Source: Natrialba swarupiae (GTDB lineage: Archaea; Halobacteriota; Halobacteria; Halobacteriales; Natrialbaceae). Taken from it: DNA of 64,000 nucleotides. Both the position numbers and the translations under genes were made by a program. Position 1 is the first letter of the stretch; the number at the start of each line of letters is the position of its first letter. The DNA lies in NCBI RefSeq assembly GCF_008245225.1, contig NZ_VTAW01000009.1, forward strand, positions 62,001 through 126,000, written 5' to 3'. Below the pieces are notes generated by a model. That model ran no database searches, was not told the DNA's origin, and worked only from the letters and a program-made list of their open reading frames with translations. This document shows, piece by piece, positions 1 through 64,000 of this stretch.

Positions 1-54
1 CCTGTTGGTTTCAAGACGCATACGTTCCACACGTCTCTTGCTGGGTTTCAGCAT
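1..54 (-). CDS. start of an ORF overlapping tnpA, possibly tnpB (partial)
   Basis: An ATG lies inside the last codons of tnpA (7 nt overlap) and opens a frame that runs 18 codons to the window edge, starting M-L-K-P-S-K-R-R. In IS605-type elements tnpB often follows tnpA with such an overlap, so position suggests tnpB. The visible residues are too few to recognise the family, and a chance frame is possible. Confidence 0.4.
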   Translation of the reverse strand, partial: MLKPSKRRVERMRLETNR

Positions 55-533
55 CGGTGTGGCTGTCTTGCGGCCCGGTCAAAGAGGTCGTTCGAAAGGC
101 GTGAGTTCTGGCAACGGTCGATGTAGTTCTCGACAGTTTCGGTGGAGACGTGCCCGGCTGTTCCGGCGTAGTAGCCGCGTGCCCACCGGATTTTCTCGCC
201 GTCGTGGTCGGCATGGCGGTGGTTGTACTTCCGCGAGGAAATGCCCTTGAACCAGTTGGTAAGCAGTGCCGGACTGTGCTTGGGCGGGCTACTGACGAAC
301 AGGTGAACGTGGTCGGGCTGAACAGTCAGGTTTTGAATTTCTAACCCCTTCTCGTCGGCAATTTCGTGGAGGATGGATTCCACACGGTCGGCAACCTCTC
401 CCGTCAGTACCGCGTTGCGGTATTGAGCGGACCCTTGGTCCGCGATATCCGCAGAACCGTCGGTTCTGCGAGACTTCGGGAGCCACACGAGGTGGTAATT
501 GAGGTTGTAGGTTGCGTGCCGTGTGGTCTTCAT
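48..533 (-). CDS. tnpA: IS200/IS605-family transposase TnpA
   Basis: A 161-residue HUH single-strand DNA transposase, which cuts and joins IS ends as single-stranded DNA. It shows the HUH pair H75-V-H77 in the PDHVHLF context and the nucleophile Tyr137 in TVENYIDR. The conserved GISSRKYNH and YYAGTAGHVS segments are also present. Homologues as I know them run directly from the LPK motif to YRNAVL. Here 17 residues (21-37) intervene in frame, encoded by DNA with two hairpins (423-473). The catalytic residues remain, so activity cannot be excluded, but the insertion follows the first beta strand and may disturb folding or hairpin recognition. A possible tnpB start overlaps its 3' end. Confidence 0.88.
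   Translation of the reverse strand: MKTTRHATYNLNYHLVWLPKSRRTDGSADIADQGSAQYRNAVLTGEVADRVESILHEIADEKGLEIQNLTVQPDHVHLFVSSPPKHSPALLTNWFKGISSRKYNHRHADHDGEKIRWARGYYAGTAGHVSTETVENYIDRCQNSRLSNDLFDRAARQPHRC
423..473. repeat. 51-bp in-frame insertion with two tandem hairpins inside tnpA
   Basis: Two perfect inverted repeats lie 7 bp apart. The first, 427-443, is GCGGACC, loop CTT, then GGTCCGC. The second, 451-469, is GCAGAACC, loop GTC, then GGTTCTGC. Together they fill exactly the 17 codons by which this TnpA exceeds the family pattern as I know it. Such stems resemble the subterminal hairpins recognised by this transposase family, but their place inside the coding frame is unusual. Confidence 0.7.
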
Positions 534-724
534 CCGTGCTACATACTATGATCATGTAATGGCAAATATATTGCGAAATCGGTGGGAAATCCAGCCCTGC
601 AATAGAACTGTGGATTATCACACTATCTGTCTGCTCGACCCCCGCCTGTTCGTTTCTCGGTTCCGACAGAGCGTCGGAACAATCGTCACTCACGGGAAGG
701 CGGGGGTATGCGCTCGTATCTCTA

Positions 725-1201
725 TCACGTGAACGTCGCGAGGACGACACTCCCGACGACGAGAACCAGATACAGACCGAGAACTGTCCGCGAGGACGGA
801 TAGACATCGAAGCGCCTCTCGAGTCGTCGACGGATTGCTGGAATCGCCACGATGCCAGCCGCGGTCCACGAAACTCCGATAATCCACCCACCGAGGAGCA
901 ACGTCCCGTAGTGGAAGCCACCGAGTACCAGCAACGACGACCCCCCGAGAAACGTGAGCGTGCCCACGACATATGCGAGCACGCCCAGCCCCGTGATCCC
1001 GCGGTTGGCATCGCGGACGATCTGCCACGACTCTCGCTCGTCGATCTCCTGGCTGTCCGCGACGTCCTCGACCGCCGACAAACGCATCGAGCCACAGTCG
1101 TTACACGGTGGATTGTTCCGGTTGTGGACCCGACCGCAGTCCTCGCAGACGAACGAAACGCTCGTCGCGCTCTCGACTTCCACTTCCTCAGCGAGACTCA
1201 C
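725..1201 (-). CDS. zinc-ribbon membrane protein, function unknown
   Basis: A 158-residue protein. The N-terminal part carries two CxxC knuckles (CEDCG about residue 19 and CNDCG about residue 33), typical of a rubredoxin-like zinc ribbon. After an acidic linker, three to four hydrophobic segments follow from about residue 68 to the end (GLGVLAYVVGTLTF, TLLLGGWIIGVSW, VLGLYLVLVVGSVV). It is probably anchored in the membrane with the ribbon in the cytoplasm. Many haloarchaea carry such ribbon-membrane proteins without assigned function. It stands alone between the IS fragment and the radical SAM gene. A longer overlapping frame on the same strand (289-1095) has the composition of an out-of-frame shadow. 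Confidence 0.75.
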   Translation of the reverse strand: MSLAEEVEVESATSVSFVCEDCGRVHNRNNPPCNDCGSMRLSAVEDVADSQEIDERESWQIVRDANRGITGLGVLAYVVGTLTFLGGSSLLVLGGFHYGTLLLGGWIIGVSWTAAGIVAIPAIRRRLERRFDVYPSSRTVLGLYLVLVVGSVVLATFT

Positions 1202-1511
1202 ACAGACCTCCTGACCGGTTTCGTATCAGACATCCATACGCACCCACTGGCATTAATGTTTCAACAGAAGGTAATAATTTATCGGTTCTATCAAACGATA
1301 GATCACTCGTCGATCGACTCTGCTGACTCGAGACAGAACGACAAAACACCCCTCACTCGCTTCGCTCGCTCGCGGTCGAACCACTAGGCCAACGGCGTCC
1401 GCTCGACCACTTGCCACGTGCACCTTTTTCTGCACCGGTTCGTTCCCGCCGGTCACTCACCCCTCGCGCAAAAATCTGCACCAAAAAGGCCGCTCGCTTC
1501 GCTCGCGGCAC
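1202..1511. other. intergenic region with a remnant of a radical SAM 3' end
   Basis: No gene is seen here apart from the coding remnant at 1384-1415, described separately. Both the remnant and the intact gene end are followed, in the direction of transcription, by a similar CTCGCTTCGCTCG-rich tract (around 1355-1375 and 1490-1508). This suggests that the whole 3' end and flank are duplicated. Confidence 0.5.
1384..1415 (-). pseudogene. 3'-terminal remnant duplicating the radical SAM gene end
   Basis: Read on the minus strand this encodes QVVERTPLA and a stop, identical in protein to the C-terminus of the gene at 1512-2507. A 22-bp block is identical (1394-1415 versus 1522-1543). The last three sense codons and the stop differ only synonymously (ccg/ttg/gcc/tag here, cca/cta/gca/taa in the gene). 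That pattern fits the tail of a diverged homologous allele left by recombination. Confidence 0.65.
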
Positions 1512-2507
1512 TTATGCTAGTGGCGTCCGCTCGACCACTTGCCCGTCGTAACTCGGATACTGTTCGACGATTTCGCCCTCCTCGAGGTCGCCCTCATCGA
1601 TCATCTCCTCTAAGAGCCACCAGGCGACCTCGACGTGGTTCGTCTTGACGGTGTAGAACTCCTCGGGGACGCCGAGTTCGGCGAATCGCTCGGGATCCAC
1701 AGAGGTCTTCCCGTAGACGAGCGTGCCGTCGTCGGTGACGTCGTCGAACTCTCGGCGGACGTTGCGAGCCATGCGTTTGAGTCGGCGGCGGTGTTGGGCT
1801 GCGTCTTTGAAGACCGAGGTACAGAAGTAGACGCGCTCGTGGTCGCCCATCACCTCGAGGATTTCCTCGCGGGTGCCGCCGACCGCGCTCATGTGGTCCT
1901 CTTTGAGTTCGAACCCGTTTTCCTGCATCCGGCGGTAGTTCCCCTGGGACATCTCGAACTCGTTGACGTTACAGAACTCCGCTGCACCCTCGTCTAAGAA
2001 CTCGAGAAACTCCTCTTCGGCGCGGATACCCGGTATCTCGAAGGCGGGGGTCAGCCCCTCCTCGCGGGCGATATAGAGGATCTCCTCCCACTCGGTGCCG
2101 TGGAGCTCTCCCCACTGCTCGAGCGGCGGGTGGAACCGGATTTCGTCGAGTCCGGCTTCCGAGAGCCGGCGCATGTTCTCCCGACCGCCGGTGATCCCGG
2201 TGTAGAGGTGCGTGTGGTGGTCCTCGCCGAACTCGTCTTTGAGCAGCGAGAGGTAGTGACAGGTCCGGTCGAGGGCCTCCTGGGGCTCGCCGCCCGTAAT
2301 GGAGGTGCCGAGTGCGTCCATCCGCCTCGCCTCGGTGAGGACGTCCTCGTCGTCCTCGACGAGACGTTCGTTCGCGTAGACGTCGGTGACGTTCTTGCGG
2401 TTCTCACCGAGCGGGCAGTAGAAGCAGTCGCGCTGGTCGCAGTAGCCGTAGACGAACAGGACCATCTTCCCTCCTTTCGCACACTGCTCACAGCCCCTGG
2501 AGATCAT
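1512..2507 (-). CDS. radical SAM protein (COG2108-like)
   Basis: A 331-residue protein of the uncharacterised archaeal radical SAM group related to pyruvate formate-lyase activating enzymes. The iron-sulfur cysteines appear in GYCDQRDCFYCPLG near residue 22, a C-x4-C-x2-C spacing rather than the classical C-x3-C-x2-C. A further CxxC (GCEQC) precedes it. SITGGEP, about residue 70, is the GGE motif that binds the SAM amino group. The rest follows a TIM-barrel pattern (HLYTGITGG, EIRFHPP, FEIPGI). The substrate is unknown. The start is placed at the ATG directly before the cysteine-rich N-terminus. The C-terminal nine codons are duplicated downstream. Confidence 0.85.
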   Translation of the reverse strand: MISRGCEQCAKGGKMVLFVYGYCDQRDCFYCPLGENRKNVTDVYANERLVEDDEDVLTEARRMDALGTSITGGEPQEALDRTCHYLSLLKDEFGEDHHTHLYTGITGGRENMRRLSEAGLDEIRFHPPLEQWGELHGTEWEEILYIAREEGLTPAFEIPGIRAEEEFLEFLDEGAAEFCNVNEFEMSQGNYRRMQENGFELKEDHMSAVGGTREEILEVMGDHERVYFCTSVFKDAAQHRRRLKRMARNVRREFDDVTDDGTLVYGKTSVDPERFAELGVPEEFYTVKTNHVEVAWWLLEEMIDEGDLEEGEIVEQYPSYDGQVVERTPLA

Positions 2508-2662
2508 TCGATTACACGTAGCCAGCCGAGCCTCAAAAGCCGTGCGAAACGAGGATGGCCGTCCGTTCGGACCGATCGGTCGATCACGCGAAATCGATCG
2601 ACCGCGGCATCGACTTGCGGTCTCCAGAAGACGGAAATACCGTCGAGTGCAACCACGAACCG

Positions 2663-3775
2663 ATGCTGCTGGTCCTCTGTGTCGACCTCGACGACGACCT
2701 CGGCCGGAAGACCGGCTTCTCGACCCCGGTCATCGGTCGCGAGCCGGTCGAGGAGGCCGCGGTCGCGCTCGCGACCGCCGACCCCGAGGACTCCGACGTC
2801 AACGTCATCTTCCAGGGCTTGCACGTCTACGACGACCTCTCGGCCCGCGACGAGAGCGTCGAGGTCGCGGTCGTCACCGGCAACGAGGAAGACGACGTCA
2901 GCGCCAACCGCGAGGTCGGCGACGAGGTCGACACCGTCCTCGCGAGCCTCTCGACCAGCGAGGACGTCACCGCGCTGGTCATCACCGACGGTGCACAGGA
3001 CGAGTCCGTCATCCCGATCATCAGATCGCGAGTCCCGATCGACGGCGTCCGCCGGGTCGTCGTCCGGCAAGCCCAGAATCTCGAGTCGATGTACTACACG
3101 ATCAAGCAGGTACTCGACGACCCCGAAACCCGCGGGACGGTGCTCATCCCGCTTGGCATCTTGCTGTTGATCTACCCGCTCGCGCTGATCGGGAGCGCAC
3201 TCGAGATGCCCGGCTTCGTTCTGGGGACGACCTCCGCGTTGCTCGGGCTCTATCTCATCTCTCGAGGACTCGGACTGGGCAACCGCCTCGATACCGCCGT
3301 CGAGCGCGGCCGACGGCTGCTGTACGCCGGCAGGACGACCCTGCTCGCGTACGTCGTCGCCGCCGCGCTGGTCGTTCTCGGCGGCGTCCACGGGCTGAAC
3401 GAACTCGAGGCCGTCCGAGAGACGACGACCGCCGACGTCGGCGCACTCGCCGTGGCGGCCGCGATCGTCTACGGCTCGGTCCAGTGGGTCGCCGCAGCCG
3501 GCGTGACGACGAGCCTCGGGCAGATCACCGACGAGTACATCGCCGATACCCTCGAGTGGCGCTATCTCAACGCCCCTTTCTACGTGCTCTCGATGGCGAT
3601 CGTCCTCCACGCAGTGAGCGCTTTCTTCCTCGATCGCGTCGACGTCACCTACCTCGCGACGGCGCTGACCGCCGGGACGTTACTCGGGATCGTGAGCACG
3701 CTGACGTTCGCCGTCGTCGAATCCCGGTTCTCGGAGCCGGAGAACCGTGAAGCGCGTCCGTCCGAGAGCGCGTAG
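2663..3775 (+). CDS. DUF373 family membrane protein
   Basis: 370 residues. The start is placed at the ATG giving MLLVLCVDLDDDLGRKTG, the conserved N-terminus of the DUF373 family; an upstream extension in the same frame lacks family features. The first half (about 1-150) is a soluble acidic domain with the DLDDD motif and ALVITDGAQDE. The second half holds about six hydrophobic segments from residue 165 on (VLIPLGILLLIYPLALIG, AYVVAAALVVLGGV, FYVLSMAIVLHAVSAFF). The family is common in euryarchaea and its function is not established. The gene converges on the prenyl synthase with only 3 bp between stop codons, so read-through transcripts would be antisense. Confidence 0.85.
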   Translation: MLLVLCVDLDDDLGRKTGFSTPVIGREPVEEAAVALATADPEDSDVNVIFQGLHVYDDLSARDESVEVAVVTGNEEDDVSANREVGDEVDTVLASLSTSEDVTALVITDGAQDESVIPIIRSRVPIDGVRRVVVRQAQNLESMYYTIKQVLDDPETRGTVLIPLGILLLIYPLALIGSALEMPGFVLGTTSALLGLYLISRGLGLGNRLDTAVERGRRLLYAGRTTLLAYVVAAALVVLGGVHGLNELEAVRETTTADVGALAVAAAIVYGSVQWVAAAGVTTSLGQITDEYIADTLEWRYLNAPFYVLSMAIVLHAVSAFFLDRVDVTYLATALTAGTLLGIVSTLTFAVVESRFSEPENREARPSESA

Positions 3776-3778
3776 CGT

Positions 3779-4621
3779 CTATCGCTCGCGTTCGACGACG
3801 AACTCCGCCAGATCGAGGAGATACGATCTCGTCTCGGGGTCAGCGACATCGACCCGTTCGAGCGCGTCGATGGCTCGGTCGGCTTCGGTTCGGGCACGCC
3901 GGTTCGCTTCCTCGGGCGTGAGGTCGGTTACCTGGACGACCGACGGACGTTTGAGCGCGGCGTCGTGTCCGGTGGGCTTGCCGAGTTCCTCGGGGTCGGC
4001 GACCGCGTCGAGCACGTCGTCTCTGATCTGGAAGGCGACCCCGACCCGTTCGGCGTACTCCCCGAGCGCTTCGACGGTGAACGGATCGGAGTCGGCAGCG
4101 ATCGCACCGAGTTCGGCCGCTGCCCGGAAGAGTGCCCCGGTCTTTCGTCTGGCAAGGGTCATGTACTCCGCTTCGTTCGCCGGTTTGGCGGCGAGTTCGG
4201 TCGCCTCGCCGACGCCGAGTTCGACCATTGCCTCGGCGACGACGCGGGTCGCGTCCGGATCAGCCGAAAAGAGCGCGAACGCTTCCCCGAGTAACCCGTC
4301 ACTGGTGACGATCGCCGGCCCGTGGCCGAACTCGGCCCAGGCGCTTTCCGTGCCTCGCCGGAGCTCCGATCGATCGATGATGTCGTCGATGACCAGCGAG
4401 GCGTTGTGGACGAGTTCGATTCCGACACCGAAATCAACCGCGTCTTCGGGGGTCCCCCCGACGGTCTCGCAGGCCAGCACGGTAATCATCGGTCGCACGC
4501 GTTTTCCCCCCGAGAGGGCAACGTGGCGAACTTCCTCGTTGAGCGTCTCGGGGTCGACTCCGTCGACGACGTCGACGAGACGCTCCTCAATCAGCGCCCG
4601 ACGGCGCTCCAGAAGTTCCAT
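3779..4621 (-). CDS. trans-polyprenyl diphosphate synthase (isoprenoid chain elongation)
   Basis: A 280-residue all-helical prenyltransferase that condenses isopentenyl diphosphate onto allylic diphosphates, for lipid or carotenoid precursors. The first aspartate-rich motif is DDIID at 79-83, and the second is QIRDDVLD near 200. GGKRVRP at 38-44 binds diphosphate. It is shorter than the usual 330-350 residue geranylgeranyl diphosphate synthases, and the first motif is DDxxD without extra residues. The chain length of the product cannot be read with certainty from sequence. It sits alone, tail to tail with DUF373. Haloarchaea usually carry several such paralogues, so an idsA-type number is not assigned. 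Confidence 0.87.
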   Translation of the reverse strand: MELLERRRALIEERLVDVVDGVDPETLNEEVRHVALSGGKRVRPMITVLACETVGGTPEDAVDFGVGIELVHNASLVIDDIIDRSELRRGTESAWAEFGHGPAIVTSDGLLGEAFALFSADPDATRVVAEAMVELGVGEATELAAKPANEAEYMTLARRKTGALFRAAAELGAIAADSDPFTVEALGEYAERVGVAFQIRDDVLDAVADPEELGKPTGHDAALKRPSVVQVTDLTPEEANRRARTEADRAIDALERVDVADPETRSYLLDLAEFVVERER

Positions 4622-4670
4622 TGACGGTCTTTAGGAGGGGGTCAAAAAGTAGGTGACGGTTCGTCGAGCC

Positions 4671-7139
4671 TTACGTTTCGTCGTCGACCTGCTCGAACGT
4701 GAACGTCTCGTCGAATGGATCGTCTCCGTCGGATCGATCGCTCGAGTCCGCGGTGTCGCTACCGTCGCTTCCCGCGTCGTCACTTCTCGCGTCGTCGGGA
4801 CCGTCGCTCGTGGAGTGATCGTCGACCTCGCCGTCGTCACCGTTCGGGTTGGCGCCTTCGTCGACGTCGCCGGCATCCGCTCCACCGCCGACCTCGAGCG
4901 CAGGGACGGGTTCCTCGTCAACCGTCTCGTCGGTGTCGAAGCTCTCGAGGGTGGCCGAGAGATGTCCAGCACGGCCGGCGAGGTCGTCGGCGCTCTGTGA
5001 GACTTCGGTGAGTGCGGTCGTCTGTTCCTCGGCGGCGGCCGCGACGGTCTCGCTTTCGGCGCTGGTCTCTTCGGCGATCGCCGCGACGTCGTCGACCATC
5101 GCGACGACCTCCTGGGTCGAACTCGCCTGTTCGTCGCTGGCCTCGGAAATCTCCTGAATCCCGCCGTTCGTCTCCTCGGCGTAATCCGCGATCTCCTCTA
5201 AGGCGTCGGCGGCCCGTTCGACCGAGTCGGTGTGTTCCGTGACTCGATCGCTGGTCTGCTGGACTTCCTCGGCGGCCCGATCGGTCTGGGATTTGATCCG
5301 CTCGAGGCGGCGCTCGATGTCGGCGGCCGCGTTCTTGGTCTCCTCGGCGAGATCCTTGACCTCCCCGGCGACGACCGAAAAGCCCTCACTCGAGTCGGCG
5401 GATCGGGAGGCTTCGATGTTGGCGTTCAGCGCCAGCATGTTCGTCTGCTCGGCGACCTCGCTGATGAACTCGAGGAGCTCGTCGATCTGTTCCATCTCGC
5501 GTTCGAGGCGGGCGATCTCCTCGACAGCGGCTTCGGATTCTGTCTCGATCTCGGTCATCCCCTCGAGAGCTTCCTGGGCCGCCTCCCGGCCGCGTTCGCC
5601 GGTCTCAGCTGTTCGCGCCGCGAGGTCGGCGACCTCGTTCGAGGAAGCGGCGATCTCTTCGGTCGTCGTCGAGAGGCCGTTCATCTCGTGGGTGACCGAC
5701 TGGAGGTTCTCGTTCTGGCGGTCAGCACCTTCGGAGATCTCCTGGACCGACTCGGTGACCTGCTCGGAGGCCGATCGGACTTCCTCGCTCGAGGCGGTGA
5801 CCTGCTCGGAGGCGGTGGCGACTTCGGTCGCGAACGATTTGACCGTCGCCGTCGTCGCCTCGAGTTCGGTGATCATCTCGTTGAACTCGGTCGCGATCGA
5901 CGCCATCGCCTCGCTCTCGCTTTCGGGGTCCATCCGCGCGGTCAGATCACCCTCCGCACACACTTGCATCACCTCGCTGTACTCGTCGGCTTTCGTCTCG
6001 AGATGTTCGTTCATCGCCTCGGATTCGGTGCGAGCCTGTTCGGCCTCCGTTCGCGCCGACTCGGCCTGGTGGATCTGCATCTTCAACGACTCGCGCATGC
6101 TGTCGAGACCATTGTACAGCCGGCCGATCTCGTCCGTTCGAGACGTCTCGAGGTCGACATCGAGGTTTCCGGCTTCGATCTCGCCGACCCGGTCGCGGAG
6201 TTGACCGAGGGGGACGACGGTCTGTCGACCGATGACGACGCCGACGACGCCGAGTGCGATCAGACTGGCAAGCACCATCTGGAGGACGTTCGATCTGACG
6301 TCGTCTGCGACCCCGTAGGCCTGGTCGGTCGGCACGCTCGTCACCGCGACCCACTGCGTGTCGGGGATCGCGACGTACGCCTGAACGTACTCCTCACCGT
6401 GGACCTGCGTCGCGCGACCGCCGAGTGCGGCGTCGACCGCATCGTCCTCGAGCGAACCGTCCTCGAGCGTGAGGCCATCCGCCTGCAACACCTGGGTTCC
6501 GTCACCGTCGACGATCGTCGTCGACATCGCCGCTTCCTCCTGGTGGAGCTGATCGACGCGGTGTTCGAGCGTCGTGACGACGACGACGACCCGATCGTCG
6601 CGTTCGGTAACCGGACTGGCAAACGCCATCACCTGATCGTCGAGCGTCGACGACTCGTAGGCCTGCTCGGAGTACCAGACCGCTTCACTGAACGGGAACT
6701 CCTCGTCGAAATCGGTCTCCGTCCACGGCTCGTCGAGATTCCCGAGGTCCGTCTCCCGGTGTTGTGCGTCGGTGCTCGTGACGACCGTTCCCTCCGCGGT
6801 GTCGACGTAGTGTATCGCCCGAACGTCCGCGCTCATCCTGGCTTGCTCTTCGACGAGTTGGCCCTGAATGGCCGGCGGGTTATCCTCCTGGAGCGTCGGT
6901 GACGACGACACCGTCCGCGTCTGGATACGCATGTTTTCGATCCAGTCGCCGATCGCATCCGCCTGCAGTTCTGCCGTCGATTCGATCTGTTCGTCCGAAT
7001 CGGTTCGGACCGTTTCGTCGATCTCGGCGTAGCTCACGGCGCCGACAGCGCCGATAACGAGAACTACCGCCAGAATCGAGATCACGAACTTCACCAGATA
7101 TCGCCGTCTGATAACCGATGGAACTAGTTTTGCGAACAT
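4671..7139 (-). CDS. methyl-accepting chemotaxis transducer with extracellular sensor
   Basis: An 822-residue transducer. TM1 is at about 14-38, the extracellular Cache-like sensor at 40-283, and TM2 at about 284-306. Next come HAMP at 307-360 and a second HAMP-like segment at 380-432, then a long coiled-coil signalling domain. The conserved hairpin tip EVAEQTNMLALNANIEA is at 561-577, the site that contacts CheA/CheW. The C-terminal 80 residues are a disordered acidic tail. It follows the substrate-binding lipoprotein gene by one base, so the two are co-transcribed. By analogy with BasT/BasB and CosT/CosB of Halobacterium, the binding protein probably presents its ligand to this sensor domain. 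Confidence 0.92.
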   Translation of the reverse strand: MFAKLVPSVIRRRYLVKFVISILAVVLVIGAVGAVSYAEIDETVRTDSDEQIESTAELQADAIGDWIENMRIQTRTVSSSPTLQEDNPPAIQGQLVEEQARMSADVRAIHYVDTAEGTVVTSTDAQHRETDLGNLDEPWTETDFDEEFPFSEAVWYSEQAYESSTLDDQVMAFASPVTERDDRVVVVVTTLEHRVDQLHQEEAAMSTTIVDGDGTQVLQADGLTLEDGSLEDDAVDAALGGRATQVHGEEYVQAYVAIPDTQWVAVTSVPTDQAYGVADDVRSNVLQMVLASLIALGVVGVVIGRQTVVPLGQLRDRVGEIEAGNLDVDLETSRTDEIGRLYNGLDSMRESLKMQIHQAESARTEAEQARTESEAMNEHLETKADEYSEVMQVCAEGDLTARMDPESESEAMASIATEFNEMITELEATTATVKSFATEVATASEQVTASSEEVRSASEQVTESVQEISEGADRQNENLQSVTHEMNGLSTTTEEIAASSNEVADLAARTAETGERGREAAQEALEGMTEIETESEAAVEEIARLEREMEQIDELLEFISEVAEQTNMLALNANIEASRSADSSEGFSVVAGEVKDLAEETKNAAADIERRLERIKSQTDRAAEEVQQTSDRVTEHTDSVERAADALEEIADYAEETNGGIQEISEASDEQASSTQEVVAMVDDVAAIAEETSAESETVAAAAEEQTTALTEVSQSADDLAGRAGHLSATLESFDTDETVDEEPVPALEVGGGADAGDVDEGANPNGDDGEVDDHSTSDGPDDARSDDAGSDGSDTADSSDRSDGDDPFDETFTFEQVDDET

Positions 7140-7140
7140 A

Positions 7141-8412
7141 TTACGTACTCACCCTGTCGATTTCGGTTATACCGCTTCCCGCCGTGTCGTCGAACCGCCA
7201 GTACTCGAACGTCGCATCCGTCACGTCTCCGTTCTCGTCGAATCCGAGCGGACTCGAGGCACCCTGATACTCGACGTGCTCGCCTCGAGCCGCGAGATCG
7301 ATCCCCTCCGCGAGCGTCTCCGGTCCGATCAGTTCGCCCGGCCCCTCGGTGACGATCCGCATCGCGTTGCCGACCGCCGCTCCGTCGTTCTCGCCGGCGA
7401 AGGCGTTCGCGAGCAACATGACCGCCGTCGCGTCGTACGCGTGGGCGGTAAACACTCCCGGCTCGGCGTCGTACTGTTCCTCGTACAATTCGGCGAAGAC
7501 GTCTTCGCCCGGTCCGCCGACGAGCGGTGCGGTTCCACGGATGTGGTTGATCGTGTTCTCGGTCATCTCGTGGAGGGAGCTATCACGCAACCCATCCGTC
7601 GCCAGAATGTAGATGCCCGGATCGTGGTCGATCAGCCCGTCGAACAGCCCCGCGCTCGTCTCGGGATAGCCGATCACGACGACGAGATCGGGATCGCCAG
7701 CAGTCACCGCCTCGATCACCTCCTCGTCGTCGGCTCCCCCCTCGTCGAACGAGACCTGTTCGGTCACCGTCCCGTCGTGATTGCCACGGAACGCGCGGGC
7801 GAACGCCCGGCTCAGCTGCCAGCCGTAGTCGTTGTTCACGTACAACGTCGCCGCACGCTGGGCGTTACGTTCGGTCGCCGCCCGTTCCGCGAGAACGACC
7901 GCCTGCAGCGAGTCCGATACCGCGGTTCGGAACAGCAATCCGGCGTCGTTCACCGTCGAAATCGTCGGCGTCGTCGACGCCGGCGAGCAACAGACCGTTC
8001 GGTGGGGGACGAGCACCTGCTGGGCGACCTGTAACGTGACGTCCGAGGCTGACGCCCCGTTGACCATCGGGTAGCCGGCGTCGACCAGCCCTGAGGCAGC
8101 TTGAACGCCCACCGACGGAGAGGTTTCCGTATCCACCACTTCGTACTCGATTTCGGGGTCGACCTCGTCTGCGACCTGTTCGATCGGTAACAGTGCACCG
8201 TCCTTGATCGGTTCGCCCACCGACCCGAGATCGCCGGTGAGCGGATGCATGACCCCGAGTCTGATCGTCCGGTCGGTCGGACGGGTCTCCACCTCGCTTT
8301 CGACGTCGCCCGTCTCCGACCCGGGATCCTCCTCGAGACACCCTGCGAGGCCGCCGACACCAGCGGCGACGCCACCTGAGAGGAGTTCCCGTCGTTTCAT
8401 TCGATACGGCAT
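7141..8412 (-). CDS. Tat lipoprotein, ABC-type (LivK-like) ligand-binding protein for chemotaxis
   Basis: 423 residues. The N-terminus carries the Tat motif KRRELLSGG and a lipobox ending in Cys at GVGGLAGC, so the protein is exported folded and lipid anchored. The mature part has the periplasmic-binding-protein type I fold of branched-chain amino acid and amide binders (IRLGVMHPLTGDLGSVG, AATLYVNNDYGW, LVVVIGYPETS). No permease or ATPase genes adjoin. Instead, one base later, comes a chemotaxis transducer. This supports a sensory role rather than transport, as for BasB. An internal ATG four codons later (MKRRE) is an equally possible start. Upstream (8420-8490) is AT-rich and likely contains the promoter. 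Confidence 0.85.
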   Translation of the reverse strand: MPYRMKRRELLSGGVAAGVGGLAGCLEEDPGSETGDVESEVETRPTDRTIRLGVMHPLTGDLGSVGEPIKDGALLPIEQVADEVDPEIEYEVVDTETSPSVGVQAASGLVDAGYPMVNGASASDVTLQVAQQVLVPHRTVCCSPASTTPTISTVNDAGLLFRTAVSDSLQAVVLAERAATERNAQRAATLYVNNDYGWQLSRAFARAFRGNHDGTVTEQVSFDEGGADDEEVIEAVTAGDPDLVVVIGYPETSAGLFDGLIDHDPGIYILATDGLRDSSLHEMTENTINHIRGTAPLVGGPGEDVFAELYEEQYDAEPGVFTAHAYDATAVMLLANAFAGENDGAAVGNAMRIVTEGPGELIGPETLAEGIDLAARGEHVEYQGASSPLGFDENGDVTDATFEYWRFDDTAGSGITEIDRVST

Positions 8413-8582
8413 ACGCGTTTCCTCTCAGTACTGGCGTATAATTATATTGCTACGTTACTAAGTAATTATATGAGAGTATTATAAAAATGCGTGAAACGAG
8501 TGGCGGAATCCTATGACTGCCCACGTGAACGGTTTCCTCGAGTCGAGGATCGATCGTCGGAGGAGCCGACGGGGCGTTCCCG

Positions 8583-9536
8583 TTACTGGAACTGCTCGGT
8601 CAGCGCCGGAACGACGTCGAAGAGGTCGTCGTGGATGGCGTAGTCGGCGATGTCCATGATCGGCGCGTTCGGATCGGTGTTGATGGCGACGATCGTCTCC
8701 GAGCCCTTCATCCCGGCGACGTGCTGGACCGCGCCCGAAATCCCGATCGCGATGTAGACGTCCGGCGTGACGACCTTTCCGGACTGGCCGACCTGCCGGT
8801 TTTTGGGGAGCCAGCCGTTGTCGACGATCGGACGCGACGAGGAGACGGTGGCGTCGAGTGCGTCCGCGAGGTCGTGGATGATCTCGAGATTCTCCTCTTC
8901 GTCGATACCGCGGCCGACCGAGACGAGAACGTCGGCGTCCGCGATGTCGACGTCGCCGCCGGCGACCTCCTCGAAGCCGTTGACGGTCGAACCGAGCGCC
9001 GCGTCGTCGATCTCGACGTCGAACGACCTGATCTCGGCGTCACCGGTCCCCTCGGCTTTGGGCCACTCGGCTCCGCGGATCGTGACGACCGCCGGCCCCT
9101 CGAGTTCGACGGTGGTCTCGACCTTGCCGCCGTACATCTCGCGGGTGGCGACGAGCGTCTCGCCGTCGCTCTCGAGGCCGATTGTGTCGGTGACGATGGG
9201 GCGCTCGAGGCGTCCGGCGAGGGCAGGGGCGTAGTCGAGGCCGTTGACGCTGTTCGGGACGAGGACGTACTGGGGGTCGATGTCGGCGGTGAGCTGTTCG
9301 ATCGCCTGGATGTAGATATCGTGGTTGTACTCCTCGCCATCGCTAACGGTGTGGACGACGTCGACGCCGTCGCGGTCGAGTTTCGCGGCGAAGTCGTCGA
9401 CGGTGCCGCTGATAACGACGAGATGGAGGTCGCCGCCGAGGTCGTCGGCGAGTCCGCGACCGGCGGTGGCGATCTCGTAGCTGACGTCGCGAAGCTTACC
9501 GCGGCGGTGGTCGGCAATCGCGAGCACGTCGGTCAT
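8583..9536 (-). CDS. etfA: electron transfer flavoprotein, alpha subunit
   Basis: 317 residues starting [15 protein letters not shown]. The C-terminal FAD-binding domain carries [47 protein letters not shown] (split here only by function) and [16 protein letters not shown], all classical EtfA signatures. It accepts electrons from acyl-CoA and related dehydrogenases. The start overlaps the etfB stop as ATGA, so translation is coupled. The two subunits form the heterodimer. No dehydrogenase or ETF-quinone oxidoreductase gene adjoins in this window. Confidence 0.93.
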
Positions 9537-10318
9537 TGTGCCACCCCCTTCTCGCGGAGCAACGAAGCGAGATCGCCGGCGGTGTCGTCGGCACCACCCT
9601 CCCAGACGGTGACGTCGGTCTCGCTTTCGGGTTCGTACATCTCCGTCAACGCGAGCGCGGAGTCGACACCCTCGATGCCGAGGTCGTCGAGCGTCTGCAC
9701 CTCGAGGGGTTTGCGCTGAGCCTGCCGGATGCCTCGGAGGCTGGCGTAGCGCGGTTCGTTGATACCGGTCTGGATGGTGAGGACGGCGGGGAGGTCGACG
9801 TCGGTGAGCTCCTCGACGCCACCCTCGAGTTCGCGGCGAACCGAGGCCGTATCGTCCGCGAACTCGTGCTCGAGGTGGTTGACCACGGCGGCCCACTGGT
9901 AGCCGACGCGGTCGGCGAGGGCGACGCCGGTGGCACCGAAGCTGTCGTCGCCGGTCTGGACGCCCGAGAGGACGAGATCCGGCTGCTCGTCGTCGACGAC
10001 GGCGGCGAGGAGGTCGGCTTTGGTACCGGGGTCGAGAAGTCCGACATCGGCGAGATCGTCGTCCCAGACGCGGAGGGCCCGGTCGGCACCTTTCGCGAGG
10101 GCCTGACGGATGGTCTGGTCGGCGTCCTCGGGGCCGATAGTGACCGTGACGACCTCGTCGGCGAGGTCGGCCTCCTGGAGCTGGACGGCCTCCTCGACGG
10201 CGTAGTCGTCCCACTCGTTCAGGTCAGCACCGAGATACTGGTCAGCGATTGTTGTCCCGTCGATCTCGAAAGCGTCTTCGACGGTGGCGACTTCGGAAAC
10301 CGTAACGAGGATCTTCAT
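9533..10318 (-). CDS. etfB: electron transfer flavoprotein, beta subunit
   Basis: 261 residues from MKILVTVSEVATVEDAF. An in-frame extension of 22 codons upstream lacks family similarity and contains the likely leader. EtfB landmarks include the N-terminal alpha/beta fold, GPEDADQTIRQALAKGADRALRV, the LVLSGVQTGDDSFGATG region that contacts the nucleotide, and LPAVLTIQTGINEPRYASLRGI. It leads the two-gene operon and overlaps etfA by 4 bp. The physiological role is electron transfer from flavin dehydrogenases to the respiratory chain. Confidence 0.93.
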   Translation of the reverse strand: MKILVTVSEVATVEDAFEIDGTTIADQYLGADLNEWDDYAVEEAVQLQEADLADEVVTVTIGPEDADQTIRQALAKGADRALRVWDDDLADVGLLDPGTKADLLAAVVDDEQPDLVLSGVQTGDDSFGATGVALADRVGYQWAAVVNHLEHEFADDTASVRRELEGGVEELTDVDLPAVLTIQTGINEPRYASLRGIRQAQRKPLEVQTLDDLGIEGVDSALALTEMYEPESETDVTVWEGGADDTAGDLASLLREKGVAQ

Positions 10319-10576
10319 CGGTATCACTGCAACGTCCGGGCCGTAAACGTTTTCGAAACCTCGAGTCCCTCGTTTGCCGTTCATTCTCCGGTCTGTGGTC
10401 GATCAGTTTCAGTGGAACCGTGACCGCCGGTGGGTGGGGAGTATCGTCGCCGGTCATACCATCTGCTGTCCGTGTTGACGACGGTCAGTCTCGTGTCCGC
10501 CATTCGGATCCATCCGGCACGCTCGAGGCCCGTACCGAGACGGAAACGGTTTAACGACGCCTCCGGTACTACGGGT

Positions 10577-11032
10577 ATGGCAGACTGTCCACTCGCCGAC
10601 GACTGTCCGAGCTTTTCCGAACGGATCTCCGGAATGGGGTGTAACCACTACGGAGACCGGGGTGGCAAGGAGTGGTGTAACCACTACAGCCAGCCGATCG
10701 AGGATCTGAAGACCCAGCCCGTCAAATCCGGCGAGGAGGTCGTTATCGACGTCGTCGACATGCACGAAAGCGGTGCCGGCGTCGGTCGCACCGAGGACGG
10801 ATTCATCGTCATGGTCGACGGTGTCCTCCCGGAGGCCAGAGCCCGCGTCGAGATCACCCGCGTCCACAGCAATCACGCACGCGCAGAAGAACTCGAGATC
10901 CTTCCGATGCCCGACGACGAGGACGACGAGGAGACGGACTCCGGTGTCGACGCGGGGGGCGAGACGGACGATGACACCCAGTCGGACCAGCGAGAACAGT
11001 TGGGCAGTCGAGAGAACTTCTGGGGCTCCTGA
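10577..11032 (+). CDS. TRAM-domain protein with cysteine-rich N-terminus
   Basis: 151 residues from MADCPLADDC. Residues 1-35 contain four cysteines with nearby histidines (CPLADDC, GCNHYGDRGGKEWCNHY), a possible zinc site found in this haloarchaeal family. Residues about 48-108 form a TRAM domain (GEEVVIDVVDMHESGAGVGR, ending ARVEITRVHSNHARAEEL), a small beta barrel that binds RNA. The tail is very acidic. Archaeal TRAM proteins are known to act as RNA chaperones; this member's targets are unknown. An upstream in-frame GTG at 10430 would add 49 arginine-rich residues atypical of the proteome and is not accepted. Confidence 0.85.
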   Translation: MADCPLADDCPSFSERISGMGCNHYGDRGGKEWCNHYSQPIEDLKTQPVKSGEEVVIDVVDMHESGAGVGRTEDGFIVMVDGVLPEARARVEITRVHSNHARAEELEILPMPDDEDDEETDSGVDAGGETDDDTQSDQREQLGSRENFWGS

Positions 11033-11166
11033 ACACCCCCTCGAATCGAGGAATCGTAATCCGCTCGAACAGTCGACGGTGGACAGTCGAACCGACGTGT
11101 GGTCGTGACGGTCATCGACGGTGCAACAAGAGGTAAGTGCGTGTTTCGTCTAGTATAACGCGATTA

Positions 11167-12942
11167 ATGGCAGGCGGATCGAACGCCGGACGGCGTCTTC
11201 TCGCGGTGATCGCGGTGATCTGTGCCGTCGGTGGGCTCGTACTGGCGGCGAGTGCGATGCCGATGCTCGCGGCGGACGCTCCTGTGAGCGGGCTGACGAC
11301 GGAAGGGGGTGCCATCGACGACCGCCACGGTCCCGGCGCTGGCGCTGCTGACGGCCAGACCGCATACCCGGGCTCCGGCGGCACGGAGGCTGGCGGTGCC
11401 CACGCTGACGCCGTTTCGGAGACGCCGACCGATGGATCGCAAATCGACGGACCGCAACTCGACGATCGAGATCTCGGTCCGGCCGAGACGGTCGCCGGCG
11501 GTATTCTGTACGGACTCGGAACGCTGTTTTCCGCACTCGGCGGTGACGACGGAGCCGACGATCTAACCGGTGGAGACGAGTCGCTCGAGGACGGTGCCGT
11601 CGCCGACACAGACGCCGACAGCGCGGCCGCGGAGTCACCCGACGTCGACACAGACGAGTCCGCCGAGGACCCAACCCCCGCCGACAGCGGGATGGGTGGC
11701 GAGTTCGGCGAGCTACTGACCGGCGGGGACGAGCCCGACGGGCCAGCCGCGAGCGCGGACGGTGCGGAGTCAACGATCGAAGACGCCGGCGACGAGGCGG
11801 TTCCGGCGGACGACGTCGATCTCGACTCGAGCGACGACCTCGCGGCTGGCGACGAGATCGCCACGGACGCCGACCGTGAAGATGAGACGTCGATCAACGA
11901 CGACGTCACCACAGTGGATGGCGAACACGCAGACGGGCTCGAGTCGGAAATCGAAGGCGAAGACGGACTCGAGTCGGAAATCGAAGGTGAAGACGGGCTC
12001 GAGTCGGTTGGCGACGACACGGACCCCGAGTCCACTGACGGACTCGAATCTCCCGACGACCTCGAATCCAACGGAGACGCGGGTGACGACATCGACTCGA
12101 GTGACGCGATCGATTCCGCCGAGACGGTCGATGCGGACGACCCTGACAGGCTCGAGCACGACGGCGACCTCGGCGACGAGGAACGGAGTGACGGGGACGT
12201 CGAGGGAGAAGAACCCGGTGACGGCGACGAGGACTCGACTGCGGCGGGTGACTCGAGCGGCGACGGGGGCAGTGACGGAGACTCGACGCTCGAGGACGGA
12301 ACGCCCGACGTATCGGGAACGGTGCTCCTCCTCGTCGGGCTCGCGCTCGCGGTGGCGATCGTCGGCTATCTCCTCTATCGGTCGGACGATCCGATCGGGA
12401 CCGTGCTGTCGATTCCCAGTCGGATCGCGTCGTTCGTCGTGGCTGGCGTCGTCGCCTGCTCGCAGGCCCTCGAGCGGGCGGTCGCTGCGCTTCGGAGAGT
12501 CGGCTCGATCCGCGAGCTTCCGGCGCTCGTGCGCGCGACGATCGGCGGGCTACTCGAGTCGGCGCGGACGCGGACCCGGAACGTGGGATCCTCGATCGGG
12601 CTGTTCGACGAGCCGGAGCCCGAGCCCGCCGACACTCGGCGGGACGACGAGCACGCGAGCGCTCGAGAGCGGATCGAACGCGCCTTCGAGACGGTGATCT
12701 CGGCATCGACCTTCTATCGGGCGCGGGTCGCGACCGCGACCCCCACCGACGTCGCCCGAAGCGCGAAGCATGCGGGTGCACCCACCGGCCCGGTCGAGAC
12801 GATCACCGACGCGTTCCGCGACGTCGAGTACGGCGAGCGCGATCCCGAACCCTACGTCGATTCGGCCGACGCGGCTCGCGAACGGCTTCGAAACGAACTC
12901 GAGTCGACCGGTGACGACACGGCCTCGGAGGACGACGAATGA
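11167..12942 (+). CDS. secreted/membrane DUF4129-type protein with long acidic ectodomain
   Basis: 591 residues. The start is the ATG giving MAGGSNAGRR before a hydrophobic segment (LLAVIAVICAVGGLVLAAS), a signal anchor. Residues about 45-380 are a very acidic, low-complexity ectodomain with an imperfect repeat (GLESEIEGED twice near 260). A second membrane segment (VLLLVGLALAVAIVGYLLY) is followed by a cytoplasmic part ending TPTDVARSAKHAGAPTGPVETITDAFRDVEYGE, which matches the DUF4129 C-terminal signature. It leads a four-gene operon (ATGA overlap with the next gene). DUF4129, DUF58 and MoxR genes commonly cluster in prokaryotes, with suspected roles in envelope protein assembly or regulation. 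Confidence 0.78.
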   Translation: MAGGSNAGRRLLAVIAVICAVGGLVLAASAMPMLAADAPVSGLTTEGGAIDDRHGPGAGAADGQTAYPGSGGTEAGGAHADAVSETPTDGSQIDGPQLDDRDLGPAETVAGGILYGLGTLFSALGGDDGADDLTGGDESLEDGAVADTDADSAAAESPDVDTDESAEDPTPADSGMGGEFGELLTGGDEPDGPAASADGAESTIEDAGDEAVPADDVDLDSSDDLAAGDEIATDADREDETSINDDVTTVDGEHADGLESEIEGEDGLESEIEGEDGLESVGDDTDPESTDGLESPDDLESNGDAGDDIDSSDAIDSAETVDADDPDRLEHDGDLGDEERSDGDVEGEEPGDGDEDSTAAGDSSGDGGSDGDSTLEDGTPDVSGTVLLLVGLALAVAIVGYLLYRSDDPIGTVLSIPSRIASFVVAGVVACSQALERAVAALRRVGSIRELPALVRATIGGLLESARTRTRNVGSSIGLFDEPEPEPADTRRDDEHASARERIERAFETVISASTFYRARVATATPTDVARSAKHAGAPTGPVETITDAFRDVEYGERDPEPYVDSADAARERLRNELESTGDDTASEDDE

Positions 12943-13730
12943 GTCGGACGCCGTCCCGTCGCGGACTCTCCGTCGCGACGCTGCTCGCGGGTACGTTCCT
13001 CGCTGTCGGTCTCGTCTTCGCACTCGACCCGACGGTGGCAACCGGGGCCGTACCGGCACTCGAGGCGGTACTCGCGTCGCTCGATCCCGGTCTGATCGTC
13101 CTCGTCGCGACCCTGTTGCTCGTGGTGTTCGCTCCGGCGCTCGGTATCGCGGGCAAACTCCGTTCGCGCCCGGTGGACCCACTCGTCGGTTCTGGGGAGC
13201 GAACCGCAGCCGACCGACCCGACGGTGAAGCGAACGCTCGCAGTCGGTCACCGGGCAGGCGGGGATGGGACGTCGTCGGCGACTCGTTCGAGCGGGACGT
13301 CGAGCGCGCGACCGACTACGACGGCGACCGCGAGGTTCGCTCGGCGGCGCGCGAGGAGGTCGTCGATACGCTCCGGCCGATCGCGACACGGGCGTACGCG
13401 AACCGCGCCGGCGTCGCTCGCTCTGCCGCCACGCGAGTGATCGAACGCGGAAGCTGGACCGACGACGACCGCGCGGCGGCGTTTCTCGCGGGCGAATCGG
13501 GCCCGTCGACGCCGGTCTGGCTCTGGCTGTTCGATCTCGTCACCGCGACCGACCCCTTCTCTCGGAGCCTCGAGCGGACGATCGACGAGATCGAATCGAT
13601 ACAGGCGGCGACGACGATCGATCTCGCAGACGAAGAGGCCACCAGCGAGAACGGAACCGACGAAAACGACAGCAGCGACGGGAGCCGAACCGACGGCGAC
13701 GCTCGCGCCGACCTCGAGGGTACGCGATGA
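12939..13730 (+). CDS. small membrane protein of the MoxR/DUF58 cluster
   Basis: 263 residues with two N-terminal membrane segments (VATLLAGTFLAVGLVFAL and LIVLVATLLLVVFAPALG) and a cytoplasmic region of about 190 residues rich in charged helices, ending in a disordered acidic tail. It corresponds to the conserved haloarchaeal membrane protein usually found just before DUF58 (I believe the DUF7269 group). It overlaps its neighbours by ATGA on both sides, so the four proteins are translationally coupled. No enzymatic motif is visible. Confidence 0.75.
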   Translation: MSRTPSRRGLSVATLLAGTFLAVGLVFALDPTVATGAVPALEAVLASLDPGLIVLVATLLLVVFAPALGIAGKLRSRPVDPLVGSGERTAADRPDGEANARSRSPGRRGWDVVGDSFERDVERATDYDGDREVRSAAREEVVDTLRPIATRAYANRAGVARSAATRVIERGSWTDDDRAAAFLAGESGPSTPVWLWLFDLVTATDPFSRSLERTIDEIESIQAATTIDLADEEATSENGTDENDSSDGSRTDGDARADLEGTR

Positions 13731-15139
13731 CGCGGAGGAGTCGCCGCGCCCGATGGCAGGGCGCGCTCGTGGTCGCGGCGATCTCGGCGCTTCTGGGTGT
13801 CGCAGTCGGCGTCTCCGAACTGTTCTTTCTCGCCGTGGTCGCGCTCGGGTTCGTCCTCGTCGGCCAGTTGAGCGCCGAACCCGACGCCAACCTTCGCGTC
13901 GAACGCCACCTCGAGGAGACGCGGGTGCGACCGGGGAAGCCGGTGACGGTGACGCTGTCGGTGACGAACGAGGGCGACCGCGTCGTCTCCGACGTCCGAC
14001 TCGCGGACGAGCCGCCGGCGGACGCCCCCGTCACGGACGGCTCGCCGGCGTTTGCGACGGCCGTCAGGCCGGAGGAGACGGTCAGTCACGAGTACGAACT
14101 GACGCCGCCGCGGGGGGAGTTCTCGTTCGGCCCGACGCGGCTCCGGACCCGCTCGCTCGCGGCGACGAGCGTCGCGACCGACGAACGCGACCCCGACGGC
14201 GACGCCGAACTCAGCTGTGAGACGCTGCTCGATACCTTCCCCGTCCTGGATCAGACGATCCAGTTCGTCGGTCGGACGCCCACCGACGACGGCGGGAGCG
14301 GTATCGAATTCTTCTCGACCCGGGAGTACCGCCGCGGCGATCCGATAAACCGGATCGACTGGCACCGCTTCGCCCGGACCGGTGAACTCGCGACCGTCGA
14401 GTACCGCGAGGAGCGGGCAGTGACGGTCGTCTTCGTCGTCGACGACCGCGACGGCGTCCACCGTGAACCACTCGAGGGCGGTCCCGACTCGTACGACCTC
14501 ACGCTGTACGCCGCCTCGCGAGGCGTCGTCGCCTCCCTCGAGGACGGCAACCGAACCGGCGTGGCGACCCTCTCGGGACGAACCTGGATCGAACCGTCGG
14601 CCGAGACCGACGTCCGGACGCGGATGGACGACGAACTCGGCGACGCGACTGCCGACCGGCCGGTCACCGAGGGGGGATCGCCGGGCGCGTCGCTCGCGGC
14701 CGACCTCGAGCGCCGGCTCCCGCGCCGAGCACAGGTCGTCCTCTGTACGCCGCTTTCGGACCGCGGCGCGGTCGATCTGGTCGAGACGTTGCGAAGCCGC
14801 GGACGCGACGTCACGGTCGTCACGCCGGATCTGACGACCGGCGTCGCGTCGGCGTCGATTCCGACGGGTGCACGGATCGCCGGGCTCCGGCGGACGAATC
14901 GGATCGACGCCCTCCGGGGCGTCGGCGCGACGGTCGTCGACTGGCACCTCGAGGATCCGATCTCGGTCGACCTCGCGCGGGCGTTTCGCGGCTCCCGATC
15001 CGGCCGGTCCTCGCCGGCGCGTCGCTCCTCGGGGACGGGGACAGCGGCGACGCCGGGAGCCGACACGGCGGACCCCGACCGGTCGGCGACCAGCGAACCG
15101 GACGGCCGACAAACGGTGACGGGAGGTGCCAGCCGATGA
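13727..15139 (+). CDS. DUF58 domain protein
   Basis: 470 residues. Two hydrophobic segments at the N-terminus (GALVVAAISALLGVAVGV, LFFLAVVALGFVLVGQL) precede an immunoglobulin-like domain (about 55-150) and the DUF58 signature EYRRGDPINRIDWHRFARTG near residue 205. A von Willebrand-like region follows (VFVVDDRDG; acting in MIDAS-like ion binding in related families). The start ATG overlaps the preceding stop. DUF58 proteins typically partner with MoxR AAA ATPases, and the MoxR gene lies two genes away on the other strand. The C-terminal 50 residues are low complexity. Confidence 0.9.
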   Translation: MTRRSRRARWQGALVVAAISALLGVAVGVSELFFLAVVALGFVLVGQLSAEPDANLRVERHLEETRVRPGKPVTVTLSVTNEGDRVVSDVRLADEPPADAPVTDGSPAFATAVRPEETVSHEYELTPPRGEFSFGPTRLRTRSLAATSVATDERDPDGDAELSCETLLDTFPVLDQTIQFVGRTPTDDGGSGIEFFSTREYRRGDPINRIDWHRFARTGELATVEYREERAVTVVFVVDDRDGVHREPLEGGPDSYDLTLYAASRGVVASLEDGNRTGVATLSGRTWIEPSAETDVRTRMDDELGDATADRPVTEGGSPGASLAADLERRLPRRAQVVLCTPLSDRGAVDLVETLRSRGRDVTVVTPDLTTGVASASIPTGARIAGLRRTNRIDALRGVGATVVDWHLEDPISVDLARAFRGSRSGRSSPARRSSGTGTAATPGADTADPDRSATSEPDGRQTVTGGASR

Positions 15140-16737
15140 GACAGGGGATCGCGGATGTCGGCAGCTCGGCGTTCTCGTCTGCGTTCGTCGAGGTTCGCCG
15201 GGCGTTATCTCGGCCGACGGCGAGCGACGTCGCGACGATCGGCTGTACGCTTCTGGTCGCCGTCGTCGTCGGCTCGGCGCTCGTCGGCGTCGGTCTCGCG
15301 CTGTTCGCGACGGTCGCGGGACTCGTCGCTGCGTTGGCGACGGTCCTGCTCGCGAGCGACCGGCCGCTCGTTCGGGCGGTCGGGGGGGCCGTCGCGATTC
15401 CCGCGGCGCTCGTCGTCGTTCTACCGGCCGTCCTCGCCGCGGCGCTGGTCGCCTCGAGCAGCGCCGGACGCTTCGCCGGCGTCACCGTCTGGGCGCTCGT
15501 CGTCGCGGGGCTGTCCGCCGGGCTCGTCTCCTGGAAACGGCTCGGAGACGGCGGCGCCGCACGTGGCGCGACGGGATCGATGCTCGCCGCGATGGGCGTG
15601 ATCGCCCTCGTCGTCGTCCGGATCCTCCCCGAATCGACGGTCCGGGAACGGGCCGGCGCGGCCGCCGCGGACGTCGCCGGAACGCTCTGGAACGTCTTCG
15701 TCGTCGCCGACGGCTCGTGGGCGATCGTCTCGTTTGCCGTCCTCCTGTTCGCGACCGCCTTCGCCGTGAGCCGCGCGATTGCCGCTGTCCCGTTCGAACG
15801 GCTCGTCCCGCCGGACCGCGAGCCTCGACTCTCGGCGGTCACCGACGCGATCCAGCGTGCGTGTTCGTACGGTCTGCGGTTCGCCGTCCTCCTCGCGGTC
15901 CTCGCGTTCGTCACGCCGGCCGTCAGCGACCGCCTCGAGGAGATTCCGACGACGCCGCTCGAGGTCGCGACCCAGCTTCCGTGGTCGATCGGATACGTGC
16001 CAGCACTGATAGTGACCGCCTCCGGGCTTCGACTCCTGTTCGTCTCGGGTCTCGTCGCTGGCGTCGCGCTCGTCGTCCTCGAGTGGACGCGCCGGACCCT
16101 GCGTCACAACGCCGCGCTGGCGTTCGCACGCATCGTCGCTCCCGGCGTCGGGGCGGCGTTGATCGCCGTCGTCGCCGCCGTCGCGCTCTCGGCGCTTGCA
16201 CCCGGTCTCGATCCCGCGGCGGTACTCGAGGGCAGCGCCCCACCGTCGGTCGTGGAACTGGTCGAGTCGTTGCCGCCGTTCGCGCTCGCGGCGTCGATCG
16301 TCGTGGTCGCGTTGAGCGTTCTCTCGCTGGTGCTCTACAGCGTGACGCTCCTCCGTTCGCTCAGAATCCTTCCGGGGCGGGCGATCGGCGGCGCGCTCGC
16401 GGCTGGCTCGATATTCCTCCTCGCGGTTGGGCTCGCCGTCGTCGGCCGAGCGGAACTCGCGATCGTGACCGGTGCCGGCGCGTTCGTCCTCTGGGACATC
16501 GGCGAGTACGCCGACGGCGTTCGGGCCGAACTGGGTCGGGACGCAGAGACGCTGCGCGCCGAACTCGTCCACGTCGGCGGGACCCTGTTGACGGGGGCCG
16601 TCGTCGCGGGCGCGACGGTAGTGCTCTACCGCTGGATCGGAACCGACACGCCGATCTCCGATCCAATCTCGGCGGCGATCGCACTCGCAACCGGCCTGCT
16701 CGCGGTCGTGTTCGTGGCGTGGTCGCTTCGAGGCTGA
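15136..16737 (+). CDS. polytopic membrane protein of the MoxR/DUF58 cluster
   Basis: 533 residues with about 12 hydrophobic segments, for example ATIGCTLLVAVVVGSALVGV, LVAALATVLLASD, AIVSFAVLLFATAFAV, LFVSGLVAGVALVVL and AIGGALAAGSIFLLAVGLAVV. It is rich in Ala, Val and Leu, and no catalytic motif is visible. Haloarchaeal genomes often carry a similar protein after DUF58 (I believe DUF7519), but that label is from memory. It is the last gene of the plus-strand operon and starts within the DUF58 stop (ATGA). It converges with moxR, whose stop lies 105 bp away. Confidence 0.75.
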   Translation: MRQGIADVGSSAFSSAFVEVRRALSRPTASDVATIGCTLLVAVVVGSALVGVGLALFATVAGLVAALATVLLASDRPLVRAVGGAVAIPAALVVVLPAVLAAALVASSSAGRFAGVTVWALVVAGLSAGLVSWKRLGDGGAARGATGSMLAAMGVIALVVVRILPESTVRERAGAAAADVAGTLWNVFVVADGSWAIVSFAVLLFATAFAVSRAIAAVPFERLVPPDREPRLSAVTDAIQRACSYGLRFAVLLAVLAFVTPAVSDRLEEIPTTPLEVATQLPWSIGYVPALIVTASGLRLLFVSGLVAGVALVVLEWTRRTLRHNAALAFARIVAPGVGAALIAVVAAVALSALAPGLDPAAVLEGSAPPSVVELVESLPPFALAASIVVVALSVLSLVLYSVTLLRSLRILPGRAIGGALAAGSIFLLAVGLAVVGRAELAIVTGAGAFVLWDIGEYADGVRAELGRDAETLRAELVHVGGTLLTGAVVAGATVVLYRWIGTDTPISDPISAAIALATGLLAVVFVAWSLRG

Positions 16738-16842
16738 CGATCGACTCGAGGCGGGATCGAATTTGCTGATCGTCGGTCGATCGCCGGACGATGGTCCGTG
16801 GACGATCGGACGATAGCCGACGGACAGGCGAGGCCGTCGCGA

Positions 16843-17796
16843 TCAGTCACCCATCGACGGCACCGGCACGCCGTTCAGCGCGCTCTCGACGACGGCGTAG
16901 GGATCGACGTCACGGACGTCGGCCTCCGTGGTGAGGACGATCCGGTGGTCGAGCACCGGGTGGACGACCACGTGGACGTCCTCCGGAGCGACGTAGTCGC
17001 GACCGACGATCGCCGCGCGGGCTCGCGCCGCCTCGAACAGCCGCTGGATGCCCCGCGGGGAGACGCCGACGTCGACGCGCTCGTCCTCACGGGTCGCCCG
17101 ACAGACGTCGACGACGTACGCCCGGATCTCGGGGTCGACGGCCACCGTCTCCGGCACCGACTGCAGCGCCAGGACGGTCTCGCGGTCGACGATACGGGAA
17201 GCTTCGGGCGTCCGGGACTCGCGGCTCGCACGCCGGTCGACCAGTTCGAGTTCGCCGTCGCGGTCGGGATACCCCATCGCGGTCTTGACCATGAAGCGGT
17301 CGACCTGAGCCTCCGGCAGGGGGAAGGTCCCCTCCTGCTCGACGGGGTTTTGCGTCGCAATCACGAAAAACGGCTCCGGCAGCGGACGGGTCTCGCCGCC
17401 GATCGAGACCTGCTTTTCGCCCATCGCCTCGAGCAAGGCGGCCTGGGTCTTCGGCGGCGCGCGGTTGATCTCGTCGGCGAGGACGACGTTCGCGAAGATC
17501 GGGCCGGCCTCGAACTCGAACTGGCCCGCCTGTTCGTCGTAGACGTGCGTTCCCGTGATGTCCGCGGGCAACAGGTCCGGCGTGAACTGGATCCGGCTGA
17601 ACTCGAGGTCAAGCACCCGCGCCAGCGTCCGCGCCGTCAGCGTCTTGCCGGTGCCGGGGACGTCCTCGAGTAAGACGTGTCCCTCCCCGACGACGGCAGT
17701 CAGGATCGTCTCGAACAGCGTCGGATCGCCGATAACCGCCGTCCGAATCTCCTCGAAGACCGCCCCGCAGACCCGTTCGGCTTCCGTGACGTTCAT
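16843..17796 (-). CDS. MoxR-family AAA+ ATPase
   Basis: 317 residues from MNVTEAERV. A GTG/ATG extension upstream is possible (MGVGKLVAV, nine codons earlier). Walker A is EDVPGTGKT near 45, Walker B is VLADEIN near 105, and sensor 1 is FVIATQNPVEQEGTFPLPEAQVDRF. The C-terminal lid domain includes SPRGIQRLFEAARARA. MoxR ATPases remodel or activate partner proteins, often those with von Willebrand and DUF58 domains. It faces the DUF4129/DUF58 operon tail to tail instead of leading it, so its expression is separately controlled. Confidence 0.92.
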   Translation of the reverse strand: MNVTEAERVCGAVFEEIRTAVIGDPTLFETILTAVVGEGHVLLEDVPGTGKTLTARTLARVLDLEFSRIQFTPDLLPADITGTHVYDEQAGQFEFEAGPIFANVVLADEINRAPPKTQAALLEAMGEKQVSIGGETRPLPEPFFVIATQNPVEQEGTFPLPEAQVDRFMVKTAMGYPDRDGELELVDRRASRESRTPEASRIVDRETVLALQSVPETVAVDPEIRAYVVDVCRATREDERVDVGVSPRGIQRLFEAARARAAIVGRDYVAPEDVHVVVHPVLDHRIVLTTEADVRDVDPYAVVESALNGVPVPSMGD

Positions 17797-18106
17797 GACA
17801 GCGACCAGTTTCCCGACACCCATATAGGGTTTGGCCTGTCCTCGAGAATCGTGCAAACCCCCCGCACCCGATACTCCGGTTTCGCTCCGTTTCGGCCAGT
17901 TCGAGACGTTGACGAGGCCGACCTCCACCGGTCGATCTGGAAGCGTCTCATACGGATTCCTGTGCGGATGTCCCGGCGCACCCGCCACCCGGGCCGCGGC
18001 TGCGCCGACACTGACTGACAGTAAACCGTATCAAGGGGGGTTGTACTGTATCGGGTTATCATTGCCGATAGATAACGTGTACAATTAGTGAAGCGCTCTG
18101 AGGTGG
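17797..18106. other. intergenic region upstream of moxR and downstream of the transporter operon
   Basis: No gene is seen. It holds the moxR promoter region, dispersed repeat copy 1, and near 18040-18080 an AT-richer stretch (CGGGTTATCATTGCCG, AACGTGTACAATTAG) that may contain the transporter operon's transcription end. Confidence 0.4.
17941..17964 (-). repeat. short dispersed repeat, copy 1
   Basis: The minus strand reads CACAG-GAATCCGTATGAGACGCT, matching 49243-49265 at 21 of 23 positions. It lies about 145-170 bp upstream of moxR. No other copy was noticed in the window. Similar sequences may be common in haloarchaeal intergenic DNA, but this is an impression only. Confidence 0.5.
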
Positions 18107-20224
18107 CTACTCGTCGACGTCGTTTCCAAGCCCATCTACGTCCGGTGACGCCTCACCAGCAACCGACTCTGCAAAGTGACACCGCGACTGGGTTCCTTTC
18201 ACCTGCTGCCAGTCTGGTGACTCGGTTTGACACTTCGATTCAACCATCGGACAGCGAGTGTGGAAGCTACAGCCGTCAGGTCGGTCGATCGGGCTCGGAA
18301 CTGCTCCCTCAAGTGGTTCGAACCCGCTCGTGCCGTCGATAGTCGGAACCGCATCGAAAAGGGCAGCGGTATACGGATGCGCTGGGCTGTCCCGTAACGA
18401 CTCTGCAGCCCCCCGTTCGACGATTTCACCAAGGTAGGTAACGAGGATTCGATCGGCCAGATGCGAGACGACTTTCAGATCGTGTGAAATAATGACGAAG
18501 CTTTGTCCAGATTGTTCTTGTAACTCCAACAATAGATTACAGACGGTCGCCTGGATGGAAACGTCAAGTCCGGAGACCGGTTCGTCAAGGACGACCAGTT
18601 CCGGCTCAAGTGCCATCGCCCGTGCCAGCGCGACTCGTTGTAGTTGCCCGCCTGAGAGTTGGTGTGGGCGGCGGTCAGCGTGTTCTGGCCCCAGCTCTAC
18701 CCACTCGAGAACTTCCCGAACGCGATCCCACTGTTCGGACTGTGCCCAGCCTGCCTCGATAAGTGGTTCAGCAACCAGTTCTCGGACACGAAGTCTTGGA
18801 TTACAACTCGACCGGGCATCCTGAAAAACCATTCCAACGTCGTTGAGTTGGTCGTGGCTTCTGTCTTCGGCGATGCCAACTGGCTGGCCGTTGAGCCGAA
18901 TTGTCCCTGACGTTAGGCCTGATAGCCCGGTCATCAACTCGGCAATCGTGGACTTGCCACTCCCGCTCTCGCCGACTATGCCCAGCGTTTCACCCGGTCG
19001 AACTACGAAACTGACGTCGTTGACTGCTGTCAGTTGCTCGCGGCCCGATAAAACGCTCTCCAGGACGGACTGGTTAGTTTCGTACTCTTTCGAGACGTTC
19101 TCGAAGCGCACCACTGGGTCGGTAACCGAGTCGTCGTTCACGAGCGACTTCGTTCCCGAATCGAACCCTTGATCCTCATTGGATCCAGTGGGGTGTGCGT
19201 CTAGATCAGGAACTGAATCGAGTTCGCTACACTTGACATGGTGGGTACTTTCGACTGTAGTGACGGGTGGCTCAGTTGTGTTGCATTCTGTAGTGGCGTA
19301 GGAACATCGCGATGCGAAGGGGCAGCCTCGGCTGTCGAAGCGGTCCGGGACTGTGCCATCAATCGTTGGGAGTTTTGTCCCACTATGGTTGGCGTCGATC
19401 CGGCACCGTAGCAATCCGTGGGTATATGGGTGTCGTGGATTATTCAGGACCCTCTCAGTCGGTCCCGATTCCATTACCTCGCCACCATAGAGGACGACAA
19501 CCCGGTCACAAATCTCGGAGACGACGCCGAGGTCGTGGCTTATTAGCACGATAGACATCTCCTCGATCTCGCTGAGATCGGCCAGGAGGTCGAGTAACTG
19601 GGCTTGCGTCGTCGTATCAAGCGCCGTCGTCGGTTCGTCGGCTAACAAGAGCGTCGGGTTGGCCGCCAGCGCCACAGCAAGCATCACGCGCTGGCGCATC
19701 CCACCAGAGAACTCGTGGGGATAGTCGTCGATTCGACGTTCGGCATCGGCGATACCAACGCGTTCGAGGAGTCCGATTGCCTCGTTTCGCGCGTCACTCC
19801 ACAGTGGGCGACGCCGGAACGACTGGAATCCAAAGGCTGCTGGGAGGGACTTCGCGGGACCGTCGTGTGTCAGTGTCGCAGCCTCTAAAATCTGCTCACC
19901 AACAGTCAACACGGGATTCAACGAGGCCCCCGGGTCCTGGAATAACATCGAGATTCCTGAACCACGGATGCGCCGTTTCGTCGTCCGATCCGCTTCGGTA
20001 AGCTCGGTCCCATCGAAGGTGACGGTCCCGCCGACGATCTCACCCGGCTCCTCGAGGCCAACGATCGAACGGGCTGTAACTGACTTCCCGGAGCCACTCT
20101 CGCCGACGATTCCGACGATCTCTCCACGACCGACCTCGAACGTGACACCGTTGACCGCACGAACCGTTTTCTCCGGCAAACGAAATTCGGTTTGTAGATT
20201 GTCTACTCTGAGTAACGGATCCAT
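18107..20224 (-). CDS. fused dual-ATPase subunit of a peptide/nickel ABC transporter (DppD-DppF)
   Basis: 705 residues from MDPLLRVDNLQTEF; 20 upstream in-frame codons overlap the permease and lack similarity. Two full ATPase modules are joined in one chain. The first has Walker A GESGSGKSVTARS near 42, signature SGGMRQRVMLA and Walker B LLADEPTTALD. The second has Walker A GESGSGKSTIAEL near 425, signature LSGGQLQRVALARA and Walker B LVVLDEPVSGLD. Each ends in the oligopeptide-type C-terminal domain with a cysteine cluster (GCPFASRC, CSFHTRCPM). The fusion replaces the separate DppD and DppF of bacteria. It is last in the operon and 1 bp after the permease stop. Confidence 0.93.
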   Translation of the reverse strand: MDPLLRVDNLQTEFRLPEKTVRAVNGVTFEVGRGEIVGIVGESGSGKSVTARSIVGLEEPGEIVGGTVTFDGTELTEADRTTKRRIRGSGISMLFQDPGASLNPVLTVGEQILEAATLTHDGPAKSLPAAFGFQSFRRRPLWSDARNEAIGLLERVGIADAERRIDDYPHEFSGGMRQRVMLAVALAANPTLLLADEPTTALDTTTQAQLLDLLADLSEIEEMSIVLISHDLGVVSEICDRVVVLYGGEVMESGPTERVLNNPRHPYTHGLLRCRIDANHSGTKLPTIDGTVPDRFDSRGCPFASRCSYATTECNTTEPPVTTVESTHHVKCSELDSVPDLDAHPTGSNEDQGFDSGTKSLVNDDSVTDPVVRFENVSKEYETNQSVLESVLSGREQLTAVNDVSFVVRPGETLGIVGESGSGKSTIAELMTGLSGLTSGTIRLNGQPVGIAEDRSHDQLNDVGMVFQDARSSCNPRLRVRELVAEPLIEAGWAQSEQWDRVREVLEWVELGPEHADRRPHQLSGGQLQRVALARAMALEPELVVLDEPVSGLDVSIQATVCNLLLELQEQSGQSFVIISHDLKVVSHLADRILVTYLGEIVERGAAESLRDSPAHPYTAALFDAVPTIDGTSGFEPLEGAVPSPIDRPDGCSFHTRCPMVESKCQTESPDWQQVKGTQSRCHFAESVAGEASPDVDGLGNDVDE

Positions 20225-20225
20225 C

Positions 20226-21188
20226 TCACACCTCCTCGACCCGCGTCTGGAGGTGCGGATCAAGTGCATCACGGAGCCCATCACCGAGTAAATTGAACCC
20301 GAGGACGGTAAGCGCGATTGCGATCCCAGGGACGTTGACGAGCCACCAGGCGGTCCTGAGGTAGTGTCGACCCCCTGCGAGCATGGTGCCCCACTCGGGC
20401 GTCGGTGGCTGTGCCCCTAGCCCGATAAAAGAAAGTCCCGCGGTTGCGAGGACGACCGTTCCGATATTCAGTGTCCCAATCACCATCACTGGATTCATCA
20501 CAGATGGCAACAGGTGCCGGCGAGCGATTCGCCAGCGAGGAGCACCAAAGAGCCGACCAGCGGCTACATATTCACGTTCCTTAGCCGAAAGGACCGTCCC
20601 TCTCACGATGCGAGCGTAGGTCGCCCAGCCGACCACCGCCAAGGCGATCATTACGTTGCGCAAACTGGGTCCAAGGATGCCTGCAACGACCAACGCCAGG
20701 ACTAATCCGGGAAAGGCGAGTTGAATATCGACTAAGCGCATCAACGCTTCGTCGATCCAGCCACCGGCATAGCCTGCAGCCAGTCCAACTATCGTTCCGA
20801 GTACAACCCTGATCCCTGTAACCAGCAACGCGATGCCCAGAGAGTAGCGTGCGCCGTGGACGACCCGTGACAAGACATCCCGTCCGAGTTGGTCCGTCCC
20901 CAATGGGTGAGCCAGTGTTGGTGACTGGATTTGTGGGCCGACGTTGGTTGCAGTCGGATCGTAGGGGACAACGACAGGTCCAAGCGTGGCGGTCACAGAG
21001 AGCGTGGCGACAATCACTGCACCAGCCAGCGTCAGCGGGTTCCGACGGAGAAACCGTGCAGTCGCTCGAAGTCGAGAATCTAAGACCGACCGGATTCGGT
21101 CCTGGGGCCGATCGATATCTGAGCCATCTGTTAGTGGTTGGTCACCATCACCAGTGGTCGAATCTGAGGCAGTATCCGTTATTGTCAC
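20226..21188 (-). CDS. ABC permease, DppC type
   Basis: 320 residues. An N-terminal acidic region precedes TM1 (LTLAGAVIVATLSVTATLG), followed by the DppC-type extracytoplasmic loop (HPLGTDQLGRDVLSRVVHGARYS). Five further membrane segments follow. The EAA loop AAGRLFGAPRWRIARRHLLPSVMNP near 218 docks the ATPase. It overlaps the upstream dppB-type gene by 4 bp and precedes the fused ATPase by 1 bp. Together they form the transport channel. Confidence 0.92.
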   Translation of the reverse strand: MTITDTASDSTTGDGDQPLTDGSDIDRPQDRIRSVLDSRLRATARFLRRNPLTLAGAVIVATLSVTATLGPVVVPYDPTATNVGPQIQSPTLAHPLGTDQLGRDVLSRVVHGARYSLGIALLVTGIRVVLGTIVGLAAGYAGGWIDEALMRLVDIQLAFPGLVLALVVAGILGPSLRNVMIALAVVGWATYARIVRGTVLSAKEREYVAAGRLFGAPRWRIARRHLLPSVMNPVMVIGTLNIGTVVLATAGLSFIGLGAQPPTPEWGTMLAGGRHYLRTAWWLVNVPGIAIALTVLGFNLLGDGLRDALDPHLQTRVEEV

Positions 21189-22135
21189 GAATTAGTTCCT
21201 CCGAGCCGAATCCGTGGGTCCAGCCGATAGTAGGAAAGATCCACGAGGAGATTCGTCACGACGAAGATCACGGCGGTTAGTAATACGATCCCTTGGACAA
21301 CAGGGTAATTCCGAGCAAAAATCGAATCAACGAGTAGCATTCCAAGACCCGGTCGTTGGAAGACGACCTCAACGACTAGTGCACCGTTGAGAACGAACCC
21401 AAACTGGAGCCCGACGATAGTGATAACCGGGATCAACGCGTTTCTGAGGACATGCTTATACAGAACGAGACGCTCTCGAAGCCCCTTTGCGCGGGCAGCA
21501 GTCACGTACTCTGACTCGAGTTCATCCAGCATCGCCGTCCGAACAAGGCGGGTGATGATTGCAGCCATGCCGGATCCTAGAGTCACCGCTGGCAACACGA
21601 GTTGGGAAAGTGATCCACTACCAGAAACTGGAAAGAGTCCGAGATAGAGCGAGAACACGATTATCAGGAGGTATCCAAGCCAGAAGTTCGGCATCGAGAC
21701 ACCGATTAGCGCAGCTAGTTGGCTACCGATGTCGATGCGGTCACCGCGGTGAACGGCGCTTACGATTCCAGCCGGAACCGCGATGCAAAGCGCGACCACC
21801 ATCGACGCGAGGGCCAACTCGATCGTCGTCGGTGCGTGTTCGACAAGCAACGTGGTCACTGACTGACTGCTGTAATAGGATTCACCGAGGTCACCGTTAC
21901 TAATTCCGACGACCCAATCGACGTACTGGATCGGGATTGGATCATTAAGTCCTTCGGCCTCACGGAACGCCTCGACCGCCTCCGGCGTCGGGTGCGTGTC
22001 TTCCCGCTGGTCGAGGATTGTCTCGGCCGGATCTCCTGGTGTAAGGAACACTAGTCCGAACGAGAGAGCAGATGCTCCGAACAGGACCGTCAGGGCAGTC
22101 GAAAGGCGGTAGAGCAGATAGTTCCCGAGATTCAT
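21185..22135 (-). CDS. ABC permease, DppB type
   Basis: 316 residues with six membrane segments: TM1 YRLSTALTVLFGASALSFGLVFL, then LALASMVVALCIAVPAGIVSAV, GVSMPNFWLGYLLIIVFSLYLG and others. The EAA loop is TAARAKGLRERLVLYKHVLRNALIPVI near 225. TPGDPAE, characteristic of DppB/NikB N-termini, occurs at about 32. It starts 10 bp after the binding protein gene and forms the heterodimeric channel with the following permease. Substrate choice between peptides, nickel and other ligands is not readable from the permease alone. Confidence 0.92.
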   Translation of the reverse strand: MNLGNYLLYRLSTALTVLFGASALSFGLVFLTPGDPAETILDQREDTHPTPEAVEAFREAEGLNDPIPIQYVDWVVGISNGDLGESYYSSQSVTTLLVEHAPTTIELALASMVVALCIAVPAGIVSAVHRGDRIDIGSQLAALIGVSMPNFWLGYLLIIVFSLYLGLFPVSGSGSLSQLVLPAVTLGSGMAAIITRLVRTAMLDELESEYVTAARAKGLRERLVLYKHVLRNALIPVITIVGLQFGFVLNGALVVEVVFQRPGLGMLLVDSIFARNYPVVQGIVLLTAVIFVVTNLLVDLSYYRLDPRIRLGGTNS

Positions 22136-22145
22136 CTACTGGGAT

Positions 22146-23690
22146 TCAGTCCGGTGATGCCTCAGTGAGATCGGTTGCCTGCATGATTGGGTGAGCGTCT
22201 ACGCCGGATACATCAGACCTAATCCCGAGTGCGTATTCCTTGTACGCGATTGGAATGATGGGGGCGTCTTCGATGATCTGTTTTTGTGCTTCAATGTAGT
22301 CATCCGTGCGATCCTCCTCTGGTGTCGTAAATCCATCCTCAATTAGTTCGTCGACTTCCTCACCAACGTTGTGGAGTCCAGTGCCGTCACGCTCGTAGTT
22401 GGTTACATTGACGATCCCCTTTCGATGCCAACTGGCATACATTCGGTAGTCGGCACCAGCACTGAGCGACCCGTAGTTGTACAGCGAGATGTGGGCGTGG
22501 TCATTCTCGCTGAAGAATGCTGATCGCTCTGTGAGCCGGATGTCGACATCGACGCCGATTTCGTCGAAGGCTGCTTGGAGCGACTCTGCCAGCTGTCCAC
22601 CGCCAACCACTACGTCGTTGCTGACCAGAAGCTCGAGCGGTTCGCCATCATACGAGGATTGTTCGACGAGTTCGCTCGCTCGCTCTGGATCGTAGTCGTA
22701 CGTTCTGACCTCGTCAGTTGCGCTCCACGGGATTGCTGGCGCGATCGGAGATCTAGCCGGTTCGCCGAGCCCCTGAAACACGCTGTCGATTAGATCGGAC
22801 TGTGAGACCGCGTAGTTGAGCGCATGGCGCAGATCTCGATCGTTCGTGGGTTCGAGGTACCGATTGATACCGCCGTAGATGATGATCGGCTCGACTGCAT
22901 AATCGACATCGATCCCATCGCTTTCTTCGACTAGTTCTATCTGTTCTGGCGGGAGCTCGAATGCGATGTCTGCTCCCCCCGACTCGAGTTCGAGTACTCG
23001 GGTAGAGTTGTCCAGTACGACGTTGAACGTAACTGTGTCGTACTCTGTCGTCTCACCCCAGTAGTCGTCGAATGGTTCCGTATCGAGTTGCTCACCACGG
23101 TCGATATCGGTAACTCTCAGTTGTCCAGTGCCGATCGGCTCTTCATTGTCCGCCGCATCGCTGTGTGGAATTCCCGTATTGGGGTGTGAGATCGCCTCTG
23201 GCAGCGCAGGGATCGGATTCGGGCTGGCAAATTCGACCGTATGGTCGTCTAATGCCGTTACCTCTGTGCCTCCTGAAAGCGGGAGCCACTCAGGTGCACT
23301 GTCCTCGAACTCCGGCTGGAAGCGATCAACGACGTGGCTGGCCTCAAACGGCGTCCCGTCGTGGAAGAGAACGTCTTCTCGGAGGGAAAACTCCCAGGTC
23401 AGGTCGTCGACGAGCTCCCACTCTGTCGCCAACCCGGGCTCGATCTCGAGATCTGGCGTCGGCCTGGTGAGCGTCTCGAAGACGTTCGTGAAGTACGGAG
23501 CGACGCCACCGTATGGTTCCAGCGTCCACTCCGCCGTCACGTCCCAGGAGAGTGCTACTGTGAGGTCGCCATCCTCGCTCCCGGCACCGAGACAGCCAGC
23601 GTATGCCGAGATGCCGGCTGCTGTCCCAGCACCCAACAGCGCTCGTCGAGTGAGTAAGCCTTGCTGACGATTATCCGTATGCTCACTCAT
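22146..23690 (-). CDS. extracellular solute-binding lipoprotein, family 5 (peptide/nickel)
   Basis: 514 residues from MSEHTDNRQQG. A Tat-like motif (TRRALLGAGTAAG) and lipobox end at AYAGC, so it is an exported lipoprotein. The SBP family 5 fold is evident: LEPGLATEWELVDDLTWEFSLREDVLFHDGTPFEASHV in pieces, then RHALNYAVSQSDLIDSVFQG and a C-terminal domain. It overlaps the methyltransferase stop by 4 bp and is followed by two permeases and a dual ATPase. Family members bind peptides, nickel complexes or opine-type metallophores. No diagnostic ligand residue can be assigned here. Confidence 0.9.
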   Translation of the reverse strand: MSEHTDNRQQGLLTRRALLGAGTAAGISAYAGCLGAGSEDGDLTVALSWDVTAEWTLEPYGGVAPYFTNVFETLTRPTPDLEIEPGLATEWELVDDLTWEFSLREDVLFHDGTPFEASHVVDRFQPEFEDSAPEWLPLSGGTEVTALDDHTVEFASPNPIPALPEAISHPNTGIPHSDAADNEEPIGTGQLRVTDIDRGEQLDTEPFDDYWGETTEYDTVTFNVVLDNSTRVLELESGGADIAFELPPEQIELVEESDGIDVDYAVEPIIIYGGINRYLEPTNDRDLRHALNYAVSQSDLIDSVFQGLGEPARSPIAPAIPWSATDEVRTYDYDPERASELVEQSSYDGEPLELLVSNDVVVGGGQLAESLQAAFDEIGVDVDIRLTERSAFFSENDHAHISLYNYGSLSAGADYRMYASWHRKGIVNVTNYERDGTGLHNVGEEVDELIEDGFTTPEEDRTDDYIEAQKQIIEDAPIIPIAYKEYALGIRSDVSGVDAHPIMQATDLTEASPD

Positions 23691-24595
23691 CGGTCCACCT
23701 CCGCAGGTGCGGCCTGTGTTCCATTTTCGCCCTCGCCAGGTGGCTGATTGGGGGCACCGTCGACGTACGAGATGACCGCTGCGGGTAACGTGTACCGATA
23801 GCACCAGGTCCCGTCTGTCGCGTCAGGCTCTTCGTGGAGCCACGTGTCGAGTGCGTCCGCGTGGGCGAGCGGGTCCTCGACGGCGTCACCCAGCACGGTC
23901 TCGAGAAGTGTGGCTTTCGAGTCCGCCCGTCGCTCGCGGGTCTTCGGTACGGTTTCCACGCTCGGATAGCAACCGCGATCAGCCAGGAGGCCGCAGTAGA
24001 ATGCTTGTCGTGGCGGTGGCGAGGCGAGTGTATCACCCGCCCGTACAGCGACCCGCCGATGTGGCGGGAGACATCCTGGACTATCGATAATCACGAAGCC
24101 CTGAGTGGCTGTCTCGAGAATCCGATCCAGACACTCATGGAGGTCGGGCTGTCGGTAGAGTGACCACCCTGCGACGACCCAATCGTGAGTGGCGATATCA
24201 GTCGATGGCCACTCTCGTTCGATGATCTCCACGTGTTTCCTGCAGTTCGCGGCAGTCAAATTGCGATCGAGCCTGTTCGCCATTGACGACGATGCCTCGA
24301 GGGCGGTAACCACATCGGCACGCTGTGCTAAGAGTCTCGTGTACCGTCCAGTTCCAGGGCCAATTTCTAGAACTGTATCAGACGGTCCAACCAGAGAACG
24401 GATTCTGGACGACCCAGCCGGTTTGTTGACGAAGCGCTCTTCGTACGTGTCGACGTGCTCAGCCCAGAACTCCTCGTCGCCATCAGAGTCAGTCCACCGG
24501 TTTCGTTCGTCAGTGACGATCTCTTCCCACCGTTCGTTCAACGCCATCGGATTGCTGGTTGAAACCGGAGCTACCGTCGAATCCGTCTGACTCAT
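23687..24595 (-). CDS. class I SAM-dependent methyltransferase leading the transporter operon
   Basis: 302 residues. The SAM-binding motif I is VLEIGPGTGRYTRLLAQ near 90, followed by ALEASSSMANRL and the motif II/III region DWVVAGWSLYRQPDLHECL. The N-terminus (LNERWEEIVTDERNRW) and C-terminus (CYRYTLPAAVISYV) lack a recognisable subfamily signature. Its 3' end overlaps the binding-protein start (ATGA), and it is the first gene of a five-gene operon. A methyltransferase coupled this tightly to a peptide/nickel-type transporter suggests it modifies the transported ligand or a small-molecule metal carrier. That is an inference. Confidence 0.85.
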   Translation of the reverse strand: MSQTDSTVAPVSTSNPMALNERWEEIVTDERNRWTDSDGDEEFWAEHVDTYEERFVNKPAGSSRIRSLVGPSDTVLEIGPGTGRYTRLLAQRADVVTALEASSSMANRLDRNLTAANCRKHVEIIEREWPSTDIATHDWVVAGWSLYRQPDLHECLDRILETATQGFVIIDSPGCLPPHRRVAVRAGDTLASPPPRQAFYCGLLADRGCYPSVETVPKTRERRADSKATLLETVLGDAVEDPLAHADALDTWLHEEPDATDGTWCYRYTLPAAVISYVDGAPNQPPGEGENGTQAAPAEVDR

Positions 24596-25268
24596 TGGTT
24601 GGTCTCCGTAGCCATGAGCCGATTAGATTCGCTTGGTCCAGGGATCGCTATGCGATTTCTTCTCACTGAATGCGCTTGCTTCACCACATTCTAATAAACT
24701 GATCTAAGAGGTTAATAGTAGTTACTATCTATTTTGGAGATATTATTAAACCCGAGTCATCGAATTGTGGCGAGCGGCGAAGGCTGTAAGCCACAATCTC
24801 GCCGATTCTACTCGGCGATTGATTTTGGTAATATTTTTCACCACATCGGGACTGGTACCGCCGAAACAGCGATTATCAACCTCTCCGCGTGTTCAATCCC
24901 ATGACATCCCCTCTCCCTAAACTACCCGATCACTCCTTTACAACCCGATCAGGTTTCGTATCACATTCGCAGCTTCGATTCAGCAGACTGTGGCCGGACT
25001 CTGAGTGGCTTCTAACAGGCCGCTCTCGTTCGTTTCGAGTGACCAAGGTTGAGCAAACCTGGGAAATTGCCACAATCATCTTTCATCACGTGAGTAAGGC
25101 GTTGTACGCAGGGAAATACGATCAGCTCTCGGCGGAGCGTTCGCTCGGGTCGTCTCGAGAAGACCCAAGTCGGTTCCCACTCGCGGCCCATCGGGTCGGA
25201 CCGGAGTCGACCGTGGACGGTTCGCCTCGAGGGGTACGTTCAAGACCCTCCTCGAGCCACCGGTTGAT
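24596..25268. other. 673-bp intergenic region with operon promoter and nested inverted repeats
   Basis: No convincing gene. Near the transporter operon there is an AT-rich promoter zone (24690-24755) with an operator-like palindrome at 24715-24728. Further right is an inverted repeat ATTGTGG (24764-24770) / CCACAAT (24791-24797), overlapping GGCGAG (24769-24774) / CTCGCC (24798-24803), then GCCGA (24801-24805) / TCGGC (24812-24816). The base composition is poorer in GC than the surrounding genes. An open frame at 24889-25353 is not supported. The last 70 bp carry the likely gamma-carbonic anhydrase promoter. Confidence 0.55.
24715..24728. promoter_or_regulatory. operator-like palindrome upstream of the transporter operon
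   Basis: ATAGTA-GT-TACTAT is a perfect 14-bp inverted repeat about 120 bp upstream of the methyltransferase start, inside an AT-rich zone with TATA-like sequence nearby (24746-24755). It could bind a dimeric repressor. It does not match the classic bacterial NikR operator halves (GTATGA/TCATAC), although the spacing class differs as well. Confidence 0.35.
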
Positions 25269-25769
25269 ATGTTACGTTCGTTCGACGGAACGGAACCACG
25301 GATCGCCGACTCGGCGTACATCGACGAGACAGCGGTCGTCATCGGCGACGTAATCGTCGAAGACGAAGCGAGCATCTGGCCGAACACCACGCTTCGCGGC
25401 GATCACGGACCGATCGTCGTCGGGGCGCGCGCGAACGTCCAGGACAACGCGGTGTTACACGAGGACGCCACGCTCGAGACCGGAGCGACGGTCGGCCACA
25501 GCGCGATCGTCCACGACGCGACCGTCGCCGAGGGCGCGCTGGTCGGGATGAACGCGGTCGTTCTGGACGGTGCACACGTCGGCGAAAATGCGGTCGTCGC
25601 GGCCGGCAGCGTCGTCACCGAGGGAACCGAGATTCCGGCCTCGACGCTCGTCGCCGGCACACCTGCCGAGGAGAAAGGCGACGTCGACGATCCGCGTCTC
25701 GAGGAGACGGCCGATCGGTACGCCGAGCTAGCAAAGCGGCATGTCCGATCCGCCGAACGGATCGAGTGA
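25269..25769 (+). CDS. gamma-class carbonic anhydrase-like hexapeptide protein
   Basis: 166 residues forming a left-handed beta helix of hexapeptide repeats (TAVVIGDVIVEDEASIWPNTTLRGD and onward). The metal histidines typical of gamma carbonic anhydrases are present, one in VQDNAVLHEDA and two in VGHSAIVHDA. The acidic loop of the Methanosarcina Cam enzyme is absent, as in the CamH/YrdA group. It likely hydrates CO2 or is a close structural relative, and is trimeric. It stands alone on its strand. Confidence 0.88.
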   Translation: MLRSFDGTEPRIADSAYIDETAVVIGDVIVEDEASIWPNTTLRGDHGPIVVGARANVQDNAVLHEDATLETGATVGHSAIVHDATVAEGALVGMNAVVLDGAHVGENAVVAAGSVVTEGTEIPASTLVAGTPAEEKGDVDDPRLEETADRYAELAKRHVRSAERIE

Positions 25770-25830
25770 GGCGGATAAGCGCCATCGATTCGGAGGGAAC
25801 CGGACAACTGCGGCATTCCACCGCTCCGGT

Positions 25831-26691
25831 TCAGCGTTCCGCGGATGATTCCCCTCGCCGTTTCGCGGATGATTCCTCTCGTTTCGCGGGTATGCTCTCC
25901 GATCCGCTCGCGCCGGCGATCACCCTCGAGAGGCGTCGCCGCCACTCGCGTTGTTGCTCGAGTTCCGCTTCGACCGTCTCGAGGCGGTTTTCGAGGCCCT
26001 CGATCGTACGTCGAAGCTCGTCCGAAGAGCTGTCAGCGGGGTCGACGCCGGCAGGGTCGGTCCGGGGATCGACTCCCCCGTCGGGTGCGGGGGACAACTC
26101 CGAGCGCACCTCGTCGACGTCGATGCGCATCTCCTCGAGGACGTATCGCGCCGTCTGTTCCTCACCCAGGCGCTCCTCGAGGGCCCCGATGGCCGTCTCG
26201 AGGCTGTGTATTCGGGATCTAACCCGTGCGACCCGCGGATCGGTGCGAGCGTCGGGCCGAGTGTCGTCCACCGACTCTCGAGGGATCGAATCGGTTCGTG
26301 ATTCGCGTCTCGACTCGAGTTCCGCCACGAGCGCGTCGATCGGGGGTTCCGGCCAGGGCGTCGACTCCGTCGACTCGAGACCGTCCGTCTCGATCTTCCA
26401 GTAGTCGACGCCGCGAATGAACTCGTGATCGAGTGCGCCCACGATCGCCGAGGCGGGAACGGCCGTCTCGAACGCGAGTTCGACGAGCGAGACGGACGGA
26501 TCGGCGTCCGCGAGAGGTGGGTAACTGTCCCGGACGTCGAGGGCGTTTCCCAGTTCGCGAAACAGCCGCCGTTTCCGGTCGTCGTACGCCTCGTCGGAAT
26601 CGAAGTGGATGCGAGCGTAGTACAGGTGTCTCGTCGGAGCGGCCTCCGTCGACGGTTCACGGTCGATCGCCGCCTCGACGTCTCGGTCCAT
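25831..26691 (-). CDS. haloarchaeal coiled-coil protein, function unknown
   Basis: 286 residues from MDRDVEAAID; upstream in-frame codons to 26799 are unlike the protein. The N-terminal 90 residues are a compact domain (HLYYARIHFDSDEAYDDRKRRLFREL, VSLVELAFETAVPASAIVGAL). A linker follows, then two coiled-coil stretches (RSRIHSLETAIGALEERLGEE near 155 and RRTIEGLENRLETVEAELEQQ near 230). The C-terminus holds a short tandem repeat, ESSAKRR / ESSAER. No catalytic residues are visible. It is divergently transcribed from the DUF5799 gene with about 125 bp between starts. Confidence 0.7.
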   Translation of the reverse strand: MDRDVEAAIDREPSTEAAPTRHLYYARIHFDSDEAYDDRKRRLFRELGNALDVRDSYPPLADADPSVSLVELAFETAVPASAIVGALDHEFIRGVDYWKIETDGLESTESTPWPEPPIDALVAELESRRESRTDSIPRESVDDTRPDARTDPRVARVRSRIHSLETAIGALEERLGEEQTARYVLEEMRIDVDEVRSELSPAPDGGVDPRTDPAGVDPADSSSDELRRTIEGLENRLETVEAELEQQREWRRRLSRVIAGASGSESIPAKREESSAKRRGESSAER

Positions 26692-26816
26692 GATCCACTC
26701 CCAACTGACGAAACAGTTCGGGGAGAAAATATATCTTGCTGTCAATTTCGAGGGAGCGAACCGCTCGTCGCCCGACGAGGGAAACCCTGATACGGTCACC
26801 GATCCAATCGCTCGCC

Positions 26817-27269
26817 ATGAGCGAATCGTCGTGGACCGACCGGATCGTCGGAGAGCGAATGACGGTCGACCAGGAGTTCTCCTCGCGAATCCAGGGCTCT
26901 GAGTTCTCGAATCAGCAGTGGAGCCTGATCATGACCGCCACCGAGTTCGAGATCGAACACCCCGGCGATCCGGAACGGGCTCAGATCGTCGCCAACACCG
27001 ACAACGTCGATCAGATCATCCCCGAACTCGAGAACGTCGACGCCCGAATGGGCGCGGCTGGAGCCGGCGGCTCCGGATCCGGCTCGTCGAGCGGGCTCAT
27101 CGACTCCATCAAAGGGTCGCTCGGCCTCGGCGGTGGCGGCGACGATCACGCAGACCAACTGGCAGCGGCCGAACGGCTCACCCAGGAGTACGCCGAGGAG
27201 TTACAATCACACCTCGAGGCGAAGGGACGCTGGGACTCCGTCCGGGAGTCGGTCGTCGACCAGGAGTAA
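26817..27269 (+). CDS. DUF5799 family protein
   Basis: 150 residues from MSESSWTDRIVGERMTVDQEF, the typical opening of this haloarchaeal family. The N-terminal 75 residues are a small alpha/beta domain (SLIMTATEFEIEHPGDPERAQIVANT). A glycine/serine linker and a C-terminal helical segment (ADQLAAAERLTQEYAEELQSHLEAKGRWDSV) follow. The function is unknown. The start was chosen because the preceding in-frame stretch is shadow-like. Confidence 0.82.
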   Translation: MSESSWTDRIVGERMTVDQEFSSRIQGSEFSNQQWSLIMTATEFEIEHPGDPERAQIVANTDNVDQIIPELENVDARMGAAGAGGSGSGSSSGLIDSIKGSLGLGGGGDDHADQLAAAERLTQEYAEELQSHLEAKGRWDSVRESVVDQE

Positions 27270-27391
27270 CGGCTCGACCGGAGAAACGGTACAAACACGA
27301 AGCCGTGATCGGCCGGGGAGTCGGTCCACACACGAGTGGGCCGCCGTCGCAAGCCACAGCATCTTTACGCGCGCTCCCCGACCGTAGGGGT

Positions 27392-27679
27392 ATGTCCGAC
27401 GACGTAGAGACGATGACGTTCTCGATCGAATCCGAAGACGACGCCGACGAAGTCACGGTACCAGCGGGTCTCGTCGACCTCGTCGCCGAAGGCGAACAGA
27501 GCGACGTCGAGACCGTCGGCGACGTCGTCTTGCTCTCGTTTGCGAGTCGCGCTCACCACCTCGTCCACCACGGCCAGGGTGCCGACGAAGAACTCGAGGC
27601 CCAGGAAGAACGCGTGATGGACCTCTTCGAGGAGCGCTTCGGCGTCACGTTCGGCGAAGCGACCGGTCACCAGCACTGA
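27392..27679 (+). CDS. small conserved acidic haloarchaeal protein
   Basis: 95 residues (MSDDVETMTFSIESEDDADEV...ATGHQH). The middle VDLVAEGEQSDVETVGDVVLLSFASRAHHLVHH and ending FEERFGVTFGEATGHQH look like a small haloarchaeal family I recognise without a function (possibly DUF7545). Histidines cluster at both places (HHLVHH, HQH), which might bind metal. The ATG directly follows a short leader with a TATA-like TTTACG near 27363. Confidence 0.75.
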   Translation: MSDDVETMTFSIESEDDADEVTVPAGLVDLVAEGEQSDVETVGDVVLLSFASRAHHLVHHGQGADEELEAQEERVMDLFEERFGVTFGEATGHQH

Positions 27680-27731
27680 TCGCGCTCTCTCTCGGACCTC
27701 GAGTCGCGACGCGAGTGCGATAGCGAACCTG

Positions 27732-30700
27732 TTAGCTGGCGACGGAAATCGATCCTTGCGGAGCGCCGTCCCCGCCCGCATCCTCCCCACTACCGGCAGC
27801 GGCGTCGTTTGAATCAGTCCCGTTATCGACAGCGCTGTCGTCCGAATCCGCATCGTCGCCGACAGCGGCATCGCTCGTATCAGTCCCATCGTTCATCTCG
27901 AGATCGTCGCCACTCGCGTCGGGCCCGTTACCGGTGACGGTATCCTGTTCGGATTCGCCACTCGGATCGGGCCCGGTTTCCGGTTGGGTATCCGCGTCAG
28001 CGTCGTTTTCTGCTTCAGGCCCCGGCCCAGTTTCGCCAGCGGTGTCGTCTTCGGTTTCGATTCCATTCGCCGAGTCGTCCGCTGTGGGGTCGGCGTTAGT
28101 TTCGCCGTCACCGGTGGGATCCTCTTCGAACGGCTCGTCGTCAGTCGGCTCGTCACCGGTGGGCTCGTCCGTTTCCGGCGCGTCCGCCGAAACGGTCGTC
28201 GAGAGTTCACTGTCGCCGATCGCGACCGTGTGCGTCGACTCGCCTTCGGGTAGCGTCGACGTGAACGTCACGTCCGTCGACTCACCGCCCTCGAGTTGGA
28301 CGGTCTGATCCGCGATAGTCTGTCCGTCGACGGTGTACGTCGCCGTCTCCGTTCCCCCGAGGTCGCCGTCGTTAGCGATCGTCGCGACGACCTCTACCTC
28401 CTGACCCGCTTCTCCGGTGTCGGGCGCGAACAGATCGGTGACGACGAACTCGGCTGGAGCGTCGATCGTCACGATCGTCTCGGCGGTCTCGTTCTCACTC
28501 GAGACGACAGCCGTGTACTCGCCGGACTCGACGCCCTCCGTCTCGTACTCGAGGTCGATCGTCGTCGTCTCGCCGGGTTCGAGATCGACCGTCGCGGCGT
28601 CGACGACGTCGTCGGCGATCGACAGTTCGATCTCCTGACTGCCGTCCGCGTCGCCGTCGTTTTCGATCGCCGCGACGATCTCGAGTGTCTCACCCACCTC
28701 GACGGGCGAGTTCGTCTCGAGGATCGAAACGGCGAAGAACGGTGCGCCGGGATCGATCTCGCCGGCAGTCTCCGTTTCGGCGATGGGCCACTCGTCCTCG
28801 TCGTAATCGTAGCGGTCCATGCCGGCCCGCCAGACGAGCCGTTCGTCGTCGTCTTCCGGTGTCCACTCGACGGTGAACTCGCCGCCGTCGGCCGAGAGTT
28901 CGTCGATCGGTTCGTCCTCGGTCGTCCCCTCGAGGAACTCGCTGTCGACGAACAGGTCGGCGTCGTTCGGATTCTCGTAGGTGAACGTCACGTCGATCCC
29001 GTCCTCCGTGGGAGCTGTCTCGGCGACGTCGAGATCGGGCACCTCGGGTCGGACCTCCTCGAGACAGTCCGCAGCGTCCGGATTCGGATGGTCGATCTCG
29101 CCGGGAATCGCCGCCGGCGAACTGATCCCGGCGATGGCCGCACCGAACTCACCCGGCGGTACCTCGACCGTCGCCCCCTCGTCCGTTTCGAGGACGTCGA
29201 ACTCCTCGCCGATTTCGAAGACGATCGTTCCCTCGAGAGGTGCCTCGACGTCGTCACCGAGGGTGATCGCGTACTCGCCCATCGTGTTGCCAAAGCCACT
29301 CGACTCGTAGAAACTGGTCGCGACGATGACCGTCTCGCCGTCCTCGAAGGTGCCGGTTATCTCCGCGCGCTGGCAGTCGACGAACTCGACGTCGTACTCG
29401 GGTGGGACGTCCACGACGGAGTACTCGATCGTCTCGCTCTCGAGAACCGGCGCGTCGTCTAGGTCGAGGGTCTCGAGATCCGTCGGCCGATCCTCGGCAG
29501 TCGCGTCGGCAGAGACCGTCTCGAAGGCATCGTTACCGACCGATTCCTGGCCACCTTCGTCGCCGTCGTCCGCCGATCCACCGTTGCCCTCGTCGACATC
29601 CTCCAGCGACACGATCGTCACCTCGACCGTCTCGTCGTCCTCGAGTGGCGGGTCGATCCCGATGCTCTCGTTCTCGACCGTCTCGCCGGCGTCGAACGGG
29701 ACGCTCTCGCCCCGTTGCTCGCCGTCTTCGTCGATGACGACGATGGCGAACCGGACGTCGGCGCTCGCCTCCTCGACGACGACCGACTCGCCATCACCCT
29801 CCTGGTCGCCCACCACCAGAGTCGCCTCGGGATCGTCCGGCGGCGCGTCGACGATCGTGTACTCGATCGACTCGTTCGCCAGCTCGTCGTCGTCCGCGAG
29901 CGCCCGCACGGAAACGTCGACGGTCGTGTTCTCCTCGATCGGCGGTTCGAGGTCGAGTTCGAGCGAGTCGACGGCGTCGCCCGCCTCGAAGGGGTCGCTG
30001 TCGACCCGTTCGCCGTCGTACTCGGCCGTGACGACGTAGTCGACCGACGCGTTCGCCTCGTCGACGACGAGCGTCTCGCCGTCACCCTCCTGGTCGCTCA
30101 CCACCAGAGTCGCCTCGGGCTCCGTCGGCTCTTCTATCGTTACGAACGCCGCGTCGAGCACCGGTCCACCGCCGTCGGCGACGTACGGCTCGTCTTCCTC
30201 GCCGTCGGTCTCGGCGTACTGGAACGTCTCGTCGCCCGTCGTATCGTGGTGGACGACCGCCACCAGCGGTCCGCTCTCGGTCAGCGGATCGTCGAGGGCA
30301 ATTTCGAGATCCTCGTGTTCGCCCGACTCGAGGTACTCGGAAACGCCGATAACACCCTCGGGATCTGCATCGACGTCCATCCCGTCGTAGACCGCCACGA
30401 ATCCACCCTGGGAGAGATCGACGGCGTCGACGACGACTGTCTCGCCGTCCGACTCCTGGTCGGAGAACGTGATCGTCGCCGTTCCCTCGAGTTCGTCGAT
30501 CGCTTCGATCTTCTGGACGACCTCGACCTCGACGAACTGGACGAGTTGGGCTTCGGCGTCGGTATCCTCCGCCACCGCGTAGGCGGTCGCGTCGGCTGCG
30601 GTCTCCTGTGTCAAGACCTGCAGTTGCGTGACACTGATCCGCTGGTACTGGATCGCGCGAGCAGTCTCCTGGGCCGCGCTCTGTGCGCCGATCTGGATCT

Positions 30701-32162
30701 GTGTGATCGTCGCCTCCTGGTGCTGGACGAGCGCGCCGCTCGAGGCGCCGGTGGCGAGGCGTTGAACCTGCGTGACGTCGACGACCTGCTTCTGGAGCAC
30801 CGCTCCCTCGCCGGCCCCGCGGGCGGCCGCCTGGATCTGTTCGACCTCGACGATCTGGTACTGGATCGCCGACTCGACCGCTCCCTTCGAGGCCCCGGTC
30901 GCCGCGTACTGGATCTGGGTGATCGACACCTCCTGGCGCTGGACGAGCGTCCCCTGTGCGGCGCCGTCGGCGGCGGCCTGAATCTGTTCGACGGTCGCCT
31001 CCTGGCTCCCCTCGATCGATCCCTTCGCCGCGCCGAAGGAAGCCTCCTGGATCATCGTAATCGAGATCCGCTGAACCTGCTCGATTCGAACCGACTGGGC
31101 CTGTTTCAGCGCACCTTTTCCGGCCCCGCGTGCGGCGAACTGGGTCTGTTCGACCGTCACCTCCTGTTTCTGGACGAGCGCCCCCTTCGCCGCCCCCGTG
31201 GCCGCCTTCTGGACCTGCTTGATGTCGACCCGCTGGTGCTGTTCGACCTCGAGATCGAGTTCCTGCTCGAGGACCTCCTCGCTTGCCCCCTCGAGTGCGC
31301 CCCCGGCCGCCCCGGCCGCGGCATGTTGGACGTGCTCGAGGGTCACCTGCTGGCGCTGCTCGACGGTGATCCGCTGGTACTGATCGAGAACGCCGTACGC
31401 CGCACCCTGGGCGGCCTCTTGGATCTTCGGTTTCCGGTCGATTTCCTTCTCGCCGGCCTCGCTTGCGGCACCCGCCGCGGCACCGAACGTCGCGACCTGG
31501 ACCTGTTCGACGGTGACGCGCTGTTCCTGAGCGAGCGCGCCGTGGGCACCGCCCCAGGCCGCACTCTGCAACTGGCTCGCCTCGACGGTCTGGTGCTGGG
31601 AGAGCGCACCGCCGGCCGCACCACCGACCGCGGACTGGACCTGCTCCACCTCGACCGCCTGGGCCTGCATCAACGAACCGTGGACCGCGCCCGCGGTCGC
31701 CTGCTGGACCTGTTCGACGTCGGCCTCCTGGTGCTGGGCGACGGCGTCGGTCGCGCCCTCGAGGGCCGCCGTTCGTTGCTCCTGGCTCACCTCGACGCCC
31801 TGTGACTGGGCGAGTTCGATCCCGTCGTCGACGCCCTCGGCGACGGCGTCTTCGTGTTCTTGACTGATCGATAGATCGCTCGCCGGCTCCGGCGTCTCCA
31901 TCGAGAGCGGTCGAACGTCGCCGGTCTGTGAACCGTCTGGTCCAATGCCATCGGCGGGAGCACTCGACGCAGTCGGCTCGTTCCCCGAACTGCCCGCCGC
32001 GGTCGACTCGAGGTCGACGTCTCCAGCCGGCGACGCACCCTCTACCGTGGTGCCCTCCTCGAGAAGACCGCCGAGGCCGCCGCCGAGCAACGGCACGGCG
32101 ACGACGCTCGTCGTCATCAGAACCGTCACCGCGACGACGGCGAGAGCCGAGCGACGCCCCAT
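27732..32162 (-). CDS. giant exported protein: 23-residue repeats, DUF7282-like and CARDB-like domains
   Basis: 1476 residues. The signal peptide (SALAVVAVTVLMTTSVVAVP) is followed by an acidic linker. Residues about 146-550 are some fifteen repeats of about 23 residues, pattern V-x-V-x-Q-V-Q-x-A-A-x-G-A-A-x-G-A-L-x-Q-x-Q. From 558 come DUF7282-like beta domains (ATITFSDQESDGETVVVDAV, ATLVVSDQEGDGETLVVDEA, ATLVVGDQEGDGESVVVEEA) and a domain with two cysteines. Then two CARDB-like immunoglobulin domains (about 1165-1340) and a disordered Asp/Ser/Thr-rich tail complete the chain. There is no PGF-CTERM or membrane anchor, so it may be secreted or held by another protein. The repeat unit predicts strand-turn-strand stacking (beta solenoid). 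It is a single gene with no operon partners. Confidence 0.85.
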   Translation of the reverse strand: MGRRSALAVVAVTVLMTTSVVAVPLLGGGLGGLLEEGTTVEGASPAGDVDLESTAAGSSGNEPTASSAPADGIGPDGSQTGDVRPLSMETPEPASDLSISQEHEDAVAEGVDDGIELAQSQGVEVSQEQRTAALEGATDAVAQHQEADVEQVQQATAGAVHGSLMQAQAVEVEQVQSAVGGAAGGALSQHQTVEASQLQSAAWGGAHGALAQEQRVTVEQVQVATFGAAAGAASEAGEKEIDRKPKIQEAAQGAAYGVLDQYQRITVEQRQQVTLEHVQHAAAGAAGGALEGASEEVLEQELDLEVEQHQRVDIKQVQKAATGAAKGALVQKQEVTVEQTQFAARGAGKGALKQAQSVRIEQVQRISITMIQEASFGAAKGSIEGSQEATVEQIQAAADGAAQGTLVQRQEVSITQIQYAATGASKGAVESAIQYQIVEVEQIQAAARGAGEGAVLQKQVVDVTQVQRLATGASSGALVQHQEATITQIQIGAQSAAQETARAIQYQRISVTQLQVLTQETAADATAYAVAEDTDAEAQLVQFVEVEVVQKIEAIDELEGTATITFSDQESDGETVVVDAVDLSQGGFVAVYDGMDVDADPEGVIGVSEYLESGEHEDLEIALDDPLTESGPLVAVVHHDTTGDETFQYAETDGEEDEPYVADGGGPVLDAAFVTIEEPTEPEATLVVSDQEGDGETLVVDEANASVDYVVTAEYDGERVDSDPFEAGDAVDSLELDLEPPIEENTTVDVSVRALADDDELANESIEYTIVDAPPDDPEATLVVGDQEGDGESVVVEEASADVRFAIVVIDEDGEQRGESVPFDAGETVENESIGIDPPLEDDETVEVTIVSLEDVDEGNGGSADDGDEGGQESVGNDAFETVSADATAEDRPTDLETLDLDDAPVLESETIEYSVVDVPPEYDVEFVDCQRAEITGTFEDGETVIVATSFYESSGFGNTMGEYAITLGDDVEAPLEGTIVFEIGEEFDVLETDEGATVEVPPGEFGAAIAGISSPAAIPGEIDHPNPDAADCLEEVRPEVPDLDVAETAPTEDGIDVTFTYENPNDADLFVDSEFLEGTTEDEPIDELSADGGEFTVEWTPEDDDERLVWRAGMDRYDYDEDEWPIAETETAGEIDPGAPFFAVSILETNSPVEVGETLEIVAAIENDGDADGSQEIELSIADDVVDAATVDLEPGETTTIDLEYETEGVESGEYTAVVSSENETAETIVTIDAPAEFVVTDLFAPDTGEAGQEVEVVATIANDGDLGGTETATYTVDGQTIADQTVQLEGGESTDVTFTSTLPEGESTHTVAIGDSELSTTVSADAPETDEPTGDEPTDDEPFEEDPTGDGETNADPTADDSANGIETEDDTAGETGPGPEAENDADADTQPETGPDPSGESEQDTVTGNGPDASGDDLEMNDGTDTSDAAVGDDADSDDSAVDNGTDSNDAAAGSGEDAGGDGAPQGSISVAS
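30513..31727 (-). repeat. coding tandem repeats (about 15 x 23 residues)
   Basis: Repeat units are readable at residues 170-192, 193-215, 312-334, 335-357, 389-411, 438-460 and 461-483, each of 23 residues. Interruptions with longer units occur around 235-262 and 290-311. Units have diverged at DNA level but keep the V-x-V-x-Q-x-Q and Q-x-Q anchors, so the repeat is old and under protein-level selection. Confidence 0.8.
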
Positions 32163-32568
32163 CTACGCCACCTCCGGGACGCCGGCGAACCCCAGAGGGT
32201 CCGGATGGGCGAAGCGCCACTCTCTCGCTCCGAGATCACGAGTCCAACCGCCCGCACCGGCGGTGTCACCCGGTCGAGTCACTCCCGTCGATCGATTCCC
32301 CCTCGATTCGAACCACACGCTGGCGAAGTACATCCGTCCAACGTGGACGAACCGAATCCGATGATAAACGCCTCGGTCGTTCCAGTTGCTCGCGTGAGAC
32401 AATCGTCCGTTACTCCTCGCCGTCGAGAGCAACCCCCAGTCGTCGACGTCTCGAGTATTCTGGACCACTTCGGTGAACACATCAGTTTAGGCGACCGTCA
32501 CCGGCACCGAGAGGAACCCGCGGTTTCGAACGATTATCGCTCGAGCGGGACGACCACAGACCGTACGT
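32163..32568. other. intergenic region between the giant protein gene and bioY
   Basis: About 400 bp between divergent genes. The left part holds the promoter of the giant exported protein gene; no clear TATA box was assigned. No ORF with haloarchaeal codon use and acidic composition was seen. The right end leads into the biotin operator. Confidence 0.4.
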
Positions 32569-32598
32569 CGTAAACCAAAATTTTAATTCTGGTTTACG
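32569..32598. promoter_or_regulatory. BirA-type biotin operator overlapping the bioY promoter
   Basis: Perfect inverted repeat CGTAAACC, 14-bp spacer, GGTTTACG. This matches the known biotin repressor consensus (TTGTAAACC, 14-16 bp, GGTTTACAA) in the core eight bases of each arm. The spacer is AT only (AAAATTTTAATTCT has one C) and contains a TATA-like TTTTAATT about 24-31 bp before the bioY start at 32612. A bound repressor would therefore cover the TATA box. This predicts biotin-dependent repression by an HTH-BirA, whose gene is not in the window. Confidence 0.8.
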
Positions 32599-32611
32599 AG
32601 AGAGTGGAGGT

Positions 32612-33196
32612 ATGGAAACCCACCGAGAGTCGGTCGATCCTGTCGCCGACGACGTGATCAAATCGTTCGCTCGAGCCGCGGTGCTCGCGGCGTTGCTGGG
32701 GGCGACGGCGTTCGTCTCCATTCCGATTCCGTTCTCACCGGTCCCGGTTACGCTTCAGACCCTGTTCGTCTTCCTGGCGGGACTGTACCTGGGGCCCGTC
32801 TGGGGAACCGTTTCGATCCTGCTCTATCTCGCCGCGGGAGCGATCGGTCTCCCCGTCTTCTCCGGGATGACTGGCGGGCTCGGCGTTCTGGTCGGCGAAA
32901 CGGGCGGCTACCTCTGGGCGTACGCGATCGCGGCGGGCGTGGTCGGTCTCATAGTTCATCGGGGGAGGGAGCTCCGCGACCCGGCCGAGGAACCACTCCC
33001 GATTCTCGTCGGGAGTCTGGTCGTCGCCACGTTGCTCATCTACGCGATCGGAACCGGCTACATGGCCTGGCTGCTCGAACTCGAACTCGGAGAAGCCATC
33101 GCCGTGGGCGTCCTCCCGTTCATTCCCGGTGGAGTGTTCAAGCTCGTCGCCGCGATCGCTATCGTCAAGAGCAAACGGATCACACAGATCCGATAG
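32612..33196 (+). CDS. bioY: biotin transporter substrate-specific component BioY
   Basis: 194 residues with six membrane segments. BioY landmarks are present: VSIPIPFSPVPVTLQTLFVFLAGLYLGP, LYLAAGAIGLPVFSG, GGYLWAYAIAAG and the C-terminal FIPGGVFKLVAA region. It binds biotin and works as the S component of an ECF transporter. A GGAGG Shine-Dalgarno lies 2-6 bp before the ATG. It is first in the operon with the ATPase and T component and lies under the BirA-like operator. Confidence 0.95.
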   Translation: METHRESVDPVADDVIKSFARAAVLAALLGATAFVSIPIPFSPVPVTLQTLFVFLAGLYLGPVWGTVSILLYLAAGAIGLPVFSGMTGGLGVLVGETGGYLWAYAIAAGVVGLIVHRGRELRDPAEEPLPILVGSLVVATLLIYAIGTGYMAWLLELELGEAIAVGVLPFIPGGVFKLVAAIAIVKSKRITQIR

Positions 33197-33204
33197 TCCT
33201 GCCG

Positions 33205-33903
33205 ATGATCGAGTTTCGTTCCGTCTCGTACGCCTTCGAGGACGTTCCGGTTCTCGAGGAGCTGTCGCTGTCGATCGGCGACGGCGAGTTCGTCGTCCTC
33301 GCCGGTGCCAACGGGAGCGGGAAGACGACCCTCATTCGCCACTGCAACGGGCTGCTCTCGCCCGACGAGGGAACGGTTCTCGTCGACGACCGTCCGGTCT
33401 GTGACGACCTGATCGCCGCCCGCTCGAGCGTCGGAATGGTCTTTCAACATCCCCGCGATCAGTTCGTCGCCGCCACCGTCGGGGCCGACGTCGCCTTCGG
33501 TCCTGAGAACCTCGGACTCCCGCGAGAGGAGATCGACCACCGGGTCGACGCCGCACTCGAGGCCGTGAACATGACCGGACGGGCCGACGATCGGATCGAC
33601 GCGCTCTCGGGCGGCGAGCAGGCCCGCGTCGCGATCGCCGGCGCGCTCGCGATGGAGCCGACCCACCTCGTCCTCGACGAGCCGTTCACCGGACTCGACG
33701 ATCCCGCCCGTCGGTCGGTGCTCTCCCGCCTCGAGTCGCTGTCGGCCGACGGCACCGGCGTCGTCCTCGCCACACACGACCTTCGGGACGTTCTCTCTCT
33801 TGCGGATCGCGTGATCGCGATGGACGACGGTCGAATCGTCGCCGACGATCCGCCAGAACGGGCGCGTGACCGACTCGAGAACGTCGCAGTTCGTGTTCCC
33901 TGA
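33205..33903 (+). CDS. bioM: ECF transporter ATPase (BioM)
   Basis: 232 residues. Walker A is GANGSGKTTLIRHCNG near 37, Q-loop FQHPRDQFVAATVGADVAFGPENLGL, signature LSGGEQARVAIAGALA, Walker B LVLDEPFTGLD, and H-loop THD. It belongs to the CbiO/EcfA group and energises BioY with BioN. It begins 8 bp after the bioY stop and overlaps bioN by one base (TGATG), so the three are one transcript. Confidence 0.93.
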   Translation: MIEFRSVSYAFEDVPVLEELSLSIGDGEFVVLAGANGSGKTTLIRHCNGLLSPDEGTVLVDDRPVCDDLIAARSSVGMVFQHPRDQFVAATVGADVAFGPENLGLPREEIDHRVDAALEAVNMTGRADDRIDALSGGEQARVAIAGALAMEPTHLVLDEPFTGLDDPARRSVLSRLESLSADGTGVVLATHDLRDVLSLADRVIAMDDGRIVADDPPERARDRLENVAVRVP

Positions 33904-34607
33904 TGCTCACCTACGAACCGGACGAGACGATCGCCCACCGGCTCGATCCACGGTCGAAGCTGGCGGTCCAGATCGGCTTCGCCGCCACCGCGCTTGCACA
34001 CACGAGTCCGCGTGCGCTGATCGCACTCACCGTCGTCGCCGGCGTCGTCCTCGCCGCGACGCGGGTACCGCCACTCGAGACGCTTTACGCCTACCGGTTC
34101 GCGCTCGTCATCCTGGCGATCGCGCCACTGGTCGCCGCGGCGACGCTCGGCCCACCCTGGATCGACGTCGAGCGCGGAACTACCTCCGCGCGCGCAAGTT
34201 ACCGCGTCCTCCTCATCTTGCTCGTCAGCGCGGCCTACGTCAGATCGACGCCCGTTCGTCACTCGCGAGCCGCGATACAGCGAACGATCCCCGGAAAACC
34301 GGGACAGGTACTCGGCGTCGGCGTCGCACTCGTCTTCAGGTTCCTCCCCGTCCTCCGGGGAGACCTCCAGACCATTCGCGAGGCGATGGCGGCCCGACTC
34401 GGAACCGAGCGCAACGCAGCCGAACGCATCCACCTCGTCGGCGTGCTGGCGCTGACGCGGGCGTTCGACCGGGCCGACCGCCTCAGTCTCGCCCTCCAGG
34501 CGCGGTGTTTCGCCTGGAATCCGACGCTCCCACCACTCTCGTTCTCGAGAGCCGATCTCCCCGCCTTCGGCGTCGCAGTCGCCTTGCTCCTGTCGGCGTT
34601 CGTGTAG
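33903..34607 (+). CDS. bioN: ECF transporter transmembrane component (BioN)
   Basis: 234 residues, EcfT/CbiQ type. The N-terminus ETIAHRLDPRSKLAVQIGFA is characteristic. Four hydrophobic segments precede the coupling helices, with the motif AMAARLGTERNAAERIHLVGVLALTRAFDRADRLSLALQARCF, which contains the conserved Ala-Arg-Gly-like coupling site (here ARC). It completes the biotin ECF transporter. Confidence 0.9.
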   Translation: MLTYEPDETIAHRLDPRSKLAVQIGFAATALAHTSPRALIALTVVAGVVLAATRVPPLETLYAYRFALVILAIAPLVAAATLGPPWIDVERGTTSARASYRVLLILLVSAAYVRSTPVRHSRAAIQRTIPGKPGQVLGVGVALVFRFLPVLRGDLQTIREAMAARLGTERNAAERIHLVGVLALTRAFDRADRLSLALQARCFAWNPTLPPLSFSRADLPAFGVAVALLLSAFV

Positions 34608-34677
34608 CGACCACACCCGTTCGTCGGATTCGAAACGAGGGGCGACGGGACAGGTTCCGAGGCGACCGTCCACGGCG

Positions 34678-35442
34678 TTAGTCGCGGGACGAAGCCGACA
34701 GCGTGACCGACGGGTGCGCGTCGGGACCAGCGTTGTCACTCCCGTCGCGGACGACGACCGATGGCACGTCCGCGGCGTCACGTATCTCTCGCTCGAAGAA
34801 CTCCCGGTTGGCGCGTATCGTCTCCTCGTCCCACTCCCACCACTCGAGTGCGAGGAGTTTCTCCCGTATCTCTCGTGGGAAGCGCCACTTGATGTGTTCG
34901 GCGGGAACGCCTGCGACGATCGAGTACGGTTCGACGTCGTCGGTGACGATGGCACCCGCGCCGACGACTGCCCCGTCGCCGATCGTCACCCCCGAGAGGA
35001 TCGTCGCTCGGGTTCCGATCCAGACGTCGTTCCCGATCGTGATCGGGCCTGACGACGTCGGCGGGAGGTCGCTCTCGAGGACCTCGTCGTAGAGGCGGAT
35101 CTGCATCGCCGGCTTTCCAGTCTCGTGGTTGGTCTCCTGGAACGTCGCTCGCCTGGCGATCGCGCAGTAGTTTCCGATCTCGATCTCGCCGACCAGATCG
35201 CAGTTGGGCTCGAGGTTCGTTCGCCGGCCGATCGTGACGTCACCGTTGAGCACGCAGCCGCGGCTCAGTCTCGTTCGTGGTCCGAGATCCACCGTACCCC
35301 GCAACAAACACCCTTTGGAGATTCGAGCCGTCGACGCGATCGAGAACGACATCGGGCCCGAGATCCGACCGACGAGTTCACACGCTACGGGCGGGTATCC
35401 GAGGATCGAAAGCGAACGATCCAGGACGGTAGCGAGGGTCAC
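34678..35442 (-). CDS. hexapeptide-repeat acetyltransferase (CatB/WbbJ type)
   Basis: 254 residues. A left-handed beta-helix spans about 30-190 with the conserved [51 protein letters not shown] region cut around the catalytic His in [10 protein letters not shown]. It transfers acetyl groups from acetyl-CoA to a sugar or antibiotic-like acceptor; the acceptor is unknown. The C-terminal 40 residues ([16 protein letters not shown]...) are a haloarchaeal extension. No polysaccharide genes adjoin. Confidence 0.85.
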
Positions 35443-36122
35443 TGTACTCCACCGTCGACATCACCCCACATATAGCTCATCGACTGGCGGTGAACACTCG
35501 CCGAATCCGACCGGTTACAGGGACGGAGTACTCGAGACTGACGCGCGGTCGACGGCGAATAAGCCACCCCTATGCCGGCTCTGTGAACGAACCCGCGGAG
35601 AAAGTGGGATCGAGAGGGGGGAACAGATCCCTCGGTGACTGCTTCCCCGGCCGCGGGCGATTCTGGGGGGGAGGGGAATGGCACACGGCTGGGGAACTGC
35701 CTCCAGACGAACCGTCTGGATGGGCATTCGATAGTTCATGGTGATTGCTAATAATGGTTTGGGATAGAGGTTTTCTCTGGAGTTAGTTTGGTCGAGTGAA
35801 CACTGTACGGGATTGGCTGACGGATGAACCGACCATCTGTGACGAACCAGTCTCGTGGTGCCAGAGATCACAGCGCTCCAACAACGTATCGCTCACGGTT
35901 TCGATCCGATCGTCTTTCGTTCGCACCCCAAAACGCTGTCTCCCTCAAAGATCGTTATCACTTAACTCGGCAGGTGAGTCCGAAGTAACCACCATATGAT
36001 CGTGAAGTTAGCTAACAATTATTGCGGCCCTCTGTCCGTGTGGGGGTATGTTGCCGTGTGATACTGAACGTGAGGAGACCAGAGACGACGAGACCACGAG
36101 ACAAAATCCCGATCAATGTGGA
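35443..36122. other. 680-bp intergenic region with a hairpin
   Basis: No convincing ORF. It contains the acetyltransferase promoter, a G-rich tract (35660-35680), a perfect hairpin at 35702-35720 and, near the next gene, a perfect 10-bp palindrome GTTAGCTAAC (36007-36016) followed by an AT-rich box (AATTATTG). GC content is lower on the right half. Confidence 0.45.
35702..35720. repeat. hairpin, 8-bp stem and 3-nt loop
   Basis: TCCAGACG, loop AAC, CGTCTGGA. The stem and loop sizes match the hairpins inserted in tnpA (427-443, 451-469) and dph5 (45080-45098), though sequences differ. Confidence 0.6.
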
Positions 36123-37565
36123 ATGGAGAGCAGAAACGATCGAGTATCTGAATACAGATCACACCTCGGTCGACGATCACTATTACGGACGAGCGCTGCT
36201 GCCCTTGCAGGGATCGTGACGATGTCGGGGACGGCGATGGCTGCTGACGAAGCGGCGGGCGGCGCGAGCGGTCCGATCGTGTGTGTGGGAAGCGGACTTA
36301 GCGTCGACGCGTTCGACGCGGTGACCGGGGAGCACGAGTGGACGTTCCCGACCGAAGGCAGTGCGTGGTCTTCACCAACTGTCGTCGATGGAACCGTCTA
36401 TTTCGGGTGTAACGGAGACGAAGAATCCGACGCGACCCTCTATGCGGTCGACGCAACAACCGGAGACGAAATCTGGCGTTTTACCGATCCCGGTGACTGG
36501 GTATTCTCCTCCCCGACTGTCGTCGACGGGACGGTCTACGTCGGTGAAGGCGGTGGAACTGCGACCGACGACTGGGATTATTCGGTGTTTGCAGTCGACG
36601 CAGAGACAGGGGACGGGATCTGGGAGTTCGAGGGTGTCGACGACCAAGTACAGTCTTCACCGTACGTCTCCGATGGAACCGTGTACGTTGGGTCACACGA
36701 TGGGAGTCTCTACGCGATCGACGACGAAACGGGAGACGAAGAGTGGTCGTTCGACCCCGATAGGGGAAGGATCACCTCCTCACCAACTGTCGTCGATGGC
36801 ACCGTCTACGTCGGTGAGGAGTGGGCAGGGTTGCACGCGGTAGACGCCGACACGGGTGATCCCGAGTGGTCGGTCACCACCGGTATTTCGGGTGTTGCAT
36901 CGTCGCCCACAGTGGTCGACGGTGTGGTCTACTTCGGCGAGGGGAACTCCGGGTTACACTCCGGAAGTCTGCATGCTGTCGACGCAGCCACGGGCGATCT
37001 CGAGTGGTCGTTCACCGAACCGAACGCGCCAGTCACGTCGTCCCCGACGGTAGCCGATGGAATTGTCTACGTCGGCGAAGGATACCACAGCAGAGACGGT
37101 GATCTGTACGCCGTCGACGCGGAGACAGGAGATCTCGAGTGGACGTTTACGAACCCGGAGAGTAACCCGATCTGGTCGTCCCCTACCGTGTACGACGGAA
37201 CTGTCTACGTGAGTCTACAGGGAGCATCTCTGTACGCACTGGACGCTGCAACGGGGGACGATCAGTGGTCTGCGGATGGTCTCGGATACACCGTTCGATC
37301 GTCACCGACAGTGGTAGCCGATCCCGAGAACGGGCACAGCGTCGACTCGAGGGTCAAGTTGGGGACACTCGGCCACCACCACGAACGGGCGGACACGAGC
37401 AACGGTAGTGACGAGTCGACGCTCGCGGACTACGCCAACGACGACGGAGAGGTTGATTCCAGCGGTCTCGGTAACGCCTTCAGCGACTGGCAGTCAGGAG
37501 AGATCAGTTCTCAGGATCTGGGTGAAGCCTTTAGCGCTTGGCAGAGCGGAGATCCTGTCGTATAA
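36123..37565 (+). CDS. exported PQQ-type beta-propeller with dockerin-like C-terminus
   Basis: 480 residues from MESRNDRVSEYRSHLGRRSLLRTSAAALAG, which contains the Tat motif RRSLLR and a signal sequence; a start 25 codons upstream is possible. Seven to eight blades follow the pattern SSPTVVDGTVYVG...LYAVDAETGDLEW, a PQQ-like propeller, although the coenzyme ligands are not evident. The C-terminal 45 residues (ADYANDDGEVDSSGLGNAFSDW and ISSQDLGEAFSAW) are a dockerin-like duplication with Asp-rich loops that may bind calcium. It stands alone. Family members are extracellular and often of unknown role. Confidence 0.85.
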   Translation: MESRNDRVSEYRSHLGRRSLLRTSAAALAGIVTMSGTAMAADEAAGGASGPIVCVGSGLSVDAFDAVTGEHEWTFPTEGSAWSSPTVVDGTVYFGCNGDEESDATLYAVDATTGDEIWRFTDPGDWVFSSPTVVDGTVYVGEGGGTATDDWDYSVFAVDAETGDGIWEFEGVDDQVQSSPYVSDGTVYVGSHDGSLYAIDDETGDEEWSFDPDRGRITSSPTVVDGTVYVGEEWAGLHAVDADTGDPEWSVTTGISGVASSPTVVDGVVYFGEGNSGLHSGSLHAVDAATGDLEWSFTEPNAPVTSSPTVADGIVYVGEGYHSRDGDLYAVDAETGDLEWTFTNPESNPIWSSPTVYDGTVYVSLQGASLYALDAATGDDQWSADGLGYTVRSSPTVVADPENGHSVDSRVKLGTLGHHHERADTSNGSDESTLADYANDDGEVDSSGLGNAFSDWQSGEISSQDLGEAFSAWQSGDPVV

Positions 37566-37870
37566 TTGTCCGGATCTCGTGTTTCGTCTCGGTCTCCTCG
37601 GGAGCCAACCAGCGCGGTATTACTCGTTCTACTCACGGATATCCGTCGTAGAAAGAGCCAATGGAAGGGTTGGGAACGACGCCGAGACGCTCACTTCGCT
37701 GCACGCCTCGTCTATTTCAAATCCCTCGACGGCTGTTGCTGCTTACGTATTGTTCGCAGCAAAAAGCCGGTGGAAGGGATTGTGAACCACGGTCGCAGCG
37801 AAGCTGCTCTCTGGTTCAAATCCCTCGACGGCTTGCTTCGCTCCTCACGTGACGTTCGTCGCAGAAGGCA
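37566..37870. repeat. alternating direct and inverted copies of the tRNA-Thr 3' end
   Basis: Besides the tRNA's own T arm and acceptor (37868-37892), four related copies occur. Inverted copies are at 37813-37836 and 37715-37733, and direct diverged copies at 37766-37788 and 37655-37678. All share the GGGATTTGAA / TTCAAATCCC core and the CCGG segment. Neighbouring copies can pair: 37715-37788 also holds a nested stem TTGCTGC / GCAGCAA. A separate hairpin GCAGC-GAA-GCTGC lies near 37795-37807. No gene is seen. Confidence 0.7.
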
Positions 37871-37944
37871 AGCCGGTGGAGGGATTTGAACCCTCGACCT
37901 AATCCTTACGAAGGATTCGCTCTGCCAGTCTGAGCTACACCGGC
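37871..37944 (-). tRNA. tRNA-Thr (anticodon CGT)
   Basis: A complete cloverleaf, 74 nt. The acceptor GCCGGTG pairs with CACCGGC and the discriminator is T. The D arm is GCTC...GAGC. The anticodon stem AATCC/GGATT has loop TTCGTAA, giving anticodon CGT, which reads ACG codons. The T arm GAGGG/CCCTC has loop TTCAAAT. No CCA is encoded. Its 3' half is repeated in the downstream flank. Confidence 0.96.
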
Positions 37945-38118
37945 GCGCACCCACACCCCGGTTGGGATGTGGAGCGAGTGTACTCATTCATACGCTCGAT
38001 ACCGGGCATAAGGGTTGCGAATCGTTCCGATCGTGAGAGGAGTTGTGCGGTCTCCGCAGACGGCTCGTTCGGATTCGGAAAGACAGTTCCTTCGACCCCC
38101 CAGACAACCGGTGTCCGG

Positions 38119-39102
38119 TCACGCCCGCTCGAGGCGGACGTCGAGACAGACGTTGAGTTCGTGAGGGGCGTATGAGCGGACGGTTCGGCGGGTCTTGACG
38201 GTGACGTCGTAGCCCGGTTGTGCGGCCTCACGAATCGCGCGTTCACCCGGCCCGAACGGGTCGTCTTCGTGTTGGATGTCGTAGTAGTGAACGACGCAGT
38301 CCTCGCCCGCGATCGTCACGGCCGACTCGAGGAACTCGTCGGCGCTGTGTGGGAGATTCATCACGATGCGGTCGGCCCAGTCCTCGTACTCGGGTGCGAC
38401 TGCTCGCACGTCGTCGTGGACTGCGGTCACCCGGTCGGCGACGCCGTTTCGATCCGCGTTCTCGCGGAGATACTCGATCGCCTCGCCGTTGACGTCGACA
38501 CCGACGCACGTCCCACCGCGTTTCGTGAACGGGATCACGAACGGACCGACGCCCGCGAACATGTCGAACGCGTGCTCGCCGTCTGCAACCTGACTGGCGA
38601 CGCGGTGGCGCTCCGTCGCGAGTCGCGGGGAGAAATAGACGGCGGCGAGGTCGAGGGCGAACTCGCAGCCGTACTCCCGGTGGACGACCTCGGTGTTCTC
38701 GCCCGCGAGGACCTCCCAGTCGCGGACTCGCGTCTCGCCTTTGACCTTGGAGGCCTTGTTCAACACCGTATCGACGGGGAGATCGGACTCGATGACCGCC
38801 GCGGCGATCTCGTCTGCGCGTTCCTCGTCGTCTTCGTCGAGCAACACCGCCCGCCCCAATCGCTCGTAGGACGGATCGAATCCCAGGAGGTCGGCCGGCG
38901 TCGTCTGGGTGTCGCGCTCGACGGCGCTCCGGGTGCACACCTCGAGGTCGCCACTCACGGCGTCGGGGTCGACGACGGGGATGTAGAGATCTTCCCCCTC
39001 GACGTCGATCTCGTAGGCGTCGTCGATCAGATCAGCCTCCGCGAGTTCCCGACGCGTCGTCTCACCCTGCTCGCGGGACACGCGCACGAACGGGACGTCC
39101 AT
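38119..39102 (-). CDS. trm5: tRNA (guanine37-N1)-methyltransferase Trm5
   Basis: 327 residues of the Met-10+ class I methyltransferases, which methylate G37 of tRNAs to prevent frameshifting. SAM motif I is FDMFAGVGPFVIPF near 180, followed by CVGVDVNGEAIEYLREN and the catalytic motif MNLPHSADEFL near 250. The N-terminal recognition domain (ETTRRELAEADLIDD, LNKASKVKGETRVRDWEVLAGENTEVVHREYG in part) is typical. It lies near the tRNA-Thr gene, convergent with nothing obvious downstream. Confidence 0.94.
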   Translation of the reverse strand: MDVPFVRVSREQGETTRRELAEADLIDDAYEIDVEGEDLYIPVVDPDAVSGDLEVCTRSAVERDTQTTPADLLGFDPSYERLGRAVLLDEDDEERADEIAAAVIESDLPVDTVLNKASKVKGETRVRDWEVLAGENTEVVHREYGCEFALDLAAVYFSPRLATERHRVASQVADGEHAFDMFAGVGPFVIPFTKRGGTCVGVDVNGEAIEYLRENADRNGVADRVTAVHDDVRAVAPEYEDWADRIVMNLPHSADEFLESAVTIAGEDCVVHYYDIQHEDDPFGPGERAIREAAQPGYDVTVKTRRTVRSYAPHELNVCLDVRLERA

Positions 39103-39239
39103 ACACGTACTCGCCGACGGGGTGTCCTAACGCTGGCGTTTTCGTCGGCCCGCAGCGATGGTAGGCACGAACGTACGACGGCTCGACCGCATTCATCGAG
39201 GGTCGAAGCGCTTTCGGCGTTCCGGTGAGAGCGATCGGT

Positions 39240-39662
39240 ATGGGCGTTCGAATGCGGCTGACGGCCGTCGAGACGGTCCACGACGAGGGATCGTGGCTGT
39301 TCACGGTTCGCGACCGCCACGGCGAACTCGAAGAGATACTCCTCGTTCCCTGCGAGGACGGCGTCGAAGCGTGGATCAACCGCTGTACGCACGAGTCTCA
39401 GCGCTTCGACACCGGCAACGGGGCGGCAATGCGAGAGGGGCAAATCATCTGCCCGAAACACGGCTCGATGTTCGACTCCTGTAGCGGCTACTGCGACAAC
39501 GGCGAGGCCGCAGAGACGACGCTACCCTCGGTCGACGTGGCGGTCGACGACGGGACGGTCTACCTGACCGACGACGACGTCAACTACCTCCACGACGGGG
39601 GCATCGACGAGAACGAGGACGAGGACGATGGCCCCGCCTCGACCTCCCACCTCTCGTTTTGA
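39240..39662 (+). CDS. Rieske [2Fe-2S] ferredoxin-like protein
   Basis: 140 residues. The cluster ligands are in CTHESQRF (CxH) and CPKHGSMFD (CxxH), about 40-75. Further cysteines follow in DSCSGYC. It has no signal peptide or membrane segment, so it is a soluble Rieske protein of the nitrite reductase/NirD type, probably a redox partner. The start at 39240 (MGVRMRLTAVETV) is chosen; the internal ATG at 39252 is possible. The tail is acidic. Confidence 0.9.
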   Translation: MGVRMRLTAVETVHDEGSWLFTVRDRHGELEEILLVPCEDGVEAWINRCTHESQRFDTGNGAAMREGQIICPKHGSMFDSCSGYCDNGEAAETTLPSVDVAVDDGTVYLTDDDVNYLHDGGIDENEDEDDGPASTSHLSF

Positions 39663-39696
39663 GCGGCTTTATGGCCCTTCACTGACTGGTCGCCAC

Positions 39697-40095
39697 ATGG
39701 AACGACGAACCGTCTCGAGTGGAACCGAGTGGGAACCGAGAGTCGGCTACTCGCGGGCCGTCCGTGCCGGGTCACAGGTCCACGTCGCCGGCACGACCGC
39801 GACCGACGAAAACGGGGACGTCGTCGGCGTCGACGATCCGTACCGCCAGACCGAGCGGGCACTCGAGATCGTTCGCGAGGCGCTCGAAGCGGCCGGAGCC
39901 ACGGTCGATGACGTCGTCAGAACTCGCCTCTACGTGACGAACATCGACCACTGGGAGGAGATCGGGCGAGCACACGGCGAGGTCGTCGGCGAGGTACGAC
40001 CGGCGGCGAGCATGGTCGAGGTCGAACGCCTGATCGATCCCGATCATCTGGTCGAACTCGAGGCGGTCGCGGTCGTCGACGATAACGGCGAGTGA
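39697..40095 (+). CDS. RidA/YjgF family protein
   Basis: 132 residues. The RidA pattern is visible: VGYSRAVRAGSQVHVAGTTA at the N-terminus, RQTERALEIVREALEAAGATVDDVVRTRLYVTNIDHW in the middle, and PAASMVEVERLIDPDHLVELEAVAVV at the end. Arg residues near 105 in RPAAS fit the enamine/imine deaminase site. It detoxifies reactive enamines from pyridoxal enzymes. A second RidA is encoded at 62383, so two paralogues share the window. Confidence 0.9.
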   Translation: MERRTVSSGTEWEPRVGYSRAVRAGSQVHVAGTTATDENGDVVGVDDPYRQTERALEIVREALEAAGATVDDVVRTRLYVTNIDHWEEIGRAHGEVVGEVRPAASMVEVERLIDPDHLVELEAVAVVDDNGE

Positions 40096-40559
40096 CGAAC
40101 GTGCTCGATTCACTCGCATCGAGGTCCGTCGAACGGCCGTCTCGAATCGAGTCGACGGCGTTGCGGTCGTCGCTGACCAACCTATAGTAGCCACTGCAAG
40201 TCATTGCGCACCTGATCGCCAGACAGATCGGCGGTCAGTGTGCAAATCGTTGCAGTTGTTAGTATATCGTTTACGGTAGTAGACGAGGCGCGACCGACTC
40301 GCGCCACGAGAAGGTGACAGCGGACTGCGTTTCTCACACACCGATTCGTCTCGATGGCTGTGAGTGCTCGAGGCCGGTTCGGACGTCGGCGCTTGCGTGT
40401 GTCGTCGACCGGTGGTGGTCCGGTCGTCACGTCCGCGCGTTCGGAAAGGAGGCGTCCGCCGGCCGACACGGTGTGTGGACGATCGGTGCTCGCAGTCGGT
40501 GGCATGACACGAGAGCGGAAACTGACCACGAACGCTCTCGTTCCGTCTTGCAGGAACTC

Positions 40560-40655
40560 ACCTGGGCTTTCAGTGTTCCGAGGGGGAACACGAACGATTC
40601 CACGCCCCGGTCGTCCCGGGGCGCAGTCGACGCTACGACACACCGATACTTAAAA
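40560..40655 (-). ncRNA. candidate metal-regulated small RNA
   Basis: Downstream of the operator at 40677-40690, read on the minus strand, two strong hairpins follow: CGCCCCGG / CCGGGGCG (40603-40610, 40616-40623, loop TCGTC) and GTGTTCC / GGAACAC (40573-40579, 40585-40591, loop GAGGG). The region has no protein-like frame; the open frame there is arginine-rich. The exact ends are unknown and the boundaries given are guesses. It could also simply be structured intergenic DNA. Confidence 0.3.
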
Positions 40656-40690
40656 TTGACTAACCTAGAATATATTTTAGATGAGTCTAA
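40656..40690. promoter_or_regulatory. orphan metal-regulator operator and promoter
   Basis: TTAGA-TGAG-TCTAA at 40677-40690 is an inverted repeat identical in arms to the box before the metal-binding protein gene (43682-43695). A TATA-like TATATTTTA (40671-40679) and the half-site GACTAACC (about 40658-40665) adjoin. GACTAACC also occurs in the regulator's promoter. On the minus strand the order is box then TATA, as before the binding protein; on the plus strand it is half-site, TATA, box, as before the regulator. Direction is therefore ambiguous. Confidence 0.6.
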
Positions 40691-40815
40691 CTCAACTAGT
40701 GGGTGCGGTGTTACAGTGAGTGCTTCCGAGTGAGCGTCGTCCGACCGACGCCCCGATCGCCAAACGAACACGTGTTCGTGAGAATCGAAACGACCGGACG
40801 ACGTGGTCGAACGCT

Positions 40816-41805
40816 CTACGTGGTCGATAACAGAACGGAGAAGAGAAGAGCCAGTACGTAGAGGGCAATCGCGACGAGGATAATCATCGCACCGGTCGCG
40901 ATGTCCCACGAGTACGAGAGGAAGATACCCCCGAAGACGGCCGTCTGTCCGAGCAGTACCGACAGGAGGAGGCCGTGATCGAAGCTATTGGTGAGCACCA
41001 TCGCGGCCGCGACCGGAATAACGAGCATCCCGGCGACGAGAATCGCACCGAGGATCTGCATCGCGGCGACGACGACCAACGCGGTCAGGACGATCAACAG
41101 CGTGTCGTAGAACGCGACGTTGATCCGTGCGAGGCGTGCGGCCTCCCGATCGAACGTGATGAACAGTAACTGCTTGTGCGTGAGCGCGATCGTTCCGACG
41201 ACGACGAGCGTCAGCGCGACCATTAACTGGACGTTCTCGAACGGGACAAACAGGATGTCGCCGAACAGGTAGCTCTCGACCGTGGCGTGAAAGGTCACGC
41301 CGTAGGAGATGACGGCGATTCCGAGCGCGAAGCCGCCGGTGAGCATGATGGCGATCGGGATGTCGGCGTAGCCGTCGGTTTTGACTGCGACGTACTGTAT
41401 CGCGAGCGCCGCGATCGTCGCGACGATCAGGGCGAACGCCAGCGGGTAGTCGAACCGGGGGGCCGCCGCGCCGACGAACAGCCCGATCGCGACGCCGCCG
41501 AACGCCGTGTGTGCAAGCGCTTCGCCGATCAACGCCATCTGGCGGTTGACGAGGTACGCACCGACGACCGGAGCGGTGATGCCGATGAGAACACCGGCGG
41601 TGAACCCCCGCTGGAGAAAGCCGCTACAGACGAGCCACGTGTCGACGGCGTTACACGCACTCCCCCAGAAGGCGTCGTATATGACCGGGAATATCGTGAG
41701 GATGAACGCCGCGGAGACGACCATCATCACCGCGAGGCTTCCCAGAACGGCGTACTCCTCGCGGGTGGCCAGACGATGGGCGACTCCCTCGGCGGCCATC
41801 GTCAA
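40816..41805 (-). CDS. metal ABC transporter permease (ABC-3 family, ZnuB/MntB type)
   Basis: 329 residues with about nine membrane segments (YAVLGSLAVMMVVSAAFILTIFPVIY, VLIGITAPVVGAYLVNRQMALIGEALAHTAFGGVAIGLFVG, VVVAAMQILGAILVAGMLVIPVAAAMVLT and others cut by function). ALIGEALAHTAFGGVA and ILGAILVAGMLVIPVA are ABC-3 signatures. An N-terminal extension with a loop of two cysteines (ACNAVDTWLVC) precedes the core. It overlaps the ATPase gene by 4 bp and is last in the operon. Confidence 0.92.
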   Translation of the reverse strand: MTMAAEGVAHRLATREEYAVLGSLAVMMVVSAAFILTIFPVIYDAFWGSACNAVDTWLVCSGFLQRGFTAGVLIGITAPVVGAYLVNRQMALIGEALAHTAFGGVAIGLFVGAAAPRFDYPLAFALIVATIAALAIQYVAVKTDGYADIPIAIMLTGGFALGIAVISYGVTFHATVESYLFGDILFVPFENVQLMVALTLVVVGTIALTHKQLLFITFDREAARLARINVAFYDTLLIVLTALVVVAAMQILGAILVAGMLVIPVAAAMVLTNSFDHGLLLSVLLGQTAVFGGIFLSYSWDIATGAMIILVAIALYVLALLFSVLLSTT

Positions 41806-42554
41806 TCACCCGCCGCTGGTGCCCACGAACTGGCGACCCGCGCGGAACTGTACACGTCCTCGAGCACGCCGCTCTCGAGGAACTGTTCTGTCTCGGAGTG
41901 TTCGTACAGTTCGCAGTCGAGACAGGCCATCGTATCGGCGTGTTCGGCGACGACGCCGATGTCGTGTTCGATCAGAACGATCGTGATGCCGTCGTCGTTG
42001 AGGTCGTCCAGCAGGTCGTAGAACCGATCGACGGAGTGGGCGTCGACGCCAACCGTCGGCTCGTCGAGTGCGAGCAGATCGGCCTCGGAGGCGAGCGCTC
42101 TCGCGATGTACGCACGCTGTTTCTGCCCGCCGGAGAGTTGGCTGATCCGTCGCCCCGCAAGGTGATCCATCTCGACTTGCGCGAGCGCGTCGTCGACGAT
42201 CCGGTGGTCGTCGGCGTTCAGCCGTCGCAACCCGGCGTGTGCGTATCGGCCCATCTCGACGACTTCGCGAACCGTGACGGGCATCATCGAGTCGGATTCC
42301 GAAGACTGCTGTGAGACGTAGCCAAGACGGGCACCATCCGAAAACGCCGAAGCCGGCGTACCGAAGAGTTCGACCGATCCGGTATCGGGCGTTCGTAGAC
42401 CCAGCATGATCTTCAACAGCGTCGTCTTTCCCGAGCCGTTCGGCCCGATCAACCCGAGAAACTCCCCGTCGTCGACCGAGAGCGTGACGTCTCTCACGAC
42501 CGGCTGGCGGTCGTACCCGAAACTCACGTTCTCGAGAGCGATTGCAGTAGTCAT
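41802..42554 (-). CDS. metal ABC transporter ATPase (ZnuC/MntB type)
   Basis: 250 residues from MTTAIALENVSFGYDRQ; a start 10 codons earlier is weaker. Walker A is GPNGSGKTTLLKIMLG, signature LSGGQKQRAYIARALA, Walker B LLALDEPTVGVD, and H-loop IEHDIG. A C-terminal extension with Cys and His (ACLDCELYEHSE) resembles manganese/zinc ATPases that sense metal. It follows the binding protein by about 70 bp. Confidence 0.93.
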   Translation of the reverse strand: MTTAIALENVSFGYDRQPVVRDVTLSVDDGEFLGLIGPNGSGKTTLLKIMLGLRTPDTGSVELFGTPASAFSDGARLGYVSQQSSESDSMMPVTVREVVEMGRYAHAGLRRLNADDHRIVDDALAQVEMDHLAGRRISQLSGGQKQRAYIARALASEADLLALDEPTVGVDAHSVDRFYDLLDDLNDDGITIVLIEHDIGVVAEHADTMACLDCELYEHSETEQFLESGVLEDVYSSARVASSWAPAAGD

Positions 42555-42623
42555 AGTGATGAGTATGAGCGGAACGTAATTCAATCTTTGTATCGCCTAT
42601 ATCCTGTATTCGATCCGGCTAAA

Positions 42624-43631
42624 TCACTCCGTTTGGAGTGCCTCCTCGAGCGTCGGGAAGTTTACGTCACGATAGTGCTCGACGTACCCCCAGTCCTGTT
42701 CGTGATACTCCGGGAGCTGGGTTTCGACGGGCGAGATCGGGAGCACTTCGGCGTCGGTTTCGGCGGCGATCGACTCTGCCAGATTATTGGGTTCGCCGAC
42801 GTCGTAGAGCACGTGCTCGAGACCGTACTCGTCCATGACACTCTCGATCTCCTCGACGTCCTGGGCCGAGGCCTCGTCGTCGGGGGAGGTGCCAACGGGC
42901 GAGAAGATATCGAGGTCGTACCGTCGGTGCCACCACTGGAACGAGTCGTGGGTTCCGACGATCAACTGATCGACGGTCGCACGGTCGACGATCGCTTCGA
43001 ACTCCTCGTGGACCGCCTGGAGTTCGTCGTTGAACGCGTCCGCGTTCGCCTCGTACTCGTCGGCGTTGTCCGGGTCGAACGCCGCGAGTTCGTCCGCGAT
43101 GTTGTCGACCATGGTCTGACACTCGACGGGATCCATCCAGACGTGCTCGTCGTCGTCCTCCGCGGGGCTATCGAAGAACTCGATTCCCTCGGCGGCTTCG
43201 ATCACGTGAACGTCACCATCCTCCTCGAGTGACGAAGCGGCGTCGTCCTGCCAGCTGGCGAAATCGCGAAGGTAGATGAAGACGTCCGACTCCTCGACGT
43301 CCGAGACGACGCCTGGGCCGGGATCGAACTCGTGGCCGTGTTCACCAATCGGGACGAGATCGACGACCTCCATCTGGTCTCCCGTGACGTTGCGCGTGAG
43401 ATCCCACAGGGCGAGAAATCCGGTCGAAACGGTGTACTCCGTCTGGTCGCTGGTGTCGTCCGTCTCGGACTCCGACCCGTCGTCGGTTCCGGTGCCCGTA
43501 CCGTTCGAGTCGTCCTGTGGGTCGTCGCCGACACAGCCGGCGATGCCAGCGAGGAGTCCGCCTGCGCCGGCCAGTGCCGTCCGTCTCGTAACCCCATACC
43601 GCTTCGTATCGCTCGTTTCGTCTATCATCAC
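42624..43631 (-). CDS. zinc/manganese-binding lipoprotein (cluster A-I)
   Basis: 335 residues. A Tat motif (VTRRTALAGAGG) and lipobox ending at Cys33 (GIAGC) mark a lipoprotein. The metal ligands of cluster A-I proteins are visible: His100 in GEHGHEFDP, His163 in DEHVWMDP and His228 in GTHDSF, plus an acidic residue near YDVGEPN (about 300). Three histidines are typical of zinc binders, whereas manganese binders usually replace the third with Glu. The low-complexity linker after Cys33 is Asp/Thr-rich. It leads the operon to the ATPase and permease and lies under an operator that overlaps the end of the regulator gene. Confidence 0.9.
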   Translation of the reverse strand: MMIDETSDTKRYGVTRRTALAGAGGLLAGIAGCVGDDPQDDSNGTGTGTDDGSESETDDTSDQTEYTVSTGFLALWDLTRNVTGDQMEVVDLVPIGEHGHEFDPGPGVVSDVEESDVFIYLRDFASWQDDAASSLEEDGDVHVIEAAEGIEFFDSPAEDDDEHVWMDPVECQTMVDNIADELAAFDPDNADEYEANADAFNDELQAVHEEFEAIVDRATVDQLIVGTHDSFQWWHRRYDLDIFSPVGTSPDDEASAQDVEEIESVMDEYGLEHVLYDVGEPNNLAESIAAETDAEVLPISPVETQLPEYHEQDWGYVEHYRDVNFPTLEEALQTE

Positions 43632-43681
43632 GAGGAGTTTGCAGTAGCTAAATAAAGTACCTTACGGTACAACAAAATAAA

Positions 43682-43695
43682 TTAGATTTGTCTAA
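43682..43695. promoter_or_regulatory. metal-regulator operator before the binding-protein gene
   Basis: TTAGA-TTTG-TCTAA, a perfect inverted repeat about 50 bp upstream of the transporter start, followed on the minus strand by a TATA-like AATTTATTTT. It overlaps the last codons of the regulator gene, whose stop is 43692-43694. A second inverted repeat GTACC-TTAC-GGTAC (43657-43670) lies at the expected transcription start. Confidence 0.7.
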
Positions 43696-44381
43696 ATACC
43701 TTCTCGGTCGCTGTTCGTTATCGACGCTCCCCAGACGAGATTGGCGACGTCGGCCGGTAACGGTACTGACTCGTCGCGTCCGACCGGGGACACCGTGACC
43801 ATCCCAAACGGTGCGACCGATTCGATGGTGAGTGCAGTCTCCGGGACGATCTGCCGGTTCGAGAGGTACTCGAGAACCCCGTCGTCGCGATCGTCAACCT
43901 CCAGGACGACGACGGTCTTGCCTTCCGCGAACGCGGACAGCTGGTTACCGCGCGGACGGTCGGGAACGTCGAGCGACGCCGTCGGGATCGGTGCACCGTG
44001 AGGGTCGGTCGTGGGGTCGTCCAGTTCGTCAGCGAGACACGCCACGAGTCTGTCACTAATGTGGTGTTCGAGCCGATCCGCTTCGTCGTGTACGTCGCTC
44101 AGCCGGTAGCCAAACTTGGCCGTGAGATACGTCTCGAGCAACCGGTGGTTCCGGACGAGCCGGAGGGCGACCTGTTCACCCGCCTCGGTCAACACCGCAC
44201 CGTTGTACTTCTCGTATTCGACGTAATCGTTCGACTCGAGAGTTGAAAACATGCTCGTCGCCGTAGGTGCGGTCACCCCGAGATAATCCGCAATCTGGGA
44301 CGTTCGTACTCGAGCGCCGTTGTACTCGGTCTGTAGCTCGTAGATCGCCTTGAGATAATCCTCCATGACGGTACTCGGCAT
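43692..44381 (-). CDS. DtxR/MntR-family metal-dependent repressor with FeoA-type domain
   Basis: 229 residues. An N-terminal winged helix (MEDYLKAIYELQTEYNGARVRTSQIADYLGVTAPTATSMFSTLE, cut here by role) precedes the dimerisation and metal-binding domain with the usual acidic and His residues (DEADRLEHHISDRLVACL). The C-terminal SH3-like FeoA domain follows (LTIESVAPFGMVTVSPVG). Such repressors sense Mn(II) or Fe(II). It is transcribed toward the transporter operon, and its own promoter carries a GTTAG-N6-CTAAC palindrome, which suggests autoregulation. Confidence 0.92.
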   Translation of the reverse strand: MPSTVMEDYLKAIYELQTEYNGARVRTSQIADYLGVTAPTATSMFSTLESNDYVEYEKYNGAVLTEAGEQVALRLVRNHRLLETYLTAKFGYRLSDVHDEADRLEHHISDRLVACLADELDDPTTDPHGAPIPTASLDVPDRPRGNQLSAFAEGKTVVVLEVDDRDDGVLEYLSNRQIVPETALTIESVAPFGMVTVSPVGRDESVPLPADVANLVWGASITNSDREGI

Positions 44382-44384
44382 GGT

Positions 44385-44400
44385 GTTAGATGGGGCTAAC
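44385..44400. promoter_or_regulatory. operator-like palindrome at the regulator's own start
   Basis: GTTAG-ATGGGG-CTAAC, 4-19 bp upstream of the regulator ATG. A TATA-like AATATTAATA lies just upstream on the minus strand (44402-44410) and the half-site GACTAACC (44427-44434, reversed) beyond. This arrangement fits binding at the transcription start. Confidence 0.6.
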
Positions 44401-44567
44401 TATTAATATTGTTTTGGCTAATGTTTGGTTAGTCGCGATTGCTGGCGGACAGTGTCCCCATCGACGCTCACCGTCGGTCGCAAGCGACGATCGAACACGC
44501 TCACGCTCGATGGACTCGGTCCGTGACGACACGTAACGTTATAACCGCGCTACCGACTACGGCGAGT

Positions 44568-45407
44568 ATGCTCACGTTCATCGGACTCGGCCTCTACGAC
44601 GAGCGATCGATTACCGTCGAGGGACAGCGAGCCCTGCGAGAGGCGGATCGGGCGTACGCCGAGTTTTACACCAGCAAGCTGATCGGAGCGTCCGTCCCGG
44701 ACCTCGAGGACGTCCACGGCATCGAGATCGAGGTACGCGACCGCGCCGGCGTCGAGCAACATCCCGAGGACGTACTCGAGGCCGCCGAGAACGAAGACGT
44801 CGCGTTCCTGACCGCCGGCGATACGATGATCTCGACGACCCACGTCGACCTGCGGCTTCGCGCCCACGAACGCGGGATCGAGACGCGGGTGATCCACGGC
44901 GTCACCGCCCAGACGGCGACGAGTTCCCTGACCGGGCTCCAGAACTACCGGTTCGGAAAGGCGACAACGCTCCCGTTTCCCTACGCCCACGGCGCGGACG
45001 GACTGCCGGCGAGCGTGACCGACACGATCGACGACAACCGCGCCGACGGACTGCACACGGTCGTCTACCTCGACATCAAGGTTGGATACGATCCAACCAG
45101 CAGTCAGACCGCAAACCGGCCTGAGGATACGGTCGGATACGACCGCGCCGACGGCGACCAGTACATGACCGCCGACGTCGGAGCGGCCCTGCTCGCCGAG
45201 GAGTACCCCGAACTCGTGGGGGTCGTCGTCGCACGCGCCGGCAGTCCCGACCCCCTGGTCGACGCCGCCACGATGACCGAACTCGCCGAGCGGTCGTTCG
45301 GCGACCCGCTGCACCTCCTCGTGATCCCCGGTGAGTGTCACCTCCTCGAGGCCGATGCACTGGTCGAACTCGCCGGTGTCGATCGGGAAGCGCTCGACAT
45401 CGTCTGA
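44568..45407 (+). CDS. dph5: diphthine synthase Dph5 (DphB)
   Basis: 279 residues from MLTFIGLGLYDERSITVEG. This SAM-dependent tetrapyrrole-methylase fold enzyme methylates the modified histidine of elongation factor 2. Motifs are GLGLYDERSIT, AFLTAGDTMISTTHVDL, RVIHGVTAQTATSSLTGLQNYRFGK and VVVARAGSPDPLV. Residues about 172-196 (after VVYLDIK) are an insertion with respect to other archaeal Dph5 and contain an 8-bp hairpin in DNA. A start 43 codons upstream is not supported. Confidence 0.93.
   Translation: MLTFIGLGLYDERSITVEGQRALREADRAYAEFYTSKLIGASVPDLEDVHGIEIEVRDRAGVEQHPEDVLEAAENEDVAFLTAGDTMISTTHVDLRLRAHERGIETRVIHGVTAQTATSSLTGLQNYRFGKATTLPFPYAHGADGLPASVTDTIDDNRADGLHTVVYLDIKVGYDPTSSQTANRPEDTVGYDRADGDQYMTADVGAALLAEEYPELVGVVVARAGSPDPLVDAATMTELAERSFGDPLHLLVIPGECHLLEADALVELAGVDREALDIV
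45080..45098. repeat. 8-bp stem / 3-nt loop hairpin inside dph5
   Basis: GGTTGGAT, loop ACG, ATCCAACC. It lies inside the coding insertion of dph5. GGATACG recurs twice more in the next 50 bp. The geometry equals the tnpA insertion hairpins. Confidence 0.6.
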
Positions 45408-45826
45408 GACAGTTTACCCGTCGTCTGGGCCAAAACATCGTCGTGGTTCTGTTTGGCGGCAACGTCGTGGTCCATTCCCGCACGGCCCGTGTTAGCGTGT
45501 TCCGTTGGTCGGCCGCAATCGCTGGAGACACGATCTGACAGAGAGTCTCTGTGGCGTCCGTGGCCGTTCCTGTGATGGAGCGCTGTTCAGATCGATCCGA
45601 GACGTCGCTCTCGCCTTCAGGTTCGAGCCGCGGAGTCCGAGCGGGTGACAGTGTTTTCACACGATTGAAGGACCGAAAAACCCCGATCCACCGTACTCGA
45701 GGTGGTTCACCGGGTAGCGGCGACGATCCGGCGTTTTGGGACGAACGTAGCGGTTTCCGTCAGAAATCTGGCGAGAACCGGACATTCTTGCGAAAGATAC
45801 TTAGTCGGTTGCTGTAACGTACTCCC
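45408..45826. other. 419-bp intergenic region
   Basis: Nothing convincing is seen here. Short open frames on either strand lack haloarchaeal composition. The right end (ACTTAGTCGG near 45800) may hold the promoter of the following gene. Confidence 0.4.
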
Positions 45827-46264
45827 ATGATAAACAGGGGGAAACGACTGGCGGTCCCGCTGCTCGCGGTCGGGACGGCCGCACTCGTCGGCTACGCGCT
45901 GCGCTCGAGCCGATCCCGCGATGAACGATCCCGTTCGAAGGCGGACCTCGGGGCTCGACTCGTCGGCCCCGACGAGATTCCGGTCGACGCAACCGTCGTC
46001 GACGCCTCGTCGCGACGCCTCGACGAGATCCCGGGCGCTCGGCGAGCGATCAAGCGAGCCGTGCGAAACAGCGCGCGCGAGGAGTGGGAACACGTCACTC
46101 TCGACCGCGACGGCGCGTGGTCGGTCGTCGACGCGATCCGCGGCTCGCTTCCCTACTACGACGGGAACAACAGCTCGTACAACGGCGTCTACGTCCACTA
46201 CGACGACCGGTTCGTCGTCCTCGACGCGATCGGCTGGGCCCGTCTCGAGGATCCGCTCTACTGA
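45827..46264 (+). CDS. membrane-anchored protein, function unknown
   Basis: 145 residues. One N-terminal hydrophobic segment (LAVPLLAVGTAALVGYAL) and a basic stretch (RSSRSRDERSRSK) are followed by a compact globular domain. That domain ends with VVDAIRGSLPYYDGNNSSYNGVYVHYDDRFVVLDAIGWARLEDPLY divided around a conserved-looking YY...NGVYVHY core. No family is recognised. Composition fits the host (acidic C-terminal half), so it is likely a real gene. Confidence 0.7.
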   Translation: MINRGKRLAVPLLAVGTAALVGYALRSSRSRDERSRSKADLGARLVGPDEIPVDATVVDASSRRLDEIPGARRAIKRAVRNSAREEWEHVTLDRDGAWSVVDAIRGSLPYYDGNNSSYNGVYVHYDDRFVVLDAIGWARLEDPLY

Positions 46265-46394
46265 TCACAATCCTCGGTAGCGACCCCGGTTCAGTGAGAC
46301 ACAGCGTTCGCCACGTCCGTCGGCGTTTTTGTACCACGACAGAACAGACACGGGAATCACAATTACTACCACCCACCGACCCGGAGCTACTGAC

Positions 46395-47291
46395 ATGCAT
46401 CTTGGCGTAATCGGACTCGGACGGATGGGCCAGATCGTCGTCGACCGCGTTCTCGAGGCGGGTCACGACGTCGTCGCCTTCGATCTGGAGCCGGAAGCCG
46501 TCGCGACGGCGGCCGACGCCGGCGCGGAGCCGGCCGACTCCGTCCCCGATCTGGCCGACGAACTCGGCGAAGAGAAGCGAATCTGGTTGATGGTCCCCGC
46601 CGGCGAAGCGGTCGACGCGACCCTCGAGGAACTCGAGCCCCACCTCGACGGTGACGACGTGGTCGTCGACGGCGGCAACTCCTACTTCGAGGACTCGGTT
46701 CGACGGGCGGAGGCCTGTTCTGCGGCGTATCTCGACTGTGGTACCTCCGGCGGCCCGGCGGGTGCGGAACTCGGGTTCTCCCTGATGGTCGGCGGACCCG
46801 AGTGGGCCTACGAGGAACTCGAGCCGGCGTTCGACGCCGTCGCCACCGGCCCCGACGGCCACGAACGGATGGGGCCGGCGGGGTCGGGCCACTACGTGAA
46901 GATGGTTCACAACGGCGTCGAGTACGCGCTGATGCAGGCCTACGGCGAGGGGTTCGAGTTGCTCCACGAGGGGCGATACGATCTCGACCTCGAGTCGGTC
47001 GCGTCGGTCTGGAACAACGGGGCCGTCATCCGCTCGTGGCTGCTCGAACTCTGCGAGGAGGCGTTCCGCGAGGAGGGCACCGACCTCGGCGACGTCGCCG
47101 ACCGCATCGAGGGTGGCTCGACCGGTACCTGGACTGTCCAGGAAGCCTTAGAACAGGAGGTGCCGTTACCACTGATCTACACCTCGCTCGCGGAGCGGTT
47201 CGGCTCACGAGCCGACGACGGCCGCTTCTCGCGCCGACTCGCCAGCCGACTCCGGTACGGCTTCGGTCGACACGAGGTTCCGCGTCGGTAG
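46395..47291 (+). CDS. gnd: 6-phosphogluconate dehydrogenase (decarboxylating), short YqeC-type
   Basis: 298 residues from MHLGVIGLGRMGQIVVDRVL, which contains the NAD(P)-binding GxGxxG. The substrate-binding region is DCGTSGGPAGAELGFSLMVGG and the catalytic Lys is in GSGHYVKMVHNGVEYALMQ. It oxidises 6-phosphogluconate to ribulose 5-phosphate, the pentose route known in haloarchaea. The short form lacks the C-terminal all-helical extension of 470-residue enzymes. An upstream extension of 22 codons is not conserved. Confidence 0.92.
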   Translation: MHLGVIGLGRMGQIVVDRVLEAGHDVVAFDLEPEAVATAADAGAEPADSVPDLADELGEEKRIWLMVPAGEAVDATLEELEPHLDGDDVVVDGGNSYFEDSVRRAEACSAAYLDCGTSGGPAGAELGFSLMVGGPEWAYEELEPAFDAVATGPDGHERMGPAGSGHYVKMVHNGVEYALMQAYGEGFELLHEGRYDLDLESVASVWNNGAVIRSWLLELCEEAFREEGTDLGDVADRIEGGSTGTWTVQEALEQEVPLPLIYTSLAERFGSRADDGRFSRRLASRLRYGFGRHEVPRR

Positions 47292-47405
47292 CCGACAGGC
47301 GATCGATCGGATGACCCGCGACTACACCGATCAGATCCCCACTCATCGACGTCTACACCGATCGGGTCTGTTCTACGTCGGGACGTCTCTCCCGGTCGGA
47401 CAGCA

Positions 47406-49088
47406 TCACGTCCCCTCCGACGGGGGCGACGTCGATCTGGCGACACGTCTCGAATCGGGCGGAACCGCCACCTCGAACCGGGCACCGCCGTCACGTCCCG
47501 CCGTCGCTCGAACGGTCCAGCCGTGGCCGGTGGCGATCTCTTCGACGATCGGGAGACCGAACCCCGTTCCGTTCGATGCGGTCGTGTAGCCGGCGTCGAA
47601 GACCTCCGATCGTCGCTCCGGCGCGATTCCGGTACCGTCGTCCTCGACGAAGAATCCTGCGCCGTCGGGTAACTCACCGACGACGACGGTTACATCCCGT
47701 CCGCCGTGCTCGAGTGCGTTCCGGTAGAGGTTCTCGAACAGCTGTTGGAGCCGCTCGGGGTCGGCCTCGATCGCCACCTCTCGATCGGTTTCGAGAACGA
47801 GCTCGGCCCTCTCCGCGTCGATCATCTCCCAGGATCGGCGAGCGACGGCCGAGAGATCGAGTCGCTCCAGTTCGTCGATCGAGTTCCCTTCTCGAGCGAG
47901 CGAGAGCAACTCGTCGATGAGGACTTCCATTCGGTCGTGGGCGTCGACAACGGCCTCGAGGTGATCGGTATCCGCTTCCGCGATGGCGAGTTGTGTCCGA
48001 CCCTGTGCGACCGTGAGCGGATTCCGCAGGTCGTGGGAGACGACGCCTGCGAACTCCTCGAGTCGCTCGTTTTTTGCCTCCAGTTTCCGTCGGTAGCGCT
48101 CTCGGGACGTGACGTCGGTAAACGAGATGGCCCGCCCGATCCGGGTTCGATCCGCCGAGAAGGGGTTTACAGAAATTCGGTAAAACTTCGGTTCCGTGGC
48201 GTCCGCTGTCTCCAGTAGTGGGTCCGACGATTCGATCGTCGAACTGACCGTCGGGAGCTGTTCCTCGAGTGGCGTCCCGACGCTATCGGCGAGTGAGGGG
48301 AACGACTCGAGCGCCGACGCGTTGTAATCCCGTATTCTCTCTCGATCGTCGAGAATGATGACTGGATCGTCCGTCTCACCAGCCATCCTGACGAGTTGGA
48401 GCCGGTCGAGATGGACGTAACAGACGCCGACGGCGAACGCGGCGACTCCGACCGGGGAGTACGTGATGTCGACGAGGACCGTCGAGACGGCACCGAATAC
48501 GTCGAACACGACGGGCAATCCGGTGAGTGCGACGAGGGCGAAGAGGATACGCGTATCGAAGCTGACACGAGCGAACAGCTCCAGGAGCATGAAAAACCCG
48601 ACGAACGAGAGTGCGTACGCGAACGCCATCACAACCCAGTGTAACGGTTCGTGGTGGATCTCGAGGTAGGGGAACGGGAACGTGGCAGGTTCGGCGGTGA
48701 AGTACCAGCCGTGAGCCGGATTCGTTACCTTCAGCGCGACGATCACGAGGAAGACGGCGACTGCGGTTCGGCGCACCGTTCCGTTTCGGTGTAGCGACCG
48801 ACCGGTGTACGCCGAACAGAAGTACAACCAGGGACCGACCGCCGCGATTCCGATGCAGAGTCCTATCACGAAAAACGCGTACTGGAGCCCCGTCGTCGGA
48901 GCGGCGAGGTAGCCGACATGAGACGCAGCCCATCCGCCACTCGCGAGCAACAGCCAGTAGAGCCCGCGTCGAGTGTCGTCGTGTTCGATGCTCCTCACCC
49001 GGTGTAGACTTCCGAAACAACACAGCGCGGAGATACCGAAGAGGAGGAGATAGGCAAACTCCGGCAGCGACTGTGACTGTTCGAGCAT
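47406..49088 (-). CDS. sensor histidine kinase with 7-TM N-terminal domain and PAS domain
   Basis: 560 residues. Seven hydrophobic segments (about 10-225) form the histidine-kinase N-terminal 7TM domain. A PAS domain (about 235-325) and HisKA (about 340-405) follow, with phosphorylated His352 in VVSHDLRNPLTVAQG. The HATPase domain has N box FENLYRNALEHG near 455, G1 DDGTGI and G2 GTGFGLPIV. The response regulator is not adjacent. Haloarchaeal kinases of this type are often orphan. Confidence 0.92.
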   Translation of the reverse strand: MLEQSQSLPEFAYLLLFGISALCCFGSLHRVRSIEHDDTRRGLYWLLLASGGWAASHVGYLAAPTTGLQYAFFVIGLCIGIAAVGPWLYFCSAYTGRSLHRNGTVRRTAVAVFLVIVALKVTNPAHGWYFTAEPATFPFPYLEIHHEPLHWVVMAFAYALSFVGFFMLLELFARVSFDTRILFALVALTGLPVVFDVFGAVSTVLVDITYSPVGVAAFAVGVCYVHLDRLQLVRMAGETDDPVIILDDRERIRDYNASALESFPSLADSVGTPLEEQLPTVSSTIESSDPLLETADATEPKFYRISVNPFSADRTRIGRAISFTDVTSRERYRRKLEAKNERLEEFAGVVSHDLRNPLTVAQGRTQLAIAEADTDHLEAVVDAHDRMEVLIDELLSLAREGNSIDELERLDLSAVARRSWEMIDAERAELVLETDREVAIEADPERLQQLFENLYRNALEHGGRDVTVVVGELPDGAGFFVEDDGTGIAPERRSEVFDAGYTTASNGTGFGLPIVEEIATGHGWTVRATAGRDGGARFEVAVPPDSRRVARSTSPPSEGT

Positions 49089-49242
49089 GTCCGGTCAACA
49101 TCCTCACTTCTCGAACGTCCCTCATCGCTCTTGTGGCAGAAACGCTACCGGTCACCGCGGTTCGCCCGTTCGCAGTCGACCGTCACCACGACGGGAATCG
49201 GAATCCGCCGACCCCGACTACTGGCAATCGGCGGTGAACAGC

Positions 49243-49265
49243 CACAGAAACCCGTATGAGACGCT
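49243..49265 (+). repeat. short dispersed repeat, copy 2
   Basis: CACAG-AAACCCGTATGAGACGCT, 21 of 23 positions like the minus strand at 17941-17964. It lies between two minus-strand genes. Confidence 0.5.
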
Positions 49266-49284
49266 CTACCACCCGTTTGACTCC

Positions 49285-49788
49285 TCACTCGACGTCCGGG
49301 GACGGCCCGCTCGAGTCGTCTGACTTCGCGGCCGCCTCGTACATCGTCTGGCGCTCGTCGAAGTACGCCGGCGCATCGTGGTCGGCCTCGAAGCGGACCA
49401 CGCGTTCCATCGCGTCGTGACCGTCCTCGACGGCGTCTAACTCCGTCGCGAGGTCGGTGTAGCCCGCTGCGAGGTCCTGGAAGGCCTGCATTCGCGCCTG
49501 TTTCGCCTCGACGAGGAGCTGTTTCTCCTCTAAATCGCGCTGTAACTCCTCGATCGCCTCGAGGTCGATTTCGTCGCCGGTTGGACGCTCGGTCGAGGAC
49601 GGCGTCGTCGGGCCGACGCCGCGCTCCCCGAGTCGGGTCCGGATCTCGGCCATCTCCTCGTCGATCTCGTCGAGCAACTCGTCCGCCTCGTCGCCCATCG
49701 TCTGTACCTGTCCGGAGAGAAGCCCCGCCTGCGTCCGACAGTAGTCGACGAATTCGTCGACCGACAGCGATGGGGCGTCATCGCTCAT
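49285..49788 (-). CDS. coiled-coil protein, function unknown
   Basis: 167 residues from MSDDAPSLSVDEFVDYC; upstream codons to 49929 lack coding character. Mostly helical with coiled-coil character (QTMGDEADELLDEIDEEMAEIRTRLGE, IEELQRDLEEKQLLVEAKQARMQAFQDLA), and a Pro/Thr-rich linker near 75. The protein is acidic. It is a haloarchaeal hypothetical located divergently upstream of uvrA, with 199 bp between the starts. Confidence 0.7.
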   Translation of the reverse strand: MSDDAPSLSVDEFVDYCRTQAGLLSGQVQTMGDEADELLDEIDEEMAEIRTRLGERGVGPTTPSSTERPTGDEIDLEAIEELQRDLEEKQLLVEAKQARMQAFQDLAAGYTDLATELDAVEDGHDAMERVVRFEADHDAPAYFDERQTMYEAAAKSDDSSGPSPDVE

Positions 49789-49987
49789 ACCCTCGCGTTG
49801 GTGTCCCTTACCGAAGTCACTTTGGACGTATTGCCCCGCGTTCGTCGTCGACCGCCCTGTCGGCCACGCTAACACGCGACACACTGTTACGCTTTCAGAC
49901 GTGTTAAGTTCCTCCGGCCACTGACGCAATTACGATGAATCGGGTACCGCGACGCGAAACAGGCCGGTTTCCAGTCACACCCAGTCC

Positions 49988-52900
49988 ATGACGAAAGAGT
50001 ACATCGAGGTGCGGGGTGCACAAGAGCACAACCTGAAGGATCTCGACGTCACTATCCCCCGCGAGTCGTTTACCGTCGTCACCGGACTCTCGGGGTCGGG
50101 CAAGTCCTCGCTCGCGTTCGAGACGGTGTACGCGGAGGGCCAGCGACGGTACATCGAGAGTCTCTCGGCGTACGCCCGGAACTTCCTCGGCCAGATGGAC
50201 AAACCGCAGGTCGAGACCGTCGAGGGTCTCTCCCCGGCGATCTCGATCGACCAGAAAAACGCCGCGAACAACCCCCGATCGACGGTCGGGACCGTCACGG
50301 AACTCCACGACTACCTCCGACTGCTCTACGCCCGCGTCGGCACACCCCACTGTCCAGAGTGCGGTCGTGAGGTCGGCGAGCAGTCGGCCCAAAACATGGT
50401 CGAGCGCATCCTCGAGTTACCCGAGGGAACACGTGCCAAAATCGCCGCCCCGGTCGTCCGCGACCAGAAGGGAGCCTTCGAAGACCTCTTCGAGGAACTC
50501 GTCTCCGAGGGCTACTCCCGCGTCGAGGTCGACGGCGAGGAGTACGACCTCACGCTCGATGACCCCGACTTAGACGAGAACTTCGATCACACCGTCGACG
50601 TCGTCGTCGACCGGATTCGCGTCTCGACTGAGGATCGCCCACGGATCGTCGACAGCGTCGAGACCGCACTCGAGGAGGCCGACGGCGTCCTGAAGCTCAT
50701 CCTCCCGGATCCGCCGGAAGAAACCGTCACAGATCTCGGCGAGGAGGCCCGCCGGACGGGTGCGCTGGGCGACGAGGTCGAGACGGACGACCGCTTCGTC
50801 GTCGAGTTCTCGAAGGACCTGGCGTGTACCCACTGTGGGATCGACGTCCCGGAGATCGAGACACGCTCCTTTTCGTTCAACTCGCCTCACGGCGCCTGCC
50901 CCGAGTGTGAGGGGTTAGGCGAGACGAAAGAGGTCGACGAGAACCTGGTGGTCCAGGACGAATCCAAGCCGCTGAAGGAGGTCTTCGAACCCTGGAGCTA
51001 CAACCGATCGTACTACCAAACGCGACTCGATGCGGTCGCCGAACACTTCGACGTCTCCCTGTCGACACCACTCGAGGACGTCGACGACGGGATCCGCGAG
51101 GCGTTTCTCTATGGCACCAGCGATCAGGTGCTGTTCAAGCGCAACACGAAGAACGGAATCCGGCGCAAGCGCAAGCGCTTCGAGGGAATCGTTCCGAATC
51201 TCGATCGGCGCTACCTCGAGACCGACTCGGACTCGACGCGCGAACACATCGAGGACTACATGTCCGTGACCGAGTGTCCCGCCTGTGACGGCACTCGGCT
51301 CAAACCCGCCTCCCGCGCGGTGCTGGTCGATGGCACCTCCATTACGGAGATCAACGCGATGAGCATCGGCGACGCGCTGGCACACTTCGAGTCGCTCGAG
51401 GCGAACTTCACCGAACGCGAGAAGGTGATCGCCGAGGAGATCCTAAAAGAGATCCGCGCTCGCCTGAGCTTCATGGTCGAGGTCGGCCTCGAGTACCTCA
51501 CGCTCGACCGCGAGGCCTCCACCCTCTCGGGTGGGGAGAGCCAGCGCATCCGGCTCGCGACGCAGATCGGCTCCGGCCTCGTCGGCGTCCTCTACGTGTT
51601 AGACGAGCCCTCGATCGGGCTCCACCAGCGGGACAACGATCGCCTGCTCGACACCTTGGAGGAGCTTCGCGACCTCGGGAACACGCTCCTCGTGGTCGAA
51701 CACGACGAGGAGACGATGCGCCGTGCAGACAACGTCATCGACATGGGGCCCGGCCCCGGCAAGCGTGGCGGCGAGGTCGTCGTCAACGGCCCCGTCGAGG
51801 AGGTCAAAGCCTGCGAGGAGTCCATTACGGGCGATTATCTCTCCGGACGCCGACAGATTCCGGTCCCCGACGAGCGACGCGACCCCGATGGCGGTCCCGC
51901 GAGCGAAGCGAGTGGGACGACGTCGGACGAGGGCATCGAGTCCGACGGCACGCTGACGATCCGCGGGGCTCGCCAGCACAACCTCGACGACGTCGACGTC
52001 GACATTCCGCTTGGCTGTTTCACCGCGATCACGGGCGTCTCGGGATCCGGAAAATCGACGCTCATGCACGAGGTACTCTACAAGGGACTGGCCCGCGAGA
52101 TGAACGACAACACGAGCGTCGTTCCGGGCGACCACGATGCCCTCGAGAGCATAGAGGAGATCGAGACGGTCAGGCTGATCGACCAGTCGCCGATCGGTCG
52201 CACGCCCAGGTCGAACCCGGCGACGTACACCAACGTCTTCGATTACGTCCGGGAACTGTTCGCCCAGACGAAGCTCTCGAAACAGCGCGGTTACGAGAAG
52301 GGGCGCTTCTCGTTCAACGTCAAGGGCGGGCGCTGTGAGGAGTGTGGCGGGCAGGGTACGGTGAAAATCGAGATGAACTTCCTCTCGGACGTCTACGTCC
52401 CCTGCGAGGAGTGTGACGGCGCACGGTACAACGACGCAACGCTCGACGTCACCTACAAGGGGAAAACGATCTCGGACGTCCTCGAGATGGAAGTCGGCGA
52501 AGCCTACGACTTCTTCGAGTCGAACTCCCAGATCCGACGGCGGCTCAAACTGCTGAAAGACGTCGGGCTGGACTACATGACCCTCGGACAGCCCTCGACG
52601 ACGCTCTCCGGTGGCGAGGCCCAGCGAATCAAGCTCGCCGAAGAGTTAGGAAAGAAAGACTCCGGGGAGACGCTCTACCTGCTCGACGAGCCCACCACCG
52701 GCTTACACCACGAGGACGAGCGCAAGCTCATCGAGGTGCTCCACCGCCTGACCGACGACGGCAACACCGTCGTCGTCATCGAACACGAACTCGACCTCGT
52801 GAAAAACGCCGACCACATTATCGACCTCGGCCCCGAAGGCGGCGAACACGGCGGCGAGGTCGTCGCGACTGGCACGCCCGAAGAGGTCGCCCGACTCGAG

Positions 52901-53008
52901 GAGTCGCACACAGGGCGATACCTCCGAGACCTGCTGCCGAACGTGGAACTCGAGGGACCACGCGGCGAACGCGGCGAGCCGGTGTCAGCGCCGCTGGATG
53001 ACGACTGA
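49988..53008 (+). CDS. uvrA: excinuclease ABC subunit A
   Basis: 1006 residues; bacterial UvrA has about 940. Two ABC modules are present: Walker A GLSGSGKSSLAFE near 30, second Walker A GVSGSGKSTLMHE near 685, and signatures LSGGESQRIRLA and LSGGEAQRIKLA. Zinc modules are CTHCGI...CPECEG (about 278-300) and CEECGG...CEECDG. The UvrB-interaction and insertion domains are in place. It recognises lesions in nucleotide excision repair with UvrB. The haloarchaeal Uvr system was acquired from bacteria. The linker around 620-660 is variable and haloarchaea-specific. UvrB and UvrC are not in the window. Confidence 0.97.
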   Translation: MTKEYIEVRGAQEHNLKDLDVTIPRESFTVVTGLSGSGKSSLAFETVYAEGQRRYIESLSAYARNFLGQMDKPQVETVEGLSPAISIDQKNAANNPRSTVGTVTELHDYLRLLYARVGTPHCPECGREVGEQSAQNMVERILELPEGTRAKIAAPVVRDQKGAFEDLFEELVSEGYSRVEVDGEEYDLTLDDPDLDENFDHTVDVVVDRIRVSTEDRPRIVDSVETALEEADGVLKLILPDPPEETVTDLGEEARRTGALGDEVETDDRFVVEFSKDLACTHCGIDVPEIETRSFSFNSPHGACPECEGLGETKEVDENLVVQDESKPLKEVFEPWSYNRSYYQTRLDAVAEHFDVSLSTPLEDVDDGIREAFLYGTSDQVLFKRNTKNGIRRKRKRFEGIVPNLDRRYLETDSDSTREHIEDYMSVTECPACDGTRLKPASRAVLVDGTSITEINAMSIGDALAHFESLEANFTEREKVIAEEILKEIRARLSFMVEVGLEYLTLDREASTLSGGESQRIRLATQIGSGLVGVLYVLDEPSIGLHQRDNDRLLDTLEELRDLGNTLLVVEHDEETMRRADNVIDMGPGPGKRGGEVVVNGPVEEVKACEESITGDYLSGRRQIPVPDERRDPDGGPASEASGTTSDEGIESDGTLTIRGARQHNLDDVDVDIPLGCFTAITGVSGSGKSTLMHEVLYKGLAREMNDNTSVVPGDHDALESIEEIETVRLIDQSPIGRTPRSNPATYTNVFDYVRELFAQTKLSKQRGYEKGRFSFNVKGGRCEECGGQGTVKIEMNFLSDVYVPCEECDGARYNDATLDVTYKGKTISDVLEMEVGEAYDFFESNSQIRRRLKLLKDVGLDYMTLGQPSTTLSGGEAQRIKLAEELGKKDSGETLYLLDEPTTGLHHEDERKLIEVLHRLTDDGNTVVVIEHELDLVKNADHIIDLGPEGGEHGGEVVATGTPEEVARLEESHTGRYLRDLLPNVELEGPRGERGEPVSAPLDDD

Positions 53009-53147
53009 CGCCGGTTCTCGCTTTTGTCCGCCTTCGACCTTCCGCTCGTCTCGTTCGACTCAGTCGTACACACCGCAATACAGCGGCATCGAACAAGTGT
53101 TTTGGTAACACAGCCAGACAGGTTACTAACTATCTCGAGCGACAGTC

Positions 53148-54371
53148 TTACGTATGGGCTGCCGTCTCGAGGTTCGATGCGAGCGCGTCGCAGACGAGCG
53201 TTCCCGCCCGTCGAGCGCCGATGACGTTGCGGGCGAACGGGCCGAGTACCTGTTGTGCCGCGACACCCGTGACGAGGATCCGCGACGGCGAGCCGTCGTC
53301 ACGACGCCATCGGAGGGTATCGTCCGCGAGCACCGGTGCACCGCGGTAGCCGGTCGCCAGCGTCGATCCCTCTCGAATTCGACTGAACAACGGCCCGTCG
53401 TACGGTGAGCCGAAACCGGTCGCACAGACGAGGTGGTCGAGACACATCGCGGTCCCGTCGCGACACGCGACCACAACGGTACCACCAGCCGGGGTCGCCT
53501 CGGTAATTTCGGTGCGCTCGAGGGAGATCGATCCGTCCTCGATTGCCTGCCGGAGGCGGCCGAAGACGTACGGTGGCATCGCGCCGTCGTGACGGGCGTC
53601 ACGAACCGTCCGAGCGCGGGCACTCGAGGCCGGCGGGAGTTCCTGCAGGTCAGCCACAGGCCCGGAGAAGTGCATCCAGTCGGTACTGGCCTCGAGGGTC
53701 TCGACGGCGAACGGGCTGCGGACGAACAGCGTTACGTCCCGTCCAGGCTGGGCCAGGCTCGTGGCGAGCTGTGCGGCCGTGATTCCGCCGCCGACGATAC
53801 CGACCGAAGCGAACTCGCCGATTGCACCGGAATCGAAGTCCCGACCCCAGACGTGCGTTACCGGCGTCGACGGCGGGAGGTCGCGCGCCCAGTCGGGGAA
53901 GGCGTACGATCGATCGTGGCCAACGGCCAACAGGCACCACCGCACAGCGAACCGACCACCCGTGGTCTCGACCTCGACGCGATTATCTCGGTCTACGACT
54001 CGAGTCACGGTCGCGTCGACGACGAGTTCGTCGAGATCGTAGCGCTCACAGCGCGCATCGGCGTGGTCGAAAAACAGCGCGGCCGTCGGTCGGTTCGACC
54101 CGACCTGGCTCACGACGAGTTCGTTTTCCCGCCCTCGAGCGCGGGCGAAATCCCGCAAGGAGAACGGATCGGGGTCGACGTGGTGGACGAACGGCGATCT
54201 GAGCTCCGTCATGCCACACTGTGTGCACTTTCGTCGAAAGCCGCCCAACAGCCCGTTGGGCTCGACGATTCGCAGCCGATCTCGAGTGACGAGATCGTTC
54301 TCGAGCAGTCGAATCGCGTGGTGAACGCCGTGGACGCCGCCCCCGACGATGAGTACTGACGTGTCGACCAC
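53148..54371 (-). CDS. FAD/NAD(P)-binding flavoprotein (monooxygenase/oxidoreductase-like)
   Basis: 407 residues. Dinucleotide motifs are VLIVGGGVHGVHHAIRLL near 6 and VGIVGGGITAAQLATSLA near 193. ATG-type motif LVCATGFGSPYDG lies near 325. CTQCGMTELRSPFVHHVDPDPFSLRDFA (about 50-80) resembles N-hydroxylating monooxygenases that act on amino acids, but no NAD-specific or substrate site can be assigned. Membrane segments are absent. An operator-like palindrome lies 13-42 bp upstream. No partner gene is adjacent. Confidence 0.82.
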   Translation of the reverse strand: MVDTSVLIVGGGVHGVHHAIRLLENDLVTRDRLRIVEPNGLLGGFRRKCTQCGMTELRSPFVHHVDPDPFSLRDFARARGRENELVVSQVGSNRPTAALFFDHADARCERYDLDELVVDATVTRVVDRDNRVEVETTGGRFAVRWCLLAVGHDRSYAFPDWARDLPPSTPVTHVWGRDFDSGAIGEFASVGIVGGGITAAQLATSLAQPGRDVTLFVRSPFAVETLEASTDWMHFSGPVADLQELPPASSARARTVRDARHDGAMPPYVFGRLRQAIEDGSISLERTEITEATPAGGTVVVACRDGTAMCLDHLVCATGFGSPYDGPLFSRIREGSTLATGYRGAPVLADDTLRWRRDDGSPSRILVTGVAAQQVLGPFARNVIGARRAGTLVCDALASNLETAAHT

Positions 54372-54383
54372 TGGGTATCAGAC

Positions 54384-54413
54384 GTTGTTAACCAAGCCAA
54401 TTGCTTTAACAAC
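54384..54413. promoter_or_regulatory. operator-like inverted repeat before the flavoprotein gene
   Basis: GTTGTTAA, 14-bp spacer, TTAACAAC, with perfect 8-bp arms. It sits between the divergent flavoprotein (start 54371) and the small membrane protein (start 54532). Arms contain TTAA, so the element may include a TATA box. It resembles the biotin operator only in geometry. Confidence 0.5.
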
Positions 54414-54531
54414 TGCGGATCTCTGCTCGTGCCGTTCACTCGTATCGGGCCAAGAGTGTCGCCGTCGAAAGCGAACCACCGCAGGAAATCCGAACGATTA
54501 CTGGCAGGGACGCGAAAGCAGGGGACACGCT

Positions 54532-54945
54532 ATGAGCACCAAGCAATCCGTTCGCCGTCGCTTTCTCGGCGGCGGGTTCGTCTCGCTGGCGATCGCTGGC
54601 GGACTCTTCGTTGCCTTCGGCGCGCCCACCCAACTTGAGGACCTGCTGTTGCTCTCGTGGCTCGCTATTGGCGGCCTCGCGCTGGTCGTCGCCGCCGCCG
54701 TCGAGCGACTCCCACTTGGCGTCGTGAGCGTCAGCTGGCCCCGCATCGGCGCGGTCGGGCTGGCGGTCCTCGCACTCGGCTCGAGTACGGTTGGGTTCGT
54801 CCAGTTACTCGAGGTGTCCGGATGGGTCGGACTGCTCAACGCCGTCTTCGCACTGGGGGTTGCACTGATTCTCGCCTTCGGTGCCCTCGAGTGCTGGTTC
54901 GGCGGCCTGCAGATCGACGAGGATGCGTTCGTAGTCGAGGCGTAG
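54532..54945 (+). CDS. small membrane protein, function unknown
   Basis: 137 residues with four hydrophobic segments (GGGFVSLAIAGGLFVAFGA, LLLLSWLAIGGLALVVAAAVE, IGAVGLAVLALGSSTVGFV, LLNAVFALGVALILAFGAL) after a basic N-terminus. The start at MSTKQSV is chosen; an in-frame ATG/GTG upstream to 54349 would add a non-hydrophobic leader with atypical composition. It converges with the histidine kinase gene, 12 bp between stops. No family is recognised. Confidence 0.68.
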   Translation: MSTKQSVRRRFLGGGFVSLAIAGGLFVAFGAPTQLEDLLLLSWLAIGGLALVVAAAVERLPLGVVSVSWPRIGAVGLAVLALGSSTVGFVQLLEVSGWVGLLNAVFALGVALILAFGALECWFGGLQIDEDAFVVEA

Positions 54946-54957
54946 GCGAGGCGAAGT

Positions 54958-56496
54958 TTACACCGTGCTCTCCGCCGCCGTCGTTTCGTAGACGTTCTCC
55001 TCTCGCTCGTAGGGTAACAAGAGCGTCACGCTCGTACCGCCGTCCTGTCGGTCGGTAAACTCGAGGTCACCCCCGACGTTGCTGACGATCCAGCTGACGA
55101 ACCAGAGTCCGAGCCCCGATCCGTGGGCCAATTGCGTCTCCTCACCCTGAAGAACTGCCCGTCGCTCCGAGACGGGAATGCCGTCACCGTCGTCCGCGAC
55201 GGTGAACTCGAGACGCGACGTCACCGGGTACTCGACGACTTCGGCGGTGACTTCCACAGTCAGCGGTTCGGCTCCGTCGTTGGATCCACCGGTCGACGGT
55301 ATCGCCTGATCCGGACGATCGAGTTGCGTTCGGCCGCGGTGGTGTTCGACGGCGTTGTCGACGAGTTCGTCGAGCGCGTCGACGACCGTCTTCTCGGTCG
55401 TTGGCATCCGGGAGTCGGCGGTCGGCGTCTCCGTGCGTGTCACGATCCGAACACCAGGGTACGCAGCTTTCGCTCGATCGACGACGGCTCTGACGGCGTC
55501 GGTGGCGTCTATCGTCTCGCCGCGGTCGCGTCGCTCGAGTTTTCGTTCGATGCCACGTGCCTTGTCGGCGGTCTCGAGCAGATCGTCGATCTCCTCGCGG
55601 ATAGGGTCGACGTGACGGCGCTCGAGCGTCTCGTCGTACTCGCCGACGAGGTTAGCGTGCCCGCGGATGACGGTGAAGGCGTTTCGGAGGTTGTGCCGGA
55701 GAACTCGGTTCAGGACCTGGATTCGCTGTTCGCGATCGACCTGGTCGGTCACGTCGCGGGCGACGACGACGTAGCCTTCCCCGTCGTCTCTCGTCGTCAT
55801 CCTGACGCTTTGCCGGAACGTGGTCCCGTCGATTCGCGTTCCTGTCAGATCCCCTCGCCAGTAGCCACGATCGTCGAGAGCCGGCATCGCCTCCTGTTCG
55901 ATCGTGACGAGCGATTCGTTCGTGTACCCCTCGTCCCACATTCGACCCTCGAGTCTCGCAGGATCGCCGACGCCGTACAGCGACGCGTACGCTCCGTTGA
56001 CCGAGGCGAGACGGCCATCGACGACGACGGCGATGGCGTCCATCGCAGTATCGATCGCGTGAGTGAGCCGGTTAGTTTCGCGGCGCTGACTCGCTCGATC
56101 TTCGTGGAGATGTCCGAGGGCGGTTCCGAGGGCGACACCGACGCTCGTCGTCGTCAACAGCGCGATGCCGAGTTCCCTGGATAGGGACCCATCACCGGGA
56201 ACCGCGAGGACGATACTCCAGACGGATCCGACGGCGACCAACACGCCGCCGCCGACGGCACAGCCAGCGACGACGGGGGCCCGCCGTCGGTCGCGCTCGA
56301 GAACCGGCTTTCGGATGTCGTACCAGACGAGCGCACACCCGACCGCGATAGGAGTGGACAACTCGAGTACCACCGCGGGAAACCGACTGCCGACGGCGGC
56401 CACGACGAGACTGGCGACGGAAATCAGCGCGAGCCCGACGAGCGAAAGCGAGCGCTCGCGGACGCAGGTGAACGCGAACCGAGGGCGTGGCGACAT
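54958..56496 (-). CDS. sensor histidine kinase with four TM helices and PAS domain
   Basis: 512 residues. Four N-terminal membrane segments (about 18-130), a PAS domain (140-255) with IAVVVDGRLASVNGAYASLYGV, then HisKA with His268 in LNRVLRHNLRNAFTVIRGHAN. The HATPase carries N-box DELVDNAVEH, G1 ADDGDGI and G2 GSGLGLWFV. It is a haloarchaeal bat-like orphan kinase. An unusual Gly/Ser/Asp insert sits between the N box and the next strand (RTQLDRPDQAIPSTGGSNDG). Confidence 0.92.
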   Translation of the reverse strand: MSPRPRFAFTCVRERSLSLVGLALISVASLVVAAVGSRFPAVVLELSTPIAVGCALVWYDIRKPVLERDRRRAPVVAGCAVGGGVLVAVGSVWSIVLAVPGDGSLSRELGIALLTTTSVGVALGTALGHLHEDRASQRRETNRLTHAIDTAMDAIAVVVDGRLASVNGAYASLYGVGDPARLEGRMWDEGYTNESLVTIEQEAMPALDDRGYWRGDLTGTRIDGTTFRQSVRMTTRDDGEGYVVVARDVTDQVDREQRIQVLNRVLRHNLRNAFTVIRGHANLVGEYDETLERRHVDPIREEIDDLLETADKARGIERKLERRDRGETIDATDAVRAVVDRAKAAYPGVRIVTRTETPTADSRMPTTEKTVVDALDELVDNAVEHHRGRTQLDRPDQAIPSTGGSNDGAEPLTVEVTAEVVEYPVTSRLEFTVADDGDGIPVSERRAVLQGEETQLAHGSGLGLWFVSWIVSNVGGDLEFTDRQDGGTSVTLLLPYEREENVYETTAAESTV

Positions 56497-56718
56497 CGTT
56501 GTGACGGATCATCATGTGAATACTCGACACATAAGTCAATTGGCTGTTGTGTGACACGTGACGGAAATTCGTCAATATCACGAGCACCGACACATATTCG
56601 CGAATTCGTGGGACAGTCGAGCGGACCCGATCGACCAGATGTCCCAGACCACAGATCCGACACAGACACAGAGCCGGAGCACGAGGCCTCTATGAGGATC
56701 GCAACCGTACGTGGCGGT

Positions 56719-57729
56719 ATGGTCATCGCATACGTCGCCTTGCGTGATCGACTCCTGGTCTGTCGACGCGACGCCGCCCCCAATTGCTGGGATCTGACCG
56801 CCCGACTCGAGGGCCACAGCCTCGAGTGCGTCGCCGCCTCGTCTGGGGCACCAGAGCGAGTGTTCGTCGGTACCTTCGAGGATGGACTCTACCGCTCGAC
56901 CGACGGCGGTGACTCGTGGTCGCACCTCGAGATCCCGGCCGGAAGCGACGCGATCACGTCGATCGCAATCGATCCGAACGATGCGGAGACGGTCTACGCC
57001 GGCACCGAGCCGAGTCGCGTCTACCGCTCGACCGACGGCGGCGACTCGTGGTCGCACCTCGAGGGGATCGCCGACCTCCCCTCCGAAGACGAGTGGTTCT
57101 TCCCCCCGCGACCGCACACCCATCACGTCCGGTGGCTCGCGGTGGATCCGTTCGACCCGGATCGTCTCTACGTCGGCATCGAAGCGGGCACATTCGTTCT
57201 CAGTACCGACGGCGGCGACACCTGGCACGAGCGCCCGGAGGGGTCGCGACGCGACAACCACAGTCTGACGGCTCACCCCGACCGCGAGGGACTGGTCTAC
57301 AGCGCCGCCGGCGACGGCTTCGCCGTCTCGACGGACGGCGGAGAGCACTGGGAACACCCACAGGAGGGACTCGAGCACCGGTACTGCTGGAGCGTCGTCA
57401 CCGATCCCGGCGATCCCGACGGGGTGATGGTCTCGAGTGCGAGCGGGGCGTCCTCGGCTCACACCGCGGAGTCCGCAGAGTCGTACGTCTACCGCCGTCG
57501 GGGCGACCAGCCGTGGGACCGGCTCGACGACCGCGGACTCCCGACCGGCGAGGGCGTCGTCCGCGCCGTCTTCGATACGACCGACGAGGACGGCGTCGTC
57601 TACGCCGTGACCAACCTCGGGCTGTTCGTTACCGACGATTTCGGCGACCGCTGGGAGCGCGTCGAAATCGAGTGGGAGGAAGAACTCGAGGCGCAGACGC
57701 CGCGTGGACTGGTCGCACTGTCGGCGTGA
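56719..57729 (+). CDS. BNR/WD40-like beta-propeller protein
   Basis: 336 residues from MVIAYVALRDRLLVCRR; an ATG nine codons earlier (56692) is possible. About six blades each carry an S-T-D-G-G-D-x-W Asp-box motif (for example YRSTDGGDSWSHLE twice), like glycosyl-hydrolase BNR repeats and Ycf48-type propellers. No signal peptide, so it is cytoplasmic. The haloarchaeal family is widespread and its role unknown. Confidence 0.8.
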   Translation: MVIAYVALRDRLLVCRRDAAPNCWDLTARLEGHSLECVAASSGAPERVFVGTFEDGLYRSTDGGDSWSHLEIPAGSDAITSIAIDPNDAETVYAGTEPSRVYRSTDGGDSWSHLEGIADLPSEDEWFFPPRPHTHHVRWLAVDPFDPDRLYVGIEAGTFVLSTDGGDTWHERPEGSRRDNHSLTAHPDREGLVYSAAGDGFAVSTDGGEHWEHPQEGLEHRYCWSVVTDPGDPDGVMVSSASGASSAHTAESAESYVYRRRGDQPWDRLDDRGLPTGEGVVRAVFDTTDEDGVVYAVTNLGLFVTDDFGDRWERVEIEWEEELEAQTPRGLVALSA

Positions 57730-57815
57730 CGCCGAAGTGTTCGAGCCCCGATATCGGCGTGATCGTGGTGTTGGGGCGCTCGAGGACGGCCTGACCGGGG
57801 CTGGTCACCCGCCGC

Positions 57816-58712
57816 TCACCCGTCCTCACGGGCCTGCTCGAGGAACGCGACGATGACGGCAGCGTGGACCGGGGCGACGATGGCGCTGCTCGCCGCCGCC
57901 CCAACGTGAGGGACAGCGGCGAGCAGCCACGCGCCCAGTCCGAACAGGAGGATCAGGCCGAAGATAGACCAGCCGCGTCCCGCCGTTAGTTCGAAGCTCT
58001 CCTCGAGGGCCGCGGGGAGCGAACGGCCGTCGACGACGAGTCCCGGCACGGCGAACAGCCGCACGAACAGGTAGAGGTAGATCGCGAGCCAGACGAGACC
58101 GAACAGCCCCATTCCCTGGAGCAGGTCGATCGAGCCGAGCGCTCGGTTGACCAGGTCGACACCCAACGCGAACCCGAGAAGCGAGACGAATCCCCGCAAT
58201 CGAGCCTGGCCGTCCATCGAACGAGTGATCGTGAGAACGCCCGCGGCGACGACGACGAGCACGGCGACGGCGGACAGCCCGACGCCCCAGACGAGATACG
58301 GGATCTCGAGTCCGACGAGCGACTCGAGTCGAACCCCCGTCTGTGTCGCCCCCGCCGGGTAGCCGACGAACTCGATCTGGACGTCGATCCCGTCCGCGAC
58401 GAGCGGTTCGCGCACGATCGCGGGAATCGGGTCCTGCAGCCGAAGCGCGTCGACGAGCGAGAGGACGACTCCGGCGACCAGGAACGGAACGACCAGCCAC
58501 GGATCGGTCCGGAGTATCTCGAGTCCCCTCGAGAGCACACCGGGCGATCGAGCGCGCCCCGGACCCGCCCCGCCACTGGCGGACGAGCCGTCACCGTCGG
58601 GGGGACGGCCCGGATCGCGGACCGTCGGCGTTTCGTCGTCGTCGAACCGGTCCTCACGATCGAATCGGTCGTCGTCGGACCGGTCGTCGCGATTGGATGG
58701 CTCGTTCGCCAT
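57816..58712 (-). CDS. polytopic membrane protein downstream of a PQQ propeller
   Basis: 298 residues. The acidic N-terminal 60 residues are disordered. Five or six membrane segments follow (LVVPFLVAGVVLSLVDAL, IPYLVWGVGLSAVAVLVVVAAGVLTIT, GLVWLAIYLYLFVRLFAVPGLVV, SIFGLILLFGLGAWLLAAV, SSAIVAPVHAAVIVAFLEQ). It resembles small DUF-type membrane proteins of haloarchaea. Its start lies 1 bp after the propeller stop, so it is the second gene of a two-gene operon. Confidence 0.75.
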   Translation of the reverse strand: MANEPSNRDDRSDDDRFDREDRFDDDETPTVRDPGRPPDGDGSSASGGAGPGRARSPGVLSRGLEILRTDPWLVVPFLVAGVVLSLVDALRLQDPIPAIVREPLVADGIDVQIEFVGYPAGATQTGVRLESLVGLEIPYLVWGVGLSAVAVLVVVAAGVLTITRSMDGQARLRGFVSLLGFALGVDLVNRALGSIDLLQGMGLFGLVWLAIYLYLFVRLFAVPGLVVDGRSLPAALEESFELTAGRGWSIFGLILLFGLGAWLLAAVPHVGAAASSAIVAPVHAAVIVAFLEQAREDG

Positions 58713-58713
58713 C

Positions 58714-59958
58714 TTACGATCCCTCCTCGAGCGCGAGGACGCCATCGTCGGTGGTGACGTAGACCGTGCCGTCGCCGACGACCGGCTGGGAGACGACGGT
58801 CGGGTCGTCGTAGCTCCACAGTCGTTCACCCGTTTCGGCGTCGACGGCGAGCAGTTCGCCGGTCCAGTAGTAAGAGACGTAGACGACGCCGTCGGCGACG
58901 GCGGGACTCGCTGCGTGACCGTACTCCGCCGTCCACTCGGCGTCGCCCGTCTCGAGGTCGATCGCGTGTAGCTCCTCGTCGCCGTCGGAGACGAACGCCG
59001 TCCCGTCGGCGACGGCGGCGCTTCCCCGATCGGCGTTCCCGCCGTGGTCGTAGGTCCACACCACCTCGCCGTCGTCGGCATCGAGGAACACGACGGCGTT
59101 GCTGGCTGGAACGACCACACCATCGTTCGTCGCGGTCGGCGGTAAGCTCCCGACCGTCTCGAGGTCGACGCGCCAGCGCTCCTCGCCGGTGTCGGCGTCG
59201 ACGCTCGCCACCACCGAACGCGCGTTCGAGGCGAAGAGTTTGCCGTCCCGTACGGCCGGCCGGTTCGCCGGACTGGCGTATCGACCGCCCACCGCGTACT
59301 GCCACTCGAGGCGGCCGCTGTTGCCGTCGAACGCGGCGATTCGATCCGTTTCGGGGAGGGGCGCGTACACCGTTCCGTCGACGGCGACGGGTGAGGGTTC
59401 TCTCGGCTCGGCGCTGAGATAGCCACTCGGGGGCTCTCCCGGCGCGTGCCAGCGCTCGAGGCCGACAGTCCGGCCCGGCAGTTCGTAGCCGCCGGTCGCG
59501 TCGAGCCCGTAGAGCCCGGCGCGTCCCGAGAGAGCCAGCGCGTCGGATCGGTACGCACTCGTCTCGACCAGCGCCGGCGACGAGAAGAACGGTCCGTCCC
59601 GGACGAATCTGGTGGAGCCGGTCTCGCGTTCGAGGGCGGCCAGCGATCGCCGGCCGACGACGTACAGCGTGTCGCCGACGACGATCGGCGGCGCTGATCC
59701 GCGGATCGACGCGTCCGGGTCCCGCGTCCACGCCTCGCGGACCTCCGCTTGCGGGCCGGAGGCGTCGGGATCGAAGCCGGATCCCGCCGCGTCAGACCGC
59801 GCCATCGGCCACTGGCTCTCGAACCCTGTCCCGTCTGGAGTGAGCGACGGCGCGGTCGACGTCCGGCCACCGCCATCCGCAGCGAGGGCGCTCGTTGCGC
59901 CGAGCATCCCGGCGACAGAGACACTACTCGCCGCGAGCAGTCGTCGTCTGGAGGGCAT
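58714..59958 (-). CDS. exported PQQ-type beta-propeller protein
   Basis: 414 residues. A Tat signal (MPSRRRLLAASSVSVAG) leads the protein out of the cell. Eight repeats of the W-x-Y-D-x-G...SAAVADGTAFVSD...LHAIDLETGDAEW type form a propeller as in PQQ-like and BamB-like proteins. It is the first gene of an operon with a membrane protein. Compared with the one at 36123 it lacks the dockerin-like tail. Confidence 0.85.
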   Translation of the reverse strand: MPSRRRLLAASSVSVAGMLGATSALAADGGGRTSTAPSLTPDGTGFESQWPMARSDAAGSGFDPDASGPQAEVREAWTRDPDASIRGSAPPIVVGDTLYVVGRRSLAALERETGSTRFVRDGPFFSSPALVETSAYRSDALALSGRAGLYGLDATGGYELPGRTVGLERWHAPGEPPSGYLSAEPREPSPVAVDGTVYAPLPETDRIAAFDGNSGRLEWQYAVGGRYASPANRPAVRDGKLFASNARSVVASVDADTGEERWRVDLETVGSLPPTATNDGVVVPASNAVVFLDADDGEVVWTYDHGGNADRGSAAVADGTAFVSDGDEELHAIDLETGDAEWTAEYGHAASPAVADGVVYVSYYWTGELLAVDAETGERLWSYDDPTVVSQPVVGDGTVYVTTDDGVLALEEGS

Positions 59959-60135
59959 CGGATTCGACCTCGGATGGACGACGTGAAAGTTTTTCCATAC
60001 GTTCGGGCGTCCGGCTCGAGGCGGCTGTCAACTCACACCGATCCGTGCCATCACTCGGCTCCGAGACGGGCCGACCCGCCGGTTCGAAATCCTTTTAGGC
60101 GCTACACGGGGATAGTAGTGTAACTGAGTGATATC

Positions 60136-60453
60136 ATGGACGTCGACATCGTCTCCGAAACGGAGAATCCCATGTTGCACAGGACGGACGTGACGTTCGA
60201 ACTAAACCACGACGAAGCCACCCCCGAGCGCCTCCAGGTCCGAGACAGCCTCGCAGCGAAGCTCAACAAGGACGCCGACGAGGTCGTCATCCGGAAACTC
60301 GACACGAAGTTCGGGATGCGAAAGACCGTCGGCAAGGCCAAAGTCTACGAGACGGCCGACTTCGCCCGCGACGTCGAGCGCGACCACATGCTCGAGCGAA
60401 ACAAGATCGTCGCCGACGACGGCGAGGGCGACGCCGAAGCGGAGGAGGCGTAA
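60136..60453 (+). CDS. rps24e: ribosomal protein S24e
   Basis: 105 residues (MDVDIVSETENPMLHRTDVTFELNHDEATPERLQVRDSL). S24e is an archaeal/eukaryotic small-subunit protein; FGMRKTVGKAKVYE is conserved. The acidic C-terminal tail (GEGDAEAEEA) is a haloarchaeal feature. It begins the operon with S27ae (ATG directly after TAA). Confidence 0.96.
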   Translation: MDVDIVSETENPMLHRTDVTFELNHDEATPERLQVRDSLAAKLNKDADEVVIRKLDTKFGMRKTVGKAKVYETADFARDVERDHMLERNKIVADDGEGDAEAEEA

Positions 60454-60588
60454 ATGGCGCGACACGAACTCTACGGCGACGACGGGACCGTCGAGGGCGA
60501 GCAGTGTCCCCGCTGTGGCGACACCTTCCTCGCCGACCACGGCGACCGCAAACACTGCGGGAAGTGTGGCTACACCGAGTGGGAGTAA
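60454..60588 (+). CDS. rps27ae: ribosomal protein S27ae
   Basis: 44 residues, [44 protein letters not shown] by function in pieces. The zinc-ribbon cysteines are CPRCG and CGKCG. It starts one base after the S24e stop (TAAATG) and has a GGAGG-like RBS inside the S24e gene end. It is an archaeal small-subunit ribosomal protein. Confidence 0.95.
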
Positions 60589-60612
60589 CGAGCCGGTGAT
60601 CCGACTCGAGCC

Positions 60613-62304
60613 GTGAGCGACACCAGCCGAGTACTCGGGATCGAAGGCACCGCCTGGGCGGCCAGCGCGGCCGTCTACGATTCCGACTCCGACGACGTTT
60701 TCATCGAAACCGACGCCTACCAGCCCGACAGCGGCGGCATTCACCCCCGCGAGGCCGCCGAACACATGCACGACGCGATCCCCCGCGTCGTCGGGCGAGC
60801 GCTCGAGCACGCCCGCAAGAGCGACGATGGCCCGGCCGACGACCCCCCGGTCGACGCCGTCGCCTTCTCCCGGGGCCCCGGCCTCGGTCCGTGTTTGCGC
60901 ATCGTCGGCACCGCGGCGCGGGCACTCGCCCAGACGCTCGACGTTCCCCTGGTGGGCGTCAACCACATGGTCGCTCACCTCGAGATCGGCCGTCACACCG
61001 CCGACTTCGACGATCCGGTCTGTCTGAACGCCAGCGGAGCGAACGCACACCTCCTCGCCTACCGTAACGGCCGCTACCGCGTCCTCGGCGAGACGATGGA
61101 CACCGGCGTCGGCAACGCGATCGACAAGTTCACCCGCCACGTCGGCTGGAGTCACCCCGGCGGACCGAAAGTCGAGGCGGCGGCCGAAGACGGCGAGTAC
61201 GTCGATCTACCGTACGTCGTCAAGGGGATGGACTTCTCCTTTTCGGGGATCATGTCGGCCGCAAAGCAGGCCTACGACGGCGGCTCAGAGAACGACGTGA
61301 GCGCAGGCCCGTCGGACTCGCCCGGCGGGGGCGTTCCGGTCGAAGACGTCTGTTACTCCCTCCAGGAGAACGTCTTCGGGATGCTCACGGAGGTTTCAGA
61401 GCGGGCGCTCTCGCTGACCGGGAGCGACGAACTCGTCCTCGGCGGCGGCGTCGGACAGAACGCCCGCCTGCGCGAGATGCTCGCCGAGATGTGCGACCAG
61501 CGCGGAGCCGCGTTTCACGCGCCCGAACCCCGATTTCTCCGGGACAACGCCGGTATGATCGCCGTCCTCGGCGCGAAGATGGACGAAGTCGGCGACACAC
61601 TCGCACTCGAGGACTCGCGCGTCGATCCGAACTTCCGACCCGATCAGGTCCCGGTGACGTGGCGCGAACCGGCATCCGATTCCGCTAGCTCCGACGACGG
61701 ACAGCCAGCGTCCGAAACGCGCGTCCGGGGCGCGGAAGCCGTCGTCGACCTCGAGCCCGAAGCGGGCCAGGTGCGAAAGCGACGTCGAGCGAAGAGCTAC
61801 CGCCACCCCCAACTCGACGAGCGCCTCCGGCGCGAGCGCACCACGCTCGAGGCGCGCCTGACGAGTCTCGCTCGCCGGGAGGGAGTTCCAACGCCGGTCC
61901 TCGCCGACGTCGACCCGCTCGAGGCACGACTCGAGTTCGAGTACGTCGGCGACGCGGACCTGCGGGACACTCTGTCCGAAGAGCGCGTTCGAGACGTCGG
62001 CCGTCACCTCGCAACACTCCACCGGGCGGGTATCGTCCACGGTGATCCGACGACGAGAAACGTGCGTACGACCGACGAGCGGACGTACCTCATCGATTTC
62101 GGTCTGGGCTATCACACCGACCACGTCGAGGACTACGCGATGGACCTACACGTCTTCGATCAGAGTCTCGTCGGGACCGCAGACGACCCCGAGCCACTGC
62201 GTGACGCGGTCCGCGAGGGGTACCGCGAAGCCGGCGACGAGGGCGTACTCGAGCGCCTGCGAGACGTCGAGGAGAGAGGCCGGTACGTCGTCGACGAACC
62301 GTAA
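60613..62304 (+). CDS. kae1-bud32: bifunctional KEOPS protein Kae1-Bud32
   Basis: 563 residues; the GTG start at 60613 gives SDTSRVLGIEGTAWAASAAV. Residues 1-325 are Kae1, with metal ligands H118-M-V-A-H122 and SRGPGLGPCLR; it makes the tRNA t6A modification at position 37. After a linker, the Bud32 kinase domain (about 370-563) has HGDPTTRN (catalytic loop) and LIDFGLG. Fusion of the two subunits occurs in several archaea. It follows S27ae by 24 bp. Confidence 0.95.
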   Translation: MSDTSRVLGIEGTAWAASAAVYDSDSDDVFIETDAYQPDSGGIHPREAAEHMHDAIPRVVGRALEHARKSDDGPADDPPVDAVAFSRGPGLGPCLRIVGTAARALAQTLDVPLVGVNHMVAHLEIGRHTADFDDPVCLNASGANAHLLAYRNGRYRVLGETMDTGVGNAIDKFTRHVGWSHPGGPKVEAAAEDGEYVDLPYVVKGMDFSFSGIMSAAKQAYDGGSENDVSAGPSDSPGGGVPVEDVCYSLQENVFGMLTEVSERALSLTGSDELVLGGGVGQNARLREMLAEMCDQRGAAFHAPEPRFLRDNAGMIAVLGAKMDEVGDTLALEDSRVDPNFRPDQVPVTWREPASDSASSDDGQPASETRVRGAEAVVDLEPEAGQVRKRRRAKSYRHPQLDERLRRERTTLEARLTSLARREGVPTPVLADVDPLEARLEFEYVGDADLRDTLSEERVRDVGRHLATLHRAGIVHGDPTTRNVRTTDERTYLIDFGLGYHTDHVEDYAMDLHVFDQSLVGTADDPEPLRDAVREGYREAGDEGVLERLRDVEERGRYVVDEP

Positions 62305-62382
62305 TCGCCCCGCCGAAAACGACATTGGCGATCCAACCGGTTTCCGGCCGCTTTTAAGATGGGGCGGGCCGTTCGCTTTCCC

Positions 62383-62763
62383 ATGAAACGAATCATCGAA
62401 ACGGACGAGGCGCCGGCGGCCGTCGGCGCGTACAGTCAGGCGACGACCGACGACTCGCTCCTGTTCACCGCCGGACAGATCCCCCTCACGCCCGACGGGG
62501 ACCTCCTCGACGAGGAGTCCATCGAAACCCAGACCGAACAGGCACTCGACAACCTCCTGGCCGTCCTCGAGGAGGCGGGAGCGAGCGCGGGAGACGTCCT
62601 CAAAGTAACCGTCATGCTCGAGGACATCGACGACTTCGAGGCGATGAACGAGACCTACGCCGGCTACTTCGACGACGAGCCGCCGGCCCGAAGCGCGGTC
62701 GAGGTCGCCGCGCTCCCGAAAGGCGTCGACGTCGAGATCGAGGCGATCGCCTCGCTCGAGTGA
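62383..62763 (+). CDS. RidA family deaminase
   Basis: 126 residues from MKRIIETDEAPAAVGAYSQ. RidA signatures: VGAYSQATTDDSLLFTAGQIPLTPDG, TEQALDNLLAVLEEAGASAGDVLKVTVML, and PARSAVEVAALPKGVDVEIEAIASL with the active-site Arg in ARSAVEV. It hydrolyses reactive enamines. It is closer to the canonical RidA than the paralogue at 39697. Confidence 0.94.
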   Translation: MKRIIETDEAPAAVGAYSQATTDDSLLFTAGQIPLTPDGDLLDEESIETQTEQALDNLLAVLEEAGASAGDVLKVTVMLEDIDDFEAMNETYAGYFDDEPPARSAVEVAALPKGVDVEIEAIASLE

Positions 62764-62776
62764 TCGACGACCGCGC

Positions 62777-63049
62777 ATGTTCGAACTCCGGACCCCGTCG
62801 CGACGAGTGAGCTCGGCGCTGCTGTGGGGAGCCGTCGGCTTCATGGCGTTTCTGGTCCTCGTCCAGGGCTACGCCCTCCTCGTCTCGCCGCTCGTGACGA
62901 TCGTCCAGGGAGCCGCCGTGGCGATTCTGGTCGGTCTCGTGACAGCCGGCTGTGCGTACACCGTGGAGTATCGGATCGCGACCTGGTCGGCGCGACGTGC
63001 GAGGAGTGAAACCGAGTCACACGGCAGCGACGGTAAAAGTAAGAGTTAA
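62777..63049 (+). CDS. small two-TM membrane protein
   Basis: 90 residues with two hydrophobic segments (ALLWGAVGFMAFLVLVQGYALLV, IVQGAAVAILVGLVTAGCAYTV) and a basic/polar C-terminus. It starts 13 bp after ridA. No function known. Confidence 0.7.
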   Translation: MFELRTPSRRVSSALLWGAVGFMAFLVLVQGYALLVSPLVTIVQGAAVAILVGLVTAGCAYTVEYRIATWSARRARSETESHGSDGKSKS

Positions 63050-63076
63050 ACGACGGACGTGGCTAGGTTCACCCGA

Positions 63077-63157
63077 GCCAGGATGGCCGAACGGTAAGGC
63101 GCACGCCTGGAAAGCGTGTTCCCTTTGGGATTCTGGGTTCAAATCCCAGTCCTGGCG
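63077..63157 (+). tRNA. tRNA-Ser (anticodon GGA)
   Basis: 81 nt. Acceptor GCCAGGA/TCCTGGC, discriminator G. Anticodon stem CACGC/GCGTG, loop CTGGAAA, giving anticodon GGA (reads UCC/UCU). There is a long variable arm and T arm CTGGG/CCCAG. A 17-bp copy of its 3' end follows at 63226-63242. Confidence 0.95.
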
Positions 63158-63242
63158 TTTTCGCGATTTTGATACCGACGAGCGCTGCGTGGCGACGCGA
63201 GCGATTCGAGGTCCCGAAAACGCCACAAATCCCAGTCCTGGC
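63140..63242 (+). repeat. 17-bp direct repeat of the tRNA-Ser 3' end
   Basis: CAAATCCCAGTCCTGGC at 63140-63156 (inside the tRNA) recurs at 63226-63242. Between them is an inverted pair GCGTTTTCG (63155-63163) / CGAAAACGC (63215-63223). This resembles an att duplication, with a spacer too short for an element. Confidence 0.65.
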
Positions 63243-63341
63243 TGCCGTGACCGGCATCGTCAGCGCGAAAAAAGTCCGTGAGCGGCCGGTCCCTACCGAG
63301 TGGGGCTCGAGAAGGCTGTTGGAACGGTGTACGGAGACCCG

Positions 63342-63950
63342 TTAGTCCCCGCAGACGGGTGGCGCGTCGCTCGAGGCTCCGCCGACGCGCGTTCCTCGGT
63401 AGTACACTGTAACCCTCGCGTCCCCGTTGCGGGCCTTGACCCAGAAGGTTTCGGCCGTGGCGAGATCGTTCTCGACTGTGATCGTTCCCTTCCTGCGAGT
63501 CCCGGCAACTTTGTAGGTGAACGTCAGGTCGGTATCCAACCCGTGGTGGATGTAGAACTGCGCCCTGTCGTTTTTGGGATCGGTATCCTCGGGGTTGAAC
63601 GCCACGCGCCCTTTGACCTTGTCAACCGGCACGTGTTGTCCGTGTTTCTTCTTGCCTTTCTTCCCCTTCTTGCCTTTCCGCTTGCCTTTCTTCCCCTTCT
63701 TGCCTTTCCGCTTGCCCTTCTCGTCGTACTTCTTATCTCGACGCTTTCCTTTCTTGTCTTTCTTTTCGTGTTTCCGCTTGCCCTTCCCGTCGTACTTCTT
63801 GTCTCGGTGCTTTCCTTTCTTGCATTTCCGGTCTTTTTTCTCTCCAGCACTGACTGTCGTCGCACCAACGGCGGTGCCACCGACGAGTGCTCCGCTAACT
63901 GCGATACCTTTGATGGCCGCACGTCGTGAGATTCGATCGTCGTCTGTCAT
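63342..63950 (-). CDS. Tat-exported protein with lysine/glycine-rich repeat domain
   Basis: 202 residues. A Tat signal (SRRAAIKGIAVSGALVGG) is followed by about 65 residues of extreme basic low complexity, such as KGKRKGKKGKKG, with Asp/Tyr/Arg interruptions KRRDKKYDEKG and KHRDKKYDG. Residues about 105-195 are an ordinary beta-rich domain (RAQFYIHHGLDTDLTFTYKVAG, GDARVTVYYRGTRVGG). Haloarchaeal proteins are normally acidic, so a secreted polybasic region is striking. It might bind DNA, polysaccharide or surface acidic proteins. No family is recognised. Confidence 0.8.
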   Translation of the reverse strand: MTDDDRISRRAAIKGIAVSGALVGGTAVGATTVSAGEKKDRKCKKGKHRDKKYDGKGKRKHEKKDKKGKRRDKKYDEKGKRKGKKGKKGKRKGKKGKKGKKKHGQHVPVDKVKGRVAFNPEDTDPKNDRAQFYIHHGLDTDLTFTYKVAGTRRKGTITVENDLATAETFWVKARNGDARVTVYYRGTRVGGASSDAPPVCGD

Positions 63951-64000
63951 GGATATCCCTCCAGCACGACGGCGTCACCGTCGAACTGGCGAGTACCGAC

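Follow-up and report, generated by a model that had tools for sequence, protein, structure and literature searches.

Whether the 23-residue, glutamine-rich repeat of a large haloarchaeal protein is a curli element or a different kind of structure is the question raised by a gene of Natrialba swarupiae at 27732..32162 (-) in the 64,000-nucleotide stretch of DNA analysed here (the window). An earlier note had read this locus as a giant exported protein with about fifteen curli-like repeats, each made of two glutamine-rich strands separated by small residues, followed by DUF7282-like and CARDB-like domains and no anchor. The ORF of 1476 aa, the repeat number and period, and both domain types were borne out, and export from a haloarchaeal cell is supported by the prediction of a hydrophobic N-terminus; the relationship to curlin and the second strand were not upheld. 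The best explanation, which has roughly an even chance of being right, is a folded rod at the cell surface, built from repeats that each combine strand and helix, closed off by helical caps and presenting the C-terminal domains.

The protein, which has orthologues in the haloarchaeal family of N. swarupiae (hereafter the family), carries a single hydrophobic segment according to hydropathy (residues 7-25, 32088..32144 (-)), either a Sec-like signal peptide or an N-terminal anchor. In most family orthologues a conserved (A)LPLLGGG directly follows this segment, an unusual feature if the signal peptide is cleaved, so an N-terminal anchor is possible. No C-terminal membrane segment was detected in the window protein by hydropathy or in the family orthologues read, and the earlier claim that the protein has no anchor therefore stands for the C-terminus but not for the N-terminus, where residues 7-25 could serve as one. 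Next come an N-terminal helical cap predicted by AlphaFold2 (residues 94-140, 31743..31883 (-)), which takes in most of the first unit (residues 123-146), the repeat array itself (residues 115-526, 30585..31820 (-)), delimited by repeat analysis and a unit profile, and the C-terminal end of the array (residues 527-561, 30480..30584 (-)), which from its sequence alone is possibly a second helical cap.

Behind the array, a Pfam search of the protein matched DUF7282 (PF23951; E 1.5e-36, 125.4 bits versus a curated cut-off of 27), the best of three stretches covering residues 562-675 (30138..30479 (-)), and the Ig-like CARDB domain (PF07705; E 7.9e-12, 45.7 bits versus a curated cut-off of 22.7), the best of two stretches covering residues 1145-1229 (28476..28730 (-)). 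The protein ends in an acidic low-complexity tail (residues 1321-1476, 27735..28202 (-)) with 32% D/E and no K/R. Against this value and the 29% D/E of the domains after the array, the array contains only 11.7%, and such low acidity in a halophile suggests that its faces are packed or associated with something. The C-terminal domains are like those of haloarchaeal DUF7282/CARDB surface proteins, matching both Pfam models above the curated cut-offs; different from those proteins is the N-terminal array, which no Pfam or NCBIfam model covers. A literature search with few subscription papers within reach found neither a paper naming DUF7282 nor a description of the 23-residue repeat. A 712-aa Arg/Gly-rich ORF overlapping the array in another frame (30082-32220 (-)) is most likely a high-GC shadow ORF and no gene.

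The repeats are well above chance. Residues 92-560 contain 29 QxQ motifs compared with 11.5 +/- 2.9 after shuffling (maximum 20 in 2000 shuffles), and the period-23 autocorrelation of 0.247 exceeds 0.166, the highest value that 200 shuffles produced at any of the periods 2 to 79. V-x-V-x-Q-x-Q occurs 16 times with 1.3 expected, and GxxxG 17 times with 3.5 expected. About 15-17 units were recognized, beginning at about residue 115 instead of the previously proposed 146 and ending at about 526, and this is the one copy of the array in the N. swarupiae genome. The profile of 677 distinct units gave the consensus V/A-[TSND]-V/I-[ET]-Q-[IVL]-Q-x-A-A-x-G-A-A-x-G-A-L-x-Q-x-Q-x, with conservation of 93% at Q5, 94% at Q7, 96% at G12, 97% at G16, 96% at Q20 and 100% at Q22. 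Nothing convincing for the repeats was returned by Pfam, NCBIfam or PDB sequence searches.

The basic unit length is 23, with variants of 26 and 31 as well as more irregular units, and the irregular lengths are located at residues 216-311 and 358-388. In the unit profile the length variants fall at two places, namely +2/+3 at the 17/18/19 junction, located after the small-residue segment and often inserting one more small-residue turn, and +8 at position 7. The 31-residue unit at residues 358-388 (30999..31091 (-)) carries such an extra 8-residue V-x-V-x-Q-x-Q-x strand module, which is also present in the orthologue alignment. In addition, an irregular unit at 31377-31499 of the window (residues ~222-262) features GEKEIDRKPKIQEAAQGAAYG, charged residues inserted midway through the array and retained in orthologues as EAGEK...KIQEAAQGAAYG.

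The curli reading rests on a real resemblance. The curlin kernel, N-x-Psi-x-Psi-x-Q-x-G-x-x, occurs twice in about 23 residues with a period of 23 +/- 5 (PMC10192328), the minimal curlin repeat was defined as X6QXGX2NX10, and a 2012 survey reported curli-like repeats at regular spacing in one archaeal protein (PMC3521004). The array shares with curlin (CsgA/CsgB, PF07012) the period of about 23 residues, the alternating hydrophobics between amides, with Q-x-V-x-V-x-Q-x-Q corresponding to N-x-Psi-x-Psi-x-Q-x-G, and the extracellular destination, which is predicted here. The Q-x-V-x-V-x-Q-x-Q stretch, present once per unit, is strand-like in its pattern and resembles one curlin half-kernel. Different from curlin, which has two such strands per repeat, each unit here has one, while the other half is Ala/Gly-rich with GxxxG, the array contains no Asn, and the protein is large and multidomain with a predicted helical cap.

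Curlin family membership was rejected on every test that gave an answer. PF07012 gave no match up to E 10 in a Pfam search of the protein and none up to E 10 in the N. swarupiae genome, one control genome scoring above the cut-off; matches of the curlin profile in other haloarchaea all lay below the cut-off with E above 0.1 and were discarded. Alignment with hhalign against a CsgA/CsgB profile of two sequences resulted in a probability of 0.1% over 12 columns. The minimal curli motif X6QXGX2NX10 occurs 0 times in the array versus 4 in CsgA, and the N-kernel motif 0 times versus 5, with one Q-flanked kernel per unit in the array instead; QX10Q occurs 4 times, under the shuffled mean of 11. No curli genes were found near the array gene in the locus surroundings of the orthologous loci examined. 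Of the curli-like repeat, the period and one strictly alternating Q/V segment survive, while homology failed throughout. Judged on sequence, the array may function to some degree as one half of a curlin, and the curli reading gets half of the pattern right and the family wrong.

A curli-like amyloid could also have arisen outside that family, with strand-turn-strand units forming an in-register beta-solenoid and subunits polymerising to a surface fibre without Csg machinery. The fit of the stretch to one kernel with Q in place of N and G (PMC10192328), the shared period, the scarcity of acidic residues, the low-confidence AlphaFold models of canonical units as mostly strands and turns, and the staining of Haloferax volcanii biofilms by amyloid dyes, albeit without a proven protein (PMC4180959), are all in its favour. 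Nevertheless this reading is rather unlikely, given the motif and profile results above, the xAAxGAAxGAL segment that replaces the second strand, the helical N-terminal cap and the 1476-aa multidomain architecture.

The fold of the unit was considered half by half. Over positions 18 through 7, the entropy alternates with period 2, both in the unit profile (p 0.0009) and in orthologue variation (p 0.002), and such strict alternation argues for a strand of which one face, L-Q-Q-V-V-Q-Q, is fixed. Two short Tat-type relatives of 348 and 342 aa (L064:9597-10640 and L065:9687-10712) contain this strand motif but lack the Ala/Gly half (e.g. QSQSVDVSQSQS), with Gly/Ser- or Lys-rich linkers in between, and from the sequences of these proteins the strand motif looks like an independent module.

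For the other half, xAAxGAAxGAL in place of the second curlin strand is probably a short helix, so that the proposed pair of glutamine-rich strands split by small residues is replaced by a unit of which the small-residue part fills half. The helical assignment draws on the GxxxG spacing, the starts of relatives' units, the length variants at the junction, the N-terminal AlphaFold helices and the residue propensities. In units of relatives, positions 2-7 read DPKKVQ, NPDRIR, DPKQIR or SPERVK with AAxGAAxGAL retained, and helices commonly start with Asp/Ser-Pro and charged residues after it. Segment propensities favour beta at positions 1-7 (1.19 vs 1.09) and alpha at 8-17 (1.07 vs 0.88). The variable positions within 8-19 are 8, 11, 15 and 19, a 3-4 spacing, and the entropy over 8-19 peaks at 100 degrees, marginally in the profile (p 0.06) and unconfirmed in orthologue variation (p 0.14).

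AlphaFold was run twice, with alignments of 4 and 12 rows, and the mean pLDDT of the array was 46.3 in each run. In one of the two runs, AlphaFold2 placed helices at residues 94-120 and 127-140, with mean pLDDT 82-88 over residues ~102-131; helix 127-140 corresponds to positions 5-18 of a unit that retains V-x-V-x-Q-x-Q and Q-x-Q. Canonical units were drawn mostly as long strands, with AAxGAAxG forming the turn, at pLDDT of about 25-50. Foldseek searches with both models found no match at E 0.001, as expected for low-confidence models. Neither a confident helical bundle or coiled coil nor an absence of export, either of which would have contradicted the earlier proposal, was predicted.

Taken together, a mixed strand/helix unit stands at about one half. 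Its counter-evidence is that the low-confidence AlphaFold models would make strands with a turn of the canonical units, and that the helical period is only marginal and unconfirmed by orthologue variation. A related possibility, which appears unlikely, combines both ideas in an amyloid-like solenoid with in-register Gln/Val strands and a glycine-zipper helix wall, which would build fibres or a lattice via its non-acidic faces and would have evolved independently of Csg.

An all-alpha solenoid, quite unlikely on balance, would place a helix of ~17 residues in each unit (positions 3-20) with an S/T/N/D cap at position 2 and glycine zippers, leaving the V-x-V-x-Q-x-Q alternation as coincidence. 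S/T/N/D does occupy position 2 in 91% of units, V1 and V/I/L6 could make a hydrophobic staple, Pro occurs at position 3 in some relatives' units, and the first AlphaFold run modelled a helix at residues 149-167 of a canonical unit with pLDDT of about 60. However, conservation with period 2 extends over 13 positions, and the strand motif of the L064 and L065 proteins stands without the helix segment. The all-helix reading, derived from the capping pattern, was retained merely as a rival because Pro is found at position 3 in 0 of the 677 profile units.

Conservation of the array bears on whether it has a defined fold at all. Matches were found in 103 of 125 family genomes, mostly as a single full-length orthologue with 59-85% identity, and the family essentially has it as a core gene in single copy; it is absent from every sampled genome of two genera, g2 with 6 genomes and g11 with 5. 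A class-wide sample yielded matches in 110 of 391 genomes, 27 of them outside the family, and all 13 matching genomes in a phylum-wide sample of 295 belong to the same order, Halobacteriales. Bacteria were covered by one pattern-based scan, which is weak evidence of absence, and one scan of viral contigs, a phage collection and a plasmid collection gave no array match in the first two and one weak Halobaculum match in the plasmids.

Units at one position share 71% identity between species versus 48% between positions within one protein, and a 26-row family alignment gives no sign that entire units were gained or lost, which together argue for a specific folded rod; the array is among the best-conserved parts of the protein. 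Since its order is fixed and its length nearly fixed in the family, it points to a defined structure instead of an elastic, freely expanding repeat. A secreted element without defined fold, acting as an elastic or disordered spacer or as a protectant against desiccation, would suit the low AlphaFold confidence and the Gln/Ala/Gly-rich, low-complexity composition but is very improbable, as disordered spacers tend to differ in both length and sequence, like the tail of this protein, whereas the array is well conserved and its units are retained position by position.

The surroundings of the gene are likewise conserved, as shown by Pfam and synteny. On one side lies the divergent bioY (32612..33196 (+)) followed by cbiO- and cbiQ-like genes, and on the other a convergent DUF7545 gene (27392..27679 (+)) and a DUF5799 gene (26736..27269 (+)). 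Among 25 family loci with the main orthologue, 23 have the gene flanked by bioY, cbiO and cbiQ in one direction and by DUF7545 in the other, DUF5799 being present too in 21, and the exceptions are L054 and L067. Farther away, a PQQ/BamB-type beta-propeller protein at 36048-37565 (+) ends in ~45 residues (DDGEVDSSGLGNAFSDWQSGEISSQDLGEAFSAWQSG) that look dockerin-like; Pfam at E 0.001 matched no dockerin model there.

The array is also found N-terminal on very different surface proteins (L041:8642-15517, L081:5838-11495 and L069:5619-10631), these relatives bearing TSP3 repeats plus a CAP domain, DUF7282 plus a NosD beta-helix, or a NosD beta-helix. Across relatives, DUF7282, CARDB, TSP3 plus CAP and NosD beta-helix are exchanged as C-terminal partners, and this shuffling behind an N-terminal array marks the array as the constant part and the cargo as the variable part. 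Relatives outside the family with a C-terminal membrane segment (L081, L083, L084 and L086) and several paralogues with Tat-like RR signals (L058-L062, L064 and L065) indicate, by sequence prediction, that the exported proteins carrying the array differ in the kind of export signal they use.

In the proposed mixed strand/helix rod, the protein would be a cell-surface or secreted structural protein exported via its hydrophobic N-terminus, with residues ~94-560 folded outside the cell into a rigid rod in which the 23-residue units are stacked. The strand L-x-Q-x-Q-x-V-x-V-x-Q-x-Q of each unit would stack on its neighbours with buried Gln and Val ladders, and the short Ala/Gly helix xAAxGAAxGA would pack alongside, its GxxxG surfaces allowing unusually close helices that match the strand spacing. 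Strand/helix alternation in 20-30-residue units is known from beta/alpha solenoids of the leucine-rich-repeat type, which offer an analogy only, as the array has no leucine signature and no sequence match to any solved structure. Helical units would cap both rod ends, the N-terminal cap being predicted with good confidence and the C-terminal one putative, and such caps would hinder end-to-end amyloid stacking. On the cell surface the rod would display its C-terminal Ig-like domains, replaced in relatives by TSP3, CAP or NosD-type beta-helix domains, and lateral association through its faces, which are unusually non-acidic, may occur as well.

The repeat, lying outside Pfam and NCBIfam models, thus belongs to a predicted surface protein that is core and position-conserved across a haloarchaeal family, and AlphaFold leaves it unsettled from shallow alignments. 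Its structure would either reveal a repeat fold that is new or define a curli-like element for the haloarchaea.

Follow-up and report, generated by a model that had tools for sequence, protein, structure and literature searches.

In bacteria, the small RNA (sRNA) RyhB pairs at the start region of sodB, and FsrA follows a metal-sparing logic. The likeness of the enterobacterial RyhB-sodB pair to the case proposed here is that an RNA of metal limitation lowers superoxide dismutase mRNA by base pairing; in the part of the source that was accessible, the legend of Fig. 5 refers to the complementarity of RyhB and sodB and to a marked start codon (PMC6191717). Metal-sparing logic is likewise described in the accessible part of a report on the bacterial sRNA IsrR (PMC9410917). 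The nearest archaeal case that we found, judged from the available portion of its description, is the Haloferax volcanii sRNA s479, a haloarchaeal sRNA tied to the metal-transporter genes znuABC, which represses the zinc importer itself, maps to a CRISPR locus and has a crRNA-like handle (PMC8155600). In Halobacterium, a Mn ABC importer, zurM-zurA-ycdH, is described as being repressed in a Mn(II)-dependent manner by the DtxR-family regulator SirR, and sRNAs go unmentioned in the accessible part of the paper on this regulon (PMC3600143).

Here, we describe a predicted sRNA of Natrialba swarupiae, encoded in a 64,000-nucleotide stretch of DNA (the window) next to a metal importer. Unlike RyhB, this RNA is archaeal, unrelated in sequence and fold, composed of four hairpins, and without an Rfam match; it lies behind a DtxR-type rather than a Fur box, and its putative target is a Mn-type superoxide dismutase (SOD). 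It is best read as a convergent archaeal counterpart of the RyhB-sodB pair that would not be homologous to it. In contrast to s479, the RNA shares the box of the importer and is predicted to target sod, while IsrR/FsrA-type iron-sparing sRNAs differ from it in being bacterial, iron-regulated and unrelated in sequence. No archaeal sRNA that is both co-regulated with metal uptake and paired with sod was found in the open-access literature, consulted mostly at the level of titles and abstracts, with subscription papers and preprints outside the scope of the search.

The metal box and its neighborhood

The genome to which the window belongs comprises 4.2 Mb in 99 contigs; among the named loci found, those of Natrarchaeobius are nearest to it. 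A set of metal-uptake genes lies on the minus strand of the window, encoding a metal ABC transporter substrate-binding protein (42624..43631; PF01297 ZnuA, E 1e-53), its ATPase (41802..42548; PF00005) and its permease (40816..41793; PF00950 ABC-3, E 1.6e-59). Beside them, on the same strand, is the gene for a DtxR/MntR/SirR-type metal-dependent regulator (43692..44381; PF01325, PF02742 and PF04023 above cut-off), the candidate box-binding protein, with a one-mismatch box nearby at 44386. This regulator passes the DtxR domain tests (60.2 bits for PF01325, cut-off 26; 92.2 bits for PF02742, cut-off 27). Because it scores only 161.8 against the best NCBIfam MntR model (equivalog cut-off 350), the metal remains unassigned; the binding protein, ATPase and permease likewise miss their NCBIfam equivalog cut-offs.

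Exact matches to the metal-regulon operator box TTAGA-N4-TCTAA occur twice in the window, compared with none in 100 shuffles: at 40677..40690 (TTAGATGAGTCTAA; TTAGACTCATCTAA on the minus strand, on which it is read) and at 43682..43695 (minus strand), before the gene for the substrate-binding protein of the same regulon. The whole 4.2-Mb genome holds only four such boxes, three of them before metal-transport genes; the two outside the window are on other contigs, one before an iron-type binding-protein operon (L001), the other flanked by a second DtxR gene and the gene for a ZIP-like transporter (L002). Since the other exact copies precede such genes, the box can be taken as a marker of metal-uptake genes, and the copy at 40677-40690 is the sole one without an attached protein gene. 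It is accompanied by a TATA-like element, AATTTTAA (40650..40657, minus strand), identified by direct reading; relatives have an A/T-rich element in the corresponding position. The initial annotation had reported precisely this combination of box and TATA-like element with no gene attached, and both were confirmed. The promoter thus shares the operator of metal-uptake genes, and the box is conserved together with the RNA described below, whose model start lies 51 nt downstream of it in the window.

The 720-bp gap that holds the sRNA extends from the end of the permease gene (40816) to that of a plus-strand RidA-like gene (40095). Between the latter and the 3′ end of the sRNA sits an imperfect, MITE- or terminator-like inverted repeat (40183-40266), with 29-nt arms that are 72% complementary and 26 nt apart.

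The RNA, its helices and its relatives

The predicted metal-responsive sRNA occupies 40510..40627 on the minus strand. This assignment rests on models R1 and R2 and on covariation; the covariance-model match spans 40639-40507, both ends are inferred, and the start near 40627 is deduced from the usual archaeal promoter spacing. Folding predicts hairpin H1 (40600..40626, minus strand; CUGCGCCCCGG/CCGGGGCGUGG), in which 6 of 11 pairs are changed on both sides among 22 sequences; in hairpin H2 (40573..40591, minus strand; GUGUUCC/GGAACAC) this is true of five of seven pairs. Hairpin H3 (40551..40564, minus strand), the near-invariant CAGGUGAGUUCCUG with family consensus RUGAGYUCCUG, has one compensated pair and is the most conserved stretch of the RNA. 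Hairpin H4 (40510..40540, minus strand; CGAGAGCG/CGCUCUCG), also supported by folding and by 4 of 8 pairs changed on both sides in a model-fitted alignment, presents the 15-nt loop UUCGUGGUCAGUUUC (40518..40532, minus strand), which is conserved as unpaired and is antisense to the start of sod.

The two strong minus-strand hairpins noticed in the initial annotation are real and correspond to H1 and H2, but the feature, which had been ended at 40560, in fact reaches about 40510 and includes H3 and H4. The alternative offered there, a plus-strand transcript running antisense toward the permease gene, was rejected, as no conserved unit exists on that side; of the GTG frame placed at 40703, a GTG at about 40700 exists, but the frame spans only a few codons. 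Described RNA classes were also rejected: at the gathering threshold only tRNAs match Rfam in the window, so that this RNA belongs to neither RyhB nor any other Rfam family, and at E values up to 5 the only match is to CC0196, at chance level and on the opposite strand.

As folding energy is only moderately unusual (z of -2.2 for 126 nt and -2.7 for 145 nt), hairpin strength alone would not prove an RNA; it is the comparative evidence that establishes the predicted RNA as real. DNA searches detected the stretch in two of three other genomes of the genus, and in relatives fetched by way of their permease, boxes lay behind the permease gene or close to it; several of these boxes preceded similar hairpins whose stems had changed in a compensating manner. 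Model R1, a covariance model built from seven sequences, has matches in 22 of the 125 genomes of the family. Upstream of 22 of the 24 R1 matches, outside the model itself, lies a box with no more than two mismatches (at most one mismatch in 17), compared with a background of 1137 in 22,400 random 130-nt windows of the loci, a rate inflated by those loci's own boxes. For 16 of these 22, the distance from the start of the box to that of the model is 49-52 nt; in the remaining members the model start has slid, mostly without H1, or a degenerate box is tied with another two-mismatch site.

Model R2 also has matches in 22 of the 125 family genomes, and in each of them the best match is accompanied by a box. 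In a class-wide sample of 391 genomes it matches 21; upstream boxes were present for 8 of the 11 R2 matches examined. Within these 21, G183 and G210, which belong to another family, have perfect boxes at -50, and G352 and G402 have none. Two R1 matches (L053 in G107, L054 in G102) and three R2 matches (L062, a second place in G049; L064 in G352; L066 in G402) were judged false and dropped because they lack an upstream box, the best sites there having 4-5 mismatches. Box-plus-core patterns gave 14 matches in the class sample, versus two for a reversed control, and added G053 and G085; a pattern match in G365 fell outside the examined set, and the model alignments do not include a minus-strand match in L038 or the loci L013 and L015. 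In total, 26 genomes bear the RNA: 24 of the 125 in the family and two of another family.

The RNA was found in 20 of the 32 family genomes with a close permease orthologue (at least 71% identity), and undetected in the other 12, versus 4 of the 93 without one; in these four, its neighbor is a less closely related permease (42-50% identity). Its places include after the permease, divergent upstream of the regulator or binding-protein gene, after the regulator, and elsewhere near the gene set (L059 and L065 have no such neighbor within the stretch examined). Co-occurrence with the permease and these varied positions indicate that the RNA travels with the importer, independent of gene order. The same variation bears on the suggestion that the RNA acts in cis, as a leader or other element, on a gene located downstream, for which the RNA about 270 nt upstream of a codirectional regulator gene in G122 (L051) could be cited; since the position changes from after the permease to divergent from the binding-protein operon to after the regulator, and since the next genes downstream in the window (39225-39662 and 39697-40095, both plus strand) run the opposite way, we consider this the least probable reading of all.

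Two further loci were recorded. Natronolimnohabitans sp. A-GB9 carries two tandem sRNA copies (L019, 5624-5758 and 5923-6042; the same place as L035), each with a degenerate two-mismatch box, the second with a damaged H4 loop. In Halostagnicola (L013, 6657-6850), a one-mismatch box and a TATA-like element at the usual spacing are followed by GGAGGTGATCAATG and a short frame instead of the RNA; this may be a member that was replaced or has diverged strongly.

The helices themselves covary. In an alignment of 22 members, 16 of 30 pairs are changed on both sides, versus 7.2 in shuffles (sd 1.8; none of 500 as high), and pairing, which is 90.5% in register, does not exceed 58% once the helices are slid. 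Because this alignment was fitted to the covariance model, a structure-neutral alignment of 16 members was also made with MAFFT; its RNAalifold consensus recovered H1, H2 and H3, with nine compensated pairs, but not H4. Covariation had been weak in the first seven-sequence alignment (four double-change pairs, a count reached or exceeded in 236 of 500 shuffles). The conservation of hairpins and box in relatives, suggested earlier as a check, is thus borne out, the box keeping a constant distance from the RNA and the helices covarying.

E. coli MntS was first annotated as the sRNA RybA, and the transcript could in the same way encode a small metal-response protein. A start-like stretch, (A/G)TG-AGY-TCC-TGY (M/V-S-S-C), can be read at H3 (40551-40564 in the window, and homologues) in many members, which is the point in favor of such a protein; no frame continues from it. 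No reading frame is kept across the RNA members, the frame in which H4 would be read differs between species, a TAA directly follows VSS in G122, indels are not multiples of three, and the variation fits paired helices. A coding function was therefore rejected, and we regard it as very improbable.

The H4 loop and the start of sod

The complement of the H4 loop, RACTGACCACG, was searched in seven RNA-bearing genomes with no target presupposed, yielding 47 sites, seven of which are the RNA genes. When 45 of the 47 loci were clustered by shared proteins (the two left out being RNA genes), a single gene emerged whose start codon coincides with the site in six of the seven genomes: sod, which encodes a 200-aa protein identified as superoxide dismutase [Mn] by NF041312 (396.9 bits, cut-off 300). 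In the seventh genome (G103), the sod start ATGGCTGACC pairs over 15 nt if G-U is allowed. Other complement sites were set aside: one in a TFB gene at +270 in three genomes and those in a few genes in two or three genomes do not recur at a start codon, and a site near the start of an ABC ATPase gene was seen in one genome only. H3 was also considered as an antisense element; its complement, CAGGARCTCACC, has 28 sites in the seven genomes, and clustering of all 28 loci revealed no gene common to most and no shared gene with the site clearly at its start.

In the genome of the window, the RNA segment GUUCGUGGUCAGU (loop plus closing G, 40533-40521) would pair perfectly over 13 nt with ACUGACCACGAAC, codons 2-6 of sod, whose start reads AUG-ACU-GAC-CAC-GAA-C. 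The predicted duplex energy is -25.1 kcal/mol, compared with -8.7 (sd 2.3) for shuffles. Duplexes computed between the complete RNA and the complete sod start region are long and uninformative, and longest-run scores were used instead. Sod was found in all 26 RNA-bearing genomes, and contiguous Watson-Crick runs between loop and sod of 10-17 nt are present in 21 of them (median 12). Runs are short in the other five (8 nt in G096 and G122, 7 nt in G049 and G092, 6 nt in G053), where the longest run is not clearly above shuffles (21 to 339 of 500). The RNA of G053, found by pattern (L069), has the loop GGGCAGTTCGGGTTCAAATCC, which matches its own sod start over no more than 6 nt; it may have another target. 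By sequence only, the RNA thus fulfills two criteria of the functional class of metal-sparing trans-acting sRNAs, an operator shared with metal-uptake genes and pairing with the mRNA of a metal-using enzyme.

A real metal-regulated RNA might nevertheless act on other targets or on a protein, its match to sod being a coincidence of the conserved sod start. The five weak matches among 26 are compatible with this, as is the absence of an assigned partner for H3, the most conserved part of the RNA; moreover, the genomes are not independent, because sod N-termini are conserved. The best run among 202 ORF starts of the window is, however, 11 nt, against 13 nt for sod, and the loop follows silent changes in its target. 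In six genomes, codon 3 of sod is GAT instead of GAC, and all six RNAs have the matching A; in the 17 other scored genomes the RNA carries the G that matches GAC, so that 23 of 23 are concordant. For this test, G084 was scored by hand and the others by string rules, and G053, G183 and G210 were left unscored, their loops or sod starts not being comparable. On a sod tree built without the first 36 nt, each trait changes three times, giving two (on supported branches) to three independent pairs of changes, all concordant; with only two to three independent covariation events, no sign test is significant.

Genomes of the other family point the same way: against coincidence, G210 has a different loop, and this loop pairs with the sod start of the same genome over 17 nt (and over 14 nt with that of a second sod). 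In G183 the loop pairs over 11 nt with each of two sods, and cross-family combinations of loop and sod pair over only 5-8 nt, the loops of G183 and G210 reaching 6-8 nt with sods of the window's family. Native pairings sum to 296, versus 240 (sd 9.7) when permuted (none of 20,000 as high), although shared ancestry contributes to this difference, and some mismatched pairings are only modestly weakened (-22.5 or -21.2 versus -25.1 kcal/mol). Matching changes on both sides are shown, by sequence, to have kept the predicted loop-target complementarity, and we give coincidence a slim chance.

A proposed metal-sparing mechanism

We propose that a stand-alone structured sRNA of about 120 nt would be transcribed leftward from the DtxR/SirR-type metal-box promoter. 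As the same type of box precedes the neighboring Mn/Zn-type ABC importer, low metal (Mn, Fe or Zn, which the sequence does not fix) would free both promoters, and importer and sRNA would be expressed together. The exposed loop of H4 would then pair with the start-codon region of the mRNA for superoxide dismutase [Mn] and block its translation, sparing metal. Such a block is likely, by inference, because the paired region (codons 1-6) falls inside the footprint of the initiating ribosome. We assign this reading a probability of roughly 0.84; transcription, the metal signal, the sign of control and repression are all inferred. The suggestion in the initial annotation of a metal-responsive sRNA comparable in role to RyhB is supported as far as sequence data can take it, by the covarying RNA, the fixed-distance box and the sod-antisense loop.

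The sign of control is only inferred because the box lies upstream of the TATA-like element, a position that activators use too. The same RNA and target could consequently operate in the opposite sense, the regulator activating the RNA in the presence of abundant metal, or pairing raising sod expression. Pairing over a start codon, however, usually represses. In addition, SirR of Halobacterium is, according to the accessible part of its description, a Mn-dependent repressor of the importer (PMC3600143). Opposite control keeps a small chance, and low-metal expression with repression of sod remains the preferred reading.

More speculatively, the near-invariant H3 (AGGUGA-like, RUGAGYUCCUG) might be the site where a ribosome or RNA chaperone docks and brings the antisense loop to the start codon of sod, in an archaeal Mn-sparing sRNA converged on RyhB-sodB. 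We think this unlikely; it is worth considering because Haloferax sRNAs with ribosome occupancy but without a product have been reported, as far as the available part of that study goes (PMC12482152). H3 was rejected as a conserved Shine-Dalgarno mimic, AGGUGA being lost in several members (GGAUGA, AGAUGA), so that a Shine-Dalgarno role stays an open possibility only.

To our knowledge, archaeal trans-acting sRNAs are many, and regulator, signal and target are known for only a few of them. For this predicted archaeal sRNA, all three can be proposed from sequence, and the covariation of its loop with an mRNA serves as evidence for their pairing. If the proposal is true, metal sparing through start-codon silencing of superoxide dismutase would have arisen independently in the two domains, Archaea and Bacteria, and the archaeal version would probably involve manganese in place of iron.
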